Origin: Lineus longissimus
Taxonomy: Eukaryota > Nemertea > Pilidiophora > Heteronemertea > Lineidae
Reading direction: 5' to 3'
NCBI RefSeq assembly: GCF_910592395.1
Contig: NC_088323.1
Location: forward strand, 15,361,501 to 15,425,500
Length of the DNA: 64,000 bases
In this document: in pieces, positions 1-64,000 of the stretch
Layout of the letters: each line of letters starts with the position of its first letter
Position numbering within the stretch: position 1 is the first letter of the stretch
Program-made: the position numbers and the translations under genes
Notes under the pieces: model-generated
Databases searched by the model: none
The model's input: the letters and a program-made list of their open reading frames with translations, nothing else
Told to the model about the DNA's origin: nothing

Positions 1-1035
1 GTGAAAATGAACCTTCTCATCTCCTGTTTATAATTCCGGCGCAGATCAGTAAGCCGGACTCGACCTGATGAACACGCGGTAAATAGTGGTACTTCCACTA
101 CAGGAAACTCCAGTGTGTTTCCAAGTTTATTCCGATTCCACTACAGGATCTCCAGGTTAAATAGGCCCGGAGCTGATAACACCGGGTTAATTATACCCGG
201 CGATCATCGGTGGGTTTCGCACCCAGTTCCGGATGAGCACCGGAGTTTTCTGTAGTGGAATACCAATAACACCGCAGATAATAGTTGTAGTTGTATAGAT
301 TTGGCGATCGGTGGAACGCCAATCACTTAATACAAGTGTGCACAACGCAAGTCTGTAACTGGAGAGCAAATTTCTGTATCACCATCTGTCGCCGAGCTTA
401 TCAACCTTAAAATGCAAGCCTGTAGTGGAACACGAACCAAGAAATATCCGGTTTTATTTATATCCGGAGAGCCTCCAGATCTATTAGCACCGGGTTTAAA
501 ACCTGTTTTGGAAGTAAGACTATTAGGGTCTGCAATAGGGATCCACCATTCAGAAACTTGTGTAATGACTTGATGATGCTTCAAATGCTTTGATACCGAT
601 TGATGTGAGTGAAGGACATTGTGATGCTCATCCGAAATTCTCGTGGTAAAACTCCACCCTCCATGAACACTCATATCAGGCAACAAAACCAGTTCCTTTT
701 TGGCCTGTTGTTTTGAACCGAGCGACACTCAAATGTCATGAATGTACTTAGCCTCTCACCCCATGATCTTGTTACGCGTGATGAACCTCTCATCCTGTTG
801 CGACTCAGAATCCTTTATTCAGGCCGAGGTTGGGTACACATATATTGATCAGGACAATATACCTCAGGTCGAATTCAAGCAGAACGGCCCAAATGGCTGG
901 CTGGACTACATTCTGTACAACACTTCAAGCATGCTAAAATTTGCGGACTTCTTTTTTTTCTTCAAACTGACGTAAAAATGTCTGTGCATCTTGCTCAGAT
1001 CAACACATACATCCCTCTGTAATAGTAAGGACAGC
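1..1035. other. Gene-free start of the window
   Basis: Two open stretches (minus strand 327-728, plus strand 742-975) have no recognisable domain, and the minus one lacks a good start. A T-rich tract is at 950-960. CTCCAGAT/CACCGG motifs around 60-250 recur (ACTACAGGAAACTCC, ACTACAGGATCTCC), suggesting a decayed repeat. Confidence 0.3.
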
Positions 1036-1844
1036 TATATGGAACCTCCCTTAGCAGACACCTTTGTGTAAGGACACTGCATTTGGGTGCAAATTGGTTA
1101 CTTTCAGTTTCATTGAAAGACACCTCTCAATTTTAGGACAGCATTTGTCTGTCCCAGGGGTGAGGACTTTAGCCTTTCCATATTCTTACTTTCCAAATCC
1201 AGTGATTATAATCAATCATAATACTCATGCCGGCAGATTCTGTGTAAACATCAAATGTTTTCACATTTTATCGCATTGTTGACTTTTGTGAGTGTATTCT
1301 GATGTTCTGGTATTTGATGTTTTGAAATTGCGATTTCTGGCATGACTGACATTGTCAACGAATCCTCCACTATAACAAATCAATTGAATATGTGTACAGG
1401 TGTTTGTATGCATAGCGCATAGGCCGTCTGACTGAGCCTGGAAGTATGGTATGGCCAGAACACTGTACATGGTTGTATCCTACTGCTAGCGATAAGCCAA
1501 CTGGTTATAGCTTGCCATTAAATGTTTTGGAAAGAAGTTTCGCTACAGACATAGTGGATGCCATCACAAGCATGACAAGCAACAATGAGTATAAATTGTA
1601 TGACTGAAAAATGAGGGGCAGTCTTGAACCACGACTGCCAATGTCATCATGATGACAAAATCATTTCATCTAAGCAATATGTGGCTCTGTCCAAAAATGT
1701 GAAATACATAATGATATGATGTTTTTCCACAGTCGATGTTAATAATCATCACCTTGACGTTTCAATTGCTTCGACCATCCTTCTTCAGAAGTTAGACGTC
1801 TGACCGCTAGATGTTGTAGTGGCCAGAAAGAGGGAGGCGATTTG

Positions 1845-2295
1845 ATTTTGATTCTTAAGACCACAACATGAATCTACATGTAGATGGGGCTACAGACTAA
1901 GTCATGCACGGGATCCGAGTCTGGCTGAACCAACATTTTTAATCAGCCAGGCAGAAGGAGATGATTTGATTCTTAAGACCATCAACATGAATCTACATGT
2001 AGATGGGGCTACAGACTAAGTCATGCACGGGATCCGAGTCTGGCTGAAACAACATTTTTAATCAGCCAGACAGAAGGAGATGATTTGATTCTTAAGACCA
2101 CAACATGAATCTACATGTAGATGGGGCTACAGACTAAGTCATGCACGGGATCAGAGTCTGGCCGAACCAACATTTTTAATCAGCCAGACAGAAGGAGATG
2201 ATTTGATTTGTAAGACCATCAACATGAATTGAGATGGGGGGGAGGGGGGGGCTGCTGACTAAGTCAGGTGTGGGATCAGAGTCTAGCCGAAACGA
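1845..2295 (+). repeat. ~117-bp tandem repeat, four copies
   Basis: The unit is marked by GATTTGATTCTTAAGACC, CTACATGTAGATGGGGCTAC, GACTAAGTCATGCACGGGAT and TTTTTAATCAGCCAGACAGA. The last copy is diverged and has a G-run. Confidence 0.85.
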
Positions 2296-2496
2296 CATCT
2301 AACTTTTATATCATTTGAGCAAACATGCTTATGGATTGACTAACCATTATCAGTGCTGTAAGCTTCTTCAGCAAAACATGGTCTGGACGAAATGGGCATG
2401 TAGATTGCTCGGACTCCCCAAGGAACTTCAAAAGCATGTTGTGTTCAGTTCACAGTCGGTTTTTGCCAGGAGTAGTCCACAGAGGGGTTACAAACA

Positions 2497-2678
2497 GTGG
2501 AATCAAACTCAACGGACACCTCTCTAATAAGGACACTAACTTAGTTTAGGTCCAAAATTGGTTGCTTCCATTGAATTTGACCTCTCTCCTCTGAATTTGG
2601 CATCTCAGGACACCTCTCTATCATATCAAGGACAGAACTCATCAGTCCCAAGGGTGTCCTTAATGGAGATGTTCTATC
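2497..2678. mobile_element. Degenerate family A MITE
   Basis: AGTGGAATCAAACTCAACGG at the left and TGTCCTTAATGGAGATGTTC at the right, with the internal phrase CCTCTCTATCATATCAAGGA. Related partial copies lie at 1040-1170, 3270-3570 and 4005-4170 (inverted). Confidence 0.6.
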
Positions 2679-3786
2679 GTTTATCGTTTAATTTGGCAAA
2701 ATAAGCACGTCATTGTTTACCCTATCTAAATGACCTCCCATTTTCTCTGACCCAGCTTTGCTAATCAGCCAAATGAGGTATAATTTGCTCTCAATTTGGG
2801 TCTACGACTCTGACCTGGAGCACTGGGTGCATTTCCGTGCATGAAAACAAGTCAACTATTTCATTTTGATATTACTGGGACGAAATGTTTTAGATATCAG
2901 TCAGTGTCAAGAATGAAATGCTCACTCCTTTCTCGGAGTAGGTGCTGTGTCGACAAATGATACAAGTCTAGCAGTACAGTAGAAGTAAAACTGGATAAAG
3001 TCACTGCAGTTTACAACAATGTCCATCGGTCCCTATTGTTGGGCTGTGTCAAGTCTAGCAGTACGGCAGCTTTGTGATAGTACAGTGTAGGGTGTGCCTT
3101 TTCCTGCCCTTGTAACATATGTCAGTGTATGTTTTTCAATGTTTCCCTATATGTTCTCTATAAAGATTAGAATAATAAAGTATAAGGCACTTCCCAAAAT
3201 GCTCAATTGTGCTCCTCAATCCTGTACAAAAATGCCTGGCTCGCCAAACTACAGTAAACATTATTTAGAACCCCCTCGGGATGGCGTGTGCTGTCTTTTA
3301 TTGAGTGGTGTCCTTATTACCTAGAGAGGTCAAAAAGGAGCACTTTCTGCACCTCCCAAAATGCTCAATTTTGCTCCTTAATTATAAGGAAATGCCTGGC
3401 CCCTAGTTCTACAGTTTAACCTCTCTAGTCTCTCTCATTATTTAGGACACCCTTGGGACAGACACAAGTGTTGTCCTTTATTAAGAGGTGTCCTGATTAG
3501 AGAGGTCAAAATGAATCAAAATAACCAATTTGGGACCAAGAGAGTGTCTGCTAAGGGAGGTTCCATTGCGATTGTCATTTTTTGGTGGAATACTTGTTAA
3601 ATGTATTTTGTTGGTAGGGTGCGGTTCATTATATAAATATCTGGTCACAACCAATCAACCCGGACTGCACGTCCATCATAAATCCATCAATTCAAATCAC
3701 AATCAGCAATGTATAAATCGCCATGTCGGCTGAAGTTTACATGTGAGGCAAGACTGAAAACATTTGAATCTCTCAATCACCCCTTG

Positions 3787-3930
3787 TATTGTACGCGCCG
3801 GTCACCGATCCAAAGGTTGACCGCACTCAACGTTGCTTAACTTCCACTCTGGGGCCAACGTGCCATCCACTGGGCCATAAAGGAATTCCCTCATGGCCGG
3901 CGGGCCGTGCCATATACCTGGGGGTACTAT
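3787..3930 (-). mobile_element. 5S-rRNA-like SINE, copy 1
   Basis: On the minus strand this reads TGGCCCAGTGG (a tRNA-type A box), then AAGTTAAGCAACGTTGAG and CTTTGGATCGGTGACCG. The last two match the 5S rRNA box A and box C. It shares the same start and end (about 145-150 bp) with two copies at 57.9 and 58.1 kb. Confidence 0.7.
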
Positions 3931-5049
3931 ACACCCCTAAGGGTATTTCTCTACTACACAATAAACTGTGTACAGGCATTACTATGTAACTACAGTACTC
4001 TCTAAAGGACATCTTCGGGACTGAAAAGTGCTGCGCTTTAAAATAGAGAGGTGTCCTGATTAGAGAGATTAAATTGAATGGAAACAATCAATTTGTGACC
4101 AAAACTAGTGTCCTTAATAGAGAGGGTGTCCTTTATTGAGCGGTGTCTGCTAAGGGAAGTTCCACTGTAGCTGAAGAAAGCACTGCCACCTCAACATTGT
4201 TGAAAAGGTTACAAACCCCCTGAAGCAAACACTTTTTAAGTGGCCCTTGTCCAACTGAAAATTAAACAAAAGCGTAATATTGTTGAGGTAAATTCAGGTG
4301 TAGGGCCAAGCAAAATAATAGGTCACACATTGATCTCATCTGAATCATGCCTTTCTTGGTCATCTTTAACCCTTTGGAGCCCAAGCGTCCACAGAAATAC
4401 ATAAAGCACAAATTCCAAAATAGATCACCTTTCACACCAAAATACATGTACTCACAGATCTCAAATTTTCACGCTGGAAAACCATGAAAATCTTGTTCAT
4501 CTACCGCAGTACCACGTAACCAAAGTTGTCAATCGGAATACATCAGTTGCACAAAACTGTACTGGTAGTAAGTGTGAACTCTATGTGAGGTTGGCAGGTG
4601 AGTTTTGGCGATAACAATCAAGACGGCATCCAGGCAAAAGGACTGGTTTTTCTTTGGCGAATAAGGTCGAGATCGGGCTTCAAAGGGTTATGAGGCAAGA
4701 ACTGGGTATTGAATAAAGTAAATTATATCAATACTACAGTAGAGTCAGGACAGTAAAAACCTAACTTGAATGAAAATGAAAGAAATCTGTGAAAACAGTC
4801 ACCACCGGCTCAATGTAGTATTATTAAGAACAGGATCATGCGCAAATGCATACTACATGTATATGATATTATGTATGCCTGTCCTGCAAATTGTCAAAAC
4901 TTATTTGTTTGGCCTCATCATTCAGAAACCAAACCCTTACATTACGTTACACTTCATTACATGTACTACTTCAGGCCTAGAATGTCAACAGTCAGTTGGC
5001 CTTTAACATTCCAGCTATGCACACACAGCCCAAGGTCTGCATGAAGAGT

Positions 5050-5610
5050 GGACTCACATCAAGTTTACTTTTAAAATTCCTTCGCATGGCCTTGACATGT
5101 CAAATAAAATGTGTGCACTTCCTGAAATGTGTTCCACAAGGACTAAGGAAGGAAGGCTCCCTCTCTGGTACAGCAGAACAAGTTGAAGGATTTTAAGTTG
5201 CAACTTGCTACACTTTGTATCATCCCACAAGTGTCTGAATGAGGAGGCCCGCTGCAAGTTTACTTTTAAAATTCCTTTGCATGGCCTTGACATGTCAAAT
5301 GAAAGGTGTGCACTTCCTGAAATGTGCTCCACAAGGACTAAGGAAGGAAGGCTCCCTCTCTGGTACAGCAGAACAAGTTGAAGGATTTTAAGTTGCAACT
5401 TGCTACACTTTGTATCATCCCACAAGTGTCTGAATGAGGAGGCTCGCAGCAGTTTACTTAAATTCCTTCACATGGCCTTGACATGTCAAATGAAAGGTGT
5501 GCACTTCCTGAAATGTGTTCCACAAGGACTAAGGAAGGAAGGCTCCCTCTCTGGTACAACAAAACAAGTTGAAGGATTTTAAGTTGCAACTTGCTATATG
5601 TACACGTTGT
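5050..5610 (+). repeat. ~195-bp tandem repeat, three copies
   Basis: Units are marked by GCATGGCCTTGACATGTCAA, GGACTAAGGAAGGAAGGCTC and TAAGTTGCAACTTGCTACAC. They are about 95% identical by eye. Confidence 0.85.
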
Positions 5611-5632
5611 ATCATCCCTGGGGACTGACAAG

Positions 5633-5838
5633 TGTTGTTCTTAATAGAGAGGTGTCCTGATTAGAGGTCAAATTGAAAGGAACTTCCAATTTTGGACGAA
5701 ACTAGTGTCCTTAATAGAGAGGATGTCCTTAATAGAGAGGATGTCCTTAATAGAGAGGGTGTCCTTAATAGAGAGGGTGTCCTTAATAGAGAGGGTGTCC
5801 TTAATAGAGAGGTGTCTGCTAAGGGAGGTTCTACTGTA
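5633..5838. mobile_element. Family A MITE derivative with internal 21-bp expansion
   Basis: The right half of the family A element ends with AGGTTCTACTGTAG at 5826-5839. The phrase TGTCCTTAATAGAGAGG is repeated in tandem about six times (5706-5810), where ordinary copies have it once. The left terminus is missing. Confidence 0.75.
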
Positions 5839-5839
5839 G

Positions 5840-7800
5840 TTAATAACAATCAAATGAAATTTGACATATATTTTATGCTTGAGCATACCACAACAAAAGG
5901 ACAATCACTAGAGTTGGGACTGGGGGAAGTAAGTTTTGGTGTGTTCATTCAGCCGTAAAAGATATCAACTCCAAAATATCAAATTTCTAAAAACCAAGAC
6001 CAAGAACACCCAATTTTGTTTGAGGTGACCATCGAAAAAAGTTTGTTCCGGCGCTGCGCTGGCATGGACCTTTTCGAAGAAGTTTGTTTAGGCGCTGACC
6101 ATTCAATATTCATGAATTTTATCTGGAACAAAGGGCAACAGTGACATTGTTTGAAGTTTACTCCCGCCTTATCTGTGACTAGTGTGAGTGCACTTTTGTT
6201 TTGCTTTGGCTGTGATTCGTCTTTGTCAAACAAAAAGAGGCCTATTGTCCGAAGTAATTTTATCCTCATCATCATGCATGGTCTGAAGTAATTTGACATA
6301 TATTAAGTAATTTTATCTTCATCATCATGCGCACACATTTGATTTGTTTGGGCTCTGCCTCTATAGATGAAGAATCAACGGTTTCAATCAACCAGAGGCA
6401 GAGTGCCATGCACTAATGCAGTCTGGCTTTTTGGCATGCATTTTGTAAATTTTCAGAACAACCTGATGGAGATGCTTAAAAAGATCTTTTTTGGCATGCA
6501 TGTAATTTGTAATTTGTTATTTGCATTTTGAAGATTTTCAGAACAACCCGATGGAGATGCTTAAAAAGATCTGTAAAATCATCGGTTCACAGATTCCAAT
6601 TTATTCGTCCCTTTTTCAGTGCAAAACAGACCAACACAGATGAACGAAAATGACACATGAAGCCATGCTTGCGGTACACTACATTTGTACACTATAAATG
6701 TACACAAACTTCTGTGTGTAAAAATGTACACAGAATTTTGCATTCATTTTTCTTGACGTCTCGATGATATTTATAGCTTTTTCACGCGGCTTACCTAAGT
6801 TTAACTCAGCCACAGACAAAAATGAGCATTATCCTAGAATTGAGGGGGCTTTAATCCGAGTGGGGCCTTAATCCATGCGCGAAATCAATCGATATCCACA
6901 AAATTCGATGATTGAAGTTCCTGATAATCCAAAATGGCGGACACACAACAAAATCACGTGACCTACCCTGGCCCATTTTGGTTCTATTTATCAAATGCAG
7001 ATGGCGATAGTATCGTTCTGCCTAGGTGTAACGTTGAGAATGTTCCCATGTCATGCAAAGCACCCCATCAATAGTCCCTTTAGACCGTATCCAGTCAAAA
7101 TGGCCCCTATTTTCACTTCAGATTTTTTGCGAGTGAAGTTAGTACTTTACTTGATCAATATCAGTGTGTTTTATGAAGAATTTTGCCTTATTTTTAGTGT
7201 TTTGCATACACTTTCAGTGTCAAAGTGAACAAAAGTCAAATAGAAGATGGAATTTTTTCTAAGTCTCACAAACGGCCTCTCTCAAACTTGCTTAAATGAG
7301 TCAATTATTTTAAAACATTTACAAGAATCAACCAATTCAACTATTTCAAATATAGAGAGTCAAAGGACAATGTTTTAAGTTGTGATCTCACTGCAATGAA
7401 ACATACTGTAGAACAAGCTCAACACTATAGCTCAACACCAACCACACCTGCGCGGCTCGCGTTTCAAAAGCATTTGCAAACCGGCAATATCCATATCCAC
7501 AGGCAACTGCCTTAATAGATATTATTGATGATGATGATGATGATGATGATTATAGGCATCCTGACGTAACCAGTAATTTTCAAAATATTTTCCCCCTCTC
7601 GATAATTCATTTTGTATATGAGGTAAGAGTATAGTAAAACCCTGATCTCAGGATGCTAAACAGGGTTTGTAGGGTTTAACAAAAACTGCAAATAGACTCT
7701 CAGGAGTGAATTCAAAAAATAAAAGGTGGGGCCGTTTTGACCCGAGGCCGATTCGATCAGGGGCCGATTTGACTGGTATTAAAGCTTTCCCTTACGAAAA
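5840..7800. other. Gene-free stretch
   Basis: AT-rich with no supported exon. A short duplication is visible (TTTTGGCATGCAT and AACAACCTGATGGAGATGCT at 6430-6490 and 6488-6565). TGTACACTATAAATGTACAC at 6687 is a local palindrome. Confidence 0.4.
7521..7551 (+). repeat. (GAT)n microsatellite
   Basis: ATTATTGATGATGATGATGA and following GAT units. Confidence 0.9.
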
Positions 7801-7807
7801 AGATCTG

Positions 7808-7965
7808 TTTCAACATGGTAAAATCCGAGTTTACCATGATCACCATGGTGAATGTAGAATTTACCATGCTCACCATGGTGAAATATTTCACCGTCCCAAT
7901 TTACCATGGTGAAGTGCTGTCAGTTTACCATGGTGAATTGTGGATTTACCATGGTGAAATAGAGC
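7808..7965 (+). repeat. Irregular cluster of CACCATGGTGAA-like palindromes
   Basis: The CCATGG-centred phrase (TTTACCATGGTGAA, TCACCATGGTGAA) occurs six or seven times at uneven spacing, each a near-perfect palindrome. Confidence 0.75.
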
Positions 7966-8010
7966 ATTCGTGACACACTTTCCTAAGTTATGACCCAATT
8001 TAGTATTATT

Positions 8011-8290
8011 GTCTCATTGGCAGAAGTGATTTCTGAAGGACACTGCACGTCATCCCCAGCTGATATGTACAGAGTAAATCTGTGTCTGACACTCATCTTC
8101 TCTTTTCGTCAGGTGCTGCCATCTGAGCTAAGAAATTCGAACAAGGCGATTACCTAAAATTAAAAATCACGCCTATTTTTAGGGTGGGGGACGATTTACA
8201 GCTGGAACCCCTGAACCTGCTCCCACAGATCCGTCATCCATCAAAGCAGGCATGAACCTGGTTTAATCTGCAGTTTATCTTACTAACATA
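8011..8290 (+). repeat. Third, partial copy of the inverted-repeat element
   Basis: It matches 22900-23200 (GTCTCATTGGCAGAAGTGAT, GACGATTTACAGCTGGAACC, ATCCGTCATCCATCAA). It shows that the arms at 22 and 29 kb belong to a dispersed family. Confidence 0.75.
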
Positions 8291-8825
8291 CTAACTAACA
8301 AGACGTTTATATAGCATTGGAATTCAAGAATACCAGATGACTCGGAATTAGGACTTGTCACGAATAGCCCGAAGATCAGGATTTTGATTCTCTGGGGTGA
8401 GAGGGTGTCTAGATGTTCTACTGCACTTTAAATCATTGGGTATGTTGATACACACATTCCAGCAGTGAACATATAGAGAAGAGACGACCACTACCAGCTG
8501 AAAACAGCATTGAAAATATTTATTAGGCCAACAAAATAAACAACAGCCTGGATAAAAAATCACAACCGATGAACAATCATTAGAAATTGATACAAACATG
8601 AACGTGTTACATGTATCTTTTAAAAACAAATAACAGATATACATGTACATGTATATGAATCATGATAAATAACAACCCATTGCAAAAAGCACATGAAACA
8701 AACAAATAAGCTATCATACATGTATTGGTCAACAACAGGGGATGGTAACTTACGTTATTAACCCCTGTCAACAATCATAAACAGTGGTGATTCAAATGAA
8801 CCACAACATACTAGAGAACCACAAT

Positions 8826-9310
8826 ATCCCATGTCTCTAGACCACCTTTACAAGAGATTACAATGGATTATCACCAGTATGGATCCCATGTCTCTAGACC
8901 ACCTTTACAAGAGCTCACAATGGTTTATCACCAGTATGGATCCCATGTCTCTAGACCACCTTTACAAGAGCTCACAATGGTTTATCACCAGTATGGATCC
9001 CATGTCTCTGGACCACCTTTACAAGAGCTCACAATGGTTTATCACCAGTATGGATCCCATGTCTCTAGACCACCTTTACAAGAGCTCACAATGGTTTATC
9101 ACCAGTATGGATCCCATGTCTCTAGACCACCTTTACAAGAGCTCACAATGGTTTATCACCAGTATGGATCCCATGTCTCTAGACCACCTTTACAAGAGAT
9201 CACAATGCTGTATCACCAGTACAGATCCCATGTCTGTAGACTACATTTACAGGAGCTTATAGTGGTTAATAAACAATATGGATCACATGCCTCTGGACTA
9301 CCTCTATAAA
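8826..9310 (+). repeat. 57-bp tandem repeat next to the PRDM9 stop
   Basis: Seven clear and two decayed units, starting at 8830, 8887, 8944, 9001, 9058, 9115 and 9172. Each begins CATGTCTCTAGACCACCTTT. The period is a multiple of three, so two frames stay open, but no start context or homology supports coding. It probably lies in the PRDM9 3' UTR or just beyond; a minus-strand AATAAA is at 8524-8519. Confidence 0.9.
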
Positions 9311-9382
9311 ATGGTAGCTCACAATGGTTTATCATCGGTTAGCAGTAGATCTCTAGACTACCACACCAATAATGCACCATGA

Positions 9383-12300
9383 TTACTGTTCATTCACAGT
9401 TTGCTCCACGGTGCGATGTGTCTTCATGTGCCTACTCCTCGCACAGCTGAGAGTGAATTGTTTGTCACAATGTTGACATTCGAATGGTTTCTCACCTGTG
9501 TGAATAAGAACATGTCTTTGCAGACCACCACTCCGAGTAAATCCTTTCCCACAATGTTGACATTTGAATGGTTTCTCACCTGTGTGAATAAGAACATGTT
9601 TTTGCAGATCACCACTCCAAGTAAATTCTTTTCCACAGTTTTCACATTTGAATGGTTTCTCACCTGTGTGAATTAGAATATGCTTTTGTAGATTGCTACT
9701 GTCATTAAATCCTTTCCCACAATGTTCACATTTGAATGGTTTCTCACCTGTGTGAATAAGAACATGTCCTTGCAGACTACTACTCCGAGTAAATCCTTTC
9801 CCACAATGTTGACATTTGAATGGTTTCTCACCTGTGTGAATAAGAACATGTCTTTGCAGACTACTACTCTGAGTAAATCCTTTCCCACAATGTTGACATT
9901 TGAATGGTTTCTCACCTGTGTGAATAAGAACATGTCTTTGCAGAATACCACTTTGAGTAAATCCTTTCCCACAATGTTGACATTTGAATGGTTTCTCACC
10001 TGTGTGAATAAGAACATGTCCTTGCAGATCACCACTCTGAGTAAATCCTTTCCCACACTGTTGACATTTGAATGGATTCTCACCAGTGTGAATTCGAATA
10101 TGAGTTTTGAGATGACCAATATGACTACACTCCTTGCCACATAATTTACATCTGAACCTATCACCTATTCTCTCACCATATTTCTCAAATGCGTCGGCAT
10201 CCATACCAGCATCAGCAGCTTTTAAACCACCTGTAAACATTGCAGAGCCAACATCCTTGTCACTTATGTCCGCAGCCTCTCGTAACTCAGCTACTCGAGC
10301 ACGCTGATAATGTGCATTTTTTGCATAAAGTTCTTTCATGAGATCCTTGACCTCTGTCGGGTCTGCCTCCAAATGTTTTTTGGCCACGTGGGTCATCAAC
10401 GCGTTTGGTATCTTGTAGGGTATGCTCAAGATACAGAATGGACATCTGTATTCTGGGGCTCCTGTTGAAGGGAACAAAATAAATGATACAAAAGATGCAT
10501 CTGTCCAAGCATGATATGTAAAATACCAAAGTTTTTAACTAGATGACTCTGGATAATGGAAACCTACACTTGGTCACCTAATCTTGTCCATGGTTTTTAG
10601 TGTCATCTCTAAATAGATGGCTTAGTCGGGTGTAACGTTCAAAGTGTGGTAGGAACCTCTCATTCCTGACTTGAGAAGGTGGTTCCAGAATGTGGGAAGG
10701 TATCGTTCTCCACCTCATGTGAGAATGGGTTTTGAGGGCCATGCAGCAGAACGCAAAAGCTTGAAGAGGAAAGTTTCCATCGTATGCTGAGTTATCCAGT
10801 TAAAAACTTTAATACCAAATAAATGATGCACATGACTTCTCTACTGACTTTCACGGCATTCACTTCCGGATGTCAAGGGCGACTGTCAAGTGCACAACCC
10901 ATGCACTAGGACAGTATTCCAGACAGTCTCCTCCAGCTTCAAAGAAATCTGACCAGAAGGTTGAGCTCCACAGCCCCAAAACTTTGAAGACTATGCATAA
11001 CGAATGAACCATAATGATTGGAACTCTGACAACTACAGGCCAAGAGCCTAAAATGAGAAAGTCACAATCTCTTATTTTTCAAAGAACTATCACTCAGTGA
11101 GCTGAAATTACGTGACCTTACCTGTGTCAGACATAGTGAATGCCTTTTCATGTGTCCTCAATCTAACCTCCTTTGTAGCTTCTATACCCAGTTCTTTGGC
11201 ATAACCTTCACCATAAAACACCAACAACTCCTGGAGGAACACAATACATTATAATGCCCACTAATCTCCTTTGCACAAGGTTGTGCCATGGTTAAAATGA
11301 CATACATGTATATTTCATTATTTTTCACCGGTTTTCACAAAACGAGTGTTGAGGTGATGGCAAGCCAAATATCAATACAGTCAATATGTTGGTCCCTAAT
11401 ACATTTCTCAAAGGCTGCAAAATTGCGATTTCATTGGTGTCTTTGACAAGTATGGTTGGCAGGGCAGTTTTCTCTGCTCATCAAGATTTATAAGGGGAAG
11501 TATTTTTAGCACCATGTGAGCGGGAGGAGTAAAATTGAATCTCGGCACAGTTGCAACACCAGCATAACCTTCTAAGTTTCTATACAGGGCCAATGGACTG
11601 TGCCACTAAAGATGTCATGATGTCTCAGAGCTTCATTCACTGTGTTGGGTTGACATAGCATTGACTCACCTGTCCTGGGTAGACAATCTGTATAGTCTTA
11701 TAGTAGATCTCGCCTTTATATTGAAATGCCAACAAGTTCTGTTCTCCTTCATTTCTGGAATAATATAACATTTTTATTGCTTGTAATGAATGCAATCTAA
11801 TTCGTCAAATTACTTGTTGGTTTGCAATCAATTCAGATATGGGGTTCTCTCGGCTTTTACCCTGTTATCTCAAGCTTTTGAGAATGAATGGGCTTCTGCA
11901 GGTGGACTCTTCATACAAAGGATGTCAGTACATCCTGCACTTTGATGAGTTTGAATCATCAGGAATAGGTACCACCACTGGACTGAAGACAAGTCCATGA
12001 CGTCCTTAGGCTCTCGACGAGTATTACAGAATACTTGCCTTGCACAGTTGGTGTAGCGCAGCCAATTTGACTTAGCTGGGTCTCTTGCATCAACATAGTG
12101 ATGGGGTTTAGTATCCTTATAGATCTGAATTGGTAAGAATAGGTTGTGGTATCACTGACAGCTCAGCTATGGAATTGGCATCTCTACGTGCCGAGAGGAT
12201 CCAAGCTACTCAAGTAATTATTTTGCTTGGTGGGATCTTAGCTTGTCGCCAGCAAAGTGCCTCTTAATGGTTGCGTACCTTGCTTAAAGACTCAAATGTG

Positions 12301-15300
12301 AAACTGTGGTGATCTTTCTGGGAGTGGAACCACCAACCTACAGACCGTGAGCCTGATATTCTTACCACTACCACTTGTCTCACTTAAATTTTCTGTCTCA
12401 TTTGAAGGATGTGGATAATTAGTGCATGGGGAAGGTGACTTGCTCAAGGACAAGGATCCTTTTTGAGAGATGAATCCACAACCTCCAGTATAATTAGCCC
12501 GCCCCCTGGACTGACTATGCCAATGCCCAGTGATGTCTCTTGCGCCAGACCAGTATTTCCATTCATAACATGCGGCACATCATACCTGCCATGAATATCC
12601 CGAATCCTGTGCCACATCCATATTGTAGACCATTTCGCCTTTGTAAGGTCCGAAGCGAACACCCTCAGGGAAGGCCATGTTTGATATCACACCGAGTCCA
12701 GCACCTGGGATCTTAGACTCCTCAACCACCAGGCCATCAGGGGTGGTATGTCTTGCATGGTTTGGGTCAGGTCTCTTTGACTTTGTTGGAGGAACCTGAA
12801 TGAGAAAATGTTTTTTTCAAATCATAAGCGTCAGGCAAAGCAAAAAATATGATTGAGGATAGCGTGAGTCCCTCAATTTATCACATATCAGTCAAACACT
12901 GGGTAACACTGCAAATGTTGTTATCAGATTCAAAATAAAGCCCATCGTTTGGTCAGTTGCCCCCTTGTGGAGGTGCATGAAATTCATAACCATGAAGTTT
13001 GAGAAGAGACTGAAATTCCTGTTAAAGCTTGCATGTTCATTGTAGTTGTTGAAACTCACTTCTCAGGCACAATATTTAGAGCCCCTCCACTTAGCTGTGC
13101 GGACTGTGGATACTTTTTGAAGAGCCTGAAAGATCTTTTGGCGCAGGATCAGCAAGTAAACCTACTTGTTAACCTGGTGCACGCAAGTCACCAAAAATTG
13201 GCTCAAACAATTTGGCATGTCGGAGTTGGCTGGGAAATGTGCACTAAAGGCCAACTGGCGAACTCCGATGGACAGCCAACAAGAAAAAAACCTGGGGCCG
13301 TCTGACCAAAAGAGACCTGGCAACATACGGTAGAGAAGGAGAATAACATTATATAGCAGATTGGTGCAAAGAGGATGAAGTACTTTGCACTTTGGATGTG
13401 CTAGCCTCAATCACTCTGGTTAAGCAGACATCATAACATCTTATTTAAAGTACATACCTCCTTATCCTTGATGATTGTCAACGGACCATGAACTGGACAA
13501 TCTCCAGGATATTCCTTCTGACAATCTTCACAAACTGAAAGAGAAACAATCTACTGTCACACAATCACCAGAGACCAAAAGAGAAGTTTGTACAGTTCAG
13601 GGCATTGCACATTTCCATAGGCCTATCCAGCAGAATTCTCCACAGGCTTTTCTCAAGATTGAGGGTGGTATCCTTGATGTTCAGGAAGTTTTGCCAGTGT
13701 ACAACAAAAGGTAGGGTGGCCAGCAATTTAAGGTCGGGTGGCCCTGTAGAAACATTTTACAAATTCTAGAGCAAGGTAAGGGCGCTGCTTTCAAGGTAGG
13801 TTGGGACGCCCTGACAAATGGCTTTGTGGAGAACACTGCCCAGGGTACTGCGTCATTTATCTCTCTACACATGGAGACTTAAAATGAGTAAACATGTTCA
13901 TTTCTTGAACCTGAAGACCGCTAATCCTCACAAAATGCAGCCAATTATAAATCAATGCCAGGCATGTAGTAGTTCTCTCCTAGTTTATTGCTAAATAACA
14001 GTTACCTTTGGAAGATGGGCTAAGGAAGTCAACCTTAGGATTTAGATCTTAGAAGCACCTGACTGTGTCCCGTTAAATAGCATTCATTAAAATGTTACAA
14101 GTACCAAGTTCTTACATAAGAAAATGTCCTCGTCTGGAACCTCCAGTTCTCTGTAGTTCTTTCTCTCCAGACTCCTCTTGGGGTAACGAGCTGGTCCAGT
14201 GGCTGCAGCAACCTTACGCTTCTTTCTGGTTGGTTCTTCTTGGGGAGGAGCTAAATGGGTGAGAATTAACACTATTTTAACAAAAATGAAACTTTAGATA
14301 CACAAACACACTTAGGAAATGGAATAATCGCTTGCAAGAGAACAGATAGTTATTGTAAGAATGTCACAACCTTGTCAACGTAGAAAACTCTTTGAACTTG
14401 CAACATCACTAAAAACTCTCAAAGCCATAGGACAAGGAGAACAAATATGTGACCCAGCACAACAAAATGAGTCGCATGTCGCACAGAAGATGAGCCTAAA
14501 TTGACACCAGGAGATAATAGAAGCATTTGATGTACTCAGGTGTCACAAAAGGCAGACAACAGTGAAATGAACAACCAGTCTGTCTCAGCCTGTCAAGCTC
14601 AGAGCAACATGCGACTTGTTCTGTCATGGCGAGTCACATATACCATAACCAAAGGCCTAGAAATGTCCACAGCACAGAAGACCCTTCCAAAATTCTATTT
14701 TACCAAGAGGCCACCAACATGATGACATAATTACTCTTCTTTGACAATGACTTGTACATGACTATAACCCATAGCTTGGACCACCATATGGATTCTTCTT
14801 TGACTTTGTCACTTGCTAAAGCAAACTTGTACCCTGTCTCAAAAATGGCAACGCCTATGTTATTGTAAAATAGCAAACTTCTTCACCTGCTGCCCTCATG
14901 ATCATGTTTTTCAAGGCCAATTCTGCTGGGGGACGTGAAACGGTAGCAGGACATTCCTTGGCAGATTTCTTTGCTCCTTTGGGTTTGCTTGTGTTCTCAG
15001 CTGTGGTTTTCTGCAAGTGCAAGTGTGTTTAACAAAGAATAAACACCAATCTTGACCACTGACATAAGTTCTTTCAAGATCACAGATCGATATGTGGTGA
15101 GGTAATGAGAAGCAGGATGAGTGACCCAACTAGATATGGCGATCCTTGATTAAATTTTTTTAACCAAAGGAGTTTGTTGAGTCTTACTTGAGGGGAAGCC
15201 TAAATGAAAATTTCGATTAATCTAATTTAAAGATTGAAATAACAGCTAATACTTACGTCCACTTCTTTCACTTTTTTCTTTACAAATATTGGTTTCTTTG

Positions 15301-17193
15301 GTGGCACAAACTTGAATGGAGCTGGTGGCACTAGAATGCAAGTTCTTATATACAGCGGTTTATAAAGTAAAATTTTCTCAAAGGGCTTTCCATTTATTCC
15401 CAATCTTAACTGAAACCTTTCAGTAGAACTCAGATGAGCTGCTCAATCAGCGCTACATCCTGAGCATATCCGACTGGCCTGGTTGGAGTTAGGCCTGTTA
15501 GGCAAAGACACCTGCCTAAAGTCTCACGCCGCCAGTGAGGATCGAACCAGGGACCTCTAGAATGCTCATCAGAGACCTGAGCCACTAGACCACCGTGGCA
15601 CGAGAATTTAAATTATATTTTACTTTAGATTTGTCCAAGGCCAATAGAGGCACAATGGCGAACGATTTCATTTTGGTTAAATTTTAACCAAAATATCATT
15701 TCATGGAAACTGTTCACAAGTTGACAACCAAGCAGAGATAAGATAGAGGGACAATATAAAGACTTACTGGGCCAAGGGGGAATACTGGACACGTCACTAT
15801 CAGCATGGCATTGTTGCTCATTGAGCCCACCCCAACTACTCCAGCCCCCCCCCCCCCCACTCCCCCCTCCTCATAGCAAGGGTATGGGGCATCACTATCA
15901 GGACTGTTTCTGCCAAAAAGGCAGAGAAGAGCGCTGCCAAAGCCTAAACAGAGTGCTGCATACTGCTTAAAACTCCTTAGCTGCAAAACTCTTACTGACT
16001 GACAGCTTATGACATGTTATGAGTGGCTTGCAGAATTCAAAATCCTACTGCAAAAGGCTATTTGAAAAGAAGGCCACAGATGTATCCTTTATCTATAATA
16101 TGGCAGCCTCTCATTTACAAAACTTACATTTTTCTTTTTCTTTTTTCCTGGCCAAAGAAGGAGTCCAATCCTCTTCCTCACTGTCACTGTCCACTGGCAT
16201 CATAACTCTCACCTTCCTTCGTGGACCACTCATGAACTCAGGTTTGGAAACAGGTAGACCTATGAAGGAAATACTTGACTTTATATGCACAGTGGAACGT
16301 CCCTCGAGGAGCTTTCTTATCAATTTTAAAATCACACCCCTTCTATGGACACCGTATCTGATCCAACATTGATGGAAATGACCTGTGTAATCAGGACAAC
16401 TCTCAAGTCAAGGAGTAGGACAGCATTTGTCTGTCCCAAGAATACCCTGAATAAAGTTGTAAAAATGGTCTTTTGACCCTTTTGTTTGTGTTTTTGCAAC
16501 TCGGACAACCTTACAAGGCTAATTTAGGCCCCCGAAAATCCATAATTTGGAAAACTGGCACGGAATTTGCCTAAACGGATTTTGAGATGTTTCTTGGGAG
16601 CATTTATTCACGGAATTTTGCAAAATCGAAAAATGGAAAAAGGTTTTTCAAATGAAATGTCCTGGGGACATTGTGCTCACATGGACAACAAAAAACCAAC
16701 TTATCAATGTTGAAATTAAATTTCCTTTGCCTTCATGCATATTGGTCCTACCAGTTGAGTCCTAATTCATCCTTCTTGTTTCTAGTTACAGTAGAACCTC
16801 TCTTAGGGGACACCTCTCTATTAAGGACAACCTCTCTATTAGGACATCGGTTTTGGTCCCAAACTGGTTATTTTCATTCAATTGAACTCTATAATCAGGA
16901 CAACTCTCTATTAAGGACAGCACTTGTCAGTCCGAAGGGTGTCCTTAATAGAGAGGTTCTACTGTACTAGTAGTAAAACTCCTCTTTACAAATATTTTTT
17001 TTCTCTCACGTGTCAAGATTCACCTACCAAAATACATCATTGTGAGGTAATTCCTGACCATGTTCTTGTAACGGAGCTTCTCATAATCTCCAATTGTGGC
17101 CAGTTCTTCCTTACTGAAATACTGGTCCACATCAATCTCCTCCAGGGGTGGGACCTCAATATCCATATTTGGGGTGAAACTTTCGTAATTCAT
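9383..17193 (-). CDS. PRDM9: PRDM9 (Meisetz-like) histone methyltransferase with KRAB, SSXRD, PR/SET and zinc-finger array
   Basis: Eleven coding exons on the minus strand: 17193-17028, 16259-16128, 15330-15257, 15010-14887, 14250-14116, 13534-13458, 12795-12586, 12124-12039, 11754-11670, 11230-11122, 10461-9383. They join in frame to 758 aa. Residues 20-56 are a KRAB-like box (YFSKEELATIGDYEKLRYKN). Residues 56-99 resemble SSXRD (FGLPVSKPEF, acidic DSDSEEEDWTP). A zinc knuckle follows (C212, C215, C223, H226). PR/SET spans about 237-385, with IPGAGLGV, FGPYKGE, NWLRYTNCAR (326-335) and ELLVFYGEGY (364-373). A SET-proximal C2H2 finger starts at C406, and nine tandem fingers begin near 502. 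In vertebrates PRDM9 trimethylates H3K4 and H3K36 at sites bound by its fingers and so places meiotic recombination hotspots. The start is the first in-frame Met (MNYESF). An upstream stop follows the longer open frame, so a 5' exon is possible. Intron 8 has a GC donor. Orthology is certain at domain level; meiotic function here is inferred. Confidence 0.95.
9416..10156 (-). repeat. 84-bp coding minisatellite: nine-finger C2H2 array of PRDM9
   Basis: Nine consecutive 28-residue fingers lie in the terminal PRDM9 exon, linked by TGEKPF or TGENPF. Fingers 2-8 share the same framework (C-x2-C-GKxF, S at helix +1, L at +4, Q at +5, H-V/I-LIH). They differ almost only at helix positions -1, +2, +3 and +6. 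The -1/+3/+6 residues by finger are: H/H/T, Q/D/G, Q/I/R, Q/S/R, R/S/G, D/N/K, W/D/K, R/G/R, L/A/R. Finger 1 has Cys in place of the framework Phe. Finger 9 lacks the +4 Leu, so both ends look degenerate. The 84-bp period leaves long open frames on both strands, which are shadows and not genes. Confidence 0.95.
11755..12038 (-). other. GC-AG intron (PRDM9 intron 8)
   Basis: The exon ending NWLRYTNCA plus AG at 12039 is followed on the minus strand by AAG|GCAAGT, a strong U1-complementary site with GC instead of GT. The acceptor TTCCAG ends at 11755. The joined codon AG+A gives Arg and the frame continues as NEGEQNLLAFQY, the expected PR/SET sequence. No GT donor nearby keeps both frame and homology. 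Confidence 0.85.
13681..13835 (+). repeat. Dispersed repeat shared with 55.03-55.19 kb (inverted)
   Basis: GTTTTGCCAGTGTACAACAA, AAGGTAGGGTGGCCAGCAAT and GGTCGGGTGGCCCTGTAGAA match the inverse of 55030-55190. It lies in PRDM9 intron 5. Confidence 0.7.
15415..15604 (-). mobile_element. tRNA-derived SINE in PRDM9 intron 2
   Basis: The minus strand has A box TGGTCTAGTGG and B box GGTTCGATCC. The tail contains CCAGTCGGATATGCTCAGG. A related tail is at 56864-56960, which keeps GAGCATATCTGACTGG and GTTGAACCAGGGAC. The family is unassigned. Confidence 0.6.
16787..16966. mobile_element. 181-bp MITE, family A (copy in PRDM9 intron 1)
   Basis: Starts TACAGTAGAACCTCTC and ends with the inverse, GAGAGGTTCTACTGTA. 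The interior repeats phrases such as TCTCTATTAAGGACA and GGTCCCAAACTGGTTA. Length and termini match two other complete copies in the window. No coding capacity. Confidence 0.85.
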
Positions 17194-18157
17194 AATGAGA
17201 TCTTCTTCTTGCCATGGAATTGAAACAGAAATTTATTATTTGTCAAAAAGATTAAAATTAATAAAAATTTCACAGGGGCAGTGTCCGACTCCGACCGAGG
17301 ATATCAATTTGCAACATTTGAAAAATGTCCAAGAATCATCGAATTTAACGAATGAGGAACACTGCTCAGGATTCATCAGACCAGTCTCGCAAGACATTGA
17401 GCATTTTTCCTTCTTCTACAGCAGGCAGGCGTCGGCATGGCAGTGAGCAGCATGCCGTTGGCAGAGCTCAATTCATATTTCATTATCCGCAGACCACAGC
17501 CCTTTCGTTGGCACAGCTGGCTAGCTCTGCTCATAACTGAATGGTTGAATGGGGGCTGGAGACAGGCTTTGCCAGCTGATGAGTGATGTACCTCCTTGCC
17601 CTTCCCAATCCCATGTGACCCACGCCCATTGTCAGTGGGATGGGTCTACTGCCACCCTACCCAACCCACTGCCAAAAACTGGCACAGTCAGAGAGTGGGA
17701 GACAGCCACACGCCCTGCCCCCTTGTCATTGACCCCCCTCCCCTACAAGTACACTGTACAACCTTCATTGTCCATCACTCAGCACTGCATCGGCTTTGCT
17801 TTGAACGACTACCGGTATAAATAGGCCTGATCCGGGGGGGGGGGGGGGTCACAAGTGCTTTCGGTCATCATCAAGTACCACAGATCCGCCCGAAGTGAGA
17901 GCAGTCTCCATTGTTCGAGCGCTTGGAAGTTTTTTGAGCGGGCATTTTGATTTTGAATGATTTTTTCAATGTCAAACGCTCAACAAGTATACTCAAAAAT
18001 CTAAGTAATACTACGTAAATAGACAAAAAAAGTTCATTCAGGTGATGCTTGAATATATCAATTAAATAGTCTACCCAATTTCTAAAATTCTATTCGATTC
18101 CAAATGGCCGATGTTGATAGATTTTCTTCAGCAACAAAATGATAAATCGGATCCGCC

Positions 18158-20228
18158 ATTTGCAGGGAGCAGACGCCGCGCACCTGCGGGTGTGTCGAAA
18201 ACACAGCCTTGGACAGGTAACCGGGACGGCGCCGTTTCCCGCCAAAATACGGGTTGGACGTGGTGAAAGTGCTTTGATATTCTTAAATATTATGTGTTGC
18301 TGAAACTGTGTGATAGAGTTTGAACCCTGCATAGGATTCGTAACACACCCCCTTTTGGAAAAAAGTCGTTCATTGACCAAGAAAATTGCTTTAGGATTGC
18401 AAAATTCACAAGAAACCCCCTTGCCTTTTTTTGAGAGCGATACGCCTTTGAGAACGCAAGGCGAAACGTTGTGTGGACTGCAAAAGTCACTCTGAGTTAA
18501 CCCCATAGAACCATTGAACTTTATTAGACGCACTCTGAAAATATGCCACTAAAGGACCTTATATCATCTCTACCGTGTTATGACAACAAGTTCTATCTTT
18601 CCTGACTGGTTGTGACAACAAGTTCTATCTTCCCTGACTGGTTGTGACAACAAGTTCTATCTTTCCTGACTGGTTGTGACAACAAGTTCTATCTTTCCTG
18701 ACTGGTTGTGACAACAAGTTATATCTTCCCTGACTGGTTGTGACAACAAGTTCTATCTTTCCTGACTGGTTGTGACGAAATGTTTCATCCACTCTAACTG
18801 GTTGTGACAAAAGGATTTGCAGGGAGCAGACGCCGCGCACCTGCGGGTGTGTCGAAAACACAGCCTTGGACAGGTAACCGGGACGGCGCCGTTTCCCGCC
18901 AAAATACGGGTTGGACGTGGTGAAAGTGCTTTGATATTCTTAAATATTATGTGTTGCTGAAACTGTGTGATAGAGTTTGAACCCTGCATAGGATTCGTAA
19001 CACACCCCCTTTTGGAAAAAAGTCGTTCATTGACCAAGAAAATTGCTTTAGGATTGCAAAATTCACAAGAAACCCCCTTGCCTTTTTTTGAGAGCGATAC
19101 GCCTTTGAGAACGCAAGGCGAAACGTTGTGTGGACTGCAAAAGTCACTCTGAGTTAACCCCATAGAACCATTGAACTTTATTAGACGCACTCTGAAAATA
19201 TGCCACTAAAGGACCTTATATCATCTCTACCGTGTTATGACAACAAGTTCTATCTTTCCTGACTGGTTGTGACAACAAGTTCTATCTTCCCTGACTGGTT
19301 GTGACAACAAGTTCTATCTTTCCTGACTGGTTGTGACAACAAGTTCTATCTTTCCTGACTGGTTGTGACAACAAGTTATATCTTCCCTGACTGGTTGTGA
19401 CAACAAGTTCTATCTTTCCTGACTGGTTGTGACGAAATGTTTCATCCACTCTAACTGGTTGTGACAAAAGGATTTGCAGGGAGCAGACGCCGCGCACCTG
19501 CGGGTGTGTCGAAAACACAGCCTTGGACAGGTAACCGGGACGGCGCCGTTTCCCGCCAAAATACGGGTTGGACGTGGTGAAAGTGCTTTGATATTCTTAA
19601 ATATTATGTGTTGCTGAAACTGTGTGATAGAGTTTGAACCCTGCATAGGATTCGTAACACACCCCCTTTTGGAAAAAAGTCGTTCATTGACCAAGAAAAT
19701 TGCTTTAGGATTGCAAAATTCACAAGAAACCCCCTTGCCTTTTTTTGAGAGCGATACGCCTTTGAGAACGCAAGGCGAAACGTTGTGTGGACTGCAAAAG
19801 TCACTCTGAGTTAACCCCATAGAACCATTGAACTTTATTAGACGCACTCTGAAAATATGCCACTAAAGGACCTTATATCATCTCTACCGTGTTATGACAA
19901 CAAGTTCTATCTTTCCTGACTGGTTGTGACAACAAGTTCTATCTTCCCTGACTGGTTGTGACAACAAGTTCTATCTTTCCTGACTGGTTGTGACAACAAG
20001 TTCTATCTTTCCTGACTGGTTGTGACAACAAGTTATATCTTCCCTGACTGGTTGTGACAACAAGTTCTATCTTTCCTGACTGGTTGTGACAACAAGTTCT
20101 ATCTTCCCTGACTGGTTGTGACAACAAGTTCTATCTTCCCTGACTGGTTGTGACAACAAGTTCTATCTTTCCTGACTGGTTGTTACGAAATGTTTCATCC
20201 ACTCTAACTGGTTGTGACAAAAGGATTA
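18158..20228. repeat. 657-bp tandem triplication, each unit ending in a 32-bp minisatellite
   Basis: Units start near 18158, 18815 and 19472 and are practically identical. Open frames at 18310, 18967 and 19624 are the same sequence, exactly 657 bp apart. Each unit has a CpG-rich part (GCAGACGCCGCGCACCTGCG) and a 32-bp minisatellite (TTGTGACAACAAGTTCTATC...). The last minisatellite array is longer, to 20228. The block lies about 1 kb upstream of PRDM9 exon 1. Confidence 0.95.
18235..18247. promoter_or_regulatory. E2F-type site TTTCCCGCCAAAA (triplicated)
   Basis: An exact E2F-like palindromic site is in each 657-bp unit (18235-18247, 18892-18904, 19549-19561). It sits in the CpG-rich part, about 1-2.4 kb upstream of the first PRDM9 coding exon. 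Activity is inferred from sequence only. Confidence 0.5.
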
Positions 20229-21268
20229 TCCTCTCTAGCTAGTTATACCAGCATGTTATGTCCTCTCGTACTGGTTGTGGCAACATGGTCTCTGATGGTG
20301 ACAGTCTCTGACCACAAATTACGTGTTGACCTGACTGAGGTCAATCATATCCCTCAAAATAAGACTGTCCGTACCCAATCTCAGCCCTAATGCATTGCCG
20401 TGTCAAACATTAGTTGTAATGAAATAATTCAACGTATGTTACTTTATAAAACATTTCTTGGACTTTATTCACACTCACCAATTATACGTTTTATAAACGA
20501 ATATGGATAATCATTTGCAACAACAGGAACGAGATTTAAGAATTTAAAAATTCAAACTCAGCTTGTTACATGTACATTGTTGGGTTTCAATATCATGATT
20601 TATGGATAATTCACAAGACAAGGTCAAGACAAGACTATTTTTCACTTGCTAAATCACTCAATATGCAATTCTTAAATGTCAATAAAAAACATGGCGCCTA
20701 AGTGTATATTTGAACTAAAGATGCGCATTGTCTTTCAGTTGGACGCTTAGTATTTCATGCACTAACTGAAGACCGGGACAGGGCCGAGTTTGCAGTACTC
20801 CTGCGTCGTCAGTCTAAAGTGAACTACACTTATCAATGGTTATTTTCCCTTGCTCAATAGAATTCTATTGTGTATCCACTGTGTGAGGGGAAATATTTCT
20901 GGGCCACCCTGTAGAAGTGATCTCTGTCGTCATGCTAACCAAATCACAATCACCTATTCAAAACATCATTTCGGAATAGCAAGTACCAGAAAAAGAGGGC
21001 CCTGCCTCATGGTCAATGTCAACGACCAATGTGTGTCGTCACCGAGGTTGAAGTTTGCTGACCGCATCAGAAAAACCGTCGGTAAAAAACCGCCGCAGCT
21101 GTACTTTTCTGGCTGAAGAGCGTGCCACTCCCCGGTCATTTTTAATGCAGTGGTCGTGCGGGGAAAGAGAAAAACCAACCAACCTTTCACGAATTTTCAA
21201 TTCTCACTCCTATCCATCAGAAAAAGAAACAAAAGTCACAATGACCCTAGCCATTTCACTGAAATTTC

Positions 21269-24200
21269 TCACAGTAGAGACAACAACAAAAATAGTATGA
21301 TAATAAACATCCGTATCCCGTCCATCTTTGCCTCTGAGCTGCCTCCATAAACCGTCTTGTCGTCCTCCTCGGATGGTGTCCTCTTCGTGGTTGTCTTTCC
21401 TTCGATCAGCGGGTGTGGGGGCAGTGGGGGAGGACAGTAGCCGCGGTCAGTCGCGCGGTCGCAGCTGCTTGGCTCGGTCAAGATAGCGACGTGGCGCAGA
21501 TAGTCGGCTGATTGTCCCCCGCAGGCTTTTCTGTAGGCGACGTCGGTGCAGTACTCAATCAGCCGGTGGTCCCTGGAATTACAAGGATGAAGATGTCAAA
21601 ATATCGTCAAGCTCGTGAGACGGAGAAGTCCCCGAAATCCAAAAAGGTCTCATTCGTGACAAAGTGTCGGGGGCAAAGAAGGATGTCAAGATGACAATCG
21701 AGTTTTTTGATTTTAGACAAGCCTGGCGGTGATAGGGTTCAAGGTGATATTACAGTTGAGAAGGAAGTGCCTTCAGACAGTATGATTCACGCACCAGAGA
21801 ATACGATGAACTTGTCACAACCTGTCTTCAGCGATGTCGAATCACACTGTGGGCGAGTCACCCCATGATATCTGCACTCACAAAATGTCTTGATTATGGG
21901 CAGGGTCTATTCTACAGACCAAAGACTTTACAGACCTCGTTTTTTGGCTCTCACTTTTTTATTAGTGGAGATTTTCATGAAGTCTAAAGTGATATTAGAC
22001 CAGAAACGGTTTCCGCATATGCTCAGAAAGAAATTTTGGAAAAAAAATTAAATTTTAGTACCTTAATTTTGAAGAAATATAAGTCTGTAATTCTCAGAAT
22101 TCTAAATAAGAAAAAACAGACCAACTTCAAAGGCAAATTAAGATATTTTTAAAACATTTTTTAAATAAAAAATTAAGTTTGTTATGTGAAGGGTAATACA
22201 AAGATTATGAATATGTCAACAAACAATCGATGATTTTAAGAGTTAAAGAAATATCACGAATTTTCTGAACACCTCTCAAAACGTCAACAACAAAAAACAT
22301 GGCCGCTGGAAGGGAATTTTTGTGAAAGTTTAGAAAGTTATTATTCGCCCGACCGTCGTGTCTTGACTGAAGATTTTCTGCGCTATTGACCCGACGACTC
22401 AGTTGATGACGTCATCTGGTGGCCAACGTTCCCGAAGCCGCCACTAGGGTTAGTGAGCGGGAAATTAGGGGAAGGGCGGCAGATGTAGGTCAAGTGGGCC
22501 TGTCGGTTGGACAAAAATTCATCAATTTCAATCAAAATTATCAGAATTCGAACAGCAACCTTGTCAGCAGACTTGCGCCGGACGGCCGGGTGAACCAAAT
22601 TCCTTCACTCGAGACACGACGGCGTCGGGTCTGGAGTGAAGAATTTCAGTATTGGTCACCCGACCGTCGTGTACACAGGACCGATTTCCTTCACTCGAGA
22701 TCCGACGGTCGGGCCAACAAGACCGATTTCCTTCAATGTAGATCCGACGGTCGGGTATATAATACCGGTCTTATTATTAACGCTTTCGATATTCATCAAA
22801 ATTACAAATTGTCATTCGGTAAAAGAAGCCCAAAAATGGACTGTGAAAGCAAGCAAAATTTCGCAAAAATTTCAGACAGAGGGAAGGGCCAGGCCGGTCT
22901 ACTGTCTCATTGGCAAAAGTCATTTCTGAAGAACATGGTCCTCCCCAGCATATAAACAACATGGAGCCACGGTAAATCCTTATGCATTTAGTGTCACATC
23001 TTCACAAGTCTTCGTCACTATCAGGTACCGCCATCTAAGCTAAGAAATTGGAACTAGGCATTTGTGTAAAATTAAAAATAACGCCCGTTTTTAGGGCGGG
23101 GGACGATTTACAGCTGGAACCCCTGAACCAGCTCCCGCAGATCCGTCATTCATCAAGTCAAAGCAAGTATGAACCTGGTTTAATCATGCGGTTTATCTTA
23201 ACTATACTATACCTATCAAGTTGTTTATATACCCGTCAGTTTCTTGCGGCATTGCTCCCATGGGTACGTCTTGTATACGTTTCATGTAGTACTGCTGGTC
23301 CACGGCAGGGGAGCGTGGGAGGAAAGATTGTCGTTTGAATTGACCAGAACCTGGCTACACTGCCGTCTTGCCCACACGATGTGAGAGCCGATGTGACTGC
23401 CATCAAGTCAGGCTCGACCCTGGCTGCGGGCCTGGCTGCTCATTTGTCAGGCGACACGGCGACAGAGAGGAGACTGCCAAAACCAGACCGAACGGTACCT
23501 CAACGGTAATGCACAAACCGTACCATCGTCATATCTTGGACCGAAGTTCCGAAGCGTCGTATTGTCTATTTAAAGTTGCCCATTTTCTCATCGCATGCCT
23601 TTGAAGTGATTCGTAATTAAGCTGGTTCTAGCAGTTTAGGTGTTTTTCACCATCTTACTATCATAGCCACCGCCCAATGTAACGTGATGCCGTAACGAAT
23701 TCAATCGAATTTTGTTGCTTGATCATAAACTTCAAAATGAGTGGTAATTTCGGGTGTTGTTCGGTCATTCTCATTCACGCCTGAAAATGGTAACAGTCCT
23801 AGCATTCTGAATGTCAACACCGAGCTCATTCCAAAGCCTTGCCGCTTGGACAAGGAAAGTCCTGCCACAGTACGTCTACAGGCGATTCCTCTGATCCGCA
23901 GCAAACAATGTCCTCGAACCTCAGGAATCGCCCGGGGTGCTTTGAAGAGCAGTAGCAAAATGAAGAATGAATTACAGAATCATTAAAAAATATAAAAAAA
24001 ACAGAATATAATGCTAGTAGTTCAAGTTCCTTGTCACAATGCTAGTATTCTAATACCAAAATCGCTGCATTTATACTGATACACTCTGGACGCAATGGGC
24101 CAGCCTCGTCTTGTCCAACGATAGACACAGGAGAACCAGGATGACGATATGGACTGCATATGAGTCTAGTCCACTGATAGCATCAAACTTGACAATCATA

Positions 24201-27200
24201 TGTCGTACTATTATGACATTCGGCAGGTCTCGCTAGCCGGGCGAACGACGACCAACGGAACTGTTATATTTGGTAGGAAAAGTAATCGGAGAAATGTTAA
24301 ATATTCGTCGATCAAATGCATTTACATGACGCAAACTTCGCCGTTTGTACCTCTTCGTTTGGTTCGCGAAACCTGCCTAATGTCTTTCCGTGACCACAGC
24401 TCAGTACGCATACACATGTATGTATGCTAGGCCAATCCCACATTTTTGACAATACCAGTTAATTGATCCTTTGACAGAACAAAAGACTCTCGTTAGCTCA
24501 TGAAACGTAATGTTCAAGTGAACGCTAAGCCTTGTAGCGGGGTATAGTGCCCGGATGGTGCTATGACGCGAAATGTATTGTCTTCGGTCATGATCGGTCG
24601 CGGTTGATTTGAACGCCAGTCAGTTGGAGTGTGAACTGCGTAGAAGATCGCCGGAACACTTTCTCCGATTTTAAACATAAAATGCCTTCGATATTTCGGT
24701 AATCAAGTCAAAACTGCTGCAGCAGAAGGTAGGGCGAGGTATCTATGCTTCGTATTGGTCTTGATTGGTTTTAATAGGTTTTTATTTTAGTAAAAGTCGT
24801 GCAGTCGGGCAGAGAATGAACTGCGCAGTAAGAAACTCCAGTCGCAAGCGAGACAAAGGCTTACTACACGGATCATGTGCATCGTTGTATTTCATGTACA
24901 TGCTCGCTGGCGATATCAATTGCCATCTCTAATCAATTACCATTTTCCCTCACAAATTATCGACCCAAGTCTTGGTCACAGAGACAAAATCTACGATGAT
25001 GTTGATGGTCTCGGAGTGCTGATATAAATTTCCCGGTGTTATTTTTGATAAGGCGGGACTTGTTTATTTTTGTGATTGATGTGTCTTGCGACCGTTGTAC
25101 CTTGTATGTCATATCATTTTAGAATAATGTATTTCAAATCTAAACAATTATTCACTTGGCTCCACGATCCCGACTGCGGTGTAGCACCCGACTATAACTG
25201 GCATGAATAGGGAATACGCTGGTTATGGATGTCAGATCGTGGTTCCCTGACTTTTGCAAGCAATTCCACTGGGCGTATCCCACGCGGCGACACCGAGGAC
25301 CGCTGGCTGATCTATGTTCGTAGTAGGGTGTCAAAGTCGGAGAGACGAAGAGCCACTCGTCTCTTGTAGGGGGTTCATTGGAAGTGTTTGCATTTGTTAG
25401 CCTATAAAGTTAAACACAAGATTTTAATCCTTGTCTTGGGTGTCTTTGAGAGAACTGATCACACACAATTCCCAACCTACTCGTCAGCTAGCTGACAGAT
25501 TATTTGGGTCGAACATGTTGCTGAGATGTTTTTGAAGAGATACTTGTGGCTGTTGGAAAGACTTCTTGTTTAAACAGTTCCATCTGCCCCCTCTAAGGCG
25601 TACGATGGTAACTAATAACTTGATTGCGGAAAGACGCTGAGGTGGTTGGAGATGCTTCTAGTCTAAAGTTTGTCATAGGGCCTCCTCCGATTTAAGGGCA
25701 TAAGGACCTAGCATGAGTATGCTACTTGGTGTCCTGCAGATTTTGGGAGCCCATCAGCGGGCACCGTGCATTACTGGCTGGAATCAAGTACTCAACATCA
25801 AAATTCACATTGTGATTGTCTAACCGGAGGATTAGCCTTTTTCAGATTATTGAAAGGAAATATTGATCTTGACTCTGTCCTCAACCTTTATTTGTCTCGT
25901 CATTTCAGCGGTGATGTACCATGAGGCCGGCCTATGAGATGTGGTAGCCAGAATGGTTGGTGTCAGTCTGCACAAGGACGAGGACGCAGTGCTAAGTTTG
26001 CACCGGTAAGAATACGTCGAGATTGCGTGCAAAGTTTTCATACTTAGATACCCACTTCATTTGAATGAGAAATATAGTGGAGATCCAATTGCATACCCCA
26101 ATGCAAGCAAAAGTAACTTCCAAATGATGCACTGTGTAACGTAATGATGGACTCTGATCCAATGTGCAATCATGCCGGTGTAACATCTGTGGTTGTTCCC
26201 CATGTTTCAGTGTTTCCAAACAATAGGCAGCTCGAGAGACCACGACTTTTCAATAGGGGGGATACACAGAAATACTCGTCAGTCTATTTTTGAGCGTTCC
26301 CAAACAATGAGGGGAAACACTCAAAAACATTACACAGGCACGCATCAAACTAGATGGATGCTGGTCTTGAAGGCAAACAGATGGCAAATGAAGATTGCAC
26401 CATAGTTTTTATCATCCTTAATCTGTCAGTGTGCTCCTGGGCAACCCCCCCCCCCCCTGCAAAACAAAAACTTATATATTTAACTTTGTCTTCAGATAGA
26501 ATGACCAATTGCATTCCCCGCGACTGACTCGCGGCATCATTCCATCGATGTAACAAGTCCCCTGTCCTACTTCTCCAACCCACGGGACGAGGCCGCCATG
26601 GAGACGAAAGTTAACTGTGGATCAAGGGCACTCATATATCAGGATGAATAAGTGTAACAGTTTTAAATGCCCTAGGATAGAGTGTTCCGGGAAAGAATGA
26701 TTGATTTGCGCTTGAAGGTCAAGAGTCTCAGTAGACCCATACCTTAGCCTGACAACAATGAATTAGGAAGGACACTTTTTCCAGATGAACATTCAAAAAT
26801 GCTACACCGGTACGAGAGCCTGCTGTCACCGGAGTTTGAGCCTGCTGAACAATCTTTTGTAGAACATCTCTCAATAATGTTTGTATTTCGACAGATCAAG
26901 ACACCATTGTGTCAGTAAGATGAACATATGAATTTGACCTGAACATATCATATAAAGAATGAAAAGTTTCACAAATAGGTTGTTGTTTATACATTTTATC
27001 ATAAGGCCCCGTTCATGATCCATGACAACATTTGACAATGGAGACAATTTTCATTTGAGATTGAACATCCTCGTCGACCATTGCGACATTTACGGTCGGG
27101 TTCACATACGATTCACATTGTCACGATGTCGTGTTTCTCATGTCTAATATCATCGTACAAGGTGGCGCATTATCGCCCACTGCTGGGACTTTGTCTTGGC

Positions 27201-30200
27201 ACGATCTTCACTTTGGAATAAACTGATCAGTTCAAGGCAGCCTAACATGTCATATGAGTTGTCTGTCCCATTCATAAACTACACAAACTTGATCTTTATT
27301 ATGCACTCAGCGTAGCAGATTAAATCCAATACTTGAATAAATTTCAATAAATTTCGTGTTTGAAAAGTGATGAAAATCTGTGATGTACGTTGTCCTTACG
27401 TATAATGAACGCCCCGAATAGGTGGCCACAGTGTGTAGCCACTTTTGGCCAATCACGAGGCAGACCCAGAAATGCGCTGTTCGAGTGGGTGGGCGGCAGC
27501 CTGACGTGTCACGTGTCACGAGCCTGTTCGTTGATTGGCTTCAGCTTCAAAACATAACGCGCCGAGAGAAGTCAAAAGTGAGATCGACGTGAATCGCACG
27601 TAGTCGCTCTTGTGCAGGTGTCAAGTTCATCCTTGATTAAATGACACGTGACAAGTTTGATTACATTCAAATATCTTTCAAACTAATTAATATTCATATT
27701 CATCAATACTGCGACCAGAAATAAATTGGTGAAATTATTTTCCTGGAAGCAAAATGGCGTTCTCTGCGGTTGAGAAGGTTGAGATCCACTTAAGTCTTTT
27801 CTTTTTACCTATCAAATAATCTCAAAGTGTTTCAGTGTGTGTCAACAAGCAGAGCAATCAACCTCAAGCTTTACATGATGTTGATATTGATTTCAAATAT
27901 TGACTGAGTTGTGTCAGTGACGATCGGTTACAGAGAATATTCAAACAGACCTCAAAAGGATTGGCGACAACTCCTTGTTTGAAATGTGGGGCTTCAGTTA
28001 TGAAAACACTGGAGATTATACAGCGGTGAAGCGGTCCATGTCCCCCTATCGGTAAAAGTGGCGTTAAAGGTGTCCTCATGAATATCCCGAGTACAGGTCC
28101 ACCATAGAACCAACTTTTTTATGCCTCAGTCGCCCAAGTTAGAGTGAACTTGTCTCTTCATTCTGGTTGTGATTTGTCCTCGAAAGACCATATGTTTCGT
28201 AGTGGTAGATGTTAACAAGATTTGCCCTGATGACCTTTTGATATAAGATAATAGACCATGGAGATTGAGGCCGAGGTGCGAGGGGTCATTGTTGAAAGAC
28301 AATAGACAGTGTATTGGGCAAAGACTGGTGTCTTTCAACTGCCTGCTATGGGACGGAATAACGCACCAGAACGATCAACGCGCATACATGCAACATGTCT
28401 TGACTGAATGCAAGAGGGTTAACTGGTACATGTATATATAATATTCTGTCATTGGCAGTCTCCTCTCTGTCGCCGTGTCGCCCTGACAAATGAGCAGCCA
28501 GGTCCGCAGCCAGGGTCGAGCCTGACTTGATGGCAGTCACACCGGCTCTCACATCGTGTGGGCAAGACGGCAGTGTAGCCAGGTTCTGGTCAATTCAAAC
28601 GACAATCTTTCCTCCCACGCTCTCCTGCCGTGGACCAGCAGTACTACATGGAACGTATACAAGACGTACCCATGGGAGCAATGCTGCAAGAAACTGACGG
28701 GTATATAAACAACTTGATAGGTATAGTTAAGATAAACCGCATGATTAAACCAGGTTCTTGCTTTGACTTGATGAATGACGGATCTGCGGGAGCTGGTTCA
28801 GGGGTTCCAGCTGTAAATCGTCCCCCGCCCTAAAAACGGGCGATATTTTAAATTTTACGCAAATGCCTAGTTCCAATTTCTTAGCTTAGATGGCGGTACC
28901 TGACAGTTACGAAGACTTGTAAAGATATGACACATATGGATTTACCGTGGCTCTATGTTGTTTATCTGCTGAGGAGAACCACGTTCTTCAGAAATGACTT
29001 TTGCCAATGAGACAGTAGACCGGCCTGGCCCTTCCCTCTAATGGATGTTCCTTTTCGCTACTTGGTGCGCCTTGTCCCCAATTCTGTCAGGTTCTACATG
29101 GTGCCCCATGTCTTCTGGATGTGCCCTCCCCCTTCATAGCGCACCATGGCAGTGTTGCTACATAGTGTACCAAGTCCATAACCCTTTACTAGGCGTACTC
29201 TGTCTGAAATTTTTGCGAAATTTTGCTTGCTTTCAAAGTCCATTTTAGGCTACTTTTACCGAATGACAACCTTTAATTTGGATGAATTAATAAACTTCAC
29301 AAAAATTCCCTTCCAGCGGCCATGTTTTTTGCTGTTGACGTTTTGAGAGGTGTTCAGAAAATTTGTGATATTTCTTTAACTATTAAAATTATCGATTGTT
29401 TGTTGACATATTCATAATCTTTGTATCACCATTCACATAATAAACTTAATCTTTTATTTAAAAAATGTTTTTAAAATATCTTAATCTGCCTTTGAAGTTG
29501 GTCTGTTTTTTCTTATTTAGAATTCTGAGAATTACAGACTTTTATTTCTTCAAAATCAAGGCACTAAAATTTAATTTTTTTTCAAAAATCTCTTCCTGAG
29601 CATATGCGGAAACCGTTCTGGTCTAACATCACTTTAGATTTCATGAAAATCTCCACTAATAAAAAAGTGAGAGCCAAAAAACGAGGTCTGTAAAGTCTTT
29701 GGTCTGTAGAATAGACCCTGCCTTGATTATGATTTGAATTCGAGGACAGTAACATAGCTTAATGGCGGCCAACCAAAGGCCACATGGTGGAGGACGATGG
29801 CAGTTGAGCTGAGCGAGATGCGGCATGCTGGGGATGAGCTACCCAAGCCTAAAGCAGCGAACGACAGGAGGAAGTGAAGAGGTTGCGCTGTCGCCTGATG
29901 TCCGGCACAAAGGATGGGGTGCCATCCGTGAGTAATAGCCATAGCCTCATAGTGCAAAATGGCAAGTGAAATGAGTGTTTACCAATAAACAGCAAATATC
30001 ACAACCTGTCCAGACGCAAGACGGATGTGTCTTAGATGGCTGAGAATTCGAGAAAACACCTACGTGCAAAGTATGGCCCTGGAGTCCGACGTGGCCTTGT
30101 TGAGTTCTAGGTGGGCCTTGGCTTGTTTCGCTTGCGTCTTCCAACACTTCACTCTCTCTATTCCACTCCTGGGGTCGAGAATACAAGGCTCGACTTTCTC

Positions 30201-33200
30201 CCTGTAAACTGTGGAAGAGAAAAGCAGATTGCCATATACCATAATCTTGTGAATACAATGTACTTTCATCTATCGAGGCATCGTACGTATTTCAATAAGT
30301 TATGAATCAGTCACTGGAAAAACCAACTCACAAGGGCAAATCCTACGTTTCGCCAGTTTCCACACTGGCATCATCAGGTCAAACTGCACTGTTCGACGGA
30401 ATTCTCGTAGAATCTCGTGATAAGACTGGAGGGATGTTCTTGACGGTTCTGTCCCAGGCATGTGATAGGTTGAAAAGTAGTCCTCCGTGGCGGTGGAGGG
30501 AAGGGACTCCAGTCTCTAGTAGATGGCTTCCTTGGACACTCTCTAAAACCAACGTTCCATGTAAGTTAGTTTTTCCAGTGACTGATTCATAACTGATTGA
30601 AATATATACCATAATCTACACCGATTCACCAGTCATTCGGCCAGTGAGTCATGTTACTGTCTTCCCATTTAAGTCTTGATAAGATGCAAAAAACTTGGTG
30701 GTCAAGATGCTGTCTTTTTCATGAAATGCCCAGAAGCAGAGTACTACAGGCAGTTGCCCAATGCTCATTGATATCTTCGAGACGAATTAGCAGGCCTGCG
30801 ACTGTTACAGGATGATGCATCATGATGAGGAGCTAAAGAATTAGAATCAACCAAGAAGATCGTTATAAGGACACTGACTGGAAAGATTCGTTCGCAAGGA
30901 TCTTTTAATTCACGGAGTGGCTTTACACTCCGGACGCAGTGGACTGGCCTCGTCCATTCCCTATGAAAGAATTACACCCAGGATGACAAATGAACAGCCT
31001 CAGGAGATTAAAGTAGCTTGGGAGTTGACTGGACCTGGTAACCTCGTCCCTCCAGCTAGTTCTGTCCCAGAGACGAGGTTTGCAGGACATACAGAACTTT
31101 TAAAACAGAGTATCAATTTGAGCCCTACCTCGATGCATTAAAAAATCGTGGGGTCTTTTCCAAAATGGCTAAGTTTCGCCTTAGCAATCACAACCTACTC
31201 ATCGAAAAAAGGTAGACATTTTGGTACTCAGTTGGAAAAGCGTCTGTGTCCATTTGGGTGTGACGAAGTAGAAGACGAATTTCATTTTTTTGCTAGATGT
31301 CCTTCTATTCAAAAACTAAGAGATGAGTATTTTAAGAATATTGCTTTTTGTAAAGATAGTCACTTGTTCTCCAATTCGGATTTTATTTCCACATTGAGCA
31401 ACACTGATCACGACATCATCATCAAGACTGCTATTTTTATCTCCAGGGCTTTTTACGAAAGGCAAGCAGCTCTTCAGGAGCAATGACAATATAGTTTTAC
31501 CAATATGACTTATGATATGTTTTAATGTAATGTCTTTTATTGTGTAATATTCATGCATATATATGCCATACTGTCTGTACTTGTGATAGTTGTGCAAATA
31601 AATAATTTGAATTTGAAAATTTGAATTTGCTGATATAAGGGGCAACGTGCATGGCCACTTACTGTCTATATTGTGACAGGTGTAAATCATGGCCTTTTTA
31701 TATCCCTCTAGGTGAATGAGTCTGAGATGCGGTGACTCCACTTCTTGACGGCAGTAACGGATCGCCACCTTCATGCACTCCATGGCACCGGGAATGTTGG
31801 CCGAGCTGAAGAAACAACAACAAGAGATGTTAGATACGCTAATAAAGCTGCGCTTACACCACGAAATATTGGTGGACCAATTGCACGTACACCACCACAT
31901 TGCCGCGACAAATTGGTTCGGCAATCCATTGCCGATACAAATTGCCGGGCGAATTTGTCCCACCAAGCTTGATGGTCCAAATTCGCCCGGCTTGTTAAAA
32001 GCTCGGCTTTGTCGTGGTGTACGCGCAAATGGATCGGCAATTAGCTAGTTAGATGGTTCGGCTCCAGGCGGCGTTTTCGAATTTATTGTTTGCGCGCCAT
32101 CTGTAGCCGGATTTTATAACTAGCTGCAGCGCTGGTGTAAGCGCTTGGTGGATTTTCGATGGTGCGGCATTGGTTCGCGAACCAAGATTGGTGGTCCATT
32201 TTCAGGTGGTGTACGTGCGGAGTCAATAATGCACTAATTCCAGATTTTCTTGATTGCGTCATCTGCTGTTAGCATAAACAACGGCGGGTATTAAAAAATG
32301 GCAATCTAATGTAATGACCACCTTTGCACCTCTTGTAAGAACATATTGCCAAGTCACAGGACTCTATTGTGTTAAGAGACAAGCGAGACCCTTGAAACAA
32401 CCTCTCTTCAATCTGTGTATTAATATAGTTAAGCTGGTTGGTTACTGCATAGATTGCCCGATTCCTTAAAATTATGCTTTCCATTGGAGACTGAATTAGG
32501 TGTGTGACCTTGCCGATTCAAGCTCTGCTCTGCGGCCGAACTGAGCGAACACTGATATGCTTATTTTGTGGTGATAATCATTGAGTTGAAGAATGACCCC
32601 TCTAACTTCTCTCTGTATTCATACACCTGTTTAGCTTCTCTGTCAATATTAACTCTAACAGTAACCACAGGTTTGCCAAACTCCTTTACTACTTCAATTC
32701 CTTCCACTTTCTTTATGCCATCAAGCTCCCAGGTCTCAAAGGCAAGCTTCTTATCTACACCTTTAGGGATTAGTAGTGGAAGAGGAGGTTGTACTTGTAC
32801 CCCTAACTTACTCATCTGTTTATCTAAATGCCCCTTAGTCTTCCTGTGGGCTGCCATATTGCTGTATGAGACGTATTTATCACGAGAAGGACAGTGTACC
32901 TTTTGGTTTCTATCACTCATATTATCAGTCATTATTTTGATCAAAAAGATTTATTAAATTTCACTCATTCCAGTTATGGCATTCCAGTTATGTTACTTCT
33001 TACAGTCTAGTCTGTACAGTCTGTAAAGGTTGTAGTAATAGGATAATGGGTGCTAGATTATTCGGTTTTTGTATTGGGATTAAGGCAACTTTAATGGGAA
33101 AACACTTGTGTTTTCCCCCTTGATTCTGGTCCTTTCCCTACACAGAATCGTAGATATTCGTAGATCGCATTATCCTATTACATCTACTTTCTAGCTCTAA

Positions 33201-34646
33201 TAGAAACGAAAGGTGCCACCTATCGGTGATTTAGTGAACTTTGACCTCTGTGACCTTGAAAAGTTGGTCAAATCAAAAACCCGGGTGATATGTCATTTAA
33301 CCTCATTAGATACACCCACCATAAAAATTTCAGCACTCTACGTACAACCATTAGCTTCAAAAAGGCAAAAAACAATTTCCAAGATGGCCGCCTGGAGGCC
33401 AGAAAGTAGGTCATATCGCAAAAAAGAAAAATATGTCTGGGCATATTGCCCAGAACTACCATCACTCCAAGTTTTAGCCATCTAGCCCTAGCGGTGACGA
33501 AACGTGCTACGCTAACGGACGACGACGGACGCCGACGGATGACGACGGACGACGGACGCCACCATATCGTATAAGCTCCCCAGAGGTTGGCTAAAAACTA
33601 TCCATTGATCCGTGTACATGTATGGATCGTTTTCGTTTTCGCTGTTACCTCATTTGAAAGACTCTGCTGTTACTAAGATAAACAGTTTCTTATCATAGTC
33701 ACTGGCAACGCAGAACTGATCGACTATCAAAAATCACCAGCTTCGCTTATGACGCAATGTGACCATGTGCTTGATCACATAATCACTTATTGTCATGCGC
33801 CAATAGTACTAAGGGATCAAATCTACTGCTAACGTACCTGCAAATAGGTTCTATTACTGAGGAATTGTTGCTGCCAAATAGACGCCTCATCCGAAGGTCA
33901 TTAAGGCTCATGCCGACGTCACCCAGGCATCTTTTGGCGTCCGACTCGGTCGGGCAGTTGGAGACCACGCCCACGAAACTACAAACTGAAAGGGAGAAGA
34001 AATAAAAATGGCTATTATTATCAGTAACGGGCGAATCGGTCTGTCCCGTCCCTTCATACGCCATGAAGGCAGTGAGACATGCAATTGCATACTCCGGCGC
34101 AGTGGCCTTTTTAATAATAATGTGGTGAGGCGATCCCATGCTAAAATATGATGTCTTCTTTGGAGAATGTGAGACAGGGTACACTGTTTCTGCATTCCAT
34201 AGTCCTTGTTTTTCCTATGATGACGCCCTGCCGTAGCGACCAGCGGTGTCGGAAAATCTGTCCGTAAAGTGTTCGGGGATAATGGATTTGATATGCACTT
34301 TCAATATCTGAGGTATTAACCCCCCTTGGTCTCTATAGACCATATCTTAATCCGTCACATACAATAGGGTAGGACTCACTTTACAGGGTGACATTTAAAA
34401 CCGTGACCCCAGTACTGTGACCGTCCGCACGAGACCGAAAGCAAGTTGTGACAAACCCGTTATATTGTCGGTTGTCCGTATCAAACTGACTGTTTCTGAA
34501 GACAAATTCCACCCATGCTCCACAAATGTTGATGAACCTGGCGCCGCAGGGCTTGCACTTCATTTACGTATCGGAGTAAACTTACCTGATATAAAAACTG
34601 CGGCAGTGACGATATACCATCGATCGCATACGGGTTGGTTGGCCAT
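21269..34646 (-). CDS. Secreted, Cys-rich, probably GPI-anchored protein of unknown function
   Basis: I do not recognise the family. Five exons on the minus strand keep frame at every GT-AG junction: 34646-34586, 33985-33838, 31805-31663, 30208-30064, 21572-21269, giving 266 aa. Residues 1-29 form a signal peptide (hydrophobic YIVTAAVFISV). The mature part has about 13 cysteines, including KRCLGD, MECMKVAIRYC, EPCILDP, VKCWK, ILCTDHRLIEYC and SSCDRA. A Pro-rich, charged stretch follows. The end is an 18-residue hydrophobic tail (from M249) preceded by small residues YGGSSEAK, the usual layout of a GPI-attachment signal. The protein should therefore sit on the outer cell surface. Codon phase, signal peptide and tail together support a real gene. 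The 8.5-kb intron 4 contains a large inverted repeat, and introns 2 and 3 contain a LINE end and foldback elements. A minus-strand AATAAA lies at 20469-20464. Confidence 0.75.
21886..23482 (+). repeat. Left arm of a large inverted repeat (intron 4 of the GPI-type gene)
   Basis: It is highly similar to the reverse complement of 28458-29735. Shared landmarks are CATATGCTCAGAAAG, AACATGGCCGCTGGAAGGGA, GGCCAGGCCGGTCTACTG and GACGATTTACAGCTGGAACC. This arm has an extra stretch at 22345-22807 not present in the other arm. A third, partial copy is at 8011-8290. Confidence 0.85.
23483..28457. other. Spacer between the inverted-repeat arms (intron 4 of the GPI-type gene)
   Basis: I see no convincing exon. 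A C-run is at 26446-26457. The motif GGACGCAATGGGCCAGCCTC at 24090 belongs to a dispersed motif also at 30928, 43090 and (inverted) 45380. Confidence 0.4.
28458..29735 (-). repeat. Right arm of the large inverted repeat
   Basis: Inverse of 21886-23482. It lacks the 22345-22807 segment but has its own extra segment at about 29040-29210. About 5 kb separates the arms. No transposase frame is visible, so this looks like two oppositely oriented copies of one dispersed non-autonomous element. Confidence 0.85.
30290..30605. mobile_element. Foldback element with ~37-bp terminal inverted repeats (intron 3 of the GPI-type gene)
   Basis: TTTCAATAAGTTATGAATCA, followed by GTCACTGGAAAAACCAAC, at the left is inverted at 30565-30604. 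TACCATAATCT flanks both sides (30236, 30607). The interior holds CTACGTTTCGCCAGTTTCCA followed by CACTGGCATCATCAGG, a motif often seen in retroelement ends. No coding capacity. Confidence 0.65.
31093..31620 (+). mobile_element. 3' end of a non-LTR retrotransposon (5'-truncated LINE)
   Basis: The conceptual frame reads FEPYLDALKNRGVFSKMAKF, RLSNHNLLIEK and then, after a one-base shift in an A-run near 31207, GRHFGTQLEKRLCPFGCDEV and EDEFHFFARCPSIQKLRDEY. This is the zinc-knuckle C-terminal part that follows reverse transcriptase in many LINEs. The 3' end is AT-rich with TTTGAATTTGAAAATTTGAA. It is an inactive fragment and lies within intron 3 of the GPI-type gene on the opposite strand. Confidence 0.75.
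31849..32143. mobile_element. Foldback/MITE with GCGCTTACACCAC-type ends (intron 2 of the GPI-type gene)
   Basis: GCGCTTACACCACG at 31850 is the inverse of GGTGTAAGCGC near 32142. The interior has several self-complementary phrases (AATTTGTCCCACC, CAAATTCGCCCGG). It begins only 44 bp from exon 3 of the GPI-type gene. Confidence 0.6.
32561..32932 (-). CDS. Unidentified 123-aa open frame, possibly transposon- or virus-derived, in intron 2 of the GPI-type gene
   Basis: I do not recognise it. From ATG at 32932 (second ATG at 32920) it runs to TAA at 32561. The N-terminal part reads VHCPSRDKYVSYSNMAAHRK followed by TKGH, like a C2H2 finger in which the second Cys is Arg. A Pro-rich linker (QVQPPLPLLIPKG) and a mixed alpha/beta-like C-terminal part (FGKPVVTVRVNIDREAKQVY) follow. 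Codon use looks coding and no introns are evident. It lies on the same strand as its host gene but is not spliced to its exons. It could be an intronic gene, a captured ORF from a mobile element or virus, or a pseudogene of a finger protein. Confidence 0.4.
   Translation of the reverse strand: MTDNMSDRNQKVHCPSRDKYVSYSNMAAHRKTKGHLDKQMSKLGVQVQPPLPLLIPKGVDKKLAFETWELDGIKKVEGIEVVKEFGKPVVTVRVNIDREAKQVYEYREKLEGSFFNSMIITTK
33205..33605 (-). repeat. Dispersed repeat B, inverted copy (intron 2 of the GPI-type gene)
   Basis: It contains TGACCTCTGTGACCTTGAAA (inverse of the DR3-like motif of repeat B), GGTGCCACCTATCGG and a GACGACGGACGCC-rich tract at 33515-33560 that is the inverse of the GTC tract in the 52-kb copy. 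Confidence 0.7.
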
Positions 34647-37600
34647 GGAGCAGCCTGCGAAGAAAGGAAGTCAAGATTTCTTTCACCCATTACCTCAATA
34701 GCATCCCGCGAAGTTACTATTTATAGCTCACAAGGTCATTTGCATAAGATATTGATGACGTTTTAGTCACGTGACAATCGGACATCGACACTTATTTCTA
34801 CGCATTTGAGCTTATTTCAAAGTCAATTATCTTTGACCCTGCATTGTTTTTAGCATGAATGATACCATAGAGTCAGAGAGAGAAATATTCAGAACAATTA
34901 TGTAGTATTTCCAACACTCGGACATGTGCCAGATTGAATCTAACTGCCCTAGTTAGAAAGCCTAAATCCATTACGAAACCGCATGTTTGTCCGACATTGC
35001 CTGTAATTCAGCGATGGGGAAATAGAGGGCAGCAGCTGCAGTGACGTCATCTTCGCGGAATGCTATTGTTGAACTTAAAATCATGCCTACTTATCGGCGG
35101 TGAATATCAGTCCTAACGTCTCTTCATATACGCACAACGACGGTGGATCGGCATGCTTGAAATGGACCTCGAACTTGTTTCGATACTCTTCGGTTCTAAC
35201 CACAAGTAGGACCAAGGACATGACCGCACGAGATGATTTTTGTCCATGCAGAATTCCCGGCACTGGTCATCGGACGCAAACGTGTGACCTGCGATCACGA
35301 TGAATGCGACAAAAATCACTCATTTGCGGTGGTCATCGCAGCTGCCGATGAAAAGGATCGGTGATCGTAGCGACCTGCAATCATTATCGAACCAAGTGAT
35401 CACGACTGGTTTTACTCGCAAACAAGAGACCTTTCTGTCGCACATAGCAGTGATCATAATCGCAGGTCGAAGCGATTTAAATCGCTCGTTTGCGCGGCGC
35501 TTTAGTTCCTCATCCTATCCTTTGTGAGTGCACTGTTATTGCGAAAGACGACACCAACCAGTCCCATTAGAGAATCCGCCAGGCATCCGTTCCTTGCGAC
35601 ATCCTGCGATACAGGTTTTTGATACTCCCACCTCGTATACAAAATATTGCGAGGCGGAGTATATTGAAAATCACTGATTATGTCAGGATGTACCTTCGAA
35701 GGACCATGCCTTATTCGCAGGGCCGGTCTAGAGTTAGACCTTGGCAACAAGTTTCGCTTATTGCCCCGTTAGAATATATTTTGTTACCTTATCCACACAC
35801 AACCGAGCAATACTTCGCATAGTTACGATACAGTCGTTACAACTACGAACTTTGCAAAACAAAACTAACATCCGGCGTACCATTGACGTTAGCGCAAGAT
35901 AAGGAAACTCTTATTCACCATAACTTGAGCAATGCACCTCTACATTAAGCTGTACACAATGTACATAATGCATACCGGATGATAGGGTATAGCTTGATAA
36001 AAATGGATCGATGTTCTGAAATCGAGAAAACATTCAGGTCATCTCAGACTTGTGCAAGGTGCGTGGAAACGCATGTTCTTGCGCAAGTTTTCTTCATTAT
36101 TCCTAGTGTTGTTTTTTATCGTATCCTTTGGTAATGCGCTTTACTGCCCCCCCCTTCCACTTATGATTGTCTACTATGGACCATGAAAATTATTAAACTG
36201 TACATATTCCTATCCGTGTTGCATTGATTTATTGAAGACTCGAAATCGGGTTATTGGTCAGGTAACTTTGAATTACCTGAAAAGGGTAATTGCAGTTACC
36301 CTTGTCAAAACATGCCGATTTACTGTCGTTGTGTGAGGTATTAGCCATCCTTCTTGAAAGGAGGAGACTTCAAGATTGATTTTCACCGCCGGTAAGTCGG
36401 CATGCGTCAAAATGGCGGAGGGGCGATACTGTCTATAGTAAGTTTTGCCCCTTTTCTCCCAAGGGGTGACCTCACATTGCAAGTAGTCTGAACGTGAAGA
36501 AAATCGCTGCTCGTGACGCCGTTTTTTGCCAGGGGAAGAAGAGCCACCTTAGAACACATGCTACATACGTTTCTCTGGATAGGGTTCCCAGTTTGACGTT
36601 GTCTCTGGCATTCAAAGCACTTGGCAGTCAAATAAAAGGTGACGAGCGATGCGATGAATATATATAGATCATGCCGCCGGACTGTAATCAAGTTAAAACG
36701 GTGAACTTTAAAAGACTTGTTAATTGCGTCTTTTCTACATGTATATTTATCTATCTGTTATTTCGACCTATGAAGGAATGGCACAAATTCAAGTCAGATG
36801 AGAAGCGTGTAACGAAATATCGTTTTAACCCACGGAATACCTGTCTTATCTCTAATAAAAAGAATCTATGCTTAATTTAGTAACTCCGGGGCTCAGGTGC
36901 CACGCGCATTTTTCGGATGTTGTGCGGTTAAGTTTGTGATCCGGAATGTTTCTAAAAAAAAACACGCACATAGAGATTGTGCGTCGATGAAATTTTTTTA
37001 TAGACAGTTGCAATGATCGCCATCCAGAACAACAAACAGATGATAAATATATTTGTAAACTTATTCTTTCTCTCATTTCAAATGGGCAGCTGCGCTTCGT
37101 GGATGTAGTTCAAGGGTTAATGGGAGAGTAGGTTTTCAGTAAATCTCACTCCCGGGCATCGGGAGCTTCAGGGGCTGTTAAAAATTTAATAAATAAAGGC
37201 ATATTTTGTCCCCTGCCGTGCTACAATTTGAACCCTGTCGCCGCCATGCTTATATAGGCATGTCCCGCTGTTTACATACATACATGTATACACGTTTTGC
37301 ATGTTAGTCGAAGGCTATTGTTTGGAAGAATCAAATTTGGTTATGGTGTTCAACATTAGCTGTCTGATGATAGGTACATTCTCCAGTCCAAATTACCCAA
37401 TATGTATTTCTAGCTGAGATAACCACAACGTCATTGGGTGAACCCGGTCTCCTCCAGGCTTGTATGAGCACGGTCGCCTCAAGGCTTGTATGAACTCTGT
37501 TGTGTCCAGGCTTGTATGAACCCAGTCCCCTCCAGGCTTGAAAGAACCTAATCGCCTCCAGGCTTGAATGAACCCTGTCGCCTCCAGGCTTGTATGAACT

Positions 37601-39650
37601 CTGTTGTGTCCAGGCTTGTATGAACCCAGTCCCCTCCAGGCTTGAAAAAACCCAATCGCCTCCAGGCTTGAATGAACCCTGTCGCCTCAAGGCTTGTATG
37701 AACTCTGTTGTGTCCAGGCTTGTATGAACCCAGTCCCCTCCAGGCTTGAAAGAACCCAATCGCCTCCAGGCTTGTATGAACCCTGTCGCCTTCAGGCTTG
37801 AAAGCATTCGTGTCGGCCAACAATATTGTTCTTGGACGAAATAGATATGATAATGATGATGAACATTATGTTTCCACAGTGGGGGTCCGATGTAAAGTTA
37901 GAACGTTCTATATATATATGTCTTTCCGATGCATTTGTTACTGGAACAACTGCTGATCTCGTTCGAATATTTCCATAATTGACTGGCAGGGGTCTTAGGT
38001 GATTGAGATGTGCTATTGTCTTTTGATATTTTGTCATTGTCGGTGAAGGTTATTCAGGATCTCATAATACACCTGTCACTGTACCAAATGGGCTAACAGT
38101 TGGGCGTATGGCTGCATGGAGTTCACGTGCGCGTTGTCCAAACCCCGCAAAACCAGAAAGTCGCCATCAAAGCACTCGGGACTCGAATCAAGTTTAATGT
38201 TAGCCATCTGCGTCACACGATACCAAAGGCCGTATTTAGAAGAGGATAGCTTGGGCCAGACGATACAATAAAAAGGTTTTTTGCGCAGATATGTCCAAAA
38301 ATGCCCCCCTCCCCGAAGCCCTCCCCCACCACCACCCCAATGACCAAAATACCACACACGACCACATTGGCCGCACGCCTTGACTTTCGCCTTCCGAAAC
38401 AAAGACCCAACAACCCTGCCTAACCCCTTAAAAGAAAAATGCGGTTTATCGGGAACCACAGCTAAAACTAATTTAAAAGGATGGCAGTCTGTCGAGTTGA
38501 AAGTCATCCCAAGGCCTTTAAGCGGCGGTCATGGTCCTCAAGGCCATTTTCGTTACAATTGCTATAAAATATCACGCCTATATTGCCCCTTTAATAACAA
38601 TTATTGATGAACAAAATGTGTGATGATGATAAAGAGACCTACCGCACCATTACCAATCTTCCAACATCTTGAAGCGACTGTGAAGAACAAACAATAAATC
38701 GCCTTCACGTTTTCCACACCTGTCTTCATGAGATTTCTTGATCACGTGACCAGGTTAAATTTAAAACAAAGTAGTTCCCCAACCTCGGTTTAGTTTCGAC
38801 TGCAGCGAGAGTGGCTGGCATCCTAGACTAAGTTTTATAGCTCAGGTGTCATTATATCTTACCGAACTACACAATTTAATCGGTATGGGGGACGAGATGT
38901 GACTTTGAAAATTGTCTTCAAACTGGATCTATTTTCTAACCGCGAGGACTTGCCGGAGTGCGAGGATTGGAATCAGTTTGTGATAGAGAATCGTCAACCG
39001 GAGATAAAGGTGTCGCACTTTCTCAAATACCCGCCGGGCCGAGGGTAGTTTTCTCGGGAACTGAAAACTCCCCAGTGGAACCTGATACACCTTCCACCAC
39101 TGTATAATCATGGAGGTACTACACACTGTGCCTCGTTTTGGCGGCGGCAGCGGTTACATACGCAATTATAACCGCTTGGTTCGCTGAAGCAGTCAAAATC
39201 ATACTTCGATGTTTACTTTCGGGTGCTTCAACCTCACTGTCGGTATTAGTTTCTCACAATACACCGCTCGGATAGTGCCGACATTTCACCTCGGCGATGC
39301 GCCGCCGTTTTGACCTACATTTTAGCTCCACCATGCGGTGTTTGCTCAGAATACCAAGACCTCCAGTTCGGTATCAGTTCCTTTAATCTAAATACGGGTA
39401 TGACACACTTTTCGTTTAGATCAATTTTTTCTTTGTTATAGGCGGTAGGTCGATAGTTGTAAGGTGAGAGTGAGAAAAGTCCCTGGGTGATTTGAGCGGG
39501 GGAGGAATTGGATGCACCTGGTTCTTCACCCGATCAAACATCTGTTTTAAAACAGCCTCACACTTTACGTAGTCGAAAAAACAGTATCTGTCCGTGTGGA
39601 AGTTTATAAACCTCCACTGCAATCACAACCGCAGGCGTGAACGTTGAAGT
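34647..39650. other. Gene-poor stretch upstream of the GPI-type gene
   Basis: Apart from the 33-bp repeat, there are only short frames. A minus-strand stretch at 38213-38075 reads MANIKLDSSPECFDGDFLVL after an acceptor-like GACGCAG and stays open 43 codons. It could be an exon but nothing joins it. A C-rich run is at 38300-38340. Confidence 0.3.
37438..37803 (-). repeat. 33-bp tandem repeat, about 11 copies
   Basis: The unit CAGGCTTGTATGAACC plus a variable CAGTCCCCTC/CTGTCGCCTC/CTGTTGTGTC part repeats at 33 bp. The minus strand stays open because the period is three-fold. Higher-order blocks of three units recur. Confidence 0.9.
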
Positions 39651-39659
39651 CGGGGCGGT

Positions 39660-40215
39660 AGAAAGCAAACTTTGAGCCGCCTGCTAAACTGGTTCCGGTG
39701 TAGAAGAAGAAATTGTCCCCCTGCATCTCTTAATCACGTTCCTAGCTTTTCTCTGCCCCTTAAGGTACACTTTTCTTCTCTGGAATTAGCGGCTCCGTTG
39801 TAGGAGGTGTCAGCAACCACCTTTTTAAAATATAACCAGAATTCCCCAACAACCAGCCATTCGGTGGATTACGTTCAAATACTTTGCCAAGAGCAGAGCT
39901 ATGCAGTACGAAGGCATCATGTGATCCTCAAGGATATCTTGCAAAACATTGATGCTGTTGAAACCTTTCCGGTTGACATAAACGTGCTCAGTTATGGACA
40001 GTTTCTTAATCTTACAGTGCGTTCCATCGACAGCAGCAATCACTCGTGGGAATCCTGTTATCTCGAAAAGCTTTGTCTTTACCTTTTGCAAATTGTTGTC
40101 GAAGAATACATGTTCGTCAATGCGGGCGGAGAGTGCAATAGACACCGCACGAATGCATCTCCCAGCCGTTGGGATAATTATGTGGTCAATGTCACCAACT
40201 GATGACTGAGTGTTA
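39660..40215 (-). pseudogene. Decayed PIF/Harbinger (HARBI1-type) transposase fragment
   Basis: The minus-strand frame 40145-39825 reads FPRVIAAVDGTHCKIKK and EHVYVNRKGFNSINV, the DDE-domain hallmark of HARBI1-type transposases (DGTH, YxNRKGxxSINV). Downstream, in shifted frames, it continues as [17 protein letters not shown] and KARNVIKRCRG, the conserved end of the domain. Frameshifts, an internal deletion after INV and an in-frame stop show it is inactive. Confidence 0.8.
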
Positions 40216-40221
40216 CCATCA

Positions 40222-40400
40222 AGGAATTAATACCGAGCTGGCGGTCATTGGTTGTATAATCAAGACCGCTCGGGTAGACCGAAAATGCAGTCCAAAACCC
40301 GAGGCGCTTCGCCAAGGGTTTTGGACGTAATTTGAGGTCTACCCGAGCGGTCTTGATTATATAACCAATGACCGACAGCGAGGTATTAATTTCTATTCTA
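40222..40400. mobile_element. Foldback hairpin MITE with ~75-bp arms
   Basis: TTAATACCGAGCTGGCGGTC to GGGTAGACC (40227-40283) is inverted at 40344-40390 (GGTCTACCCGAGCGGTCTTG, ACCAATGACCG, GGTATTAA). The short loop contains GTCCAAAACCCGAGGCG and its inverse. Related half-copies continue at 40755-40810. It abuts the Harbinger fragment and may be its non-autonomous relative. Confidence 0.75.
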
Positions 40401-40924
40401 AAAGGTTTCAAAATTAAACAAATTAAATACGATTTGAAAGGTATATATGTTCCGTTTTCGTCAAAGAATGATCCAGCCTGGTGTCCGGAACTCCGCCATA
40501 TTGTTGCTTGTGAAGATGACGTCACGCAGCAAGGGAATTCCCAGTCTGCTAGCTCGATTTCTACCATTTCCTCGTCTTTGACCTCTTCTGAATCCTGACT
40601 GACGACCTCGAAAGAGTCCTCGGGTATCCTCCCTACTTCACAAATCCCAATATATCGGGGAATACTTCAAAATCTCGTGTTCTTGACATTGTTTTGTGGG
40701 GCTGAGTCGTTGCTTCTTGGTGAAAATAATTCGTCTGCTAAAATTCAGAATTTTATACCTACCCAGGCGGTCATTGGTTACGATACCAAGACCGCTCCGA
40801 TCAAAACGAGGCGTAATGTATTTTGTATTAGAAACAATGATATACTGTGACTAAGGCCTTTTAGAATGAAGCGTAACATTCTATGTCCTCTCTCGTCGAA
40901 CTCCGGCAGACAAATGGCAGACTA

Positions 40925-41160
40925 AAGGTACCCAAACCGTCCATTAGATCTGAGGCCGCCCTATTAACAAATGACAGGAAAAGAGCGCTACCTTAAACAC
41001 TGCTTAATGTTACCATTAACCTAGATATTTTAAAAGCACCTTCTTGATATGCCCTGCTCGTAAAGTGACCGTCATCAAGATGCCATTAGCGTTAATGGAA
41101 CTATATTAGGCTTTATAGTATAGGCCCCAGGTGCACATGCCATAAAGATTTTGATGAGGC
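40925..41160 (+). repeat. Direct repeat pair, left copy
   Basis: It matches 41940-42140 in the same orientation. Shared phrases include CTGCTTAATGTTACCATTAA, CCTTCTTGATAT and GTGACCGTCATCAAGATGCC. The spacing is about 1 kb. It could be two ends of a short LTR-like element or a local duplication. Confidence 0.7.
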
Positions 41161-41939
41161 TCCATCATGGTACTTTAATGGAAGAATTTAAGTCCATGGT
41201 AATGCCACGTCACTAAATACTTTCATGTAGCGTTTTTATCGTGTTGTCATTCCATTAACTTTAGCAGCCCTTCGAATCTAAGGGGTACCATTATGAGAAT
41301 GCATAAAATCTGTTCAAACGCGGGTTGGGATTTTGTGCTTGTACCGTAATTAGCGGATCTGGATGTATGAAAATGAATGAACTATTGTTGGTGAAATGCT
41401 ACAGCTTGATGGAATGATTCCTCGATATAAAATAGAGTGGTTAAGACTACAATGGCGCTATGGCTGTAGGCAAGTAGTAAGCGTATTGATACTAAACATG
41501 TACCCGTCTACTACGATATTTTGACGTGAAATTACTACCCTCAGTTAGTTTTAACCGATTCAACGGATAGATGAAAAATCTCAGTGCGACAGAAATTTGG
41601 TGACAGACATTTTGATACTGAGTGGTGAACTCTGTATCAAAACGACCTCCTGCTTTGAGTCCTGTCTGAGATTAAGGACAGCAAGGCACAGACGGCTATC
41701 GATCCTTTTTAGAATAGACATGCAAGCACTGAGTTATTATTAACCAAATACAAACACACTTTGCCTGCCCCGACTGACCCCACACAAACATACACTCAAA
41801 TGGCCGCTTTTTACGTCTTTTAGCCGTACAACTGCTATTATAATATTATGTAAACCGTTTCTCAGGTGTCCGCGATAGTCTCCACGTTTCAGATGCTGAC
41901 CCTCGCATCGAAAATCCAGTATTTGGGTCGGCGAAAGGA

Positions 41940-42140
41940 ACCCCAACCTTCCATTAGATCTAAGGCTGCCCTTTTAGTAAAAGACAAGATAAAAGCACTA
42001 CCTGAAACGCTGCTTAATGTTACCATTAACCTAGATACTCTAAAGGTACCTTCTTGATATACCCTGCTCTTAAAGTGACCGTCATCAAGATGCCATTAAC
42101 ACTAATGGAACTATATTATGCTTTATGATATAGGCGCCTG
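41940..42140 (+). repeat. Direct repeat pair, right copy
   Basis: Second copy of the 40925-41160 repeat, with about 85% identity by eye. No coding frame is visible between the copies. Confidence 0.7.
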
Positions 42141-43789
42141 GCCCATTACCATTTTGATGACACTGCTTAATTTCAGCTAAAAAAGACTAAATTTCAGGTT
42201 GACCTTGACCTTTTGACCCAACCTTGACCTTTAAGAGGTGACTGGGAGAAAGGCGACCTAATATATAATAGGAATAGACATTAAAACCAAGTTGATATTT
42301 CCTATGAGTTGTTCGAAATTAACATTGACAAAAATATACCTTTTTGAGAGTGGTTACCATGGAAACGGGCACGTTTGCAAGGTTTTCGGAAGAAATGGGG
42401 GTGTCAACAGGCAGATTCATATACACCTACTCCTGACAACTATGTTTCAAGCAGCAGTTTTGCATCAGCAAACATGTTTAGTGGATCAACATTTTGAGAC
42501 TTCAGCTTCCTGACGACAGCCAAGTTAATGAAGTTGTTTTGATAAATCAGCCTTGGTCTATCTTTTTAAGACGAAAAGAAACTTTTAGTCAGGCGTCATG
42601 ATCAACGAGTAAAAGATCTTTATGCTATCTTGACGCCATTTCTCATGCTATCGTGAGCACCTGATAACGATAGAGTAAAATACATCAGGTGCCAAAAAAA
42701 CCTGTGAATTTCATTGAGAACATCTCTCCACGTTTCAACTTAAATAAAAAGTGTGTATTCAAAGCTTACCTGGCTTCTTTCCTTCAGCGATATCACAACA
42801 CGCCTGCACCTTTGCTGTGATCGTCTGCTAAGTTTGTTATGATCTCGTTGAATCGCGCGAAAACGAGATCAAAGACCCACCTGACTCAGTCACAAGCTAC
42901 TCTCGCCTTACCTAGGTGAGCTGATACGATAGCAAGGCGACCAATTTCACCGCCTCAAATATAAACTTCAAATACGCCATGGGTGTCTCCTTTGTAACAA
43001 CCAATCAGATGTAAGCTTTCTGTTCTTGCCAAACCTGCCATTAAAACAACCGAAATGCAGAATGGTGGTCTTCTATAGGCCTACACCCCAGACGCTGTGG
43101 ATTGACCTCGTCCCACCCCATTGTTAGCATGGCATATGTACTACCTCATGAGTGTTATGATATCCTTTTTTGAGAAACATGCCGAACGAAAAATGAGATG
43201 CGGGAAAATATTGAGACTGGTATTGAGAGAGTGAATTGTCAGAGTCACCGAGTCATTTGTAAATTGGAAGATTTTGTTTCTGATAATGTATCAGGTAACA
43301 CTCCGGCGCAGTGGAGAAAGTAAGAAGGAAAAATGGCGTGCCTCGGGAGTCTAACATTAGGTGTGCACATAGGCCAATACCATTTTATTCGCAGCGGCTA
43401 CGGAGTGTAGCGATTCAGAGCAAGTCAGAACACATACATAAATAGCTCAGATTTACTTAAAATAGCCATGAGATCATAAGAGGTGTCAAAATGTTTATTT
43501 TTCTGCAAAATTATCATCACCTTAGATGCATAAATTTATGGACATTGATGCAAGCAGACGTCAATTCGAACAAAGCCAGTACTGTAGCAGGTGGTTGCGT
43601 GATGACGTCACACAAACATTCATCACGTGGGCAGTCGAACGTCTGCTGAGATCAAACATGGGTTGCGAACTTCATTAGCAATTAGCACGCAAAAATATTT
43701 AGTAGATGTGACAAGAGCAGACGTTTTATAAATCTCAATAGTAACTTTTTTCATACCAGATACTAAACAATGCAGTAGGGAACTGGCCC

Positions 43790-44075
43790 AGACTAGTGGG
43801 TTAAAGCTGAACTGCATGCACAAAACCAGAGCACCCCATGTGGCAATAGTAAGAAATTCAAACGACCGAAAGACCCTTCTGAATACTTCCTGAAACATGA
43901 TAGACCTCCGATGCTTCGATGCGCTTGATTTCACAAACCAGCAAGCCACAGGACGATGCGAACAGTCTCGGAGAATTATGGAAGAATAAAAATCAAAATC
44001 TTCTCCAGGGATTCGAACCCGGGAACTCGGGCTCAGAATACGAAGGCTCTAACCGTCTGAGCTAGGGGGGCTTTC
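43790..44075 (-). mobile_element. tRNA-headed SINE (first of a head-to-head pair)
   Basis: On the minus strand a head with A box TAGCTCAGACGG and B box GGTTCGAATCCC is followed by a body that includes TTGCTGGTTTGTGAAATCAA and ends GGTTTTGTGCATGCAG. The anticodon arm does not pair, so it is not a functional tRNA. Confidence 0.7.
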
Positions 44076-44354
44076 TTGTGAACTGCTGCCAGGAAATATA
44101 TCTTATATGAATGGCGATTATGCTTTATTTTGAGAGATGAACCAGAAATTTTCTCAAGTACACGTAATAGAAGAAGATACCAAGACAAAGGTGAACATTG
44201 CTAAGAGAAAACTCAGACTCCGCATACATAATCACGCACACCAAAGAAAAATGACTTTCTTCCTGCAGTTGCCCACTGGAAGCCACTCAAAGATGTTGAA
44301 CAGATTACACACAATTGTTTGCACATTCTATAAAGGCGTATAAAACGATAGTGA

Positions 44355-44622
44355 TTTCAAGCAGCCCACTGGCCTTGAGGATAAGAGTGTTGGCAATAAT
44401 AAAAGCAGAGGTCTCGAGTTCGAGTCCCGATGAGAGGACCTCTTTATTTTTTTCCTTCCAGAATTCTCTGCGAACGTCCCACGGCTTGCTGGTTTGTGAA
44501 ATCAAGCGCATCGAAGCATTGGAGGTCTATCATGTTTCAGGCCGTATTCAGAAGGGTCTTTCGGTCGTTTGAATTTCTTACTATTGCTGCATGGGATGCT
44601 CTGGTTTTGTGCATGCAGTGAA
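44355..44622 (+). mobile_element. tRNA-headed SINE (second of a head-to-head pair)
   Basis: The body (44455-44622) is the inverse of the body at 43790-43960 with few changes. The head differs: its B box is GAGTTCGAGTCCCG and its A-box region is TGGCCTTGAGGATAAGAG. It ends directly at a 67-bp minisatellite. Confidence 0.68.
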
Positions 44623-45245
44623 CGAATGTCCCCAGCAGTGAAGCCACTGTCCCCATCAGGAGACTGTCCCAAGCTGGAGGGCAAATGAAGCAAACGTCCC
44701 CAGCAGTGAAGCCACTGTCCCCAGAAGGAGACTGTCCCAAGCTGGAGGGCAAAGGAAGCAAACGTCCCCAGCAGTGAAGCCACTGTCCCCAGAAGGAGAC
44801 TGTCCCAAGCTCGGGGCCAAATGAAGCTAATGTCTCCAGCAGTGAAGCCACTGTCCCCAGCAGGAGACTGCCCCAAGCTGGAGGGCCGGCAAAGGAAGCA
44901 AATGTCCCCAGCAGTGAAGCCATACCACTGTCCCCAGCAGGAGACTTTCCCAAGCTGGAAGGCAAATGAAGCAAATGTCCCCAGCAGTGAAGCCACTGTC
45001 CCCAGCAGGAGACGTCCCAAGCTGGAGGGTAAAGATGAAGCAAATGTCTCCAGCAGTGAAGCCACTCTCCCCAGTGGGAGACTGCCCCAAGCTCGGGGCC
45101 AAATGAAGCAAATGTCCCCAGCAGTGACGCCACTGTCCCCAGCAGGAGACTGTCCCAAGCTGGAGGGCAAATGAACGAATGACTCAAGCAGTGAAGCCAC
45201 TGTCCCCAGCAGGAGACCGTCCCAAGCTAGAGGGCAATTGAAGCA
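44622..45245 (+). repeat. 67-bp minisatellite, nine to ten copies
   Basis: Units carry CCCCAGCAGTGAAGCCACTG, GGAGACTGTCCCAAGCTGGA and GGGCAAATGAAGCAAA. Single-unit length changes shift the frames. It begins right at the end of a SINE. Confidence 0.9.
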
Positions 45246-45717
45246 AAATATCTTTTAATTGTGAGGCCAGTCGGTATCTTAGCATGAAAGTCCACCCTGC
45301 ATGTACATGTACTGTAGGCCTACATGTAGTTGACTCCCGGGGTAGTCCATTGCGTCATCCAAATTTGATCTCCGTATAAGAGAGGGGCGAGGCCGGTCCA
45401 CTGCACCCGGAGTGTAATAATATGTAGGCGGTGAGTGCACTGAGGATATTGCTCAAGAAGACATTATGTAAACATACAGGTTATTTATACAAAAATAAAT
45501 ATGATATTTACGGGAGTACTTTGCGTCTAGTTTGTGACGTACGTTTGCTCCAGATGTCTTATTGATATACATGTAGATATGGTGATAAATGTGATAGATT
45601 GAGTATACATGTATATGTGTCTCAGTCCAGCCACCTGTTTAAAAAGACGATAATACTGTTAGCAGTAGAGAGGTTTAGATTTAGATCGGAGGACGAGAAT
45701 GAGATACGGATATCGCG

Positions 45718-46098
45718 TTGCCTGTTGTCAAAAATGCCAACAAAAGGGCCGTTTTTATTTACACGGGACCAAACCATACCCGACCAGACGAGACCAAATC
45801 AGTTTACATCGCTCACGACGTCATGAATGACGTAAAAAGTCTCCTATTGACGAAACATCGAACCTCACCAGACTCGGGCCGGTTTACAAGGCAGACTAAT
45901 TTCACGATCAAGACCGATCCGGACTTTGTCCCGTGTAAACAACCCTACCGGCACACTGTTTCTTGGCAACAGGACGAGGACGCTGAGTGCCCCCAGCCTT
46001 ACAGAACCATATACATGTACCATGATCCGTTGTACAAAAGGACCGGACACTTTCACCAGGGGACATTTCCTACTTCTACACCGATAGCGAGATATTGA
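45718..46098 (+). other. Open frame of unknown status
   Basis: A 126-codon open frame; the first in-frame ATG gives MNDVKSLLLTKHRTSPDSGR only, so most of the frame lacks a start. Phrases such as ACGGGACCAAACC and GTGTAAACAACC look like dispersed non-coding repeats and no domain is visible. I list it only because it is the longest frame in the 45.3-47 kb gap. Confidence 0.15.
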
Positions 46099-46224
46099 TT
46101 TGCAATAATGTTGAAGAGGGCAACTATTCGAACAATTTGGTAAAGTATAGGAAGTTACTTTGGATAAGGCAAATGTTAGGGAACTGTAGATTGGCAAATA
46201 AGTAACGTAGAAGGCAAGAAAACT

Positions 46225-46620
46225 AAAAAAATGGAAAAGAAACTTTTGGATCAGGCAATGTTGGAAAACTGTAAACTGTCAAATAAGTAAAGTAGAAAAC
46301 TGCTCGTTGGATCAGGCGGCAAATGTAAGGAACTGTAAACTGGCAAATAAGTAAAGTAGAAAACGTTGGATCAGGCGGCAAATGTAAGGAACTGTAAACT
46401 GTCAAATAAGTAAAGTAGAAAACTGCTCGTTGGATCAGGCGGCAAATGTAAGGAAACTGTAAACTGGCAAATAAGTAAAGCAGAAAACTACTCGTTGGAT
46501 CAGGCGGCAAATGTGAGGAAAGTGTAAACTGGCAAATAAGTAAAGTAGAAAACTACTCGTTGGATCAGCCGGGCAAATGTCAGGAAACTTCAAACTGGCA
46601 AATACTATTGTATATAGATA
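46225..46620 (+). repeat. ~62-bp tandem repeat, six copies
   Basis: The unit is marked by GGATCAGGCGGCAAATGTAA and ACTGGCAAATAAGTAAAGTA. Unit lengths vary from about 60 to 65 bp. Confidence 0.88.
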
Positions 46621-46936
46621 AATAAATAAATAAATATATCTATAGTTAGCAGTAGACATTTGGAATTAGGCAAATGTTAGGGAGTAAGAAAGTGTCAATG
46701 AACAGGTCAACTTTACATCTGATTCAGACAAAAGGAAAATCTATAGGTTAGAAAAATTTGACTAAAAAATGACTGAAAAAAGAAAAACATGTTCTATTTA
46801 CGCAGCTAATTGCGTCATCCTAATTAGGGTTAGGGTTATTTATTAAAATCTCCCGCCAGAACTAAACTACCGATAACGAACTCGATTGCGTTACATCATT
46901 TTGTTATCGCACACTGCTGACGTCAATGAGCCATAA

Positions 46937-46951
46937 CCGCTAGGTGGCAGC
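46937..46951 (+). promoter_or_regulatory. CTCF-like site upstream of the VOPP1-like gene
   Basis: CCGCTAGGTGGCAGC agrees with the CTCF core (CCASYAGRKGGCRSY) at 14 of 15 positions. A perfect CRE, TGACGTCA, lies at 46918-46925. Both are within 155 bp upstream of the start codon. Confidence 0.45.
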
Positions 46952-47072
46952 ACTGTAGAAAGGAAAATTCCCAGTTTCGCGAAACTGAGTTATTTTGACG
47001 TGTTTTTTACCCGATTTTCGCTTTTTTCCGTATTGAAAATTGTTTTAGAAGATAGGTCTAATCATAAAGATC

Positions 47073-50000
47073 ATGGCAAGCAATATGTGTCGTCCGTTAG
47101 TGACGCTTTTGATCGTTTTACTGGGTCTCTTTTCGAAGGTAAACATTTAGGCCTACCTACGTTTTGAAACAGGAAGTGTTGCGCAAAATAACAAGCCGTG
47201 CGGCGACGCCTGTTCATTATTTGCTTTTGGTGGTGGGGGTCAATTCAGTCACAGGGAAGATGGTTTTGCAAAGGCTAATGCTGCTAAGTGTGCATGGTAG
47301 CCTAACTACAGAATAGCCGCGACAGTAGTGGCTCTGTACATTATGTACACTCTGTCCCTCTGTACATTATGTACACATTCCTATCATTTACTAGCACCGG
47401 TCATCCTAAAAATTGCGACCAGTGGCATCCAACGCGAAATAATAGGGTGTATATGGTTAGAAATGTTTTCAAGCTCCTAAAACACTTTCAATAAACAAGA
47501 TTTAGAAGTTTAGTAGAGTTTGCAAACCTAGTTTTTTATTAATCATCCATCATCTCCATGTGCCAACCTGAATCCTGATGCCAGGTCCCGATTCCGCTTT
47601 TTCTATAAACCCAAGGAACGCCAGTTAAAGGGAACTGGAATCGCCAAGCGATTTATTCAACTTTTCGACTTTCACCGCCCGAGAAAGTCAAACTTCCAAC
47701 TTCCTATTCGAGTTCAGATTTGTAGCTCCGCCCCCAGTGCCCGAGCATGCGCAGTTCAATTTGTTATTATTGAGAATCATGTGAGAATCACGTGAGTCAT
47801 GCGATCTTTCATTCATGAATTTTCGTAGTAAATTCCCTAGTAGTGATGTCACTGAATGATTGACAGCTAGGCGCCATGTTTCATTCATGCCTCGTTCTGA
47901 TCACTCGATATGCGGGAAATGAAAACGAGGTCATACGAACTGGCTTGGCGGTTCCAGTTCCCTTTAAGTTTAAAACAAACATGGGGTCCAGTCCTTTTGC
48001 TGGACGCATACTAAGATCGTTTTCTGGAGATGATTATTCAAAAACTAGGTTTGCAAACTCCACCAAACTTCTAAATCTTGTTTTTTGAAAGTGTTTTAGG
48101 AGCTTGAAAACATTTTTAACCATATACACCCTATTGTTTCGCGTTGGACACCACTGGTCGCCACTGGACGAAAAATAAGATGACCCTTTAGCACAGAGTG
48201 TCCCGGGTATTCTGCAGTTGCTCCATTCATGGTTCCCAGTCATAGGCCGACAGGGAAAGTGCTAATGATCCTCAAAGTAAAGTTGCAGGGGGGCCGAGGG
48301 AGGGGGGCGATGCCGCTGAACTGAACTAGTTCTTGTTGATATTCGACGGGCCTCCTGCTGGAGTTTTGTGGCTGACTGGGTTGTTCCAGAGCTCTGTTCT
48401 TGAGTGAAAGCCTGTGCCTAATGACATGACAAAATCTAGTATCAAAAGGGCGTGTAGTGTATGTTGAAATTCCTCGGCGAGGCGTATTGGCATAATAGAA
48501 ACTTCACACACGCCCATATAAGGCTTTATTTATGCTAGCAAACGCGCATGTTTGTCTCAAAATAGGCCGGAACAATGCCTCGGCTGAACAAAAGATGGCC
48601 AGGAGACATACCCAAAAGCCAGAACTTGGTGGGGTCTTGATTGATATTTTTATATCCCCTCAGGCCTTGAAAAGGTACTGAACGCGAGACGTGGTGCCAT
48701 CTGCAGGGCTCTATCTAACAAAAGTTCACTACCTCAGCTGGATGGGTATAGCTGTCATTGGCCATTTGTGTAAGCAGCTTTCAGGAAAAAAAAGTTTATC
48801 TCACACTCACATGATTTTTAGTCGAGTTTTCACATGTCTCCTTTCTTCGTTTTAGACCTATGCAGAAATTTGCGACAGCGGGATCGTCTGTCAGAGCTGT
48901 TGTCTAGATGGCGACTCCTGTTGCTATGACGACGACGATGATGATTATTACTATACTTGGAACATCTGGAATATGTGGTATTTCTGGTGAGTAAATTATA
49001 GGCTAGTTCTTGGAGGCGGCAAGAGGCACTTTTGTTATATAGCAATGCATTATGGGCAAAAGCTAAGTCGAAAAAATGCTGAGGTGAGGGGTCCTCCTTG
49101 GACACCCCAATATGATATTTGATTAGGTTACTAAAAAATGAATGCAATAGAAATTCTTTCTCTCCTGTTTTTCTGCATAATTAACAAGTAGGAACATGAA
49201 ATTTTTAATTCCTTTTTATTGATTGGCAATAGTCCAGCCGGCTTTAACTAAGTTAACTTTATTGTTTGGGATCCTTTACCCCAGGGTCTCTGACAAAGCG
49301 TGTGACAGGTACGTCTTGCTACGGGTACAAATCAGGCCTCTTAATTACATGATTCCTACACCATATAGCCGTACAGGATGTCCCCAAATTAGGTCTATTT
49401 TTTTAAATTTTTTTTTGATAATACCCCCTGAAGCGTTTTTTGACCCCTAACATAACCAAATCTCATCCAAATGGCCTAATTTTATAGTTTTACCCTAAGC
49501 TAAAATTATGATTTTTCAGGTGTATGTGGTGATATCAGTCACTAACTTTGATCTATGACGTCGCTGTTCATGCAAATTGGCCCGATGAAATGTCCCCAAA
49601 TTAAGCTAAAAAGCAAAAAAACATGTCCCCCAAAATAGGCTAAAAAAATACAGGGTGTAGAGGTCTCCACGTAATTGAAAGGCCTGCAAATTGAGATAAA
49701 ACCAGTTTTTGTTGCATTTTAGATGCAGACTTGTGTTTTCCAGATGTCATTCACACATAGATACCTAAAAATTGCATCCTTGAGGCTGATGAATAATTCA
49801 TTGTCCACAATAATTTCAGTTTCTGGCACCACTACTGGGTGACATAAATGTCGATTCTAGACATTTGTGATGAAAATCAACTGCAAAATACATGTATAGG
49901 TCCAAATCGTTGTCATATTTGATTTCTTTCGTACGTAAACGACGTCATCATATGTGGGGCCGGTAAAAGCGCTCACTTTTGCTCCTTACAAAACCGATTG

Positions 50001-51812
50001 CTGCTTTGATAACTGGTAATTTTAATCTTGCACTTTTCAGGTTTATCATAATTTTTGTTCTTCTATCCTGCTTCGGGGGATGTGGCTACTGGCGCCGCCG
50101 TCGAATCCTGCTCCAACAACGTAACTCGGCCGCGACAAGTGTGACCATCCAACCTGGTGTCCCTGTGACAGCTGGTGCTCAACCTGGTCCCTATTTCCAA
50201 GGGGGTTACACTAACACCTCGTACGGTACTCCTGGCGTGCCACAAAATATCGCCCAACCTCCAGCAATGTATAATGGTCCGCCAGCTTATACTGAGGTGA
50301 GTGAATTATCACATACAGTGGAACCTCCCTTTACGGACACCTCTCTATTAGGGACAACCTGTCTATTAAGGGCACTAGTATTGGTCCCATATTGGTCATT
50401 TCCATTCAATATGACCTCTCTAATCAGGACACCTCAATATTAAGGACAGTGCTGTCCGTCCCGAGGGTGTCCTTAATAGAGAGGTTCTACTGTACTTTGA
50501 TCGCCTCTCAATTTGCATTTCAAATTAAGAAATACTGTATCAATGCAGGTTAAGAAGTGTCTGTTACTTGTAGGCCTAATACAGGTACATGTATATTAAT
50601 TCTTTTTACTGGCACCTCTCAACAACTAACTAAATGGCAATGACATAGAATCCTGGTTAAAAATAAAAATCAAATAAACGTGACAGATAAAATGTGAGAG
50701 ATGATCAACTGACTTTTTTCCTGTGCCAAAATATTGCCACATTAAAGAGATGGCCCACTAGATAACCTGATCGAGTGGTGAATCGTGCCACGCCAAGTAT
50801 AATGACATTGTCCGTGTTTGAGGCCGTACATTCTCCAAGCAGACCGTAGGAATTAGGATATTCTCTCGCCAGTCCTGACTTCCATTACTGTGTGAGGTCA
50901 AAAATGTGGCACCAGTGCATAATGATATCTGATTAACAGTTCAATAGCAAGCGATCAGTCACACAAAACTCACAGAAAACACACGTATTTAACCCTGGAC
51001 ACGAAAGATTAATAGGTCTATTGTTTTTCTGATTGCGTCGGTGTGTATTGGCTAATTCGAAGCTGGAGCTGATCAGTTGCTACGATTCTGCTATCTTCAC
51101 ACACCTGTGATCTTCTCCACAAATCGTGATGCAGCGTATCCCTAGCACAGTCTTGTGTTGACGGCCTTGTAATGACGTAGTCACTTGACTCGGCAGGGGA
51201 GTCTACCGGCCATGTTGACGAAAGTGACAACACACGGCATAAAATATGATAGGCTCCTCTGCATTCGCAGTGGCGGGACCAAAGCTATGGAATGAGCTTC
51301 CAAATAGTGTTCGTGGCCAGAGTACCCTGGGTCGTTTTAAAACTGCACTAAAAAACTCATATTTTTAAGAAATTCTTTTGAATCCTTTGCAGGTTTTCTT
51401 TAGTAATGACTGTTATTCTATCATGTATTAATGTTATGTTTTATTATAAATTGTAAAGCGCTTAGAAGTTTTAACAACGTTAAGCGCTATAAAAATGTTT
51501 TTAATAATAATAATAATAACATCTAAATACTAAACGATACTTTTGAAACGTTACTTGCAGGTGATCTCCAAACCCGACCAATATCCCCAGCCTCCTAAAA
51601 CACATCCCGATGGTCAAATGAGAGCTCCCTACCCCACGCAACCCGGATTTGCTGCTATGCCGTATCAAACCGGACCAGATGGTGGTGCTGCTAGGCCACC
51701 GCCGTACGTCGCTGCGCCGTCAAGCCAGACTCCAGGAGAGGCTGCGCCGTATCCTACACAAGGACAAGCGCCGTATCCCCAGCAGAATTCAACTCCTTAC
51801 CCACAACAGTAA
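47073..51812 (+). CDS. VOPP1/WBP1-like single-pass membrane protein with PPxY motifs
   Basis: Four exons, 47073-47138, 48856-48986, 50041-50296 and 51561-51812, join in frame to 234 aa. Residues 1-25 are a signal peptide ending TYA. Residues 28-45 are a short Cys-rich ectodomain (C28, C34, C37, C38, C44, C45), followed by six Asp and a Tyr/Trp-rich stretch. The membrane span is about 64-83 (YFWFIIIFVLLSCFGG), stopped by RRRR. The cytoplasmic tail is rich in Pro, Gln and Tyr, with PPAY (146-149) and PPPY (197-200), which are WW-domain ligands. This order is that of the VOPP1/WBP1/WBP1L group, whose members bind WW-domain proteins such as NEDD4-type E3 ligases and localise to vesicles. Shisa-type proteins have a similar plan and are the alternative. 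Assignment to one paralogue is not possible. Confidence 0.82.
47391..48195. mobile_element. ~800-bp non-autonomous DNA transposon with long TIRs in VOPP1-like intron 1
   Basis: The left arm 47391-47655 is inverted at 47935-48195. Examples are TTCAAGCTCCTAAAACACTT, CAACGCGAAATAATAGGGTG and GGGAACTGGAATCGCCAAGC with their inverses at the right. The centre (47660-47930) is unique and has no transposase frame. Confidence 0.8.
50314..50494. mobile_element. 181-bp MITE, family A (copy in VOPP1-like intron 3)
   Basis: TACAGTGGAACC at the left and GGTTCTACTGTA at the right form terminal inverted repeats. The same interior order as the copy at 16787 is kept, and the element sits just after the exon 3 donor. 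Confidence 0.85.
51245..51535 (+). mobile_element. 3' end of a LINE (CR1/L2-like tail) in VOPP1-like intron 3
   Basis: The short open stretch 51252-51368 reads AFAVAGPKLWNELPNSVRG and ends in LGRFKTALKNSYF-stop, the typical C-terminus of CR1/L2-type reverse transcriptase ORFs. It is followed by TAAAGCGCTTAGAAGT, GCGCTATAAAAATG and an (AAT)n tail at 51503-51520. Only the last ~40 codons are present. Confidence 0.75.
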
Positions 51813-52349
51813 CCGTGGCGACCTAACTTTACAAGCAGGGAGTTGTTTCTAATCCATGTCATCTTGATGGTGGTGGAGTGTGTATATGCAAATGTTTCAC
51901 CCTAACCACATTTTAGGAAAATTATTGAAAATTATTACTAAGAAGACTTTGAGACAATATTAGGTTCACACTAAAGGCCCGGTACTCTGATGTTGTCGAT
52001 AAGTTTTCCTCCAGGTACTGTCAGAACATTGTAAACTTTGCCCATTGAGCCTTCTACTAAGCGTGTTAGAAAGATTACAGACTTTCAAATCATGGGGTGG
52101 GATGGGTTAAATGTTTAAATAGAGCAGTTCGTATCATTCAACCAGAATTGAAGCACCTGATTCTAAAAACTCCACTTATCCCATTTCCTTATCAAATTCC
52201 GAATTGGCTATCTAGCGTCTAACTAGGTTGTGACTGGTGTTTACTGAAAGACTGATGTTAGACTAGACCAAAGGCAAACTTCCTTGTTGAAAAATTTAAC
52301 TCGACTTTGAAAATTTCTAGTTGTAAAATTTAGGCCGATTTGGTTTTTA

Positions 52350-53455
52350 GCTCACCTCTTAGCAGAGGTGAGCTTATCCCATACCGTGTCGTCCGTCGTC
52401 GTCGTCGTCGTCGTCGTCCGTCGTCCGTTAGCAGGGCACGTTTCGTAACTGTTAGAGCTATTGAGTTGAAACTTGGTACACATGTACCCTTATGTAATGA
52501 CACCTTGGAGACCAAGTTTCGGTCCGATTCATTTCATGGTTTGGCCACCAGGGGGCCAAACGATAAAAGTGAAAATATGCAATATCTCCCTTAATAGTAG
52601 TTGGGAAATTTTGAAAAAAATATGGTAGGTACTTCTAGCAAAGGTGCATCATATATCCTCCGGGTTTTTGATTTGACCTCCTTTTCAAGGTCACAGAGGT
52701 CAAATGGTGTAAATTGGCCGTTAGGATGTAACGATGGCACGTTTCTAAACTGCAATGACTATTGATACCAAATTTGGTACACATTTACCCCTTAGTCAGG
52801 TGATCTCAGGGACCTAAGTTTGGTCCAATATGATTCACCACTTGACCACCAGGGGGCAAAATCCAAAAACCTTAAAAATGTGATTATTCCTTAACTTCTT
52901 GCCCGATTGCCACCAATTTGATATCATGGGTACATCTAACCACCATACAGTATATGTCACACAGGTTTTTAATTTGACCTTCTTGTCAAGGTCACAGAGG
53001 TCAAATGGCGTAAATTCGCCGTCAGGCACATTTCTTAACTGCAATGACTATTGATCACAAATTAAGTACACATGTACCCCTTGGTCAGGTGATCTCAGGT
53101 ACCGAAGTTTGGTGCGATCTGATTTGCCGTTTGGCCTCCAGGGAGGGGGCCAAATCCTAAATTCTTCAAAATGCCATTATTCCCAGTAATGACTTGCCCG
53201 ATTGGCACCAATTTTATATCATAGGTACATCTAATTCTAACAACCATTCAATGTGTCACCCGGGTCTTCTTTGATTTGACCTACTTTTCAAGGTCACAGA
53301 GGTCGAATGTACTGTAAATTGGCCATTTTGGGGAAATTGTAATTGCTTGGATCTACATCAAACCTAACACTACATGACACAATACCATGCTCTTTATCCA
53401 TCTTTCCTCCACATGAGGTGAGCACAATGGCCCTGGCCATTTCATTTATTCTCAA
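52350..53455 (+). repeat. Dispersed repeat B: three ~300-bp subunits with CTCF-like and DR3-like motifs
   Basis: It starts AGCTCACCTCTTAGCAGAGG and ends near ACATGAGGTGAGCACAATGG. It has a (GTC)n tract at 52389-52430. Three diverged subunits start near 52437, 52737 and 53030. Each has GGTACACATGTACCC-like sequence, a CACCAGGGGG-like motif and CAAGGTCACAGAGGTCAAAT. An inverted shorter copy is at 33205-33605. It lies downstream of the VOPP1-like stop, possibly in the 3' UTR. Confidence 0.75.
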
Positions 53456-55029
53456 GTTCAATTCTAGTCTTTATTGATTCGGCTTTTAGGAGTGGGTGCT
53501 TCATTTCTATGTACCTGTATATCTATTCAATGGCTAAGCTTAACTGTGATACTTAGTGTGCCTTGGCAGATCATTTCCTGTTTGGTGAATGCAAGAACCA
53601 GTATTGTAGCATGACAAATTTTAAAGAAATGGTGCATGAATTTCTTTTTCAAAAACATGGACAACTCTGTTAAAAAATCCAGGCATTAGTGCTATTGAAA
53701 TGATTTTTGTCTCCAGTTTTGATCGAAGAGGTGGAATTTATTCATGTTAACACTGTTCTTTTAAGTTTTTCTGATTTCTTCGTGTTGAAGTTCATTGTTG
53801 TGGAAAGTAAATTCTATTTTTGGACATCAACATTTATTTTTTCATTTGATTTGTATTTGAATTATTTTTGAATATGTACTACTTTCAAGCTGCCACGAAC
53901 AATGAAAAATCTTCACATAAAATTATTCAAAATATTCGGCTGATGTTTGTGCAACCAGTGGTAATCTTGAACAAAAATAATTTTAACCTTACACCCCCAC
54001 AATCATTATTATGGTCCACTATTATGCATTAACTAGAATAGTCCATGCAGAGAAATGGGGATGAACAACTTCCAAAATGGAAACTGAGTGAGTGATTTTA
54101 AATTCTAAATCTATTCTATGACATACTGTAACCTAGAAGATTTTGTTACTGGCTACTTTTAAAGGGCTATGCCGTTCGTTCAAAATTTGAAACTTAGAAT
54201 TGAATTTAAATCTTTCCAATTGTGTAAGACGTTCCGGATATAAATGTCTGCAATGCCAGCAGTTGACAGATTTATACAGATATTCAAAAAACAAGTTTCA
54301 GCAAGTCATATGCATGAACTGTACTTCACCATTGTGTATAACTGCATTTCTATTTTCCTGGACCACCAGCAATTACGAATGGCGTTCCCCTTTAAGAGCC
54401 CTGAGATAACTTGTGTAGGGACTAAAATCACTAAGCCACTTCACATATCAAAAGTGTTTTTAATCCACCAACTCAGGTATATATATTGTAATAATTGCTT
54501 TATAGTGGGCAGAGGTATTTCTCCATGTGACAAACACAATTGTAAGTCGCTCATATTCGATGTCAGAACATTCCCTGACTGTCAATCAATATAGCGCTTC
54601 TTTGCACCAAAGAAAGGGGTCATACTTAACAGCATCCACCAGGTTCAAAAGCATATTTAAAGTCATCAAAATAAAATCTAATGGTCATAAACGAAATAAG
54701 GAAGACATTTTCCACATTATCTGATCGTTTCATGACATTTGTGGGCTAGATAAGCGAGTTGTTGTCTAAAATGTACCAGCGCCCACCTGCACTCAGTCGG
54801 CAGCCATGATGGATTTGACTTGGAGGAAATGATGGGACTTCCCAATACTACAGGAGCCTTGTGATTTTAGACAACATCTCCCTGATCTTACACCCAAATG
54901 TCATGAAATTTTCAGGAAATGTGTTTTATGGTGTACTTATTACATTTATGGCTCTTAAATTTTATTTTGATGACTTTATACCTGATTTTAAACCTGGTGG
55001 ACGATGTTTAGAATGACCAAAAGAAAGCA

Positions 55030-55190
55030 GTGTTCTCCACAAGGTAATTATCCAGGGCAGCCCACCATACCTTGGTAGAGCCACCCTACCTTGCTCTAGA
55101 ATTTTGTAAAGGGTTTCCATAGGGCCACCCGACCTTAAATTGCTGGCCACCCTACCTTGTGTTGCACACTGGCAAAACAACGTGAATTCA
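55030..55190 (-). repeat. Dispersed repeat shared with 13.68 kb (inverted)
   Basis: Inverse of 13681-13835, with GGCCACCCTACCTTG and GGCCACCCGACCTTAAATTG. No coding frame. Confidence 0.7.
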
Positions 55191-56863
55191 AGGGTAGGAG
55201 CCAACATTGAGAAAACCCTGTGGAGAACTCTTCAAGGGTATCACGGAAGTGCTTCTGGCTCTGCTGGTTTTGTACAGGAATACTAAAAAGGCTTCCGTTT
55301 ACTAGGGCAGTGTTTTTACAAAGGCAGCACTCCGGCATTCTTTTTTGGCACTAGTGCCTTGTCTTCTGAAGTGAGCTTCAGGTGCAGGGACGGGTGTCTT
55401 GGGATAAAATGGCCGGCAGAAGTTGTCGGCAAACAATCCTGCAATGCCAGCTTTGCGATGTCAACAGATCAGTTTTGGTGTATAGCAATTCAGTTCTTTG
55501 ATAAAATCAGGGTTGGAAATGGAAGAGCTTGGACTCAAGTGGCCAATGTGACAAATAGTGAGTAAATTTGGCAGCTCATGCACCCCGATCAAGTGTTTGG
55601 TCACACTTTTTGATGCTTCTTGACTGTTACTTGAGCCTGCTATGAGAGCATTCATCTGCTAAGCCAAACTGGGCATGCACATCGAGGTGAAAGTTGATTT
55701 TTATATATAGCAAGGCGGAAATAATCGAAGGCACTAGGCACTATACGCTTGTGAGAGCATTTTTAGGATTGCCTCATTCAACCTCATTGATGATTGATAG
55801 TAAATTTCTGTAGGATGTATATTTGTAATTCCTACAGAGCTGTCTTATAATTGATTCTAAACTACGTGTCACTTTCAATTGATTTTATATAAAACTATTA
55901 ATACTTGTACTCGAGATATCTCCCTCCTCACTGTTGTGTATTTAAAGGCCAGTCTTCCTATCAAACTTCGTTGGACAAAAGATGACCTAGGCTAGTTTTC
56001 AACTGAATGTTCTCCGATACCAACTGGAAGAAACATAGTTTGAATATTTACATGTCTTTAAAAGAAAAGTCTGAAGCAGGCATCAGCTAATCTGAAGCAA
56101 GTTTTGACAGTACTTTGATTGACCAATGACTTGGGTGATGACGGGTCCGCCCTCCACAAATCTTGCAACTTTTTCCAATGAAACATGGAGAAACATTGAG
56201 AAACATGAAACATCGAGAAACCTTACCTTGGACGTTTACACAGTGAAACACTATGAAACAAAAGTCCACTCATATGCATTTGACTTGTCACTTTTAGCCA
56301 TTTTGCCATTTTGGATATGGAGTAAAAATCACATGACTTTTTATCACAGTCTGATTGGCCACAGAGTTAAAATGTAATTGACACTTGTAGAAACTTGATG
56401 AAGCCTGTCCAGAATTTACGAGCATGTTCGTAAATTGTTTCATGTTTCTCCTAGTTTTACAAGGTTTCAAGAAAGGGGTTTCATCATGTTTCTTCATGTT
56501 TCTTGACCAGTTCACACATGCTACACGAAGAAACTTTTAGGTTTCATGGTTCAAATTACATAGCCTGTCAGTCAAGTTTCTCTTAGTTTCTATGTGTTTC
56601 TCCTAAAAAGTTGCATGTGTAAACCAGCCTTTAGACTCACTCTTGTGTGACACTCATATGTGACATAACGAGATGTAGAGGAAACCTGTGAAGGACTTGA
56701 ATGGGATTGTAATTGGAGGTATGGGGAGTGTGACCGCAATTATGGATCACAATCATTTAAAGAAATTACGTTTCCTTTTTATTGTCGGATGACAATTGTT
56801 TAAGAGTGAGTGGAGGTTTCACCTGACATTACACCTTTCCCCAGGTCTGTTGCGAAACATGTC

Positions 56864-56965
56864 AGTAGGACTCAGATGGGCCGCTCAATCAGGCTTACAA
56901 CCTGAGCATATCTGACTGGTACCCATTTCCACCTGTGGGGGTTGAACCAGGGACTACTTGACTAC
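56864..56965 (-). mobile_element. Truncated SINE related to the one at 15.5 kb
   Basis: It shares CTGAGCATATCTGACTGG, GCTCAATCAG and a decayed B box (TTGAACCAGGGACT on plus) with the SINE at 15415-15604. The A-box end is missing. Confidence 0.5.
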
Positions 56966-57154
56966 TTCAGTCTTTAATTGATTGTCTCTCTTTTGAGACT
57001 AACATGAATCATTTTGTCGTGGAGACGGGCCTCATATTCTGTGTTGCTTAAATCGTAGCTATTTTAGAAATCATCCAAAATAGACAAATCTGGAATTGTC
57101 AAAGTTAGTGGTGATCCTAACACGTTTTACTCTCCCAGCCTCCATAGGACTTCG

Positions 57155-57510
57155 GTCGGTCTCGAGGCTTCAGAGGCCTTGGGGTACCTCTATTAGACCA
57201 AGAGGCTGCCTCTATTTGACCAAGAGGCTGCCTCTGTTGGCCTTGAGGCTGCCTCTATTGACCTAGAGGCTGCAGAGGCCGGGAGGTTGACTCTGCTGGC
57301 CTTGAGGCTACCTCTATTTGACCTAGAGGCTGCCTCTGTTGGCCTTGAGGCTACCTCTATTGACCTAGAGACCAGAGGTTGACTCTGCTGGCCTTGAGGC
57401 TACCTCTATTGACCTAGAGACCTAGATGTTGACTCTGCTGGCCTTGAGGCTACCTCTATTTGACCTAGAGGTTGACTCTGTTGACCCAGAGGCTGTCTCT
57501 AGTGACTTGT
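57155..57510 (+). repeat. Irregular ~28-bp tandem repeat in the region after the VOPP1-like gene
   Basis: CTTGAGGCTGCCTCTGTTGG-type units alternate with TTGACCTAGAGGCTG. A polyadenylation signal AATAAA follows at 57686-57691. Confidence 0.85.
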
Positions 57511-57685
57511 AGGTTATAAAGAGTGTGTAGGACATGTATGTATGAACTCTGCTAATTTGTAATTTGTCTATAAAGAGACTATTTTTGTAAAATCTTAATC
57601 TGATGCAAATCACTATTGATTGAGAACATATATTTCTGATATTTGTAACCAAATGTGCACGTATTTATGTAATGTTCTACTTGTA

Positions 57686-57691
57686 AATAAA
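57686..57691 (+). terminator. Candidate polyadenylation signal for the VOPP1-like gene
   Basis: AATAAA is followed about 30 bp on by TTAGTCTTTTGTTTGTGCTG, a T/GT-rich stretch. An earlier AATAAA is at 54670-54675. Which is used cannot be told from sequence, so the 3' UTR would be 2.9 or 5.9 kb. Confidence 0.35.
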
Positions 57692-57858
57692 GATCATCTA
57701 ACCATTTTATATTAGTCTTTTGTTTGTGCTGTCCAACGTCGTATTATGCGTCGCCTCCCGATTTGATGCTACTGGTAGCTGGAGGCTTCAGACTTTGGTC
57801 GTAGTTTGTGGTTGAAGAGTCCTCCTCCTCGAAGCATGGCCGTCCACTGCTGATCAGT

Positions 57859-58009
57859 GTATTATACGCGCCGGTCACCGATCCAAAGGTTGACCGCGCT
57901 CAACGTTGCTTAACTTCCACTCTGGGGCCAACGCGCCAACCACTGGGCCATAAAGGAATTCCCTCATGGTCGGCGGGTTAAGCCGTGCCATATACCTGGG
58001 GGTACTACA
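57859..58009 (-). mobile_element. 5S-rRNA-like SINE, copy 2
   Basis: Nearly identical to the copies at 3787 and 58126. On the minus strand it runs from GTAGTACCCCCAGGTATATG through a tRNA-like A box to a 5S box A/box C pair and ends GGCGCGTATAATAC. All three copies are in the same orientation. Confidence 0.72.
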
Positions 58010-58125
58010 TATCATTCCCCCCTTCGGACAGAGATGGATCGTCCGCGATCCTACTTAGCGCTTCATGCGTCTCAGTACCGAACTACAAATCCAAAGCTCG
58101 CATCGCGTGGGAAGGTCTGCCAGAT

Positions 58126-58275
58126 GTATTATACGCACCAGTCACCGATCCAAAGGTTGACCGCGCTCGACGTTGCTTAACTTCCACTCTGGGGCCAACG
58201 CGCCAACCACTGGGGCATAAAGGAATTCCCTCATGGCCGGCGGGTTAAGCCGTGCCATATACCTGGGGGTACTAC
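58126..58275 (-). mobile_element. 5S-rRNA-like SINE, copy 3
   Basis: Third copy of the same unit, 116 bp beyond copy 2. It keeps AAGTTAAGCAACGTCGAGC and TTTGGATCGGTGACTGG on the minus strand. The A-box region has one base change relative to copy 2. Confidence 0.72.
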
Positions 58276-59990
58276 ACAATCAGCCAGCATTTGCCAGGTT
58301 GGTTTTTTGGAGTTCTCGATTTTCTAAACGCCCTGCTGGTCAAGGCTGAGCGATTGGAAATCTGCCCAGGTACTGTTTCTGAGTTTGCCTATGAATCCCT
58401 TGCCACAGCTGATGAGCTCATCTGCCAAGAGCTTTCTGGTTTGAGGTACCAGTGTCTCGTCTTACACACCAACACAAAAAGTAGAAGCATGCCCACCACG
58501 AAAACGGATGTTGGAAGCTTGCCTGGTAGAGGCTGTACGATGGCAGGCCATTTAGAGCATTGCAACTGCCAAACACATTAGAGCGGTTCAGAAAATAGAG
58601 AGCTTAAGACAATTACAATACATGTACATCAATATCTGCTGTCAATGAGATTCAACAGACAGCACATCCATGCAGATGAGTTTGATGCTGAGTGTCCCTT
58701 ATGCCGGGAGGATCTATTACAAATTCAATTCAAATTCAAAGCAGTTTATTGAGCCAGATGAATACTACATTCATATAGGTTTAGAAAATACAATAAACTG
58801 GTGCGGGATAGAGAGAAGATGCAGAGGAAAGTAAAACAGGCAGGGATCTGTCTTAGGAAATGTACCCTGACCATCAGCGTGCGGAGGTGATGTGACTACC
58901 GGTACAAATGATAACAAAAAAAACAACAAAAAAACGTTAGAGTCTACAGAGAAATCATATAACACTAACAGCAAAATAAATGCGTTATAAAATATGTACA
59001 TGTATATTACAAAAGATGAAACAGTGGAATGGAAGCAGGCACGATGGAAGTTTTAGTTTTGATGGAAAGCTATGTAGAGGCTTCATAAATAAAGTTGGCT
59101 GCTTGGGTTAATGTTTCACCACTAGAATTAAGGATATAGAAGACCTGGCTTAAAATCCCAAGGTACATGCCTTCTACCACTTTCAGTACTTATTACATTC
59201 AACAAAGACAAAAACATTTTGATAAAGACTATGCATCATTTCATTTAGCTAGAAAGCTTAGAATTTCCAGTTTTCTGTCAAATATTTTTACAAAAGTTGC
59301 TCAATGCGACAGTTGACAAAATATTTTCTCCCTGGTTGTGGAACAAAACCTTCAAGATCATTCCCCAACCAACTGATTTTGACACTATTTCTTTGGAAAC
59401 TAAGACCTGCCTGAACATCATGCTTTTTGAAAGACATCAGTGTCCTGTTCAATATTTTGAAATAGCATCAGTCGTAGGATTAATTCTGGGCCTTTAAGTC
59501 CAACTTTCTTCACTCAAACTTTCAGATTGTTTAGCCAGATCTCGGCAAACATGAATGTAGTTATAAAGAATTCCTCAGTCCTGACTTTTAAATCTACATT
59601 TTAGTTTAGTGACATAAGTCGCAGTTCCACCTATCATAAAACCCCGTGTTTTTTCAAGACCCATGTCTTCGCCGTGTGTCAAAAAACCCGGGAAGCACTT
59701 ACACCTATCAGTGGTGTTAGATAATGGTTAATAGCCCCGGCGACAAGTGCGCTGTAGGTAGGGAGCTCTCCTGTGTTTCTTTCCGGTTGGAGGGGAATTT
59801 CGCATGCGCAATACCGAGGCAACTACACCGCGCCATCTGTCACCGGATCTTAGAACTTGCAATTGCCGTGTCTATTCAGATTCCACCTATCAAAAAACCT
59901 GTGTTGAACACGGGTCTAAATTAGCCCCCGATTAGCCCCATCGAGCTCGATGGGGCTACATTGGAGCACATTTTCTAGACATTGGAGCAC
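58276..59990. other. Gene-free stretch between the SINE pair and the INO80C 3' end
   Basis: An open stretch at 58290-58500 (FGVLDFLNALLVKAERLEIC) has no start other than inside the SINE and no recognised domain. 58665-58715 reads HADEFDAECPLCREDLL, like a LINE zinc knuckle, next to AAATTCAATTCAAATTCAAA. A fragment of a retroelement is likely. Confidence 0.35.
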
Positions 59991-60220
59991 ATTTTCTAGA
60001 AATTGATGGTTTAATCCCGCCGGGACAGCTCGCTTCGATGCCGTTTTCGTTGACGACGTCACAACATGAACATTTTCGCAGTCGCGGTAGTTTACATTCA
60101 GCGATTTTATAATAAATCTAATCAAAAATGGAAAATTTGAGCTTTACATTTGTGATCAACAATTAAAAACGGACGTGTTTCCGCAAAGTTGTAAATCACA
60201 TCATAGTATCACTTTAATGT
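59990..60220 (+). repeat. 230-bp direct repeat flanking INO80C exon 5 (left copy)
   Basis: Almost identical to 61447-61680 (AGAAATTGATGGTTTAATCC, GACGTCACAACATGAACATT, GATTTTATAATAAATCTAAT). The last INO80C exon lies between the two copies. Confidence 0.8.
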
Positions 60221-60299
60221 GCACCTTTAACCTGTACCAAGACCTCATGAGCAGTCTTGCAAGGAATATTCTGCTTGTCTGGGAAATGGAACACAAGCA

Positions 60300-60735
60300 A
60301 TGTCTTGTGGCACCGACCGAGCCTGGTTTAAAATGCACCTTTAAAGTTTACAGAGATCTGTTGAGGAGATACATTAGCCTTTATTCTACAGCTCAAGGAA
60401 CGGGAATGTAAGCCTTTTTGAACGTCAACAAACCAACAACAATGTCTTGTGGCACGGACCGAGCCTAGATTTAAAATGCACCTTTAAAGGTTACAGAGAC
60501 CTGTTGAGAAGTTACATTAGCCTTTATTCTACAGCTCAAGGAACGGGAGTGTTAGCCTTCTTGAACGTCAATAAACCAACAACAATGTCTTGCAGCACGA
60601 GGCCTATAGATGTTGCACCTCAACTTTTCCCGAGACCTGTTGAGAAGTTCCTCCTCCTGCATTCTGCTTCTCAAGGAACTGGAGCGTTAGCTTTCCTCAA
60701 CGTCAACAAACCAGCAACGATGTCTTGAGGCAACA
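60300..60735 (-). repeat. Tandem duplication of the end of the INO80C last exon (one real, two decayed copies)
   Basis: The sequence encoding QDIVAGLLTLRKA...PVP-stop is followed on the minus strand by two further copies about 140 bp apart (around 60535-60590 and 60395-60450). They still read QDIVVGLLTFKKANTPVP-stop and a slightly more decayed version. Each copy ends GTTCCTTGAGC and is followed by GAATAAAGGC and a CAACAG acceptor-like tract. Confidence 0.8.
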
Positions 60736-63700
60736 TCCGAATCCTGGTGTATTCATCTGGAGTAGCGTAACGTAGTTTAGTCTGCGGATCTGTGTATTTT
60801 GCCTAGAAAAGGAAAACGGAAGACGTACTAGATGAGACTAACTCTGATGGCTGATATTTCAGTGTAGTGTGATGACGTACCTAAGGACAGACAATAATTC
60901 TTGTCTCATGACCTCATTGCCAATGCACAATGACACATAATGCAATCATGGCACTATGTTATTGCCCCGAATGAGGCTATAGGGAACTGAATGACAAGAA
61001 AGAATCAAAGATCCTCCCATGGAAAAGTTGTCCTTCTGAGAGGTGAACCTACAGCCTCCTGACTCTCTCTCTAGCGTTCGTTCTGCACTTGGAGGTGATT
61101 TTCTCCAAGAACCATTCCTTCGCCAAGGCGGGATTGACTTAAAGGCTAACGCCATTCGTTAAAAAATTTGAATTTGTAATTGAATTTGAAAATTTTCAAT
61201 TGCGTTAATAGATACTAAATATAAATTTTAGCACTGCCTTTCTGTAGACAGATAGACAAATACTATAAATACAAAGTTTCAATAAATTTGTACACATGAT
61301 AACTCCACTACGGCATTGTGTATTAGTGGATTTCTATTTAAAGGTAACTCGTGTCAAATTTCACCATATAATGTTTTAGCTGTTTTTGACAAATGACAAC
61401 GTCACTTTCTCATAAATCGGTAAGGTTTTCGAATCGAAATGCACATTTTCCAGAAATTGATGGTTTAATCCCGCCCGGAAGGCTCGCTTCGATGCCGTTT
61501 TTCGTTGATGACGTCACAACATGAACATTTTCGCGGTCGCGGTGGTTTACATTCAGCGATTTTATAATAAATCTAATCAAAAATGGAAAATTTGAGCTTT
61601 ACATTTGTGATCAACAATTAAAAACGGACGTATTTTTGCAAAGTTGTAAATCACATCATGGTATCACTTTAACTTGACCACAAGTAATTATGAATGGTGT
61701 ACCCCTTTAAGGTATATCTCTCCTACCACTACGCCACTGACCTGAGGCCATATCCAAGAATGAGGATTTAATTTACTTACAGGTAATCCTGTGATGTCTG
61801 AATACTTCTTGGCTGGTTTAAACGAGGGTGGTGCCTCAATGCTACCATCTAGAATAGAATTCAGAATTTATTCAAGAGACTAGGCAAAATGAAACAAAAC
61901 AACAAATCAACACAATTGCTCATTTCTGATATCCAAACAGTAACTGGTAAATGGAAAGTGGGAGAACCTTCCCATTCATTCTGATGTTCAAACAGTGAGT
62001 GGTTAGTGGAAAGCGGGAGAACCTTCCAATTCATGCTGATGTCCAAACAGCAAGTGGTTAGTGGAAAGTGGGAGAACCTTCCCATTCATGCTGATGTCCA
62101 AACAGCAAGTGGTTAGTGGAAAGCGGGAGAACCTTCCCATTCATGCTGATGTCCAAACAGCAAGTGGTTAGTGGAAAGTGGGAGAACCTTCCCATTCATG
62201 CTGATGTCCAAACAGCAAGTGGTTAGTGGAAAGTGGGAGAACCTTCCCATTCACTCTTATGTCCAAACAGTAACTGGTAAATGGAAAGTCGGAGAACCTT
62301 CCCATTTGATTTTGGTAAAGAGTTGGCCTGGAAGTGGGACAAGATCCTACGTTCACTTTGGACTGTATGACATTGACTTTGACCTTAGCTTGTCGACCTC
62401 ACGTGTGTAAGGACCTTTGCGGAGCACTGGAACAAGACAGACAGACAGACAACAGGCCTCAAATTATAGTATGACCTGGCAATTGTCAGAAACCCGCTCT
62501 CCCCATCGAAAAATAGTCCGCAGTCTCTTATCGGGTTAAATACCTACAAAGTGTATCTGTTGGTTGCCATGGTAACTGCCTATCCGCTGCTACGATCTGC
62601 TTAAGGTTTTTCCAAACTCTTGTCTTTTTGTTACCCGCAGCTCCTTTGGTTGAATGCTGAAATTGAAAAGGATTACACCAGTTATGCTGCCCGCCTTGCT
62701 GCAGGTATTGTCAATTTCAAAAATACTTTAAAACAGCATTTCACCATGAAATAGGCATAAGATATTCAACCAAATCTTCAGAGAGTAAAATATTTGATGA
62801 ACTTGTATAAAATTATTTTATTGTTCTATACAACGATGTACGGGTGTTTCAAGTAATCAGAACAGCCACTTCCCAAGGGTTTTGTACATGACGTAGGAGT
62901 GAAACAACCCTCAACCTCAGGATGGGAACATACGTGCCAAGGGAATCTCTACAGGGCCGGGTTCGGATTTAGAGACAGAGGCGGTGAAAATCTGGAAGAT
63001 ACAGTGGAACCTCTCTTAGCGGACACCTCCCTATCAAGGACAACCTCTCTATTAAAGTCACTAGTTTTGGTCCCAAAGTGGTTGTTTCCATTCAATTAGA
63101 CCCGTCTTATCAGGACACCTCTCTATTAAGGACAGCACTTGTCAGTCCCGAGGGTGTCCCTAATAGAGAGGTTTTACTGTAGTTCAATCTGATTGCTTAC
63201 AACAAACTTTGCATCCTTGAACACGGGGATTTTCTCTGTTTCCATGGCAACTGTTTCAGCAGCATTTCCGATATCCTGGCTATCTTGGTCTGGGACTCCA
63301 GAAGGCTGAAATGAAATAAAAAGGTGAGGAGCTGCCTTTTCTTTGTATCGCAATGAAAACTTGGGTAGCTGGTAAAACTTTCACTGCTTAGATTTAGAAC
63401 TATTTACTAACTGAAGCCAACACTAAAACTTTAGTTCTGCAGTGAAAGCAATGACATAATTCGAATCAGATGATGTGATTGGACTGGACTGAGAGGACGT
63501 CACCTCTACTATGAAGCCTTGTCGCTTGCGGGGATGACACAAACACCATAGGAAAAGACAGATGGCCAAGGGTGACTATTTTTTTTTACAGTAGGGCCTA
63601 CACCACCTCATTGTTCGACTATACTGTGAAAACAATCACATGCATGTACTGAAACACAAAGTAAAAATCTGAAATTTCAAAACGGCAGCGGAGTTCATAC

Positions 63701-63838
63701 GCCATGAGTTGCTCTTGTTCATTTTGGGAGTTGGAGAATTTCACCTACAGTCGCACTTTTCTTCTTTTTTGACGACTGAGAGCCTCCACCAGGACTTCCA
63801 GTTCTTTTGGACGGTTTCCTTTTTGGTGTAGACGACAT
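60671..63838 (-). CDS. INO80C: INO80 complex subunit C (Ies6-like, YL1-type C-terminal domain)
   Basis: Five exons on the minus strand, 63838-63749, 63305-63201, 62656-62548, 61848-61781 and 60802-60671, join in frame to 167 aa. The N-terminus is basic and Ser-rich (SQSSKKKKSAT). It is followed by VFKDAKFVHS and a conserved core RVWKNLKQIVAADRQLPWQ. The YL1-type C-terminus reads APPSFKPAKKYSDITGLP, YTDPQTKLRYATPDEYTRIR, MLPQDIVAGLLTLRKA and ends PVP. This matches INO80C over its whole length and domain order. INO80C (yeast Ies6) is a nuclear subunit of the INO80 nucleosome remodeller and binds with Arp5. The start is the first Met of an exon next to a compact upstream region. The last exon is followed by two degenerate copies of its own end, and a minus-strand AATAAA lies at 60528-60523. 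Confidence 0.95.
61447..61680 (+). repeat. 230-bp direct repeat flanking INO80C exon 5 (right copy)
   Basis: Second copy of 59990-60220, with a perfect CRE-like TGACGTCA in the right copy. The preceding stretch 61140-61350 is also related to 54160-54400, so this is part of a larger dispersed family. Confidence 0.75.
61925..62305 (+). repeat. 55-bp tandem repeat in INO80C intron 3, seven copies
   Basis: The unit GTCCAAACAGCAAGTGGTTA, then GTGGAAAGTGGGAGAACC, recurs at 62041, 62096, 62151, 62206 and 62261, with diverged outer units. Confidence 0.9.
63000..63181. mobile_element. 182-bp MITE, family A (copy in INO80C intron 2, at its exon boundary)
   Basis: TACAGTGGAACCTCTC to GAGAGGTTTTACTGTA, with a full-length interior. 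Its right end lies 20 bp from the exon 2 donor of INO80C. Confidence 0.85.
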
Positions 63839-63921
63839 TTTTATCAACGCGAAATGGATGAAAATGTGCAAAATGAATGAAGATTTAGATTTTTGTGCGA
63901 ATTTAATTCCGGAAATACAAT

Positions 63922-63936
63922 GTTGCCATCTGGTGG
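63922..63936 (-). promoter_or_regulatory. CTCF-like site upstream of INO80C
   Basis: On the minus strand CCACCAGATGGCAAC agrees with the CTCF core at 14 of 15 positions, about 85 bp upstream of the INO80C start. An ETS-type TTCCGGAAAT is at 63907-63916. Confidence 0.45.
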
Positions 63937-64000
63937 TAAAGTCTATTATGAGGGAGCATTAATTTTTGTAATAAGATCAGTTTCGCTATTATGCGTGGCT

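Follow-up and report, generated by a model that had tools for sequence, protein, structure and literature searches.

A predicted PRDM9 gene with a homogenised zinc-finger array in the nemertean Lineus longissimus

The window (the whole stretch of DNA analysed, 64,000 nucleotides) contains an eleven-exon gene on the minus strand, 17193..9383, with a coding sequence of 2277 nt including the stop codon and a predicted protein of 758 residues. Coordinates, strand and exon number agree with those of an earlier note on this DNA, as do the in-frame junctions it reported: ten of ten are in frame, and the model contains no internal stop and no frameshift. The splice sites are intact, with GT-AG boundaries at nine introns and GC-AG at one (intron 8); they were picked by eye from the sequence, and one splice form was modelled. 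The open frame and the intact splice sites argue against an old pseudogene. The protein comprises, in order, a KRAB-like region, a zinc knuckle, a PR/SET domain, a post-SET finger and a tandem array of nine C2H2 fingers, encoded as follows.

17028..17193, minus strand: exon 1, start ATG and first part of the KRAB-like domain, of ancestral type (gene model; alignment to human PRDM9)
16128..16259, minus strand: exon 2, remainder of the KRAB region plus an acidic EEDWTP motif that reads EEWTP in human PRDM9 (gene model, alignment)
15257..15330, minus strand: exon 3, basic and proline-rich linker (gene model)
14887..15010, minus strand: exon 4, linker (gene model)
14116..14250, minus strand: exon 5, basic stretch and weak SSXRD-like segment (knuckle-anchored alignment)
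13458..13534, minus strand: exon 6, CCCH zinc knuckle with C212, C215, C223 and H226 (PF18445; residues aligned to human)
12586..12795, minus strand: exon 7, PR/SET part one with Y287, human Y276 (gene model, Pfam, structure alignment)
12039..12124, minus strand: exon 8, PR/SET part two, followed by the GC-AG intron (gene model, structure alignment)
11670..11754, minus strand: exon 9, PR/SET part three with Y353, human Y341 (gene model, alignment)
11122..11230, minus strand: exon 10, end of PR/SET with Y369, human Y357, and post-SET (gene model, alignment)
9383..10461, minus strand: exon 11, a single exon holding the post-SET finger, a linker, the array of nine fingers and the stop codon (gene model)
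10373..10444, minus strand: isolated post-SET finger, residues 406-429 (aligned to human PRDM9 chain 4ijd)
9401..10156, minus strand: nine tandem C2H2 fingers of 28 residues each (gene model; PF00096, nine stretches)
9485..10072, minus strand: fingers 2-8, homogenised 84-bp repeats (pairwise DNA identity 82-98%)

The cysteines and histidine of exon 6 are presumably the zinc ligands of the knuckle. Both the knuckle and the full PR/SET domain described in the earlier note were recovered by profile searches. The knuckle matches PF18445 at 28.8 bits when its piece is scanned alone (cut-off 25.8) and at 24.5 bits, under the cut-off, in the whole protein, while the PR/SET domain matches PF21549 at 142 bits over 121 residues (259-379). 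PF21549, the best Pfam PR match, is the PRDM2 model, and the KRAB and SSXRD regions have no Pfam match; both observations would fit some other member of the PRDM family, such as PRDM11 or PRDM14, or unrelated exons joined by chance. The solved structures point instead to PRDM9. With residues 1-436 as query, three PRDM9 chains score 158-163 bits, PRDM11 103.5 and PRDM14 89, and the PRDM9 chains are ahead of PRDM2 by about 88 bits. PRDM11, the next-best match, is weaker by about 60 bits, and another family member was rejected on this score gap. The KRAB region and its EEWTP-like motif also align with PRDM9, and the in-frame junctions with their nine GT-AG introns and one GC-AG intron argue against a chance join. 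Taken together, a different PRDM gene or an accidental assembly of exons is highly improbable.

Y287, Y353 and Y369 align with human Y276, Y341 and Y357, named as the catalytic tyrosines of human PRDM9 in PMC5519329; the human sequence used, here and below, was a working copy, which has tyrosine at the published positions. With these three tyrosines important for catalysis kept, the PR/SET domain is catalytic-looking. Judged by its sequence, the gene is PRDM9, a putative orthologue of the single PRDM9/PRDM11 ancestor.

The KRAB-like domain proposed in the earlier note stands by alignment but not by profile. Against the working copy of human PRDM9, 28 of 68 residues of the region are identical, and no shuffle in 10,000 scores as high; the EEDWTP motif aligns with the EEWTP of PRDM9. 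Pfam KRAB gave no match in the gene's protein pieces at E 10, whereas it scores 31.5 bits on the working copy of human PRDM9. Searching exon 1 alone against the PDB returned chance matches only (three up to E 10, the best at E 0.26). NCBIfam, a prokaryote library, gave no match. The KRAB region is clear by alignment and appears to be of ancestral type. The SSXRD-like segment also proposed there fares less well: Pfam SSXRD, which scores 60 bits on the working copy of human PRDM9, is silent on the gene's protein pieces, and in a free local alignment 638 of 10,000 shuffles are as good, which is not significant. An alignment anchored on the knuckle does lend it weak support, with 7 identities over 31 residues and 170 of 100,000 shuffles as good. 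Both Pfam absences refer to the piecewise scan; a whole-protein scan (E 1) listed 25 of 26 families. The segment appears to be the least-supported part of the architecture. In the available excerpts of PMC8892340, SSXRD detection is deemed unreliable owing to the domain's short length, and completeness is defined as KRAB plus SET.

The long finger array of the earlier note resolves into the nine 28-residue C2H2 fingers and the separate post-SET finger. TRF reports a repeat at 9466-10093 with a period of 84 and 90% matches. The quadruplets at contact positions -1, 2, 3 and 6 are all different across the nine fingers. In fingers 2-8 these positions carry 62% of the amino-acid diversity (P 0.621), and no other of the 20,475 four-position sets equals that diversity. 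P is 0.436 for fingers 1-8, 0.397 for fingers 2-9 and 0.339 for all nine. Table 1 of PMC5519329 lists values from 0.331 to 1.0 for those complete orthologues that have one, and from 0.158 to 0.331 for SET-only genes; a KRAB-less bat gene in the same table reaches 0.524, so P alone is no proof. The all-nine value is the count nearest the rule of that paper and lies barely above the SET-only maximum. Diversity is concentrated at the contact positions, marginally so relative to SET-only genes by the all-finger count. In fingers 2-8, pN/pS is 1.21 at contacts versus 0.44 elsewhere, but pS is also higher at contact codons (0.36 versus 0.08); positive selection on the fingers is not proven, because synonymous differences cluster at the contact codons too. 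Inside the array, the core fingers bear the signature known from recombination-directing PRDM9s.

The all-nine P of just 0.339 and the enrichment of contact codons in synonymous differences are also what might be seen in a PRDM9 orthologue with no part in directing recombination. Such a protein would instead methylate histones or regulate transcription, in germ cells or in the early embryo, and its homogenised array would be a product of minisatellite turnover with no selection towards new targets. Two published observations would fit: partial vertebrate orthologues are constrained yet appear not to direct recombination (excerpts of PMC8892340), and prdm9 of the clam Mulinia lateralis is high in blastula in the available part of PMC10451705, where embryos and larvae are covered. 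Against this stand the KRAB region (by alignment) and the three tyrosines, both retained, the finding that in vertebrates KRAB-bearing PRDM9 and fast-evolving arrays go together almost perfectly (excerpts of PMC8892340), and the contact set, which in fingers 2-8 outranks every other of the 20,475 sets in diversity. We regard a non-directing PRDM9 as a considerable possibility, if a doubtful one.

Paralogues of PRDM9 occur often, salmonids and cattle being examples (PMC11703093, PMC5519329), and the gene might in principle be a recent or relict copy, either a young pseudogene or a paralogue, with the working PRDM9 elsewhere in the genome. The model, however, has neither frameshift nor stop and its splice sites are intact, and tblastn at E 0.1 returned the gene's own exons only, with no second copy in the 64-kb window. 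A copy of this kind is unlikely. Elsewhere in the window, 27 open frames have at least 130 codons; Pfam searches of 10 of these gave one match, below threshold. ARAGORN (bacterial code) found no tRNA genes in the window, and Rfam nothing at gathering score.

The predicted protein resembles vertebrate PRDM9 (human, mouse and salmonid PRDM9 alpha) in its KRAB region, linker, knuckle, PR/SET domain, post-SET finger and terminal-exon array, as well as in the three tyrosines and the 84-bp finger repeats; a single-exon 84-bp array is described in the accessible part of PMC6116924. It differs from human PRDM9 (working copy) in sharing 77 of 167 residues (46%) across the knuckle and PR/SET domain, and in KRAB and SSXRD regions that fall under Pfam detection here but are detected in human. 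Four exons encode the PR/SET domain, compared with three named for salmonids (PMC11703093). The repeat-homogenised fingers are like those described for Prdm9 of Nematostella, Lottia and Capitella, though there are nine here compared with 23 in Lottia and 11 in Capitella (excerpts of PMC2779102). By description, the protein also parallels Mulinia lateralis PRDM9, which has 710 residues, one 121-residue PR domain and ten fingers (PMC10451705); the present protein has 758 residues, a 121-residue PR match and ten fingers, one post-SET plus nine. The main text of that paper does not contain the word KRAB, and the likeness is one of description.

The earlier note allowed that PRDM9 relatives had been reported outside vertebrates, and excerpts of PMC2779102 and PMC13186367 bear this out. 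Its claim that completeness together with an active-looking array was new does not survive the same sources, in which finger turnover and full-length genes are already published. As excerpted, Oliver et al. (2009, PMC2779102) report that the Prdm9 fingers of Nematostella, Lottia and Capitella have evolved in concert; in Nematostella positions -1, 3 and 6 show positive selection, and in Capitella one codon does. The same excerpts state that the KRAB-SET-finger architecture is kept in many, not all, Prdm9 proteins, that the signature was not found in tunicates and that C. elegans has lost the fingers; the signature is not shared by all lineages outside vertebrates. Full-length homologues exist in cnidarians and sponges according to the available text of PMC13186367 (2026). 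The accessible part of a coral paper holds nothing on a coral PRDM9, and that of an amphioxus crossover paper contains no PRDM9 analysis.

The best explanation, to which we give slightly better than an even chance, is a PRDM9 gene whose array would direct meiotic breaks, the role being one that we infer. In mammals and salmon, PRDM9 picks the sites of chromosome recombination. By this mechanism, the array would bind specific DNA motifs in germ cells entering meiosis and the PR/SET domain would deposit H3K4me3 and H3K36me3 on nearby nucleosomes, with partners recruited by the KRAB region. Double-strand breaks would then arise at array-bound, marked sites, and motif erosion together with unequal exchange inside the array would drive finger turnover. 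Direction of hotspots by this gene is plausible.

The wider reading is more tentative and falls a little short of an even chance: a full PRDM9 in an invertebrate may steer breaks to motif hotspots, and the PRDM9 Red Queen dynamic, demonstrated to date in vertebrates alone, may be animal-wide. The gene is intact, keeps its catalytic residues, has a turned-over array and lies in a species that has been sequenced; it would offer a concrete test case for the role of PRDM9 outside vertebrates.

A PRDM9 gene lies on the minus strand at 17193..9383. Splice sites were picked by eye from the sequence, the exons joined by script and a single splice form modelled. The resulting 11 exons are in frame (2277 nt including the stop) and encode 758 residues with no internal stop:

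17193..17028, minus strand, exon 1, opening with an in-frame ATG
16259..16128, minus strand, exon 2
15330..15257, minus strand, exon 3
15010..14887, minus strand, exon 4
14250..14116, minus strand, exon 5
13534..13458, minus strand, exon 6
12795..12586, minus strand, exon 7
12124..12039, minus strand, exon 8
11754..11670, minus strand, exon 9
11230..11122, minus strand, exon 10
10461..9383, minus strand, exon 11

The introns are 246-797 bases long; nine have GT-AG ends, and intron 8 is a GC-AG pair (AG/GCAAGT, window 12038). An earlier note had proposed a complete PRDM9 architecture here, and the rebuilt model reproduces its coordinates and exon count.

Residues 1-436 matched 16 distinct sequences among solved structures (E 0.001). 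The top three are PRDM9: 4c1q (163 bits), which we take to be the mouse protein, and 4ijd (161.6 bits) and 6nm4 (158 bits), presumably both human. PRDM11 (103.5 bits) and PRDM14 (89 bits) follow. Pfam places a PR domain at residues 259-379 (PF21549, 142 bits) and also detects nine C2H2 stretches. The zinc knuckle model scores 28.8 bits on the isolated piece, above its cut-off of 25.8, and 24.5 bits, below it, across the whole protein. Across the knuckle and PR/SET, 77 of 167 residues (46%) are identical to a working version of the human PRDM9 sequence. In this alignment Y287, Y353 and Y369 pair with human Y276, Y341 and Y357, the residues named in PMC5519329; the working human sequence has tyrosines at exactly those positions.

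Neither KRAB nor SSXRD gave a Pfam match at E 10 in two spanning pieces (99 and 101 residues). Residues 1-230 of the working human PRDM9 sequence scored 31.5 bits for KRAB and 60.2 bits for SSXRD, so the library is able to detect the human forms. Aligned to residues 1-100 of the working human sequence, the first 92 residues score 159, with 28 of 68 identical and the EEWTP motif after KRAB included; none of 10,000 shuffles reached this score (best 62). We read the N-terminal region, from this alignment, as homologous to the ancestral KRAB of PRDM9. PMC8892340 defines complete PRDM9 as KRAB plus SET; by alignment the gene combines both, its KRAB being recognised in this way and not through the Pfam model.

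The SSXRD segment is less clear. Free local alignment to the working human sequence was not significant (638 of 10,000 shuffles reached the score; a second form of the test gave 4,236 of 10,000). In the register fixed by the knuckle, which was first noticed in an earlier alignment and then scored, 7 of 31 residues agree, a score reached by 170 of 100,000 shuffles; for the last 23 residues, 60 of 100,000 shuffles score as high. No register up to 6 residues to either side rises above zero. These scores weakly suggest a segment that is SSXRD-like, short of an established SSXRD. SSXRD detection is itself judged unreliable in PMC8892340.

The array comprises nine fingers of 28 residues each within one exon. 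Fingers 2-8 share 82-98% DNA identity, while fingers 1 and 9, at the edges, are diverged. P, the share of finger amino-acid diversity at contact positions -1, 2, 3 and 6, was calculated with the formula of PMC5519329. It comes to 0.621 over fingers 2-8; including finger 1 lowers it to 0.436, including finger 9 to 0.397, and including both to 0.339. In Table 1 of that paper, P is 0.331-1.0 in complete orthologues with a value, 0.158-0.331 in SET-only genes and 0.224-0.524 in the few orthologues that carry KRAB or SSXRD but not both. With all matching fingers counted, the array therefore falls near the bottom of the range for complete PRDM9 genes, and the homogenised core, fingers 2-8, well within it. 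All nine fingers differ in their contact quadruplets, and within fingers 2-8 the contact set tops diversity among all 20,475 four-position sets. There pN/pS is 1.21 at contacts versus 0.44 elsewhere; in the subset of fingers 2-5 and 8 the contact ratio is 2.36, and the other positions carry no synonymous differences. Since synonymous differences in fingers 2-8 also cluster at contacts (pS 0.36 versus 0.08), and tree-based tests are violated when fingers undergo gene conversion with one another (PMC5519329), we do not claim positive selection as proven.

A 57-bp minisatellite (8826-9334; 8.8 copies, 90% matches) begins about 50 bases past the PRDM9 stop, and two plus-strand reading frames, 166 and 164 codons long, are open across most of it. 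About 0.9-3 kb upstream of the start, at 18090-20244, a 657-bp unit occurs three times in tandem, with 300-base stretches 100% identical and a 32-bp minisatellite array after each unit; the unit was either duplicated very recently or multiplied by the assembly. The 17-mer CCTCTCTATTAAGGACA occurs 23 times at up to 2 mismatches between 2519 and 63171 (none in 100 shuffles), for example at 5706-5812, 16813-16956 and 50340-50484. Its copies, in both orientations, include one tandem array and three in PRDM9 intron 1, and are perhaps a short inverted-repeat transposon family. By eye, 15440-15600 (minus, intron 2) resembles a tRNA-derived SINE (GGTCTAGTGGCTCAGG, GGTTCGATCC); ARAGORN found no tRNA in the window. 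A minus-strand frame at 39825-40226 with IAAVDGTHCKIKK is reminiscent by eye of Harbinger-type transposases and has no Pfam match, and a 114-codon plus-strand frame at 31142-31486 (CPFGCDEVEDEFHFFARCPSIQKLRDEYF) looks, again by eye, like a LINE reverse transcriptase tail. The plus-strand frame at 49967-50440, possibly an exon of a neighbouring gene, has a hydrophobic stretch, then a proline- and tyrosine-rich part, and matches WBP-1 below threshold (E 0.076; 14.1 bits versus cut-off 28.1).

From its anatomy, the protein would bind DNA through the finger array, methylate H3K4 and H3K36 nearby through PR/SET, and recruit partners through KRAB. A mouse model lacking KRAB shows recombination concentrated at promoter-like features (PMC8892340). 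In rainbow trout, break hotspot location depends on full-length Prdm9 genotype, and Prdm9 target motifs are eroded in salmonids (PMC11703093).

Outside vertebrates, Oliver et al. 2009 (PMC2779102) report concerted evolution of Prdm9 in Nematostella, Lottia and Capitella. Positive selection is described for Nematostella, at -1, 3 and 6, and for Capitella, where it affects one codon; for Lottia the authors list an EST from male gonad. They detected neither concerted evolution nor positive selection in tunicates, and C. elegans showed no fingers. PMC13186367 places full-length homologues in a range of clades, cnidarians and sponges among them, and calls their functional conservation unknown. Clam PRDM9 (PMC10451705), 710 residues long with ten fingers and a PR domain of 121 residues, has a layout close to that of the Lineus longissimus protein. 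The literature searched, which covers subscription papers in part and excludes preprints, yielded no study that tests the function of PRDM9 in recombination in animals other than vertebrates. The L. longissimus gene is therefore a well-preserved addition to a kind of gene already known.
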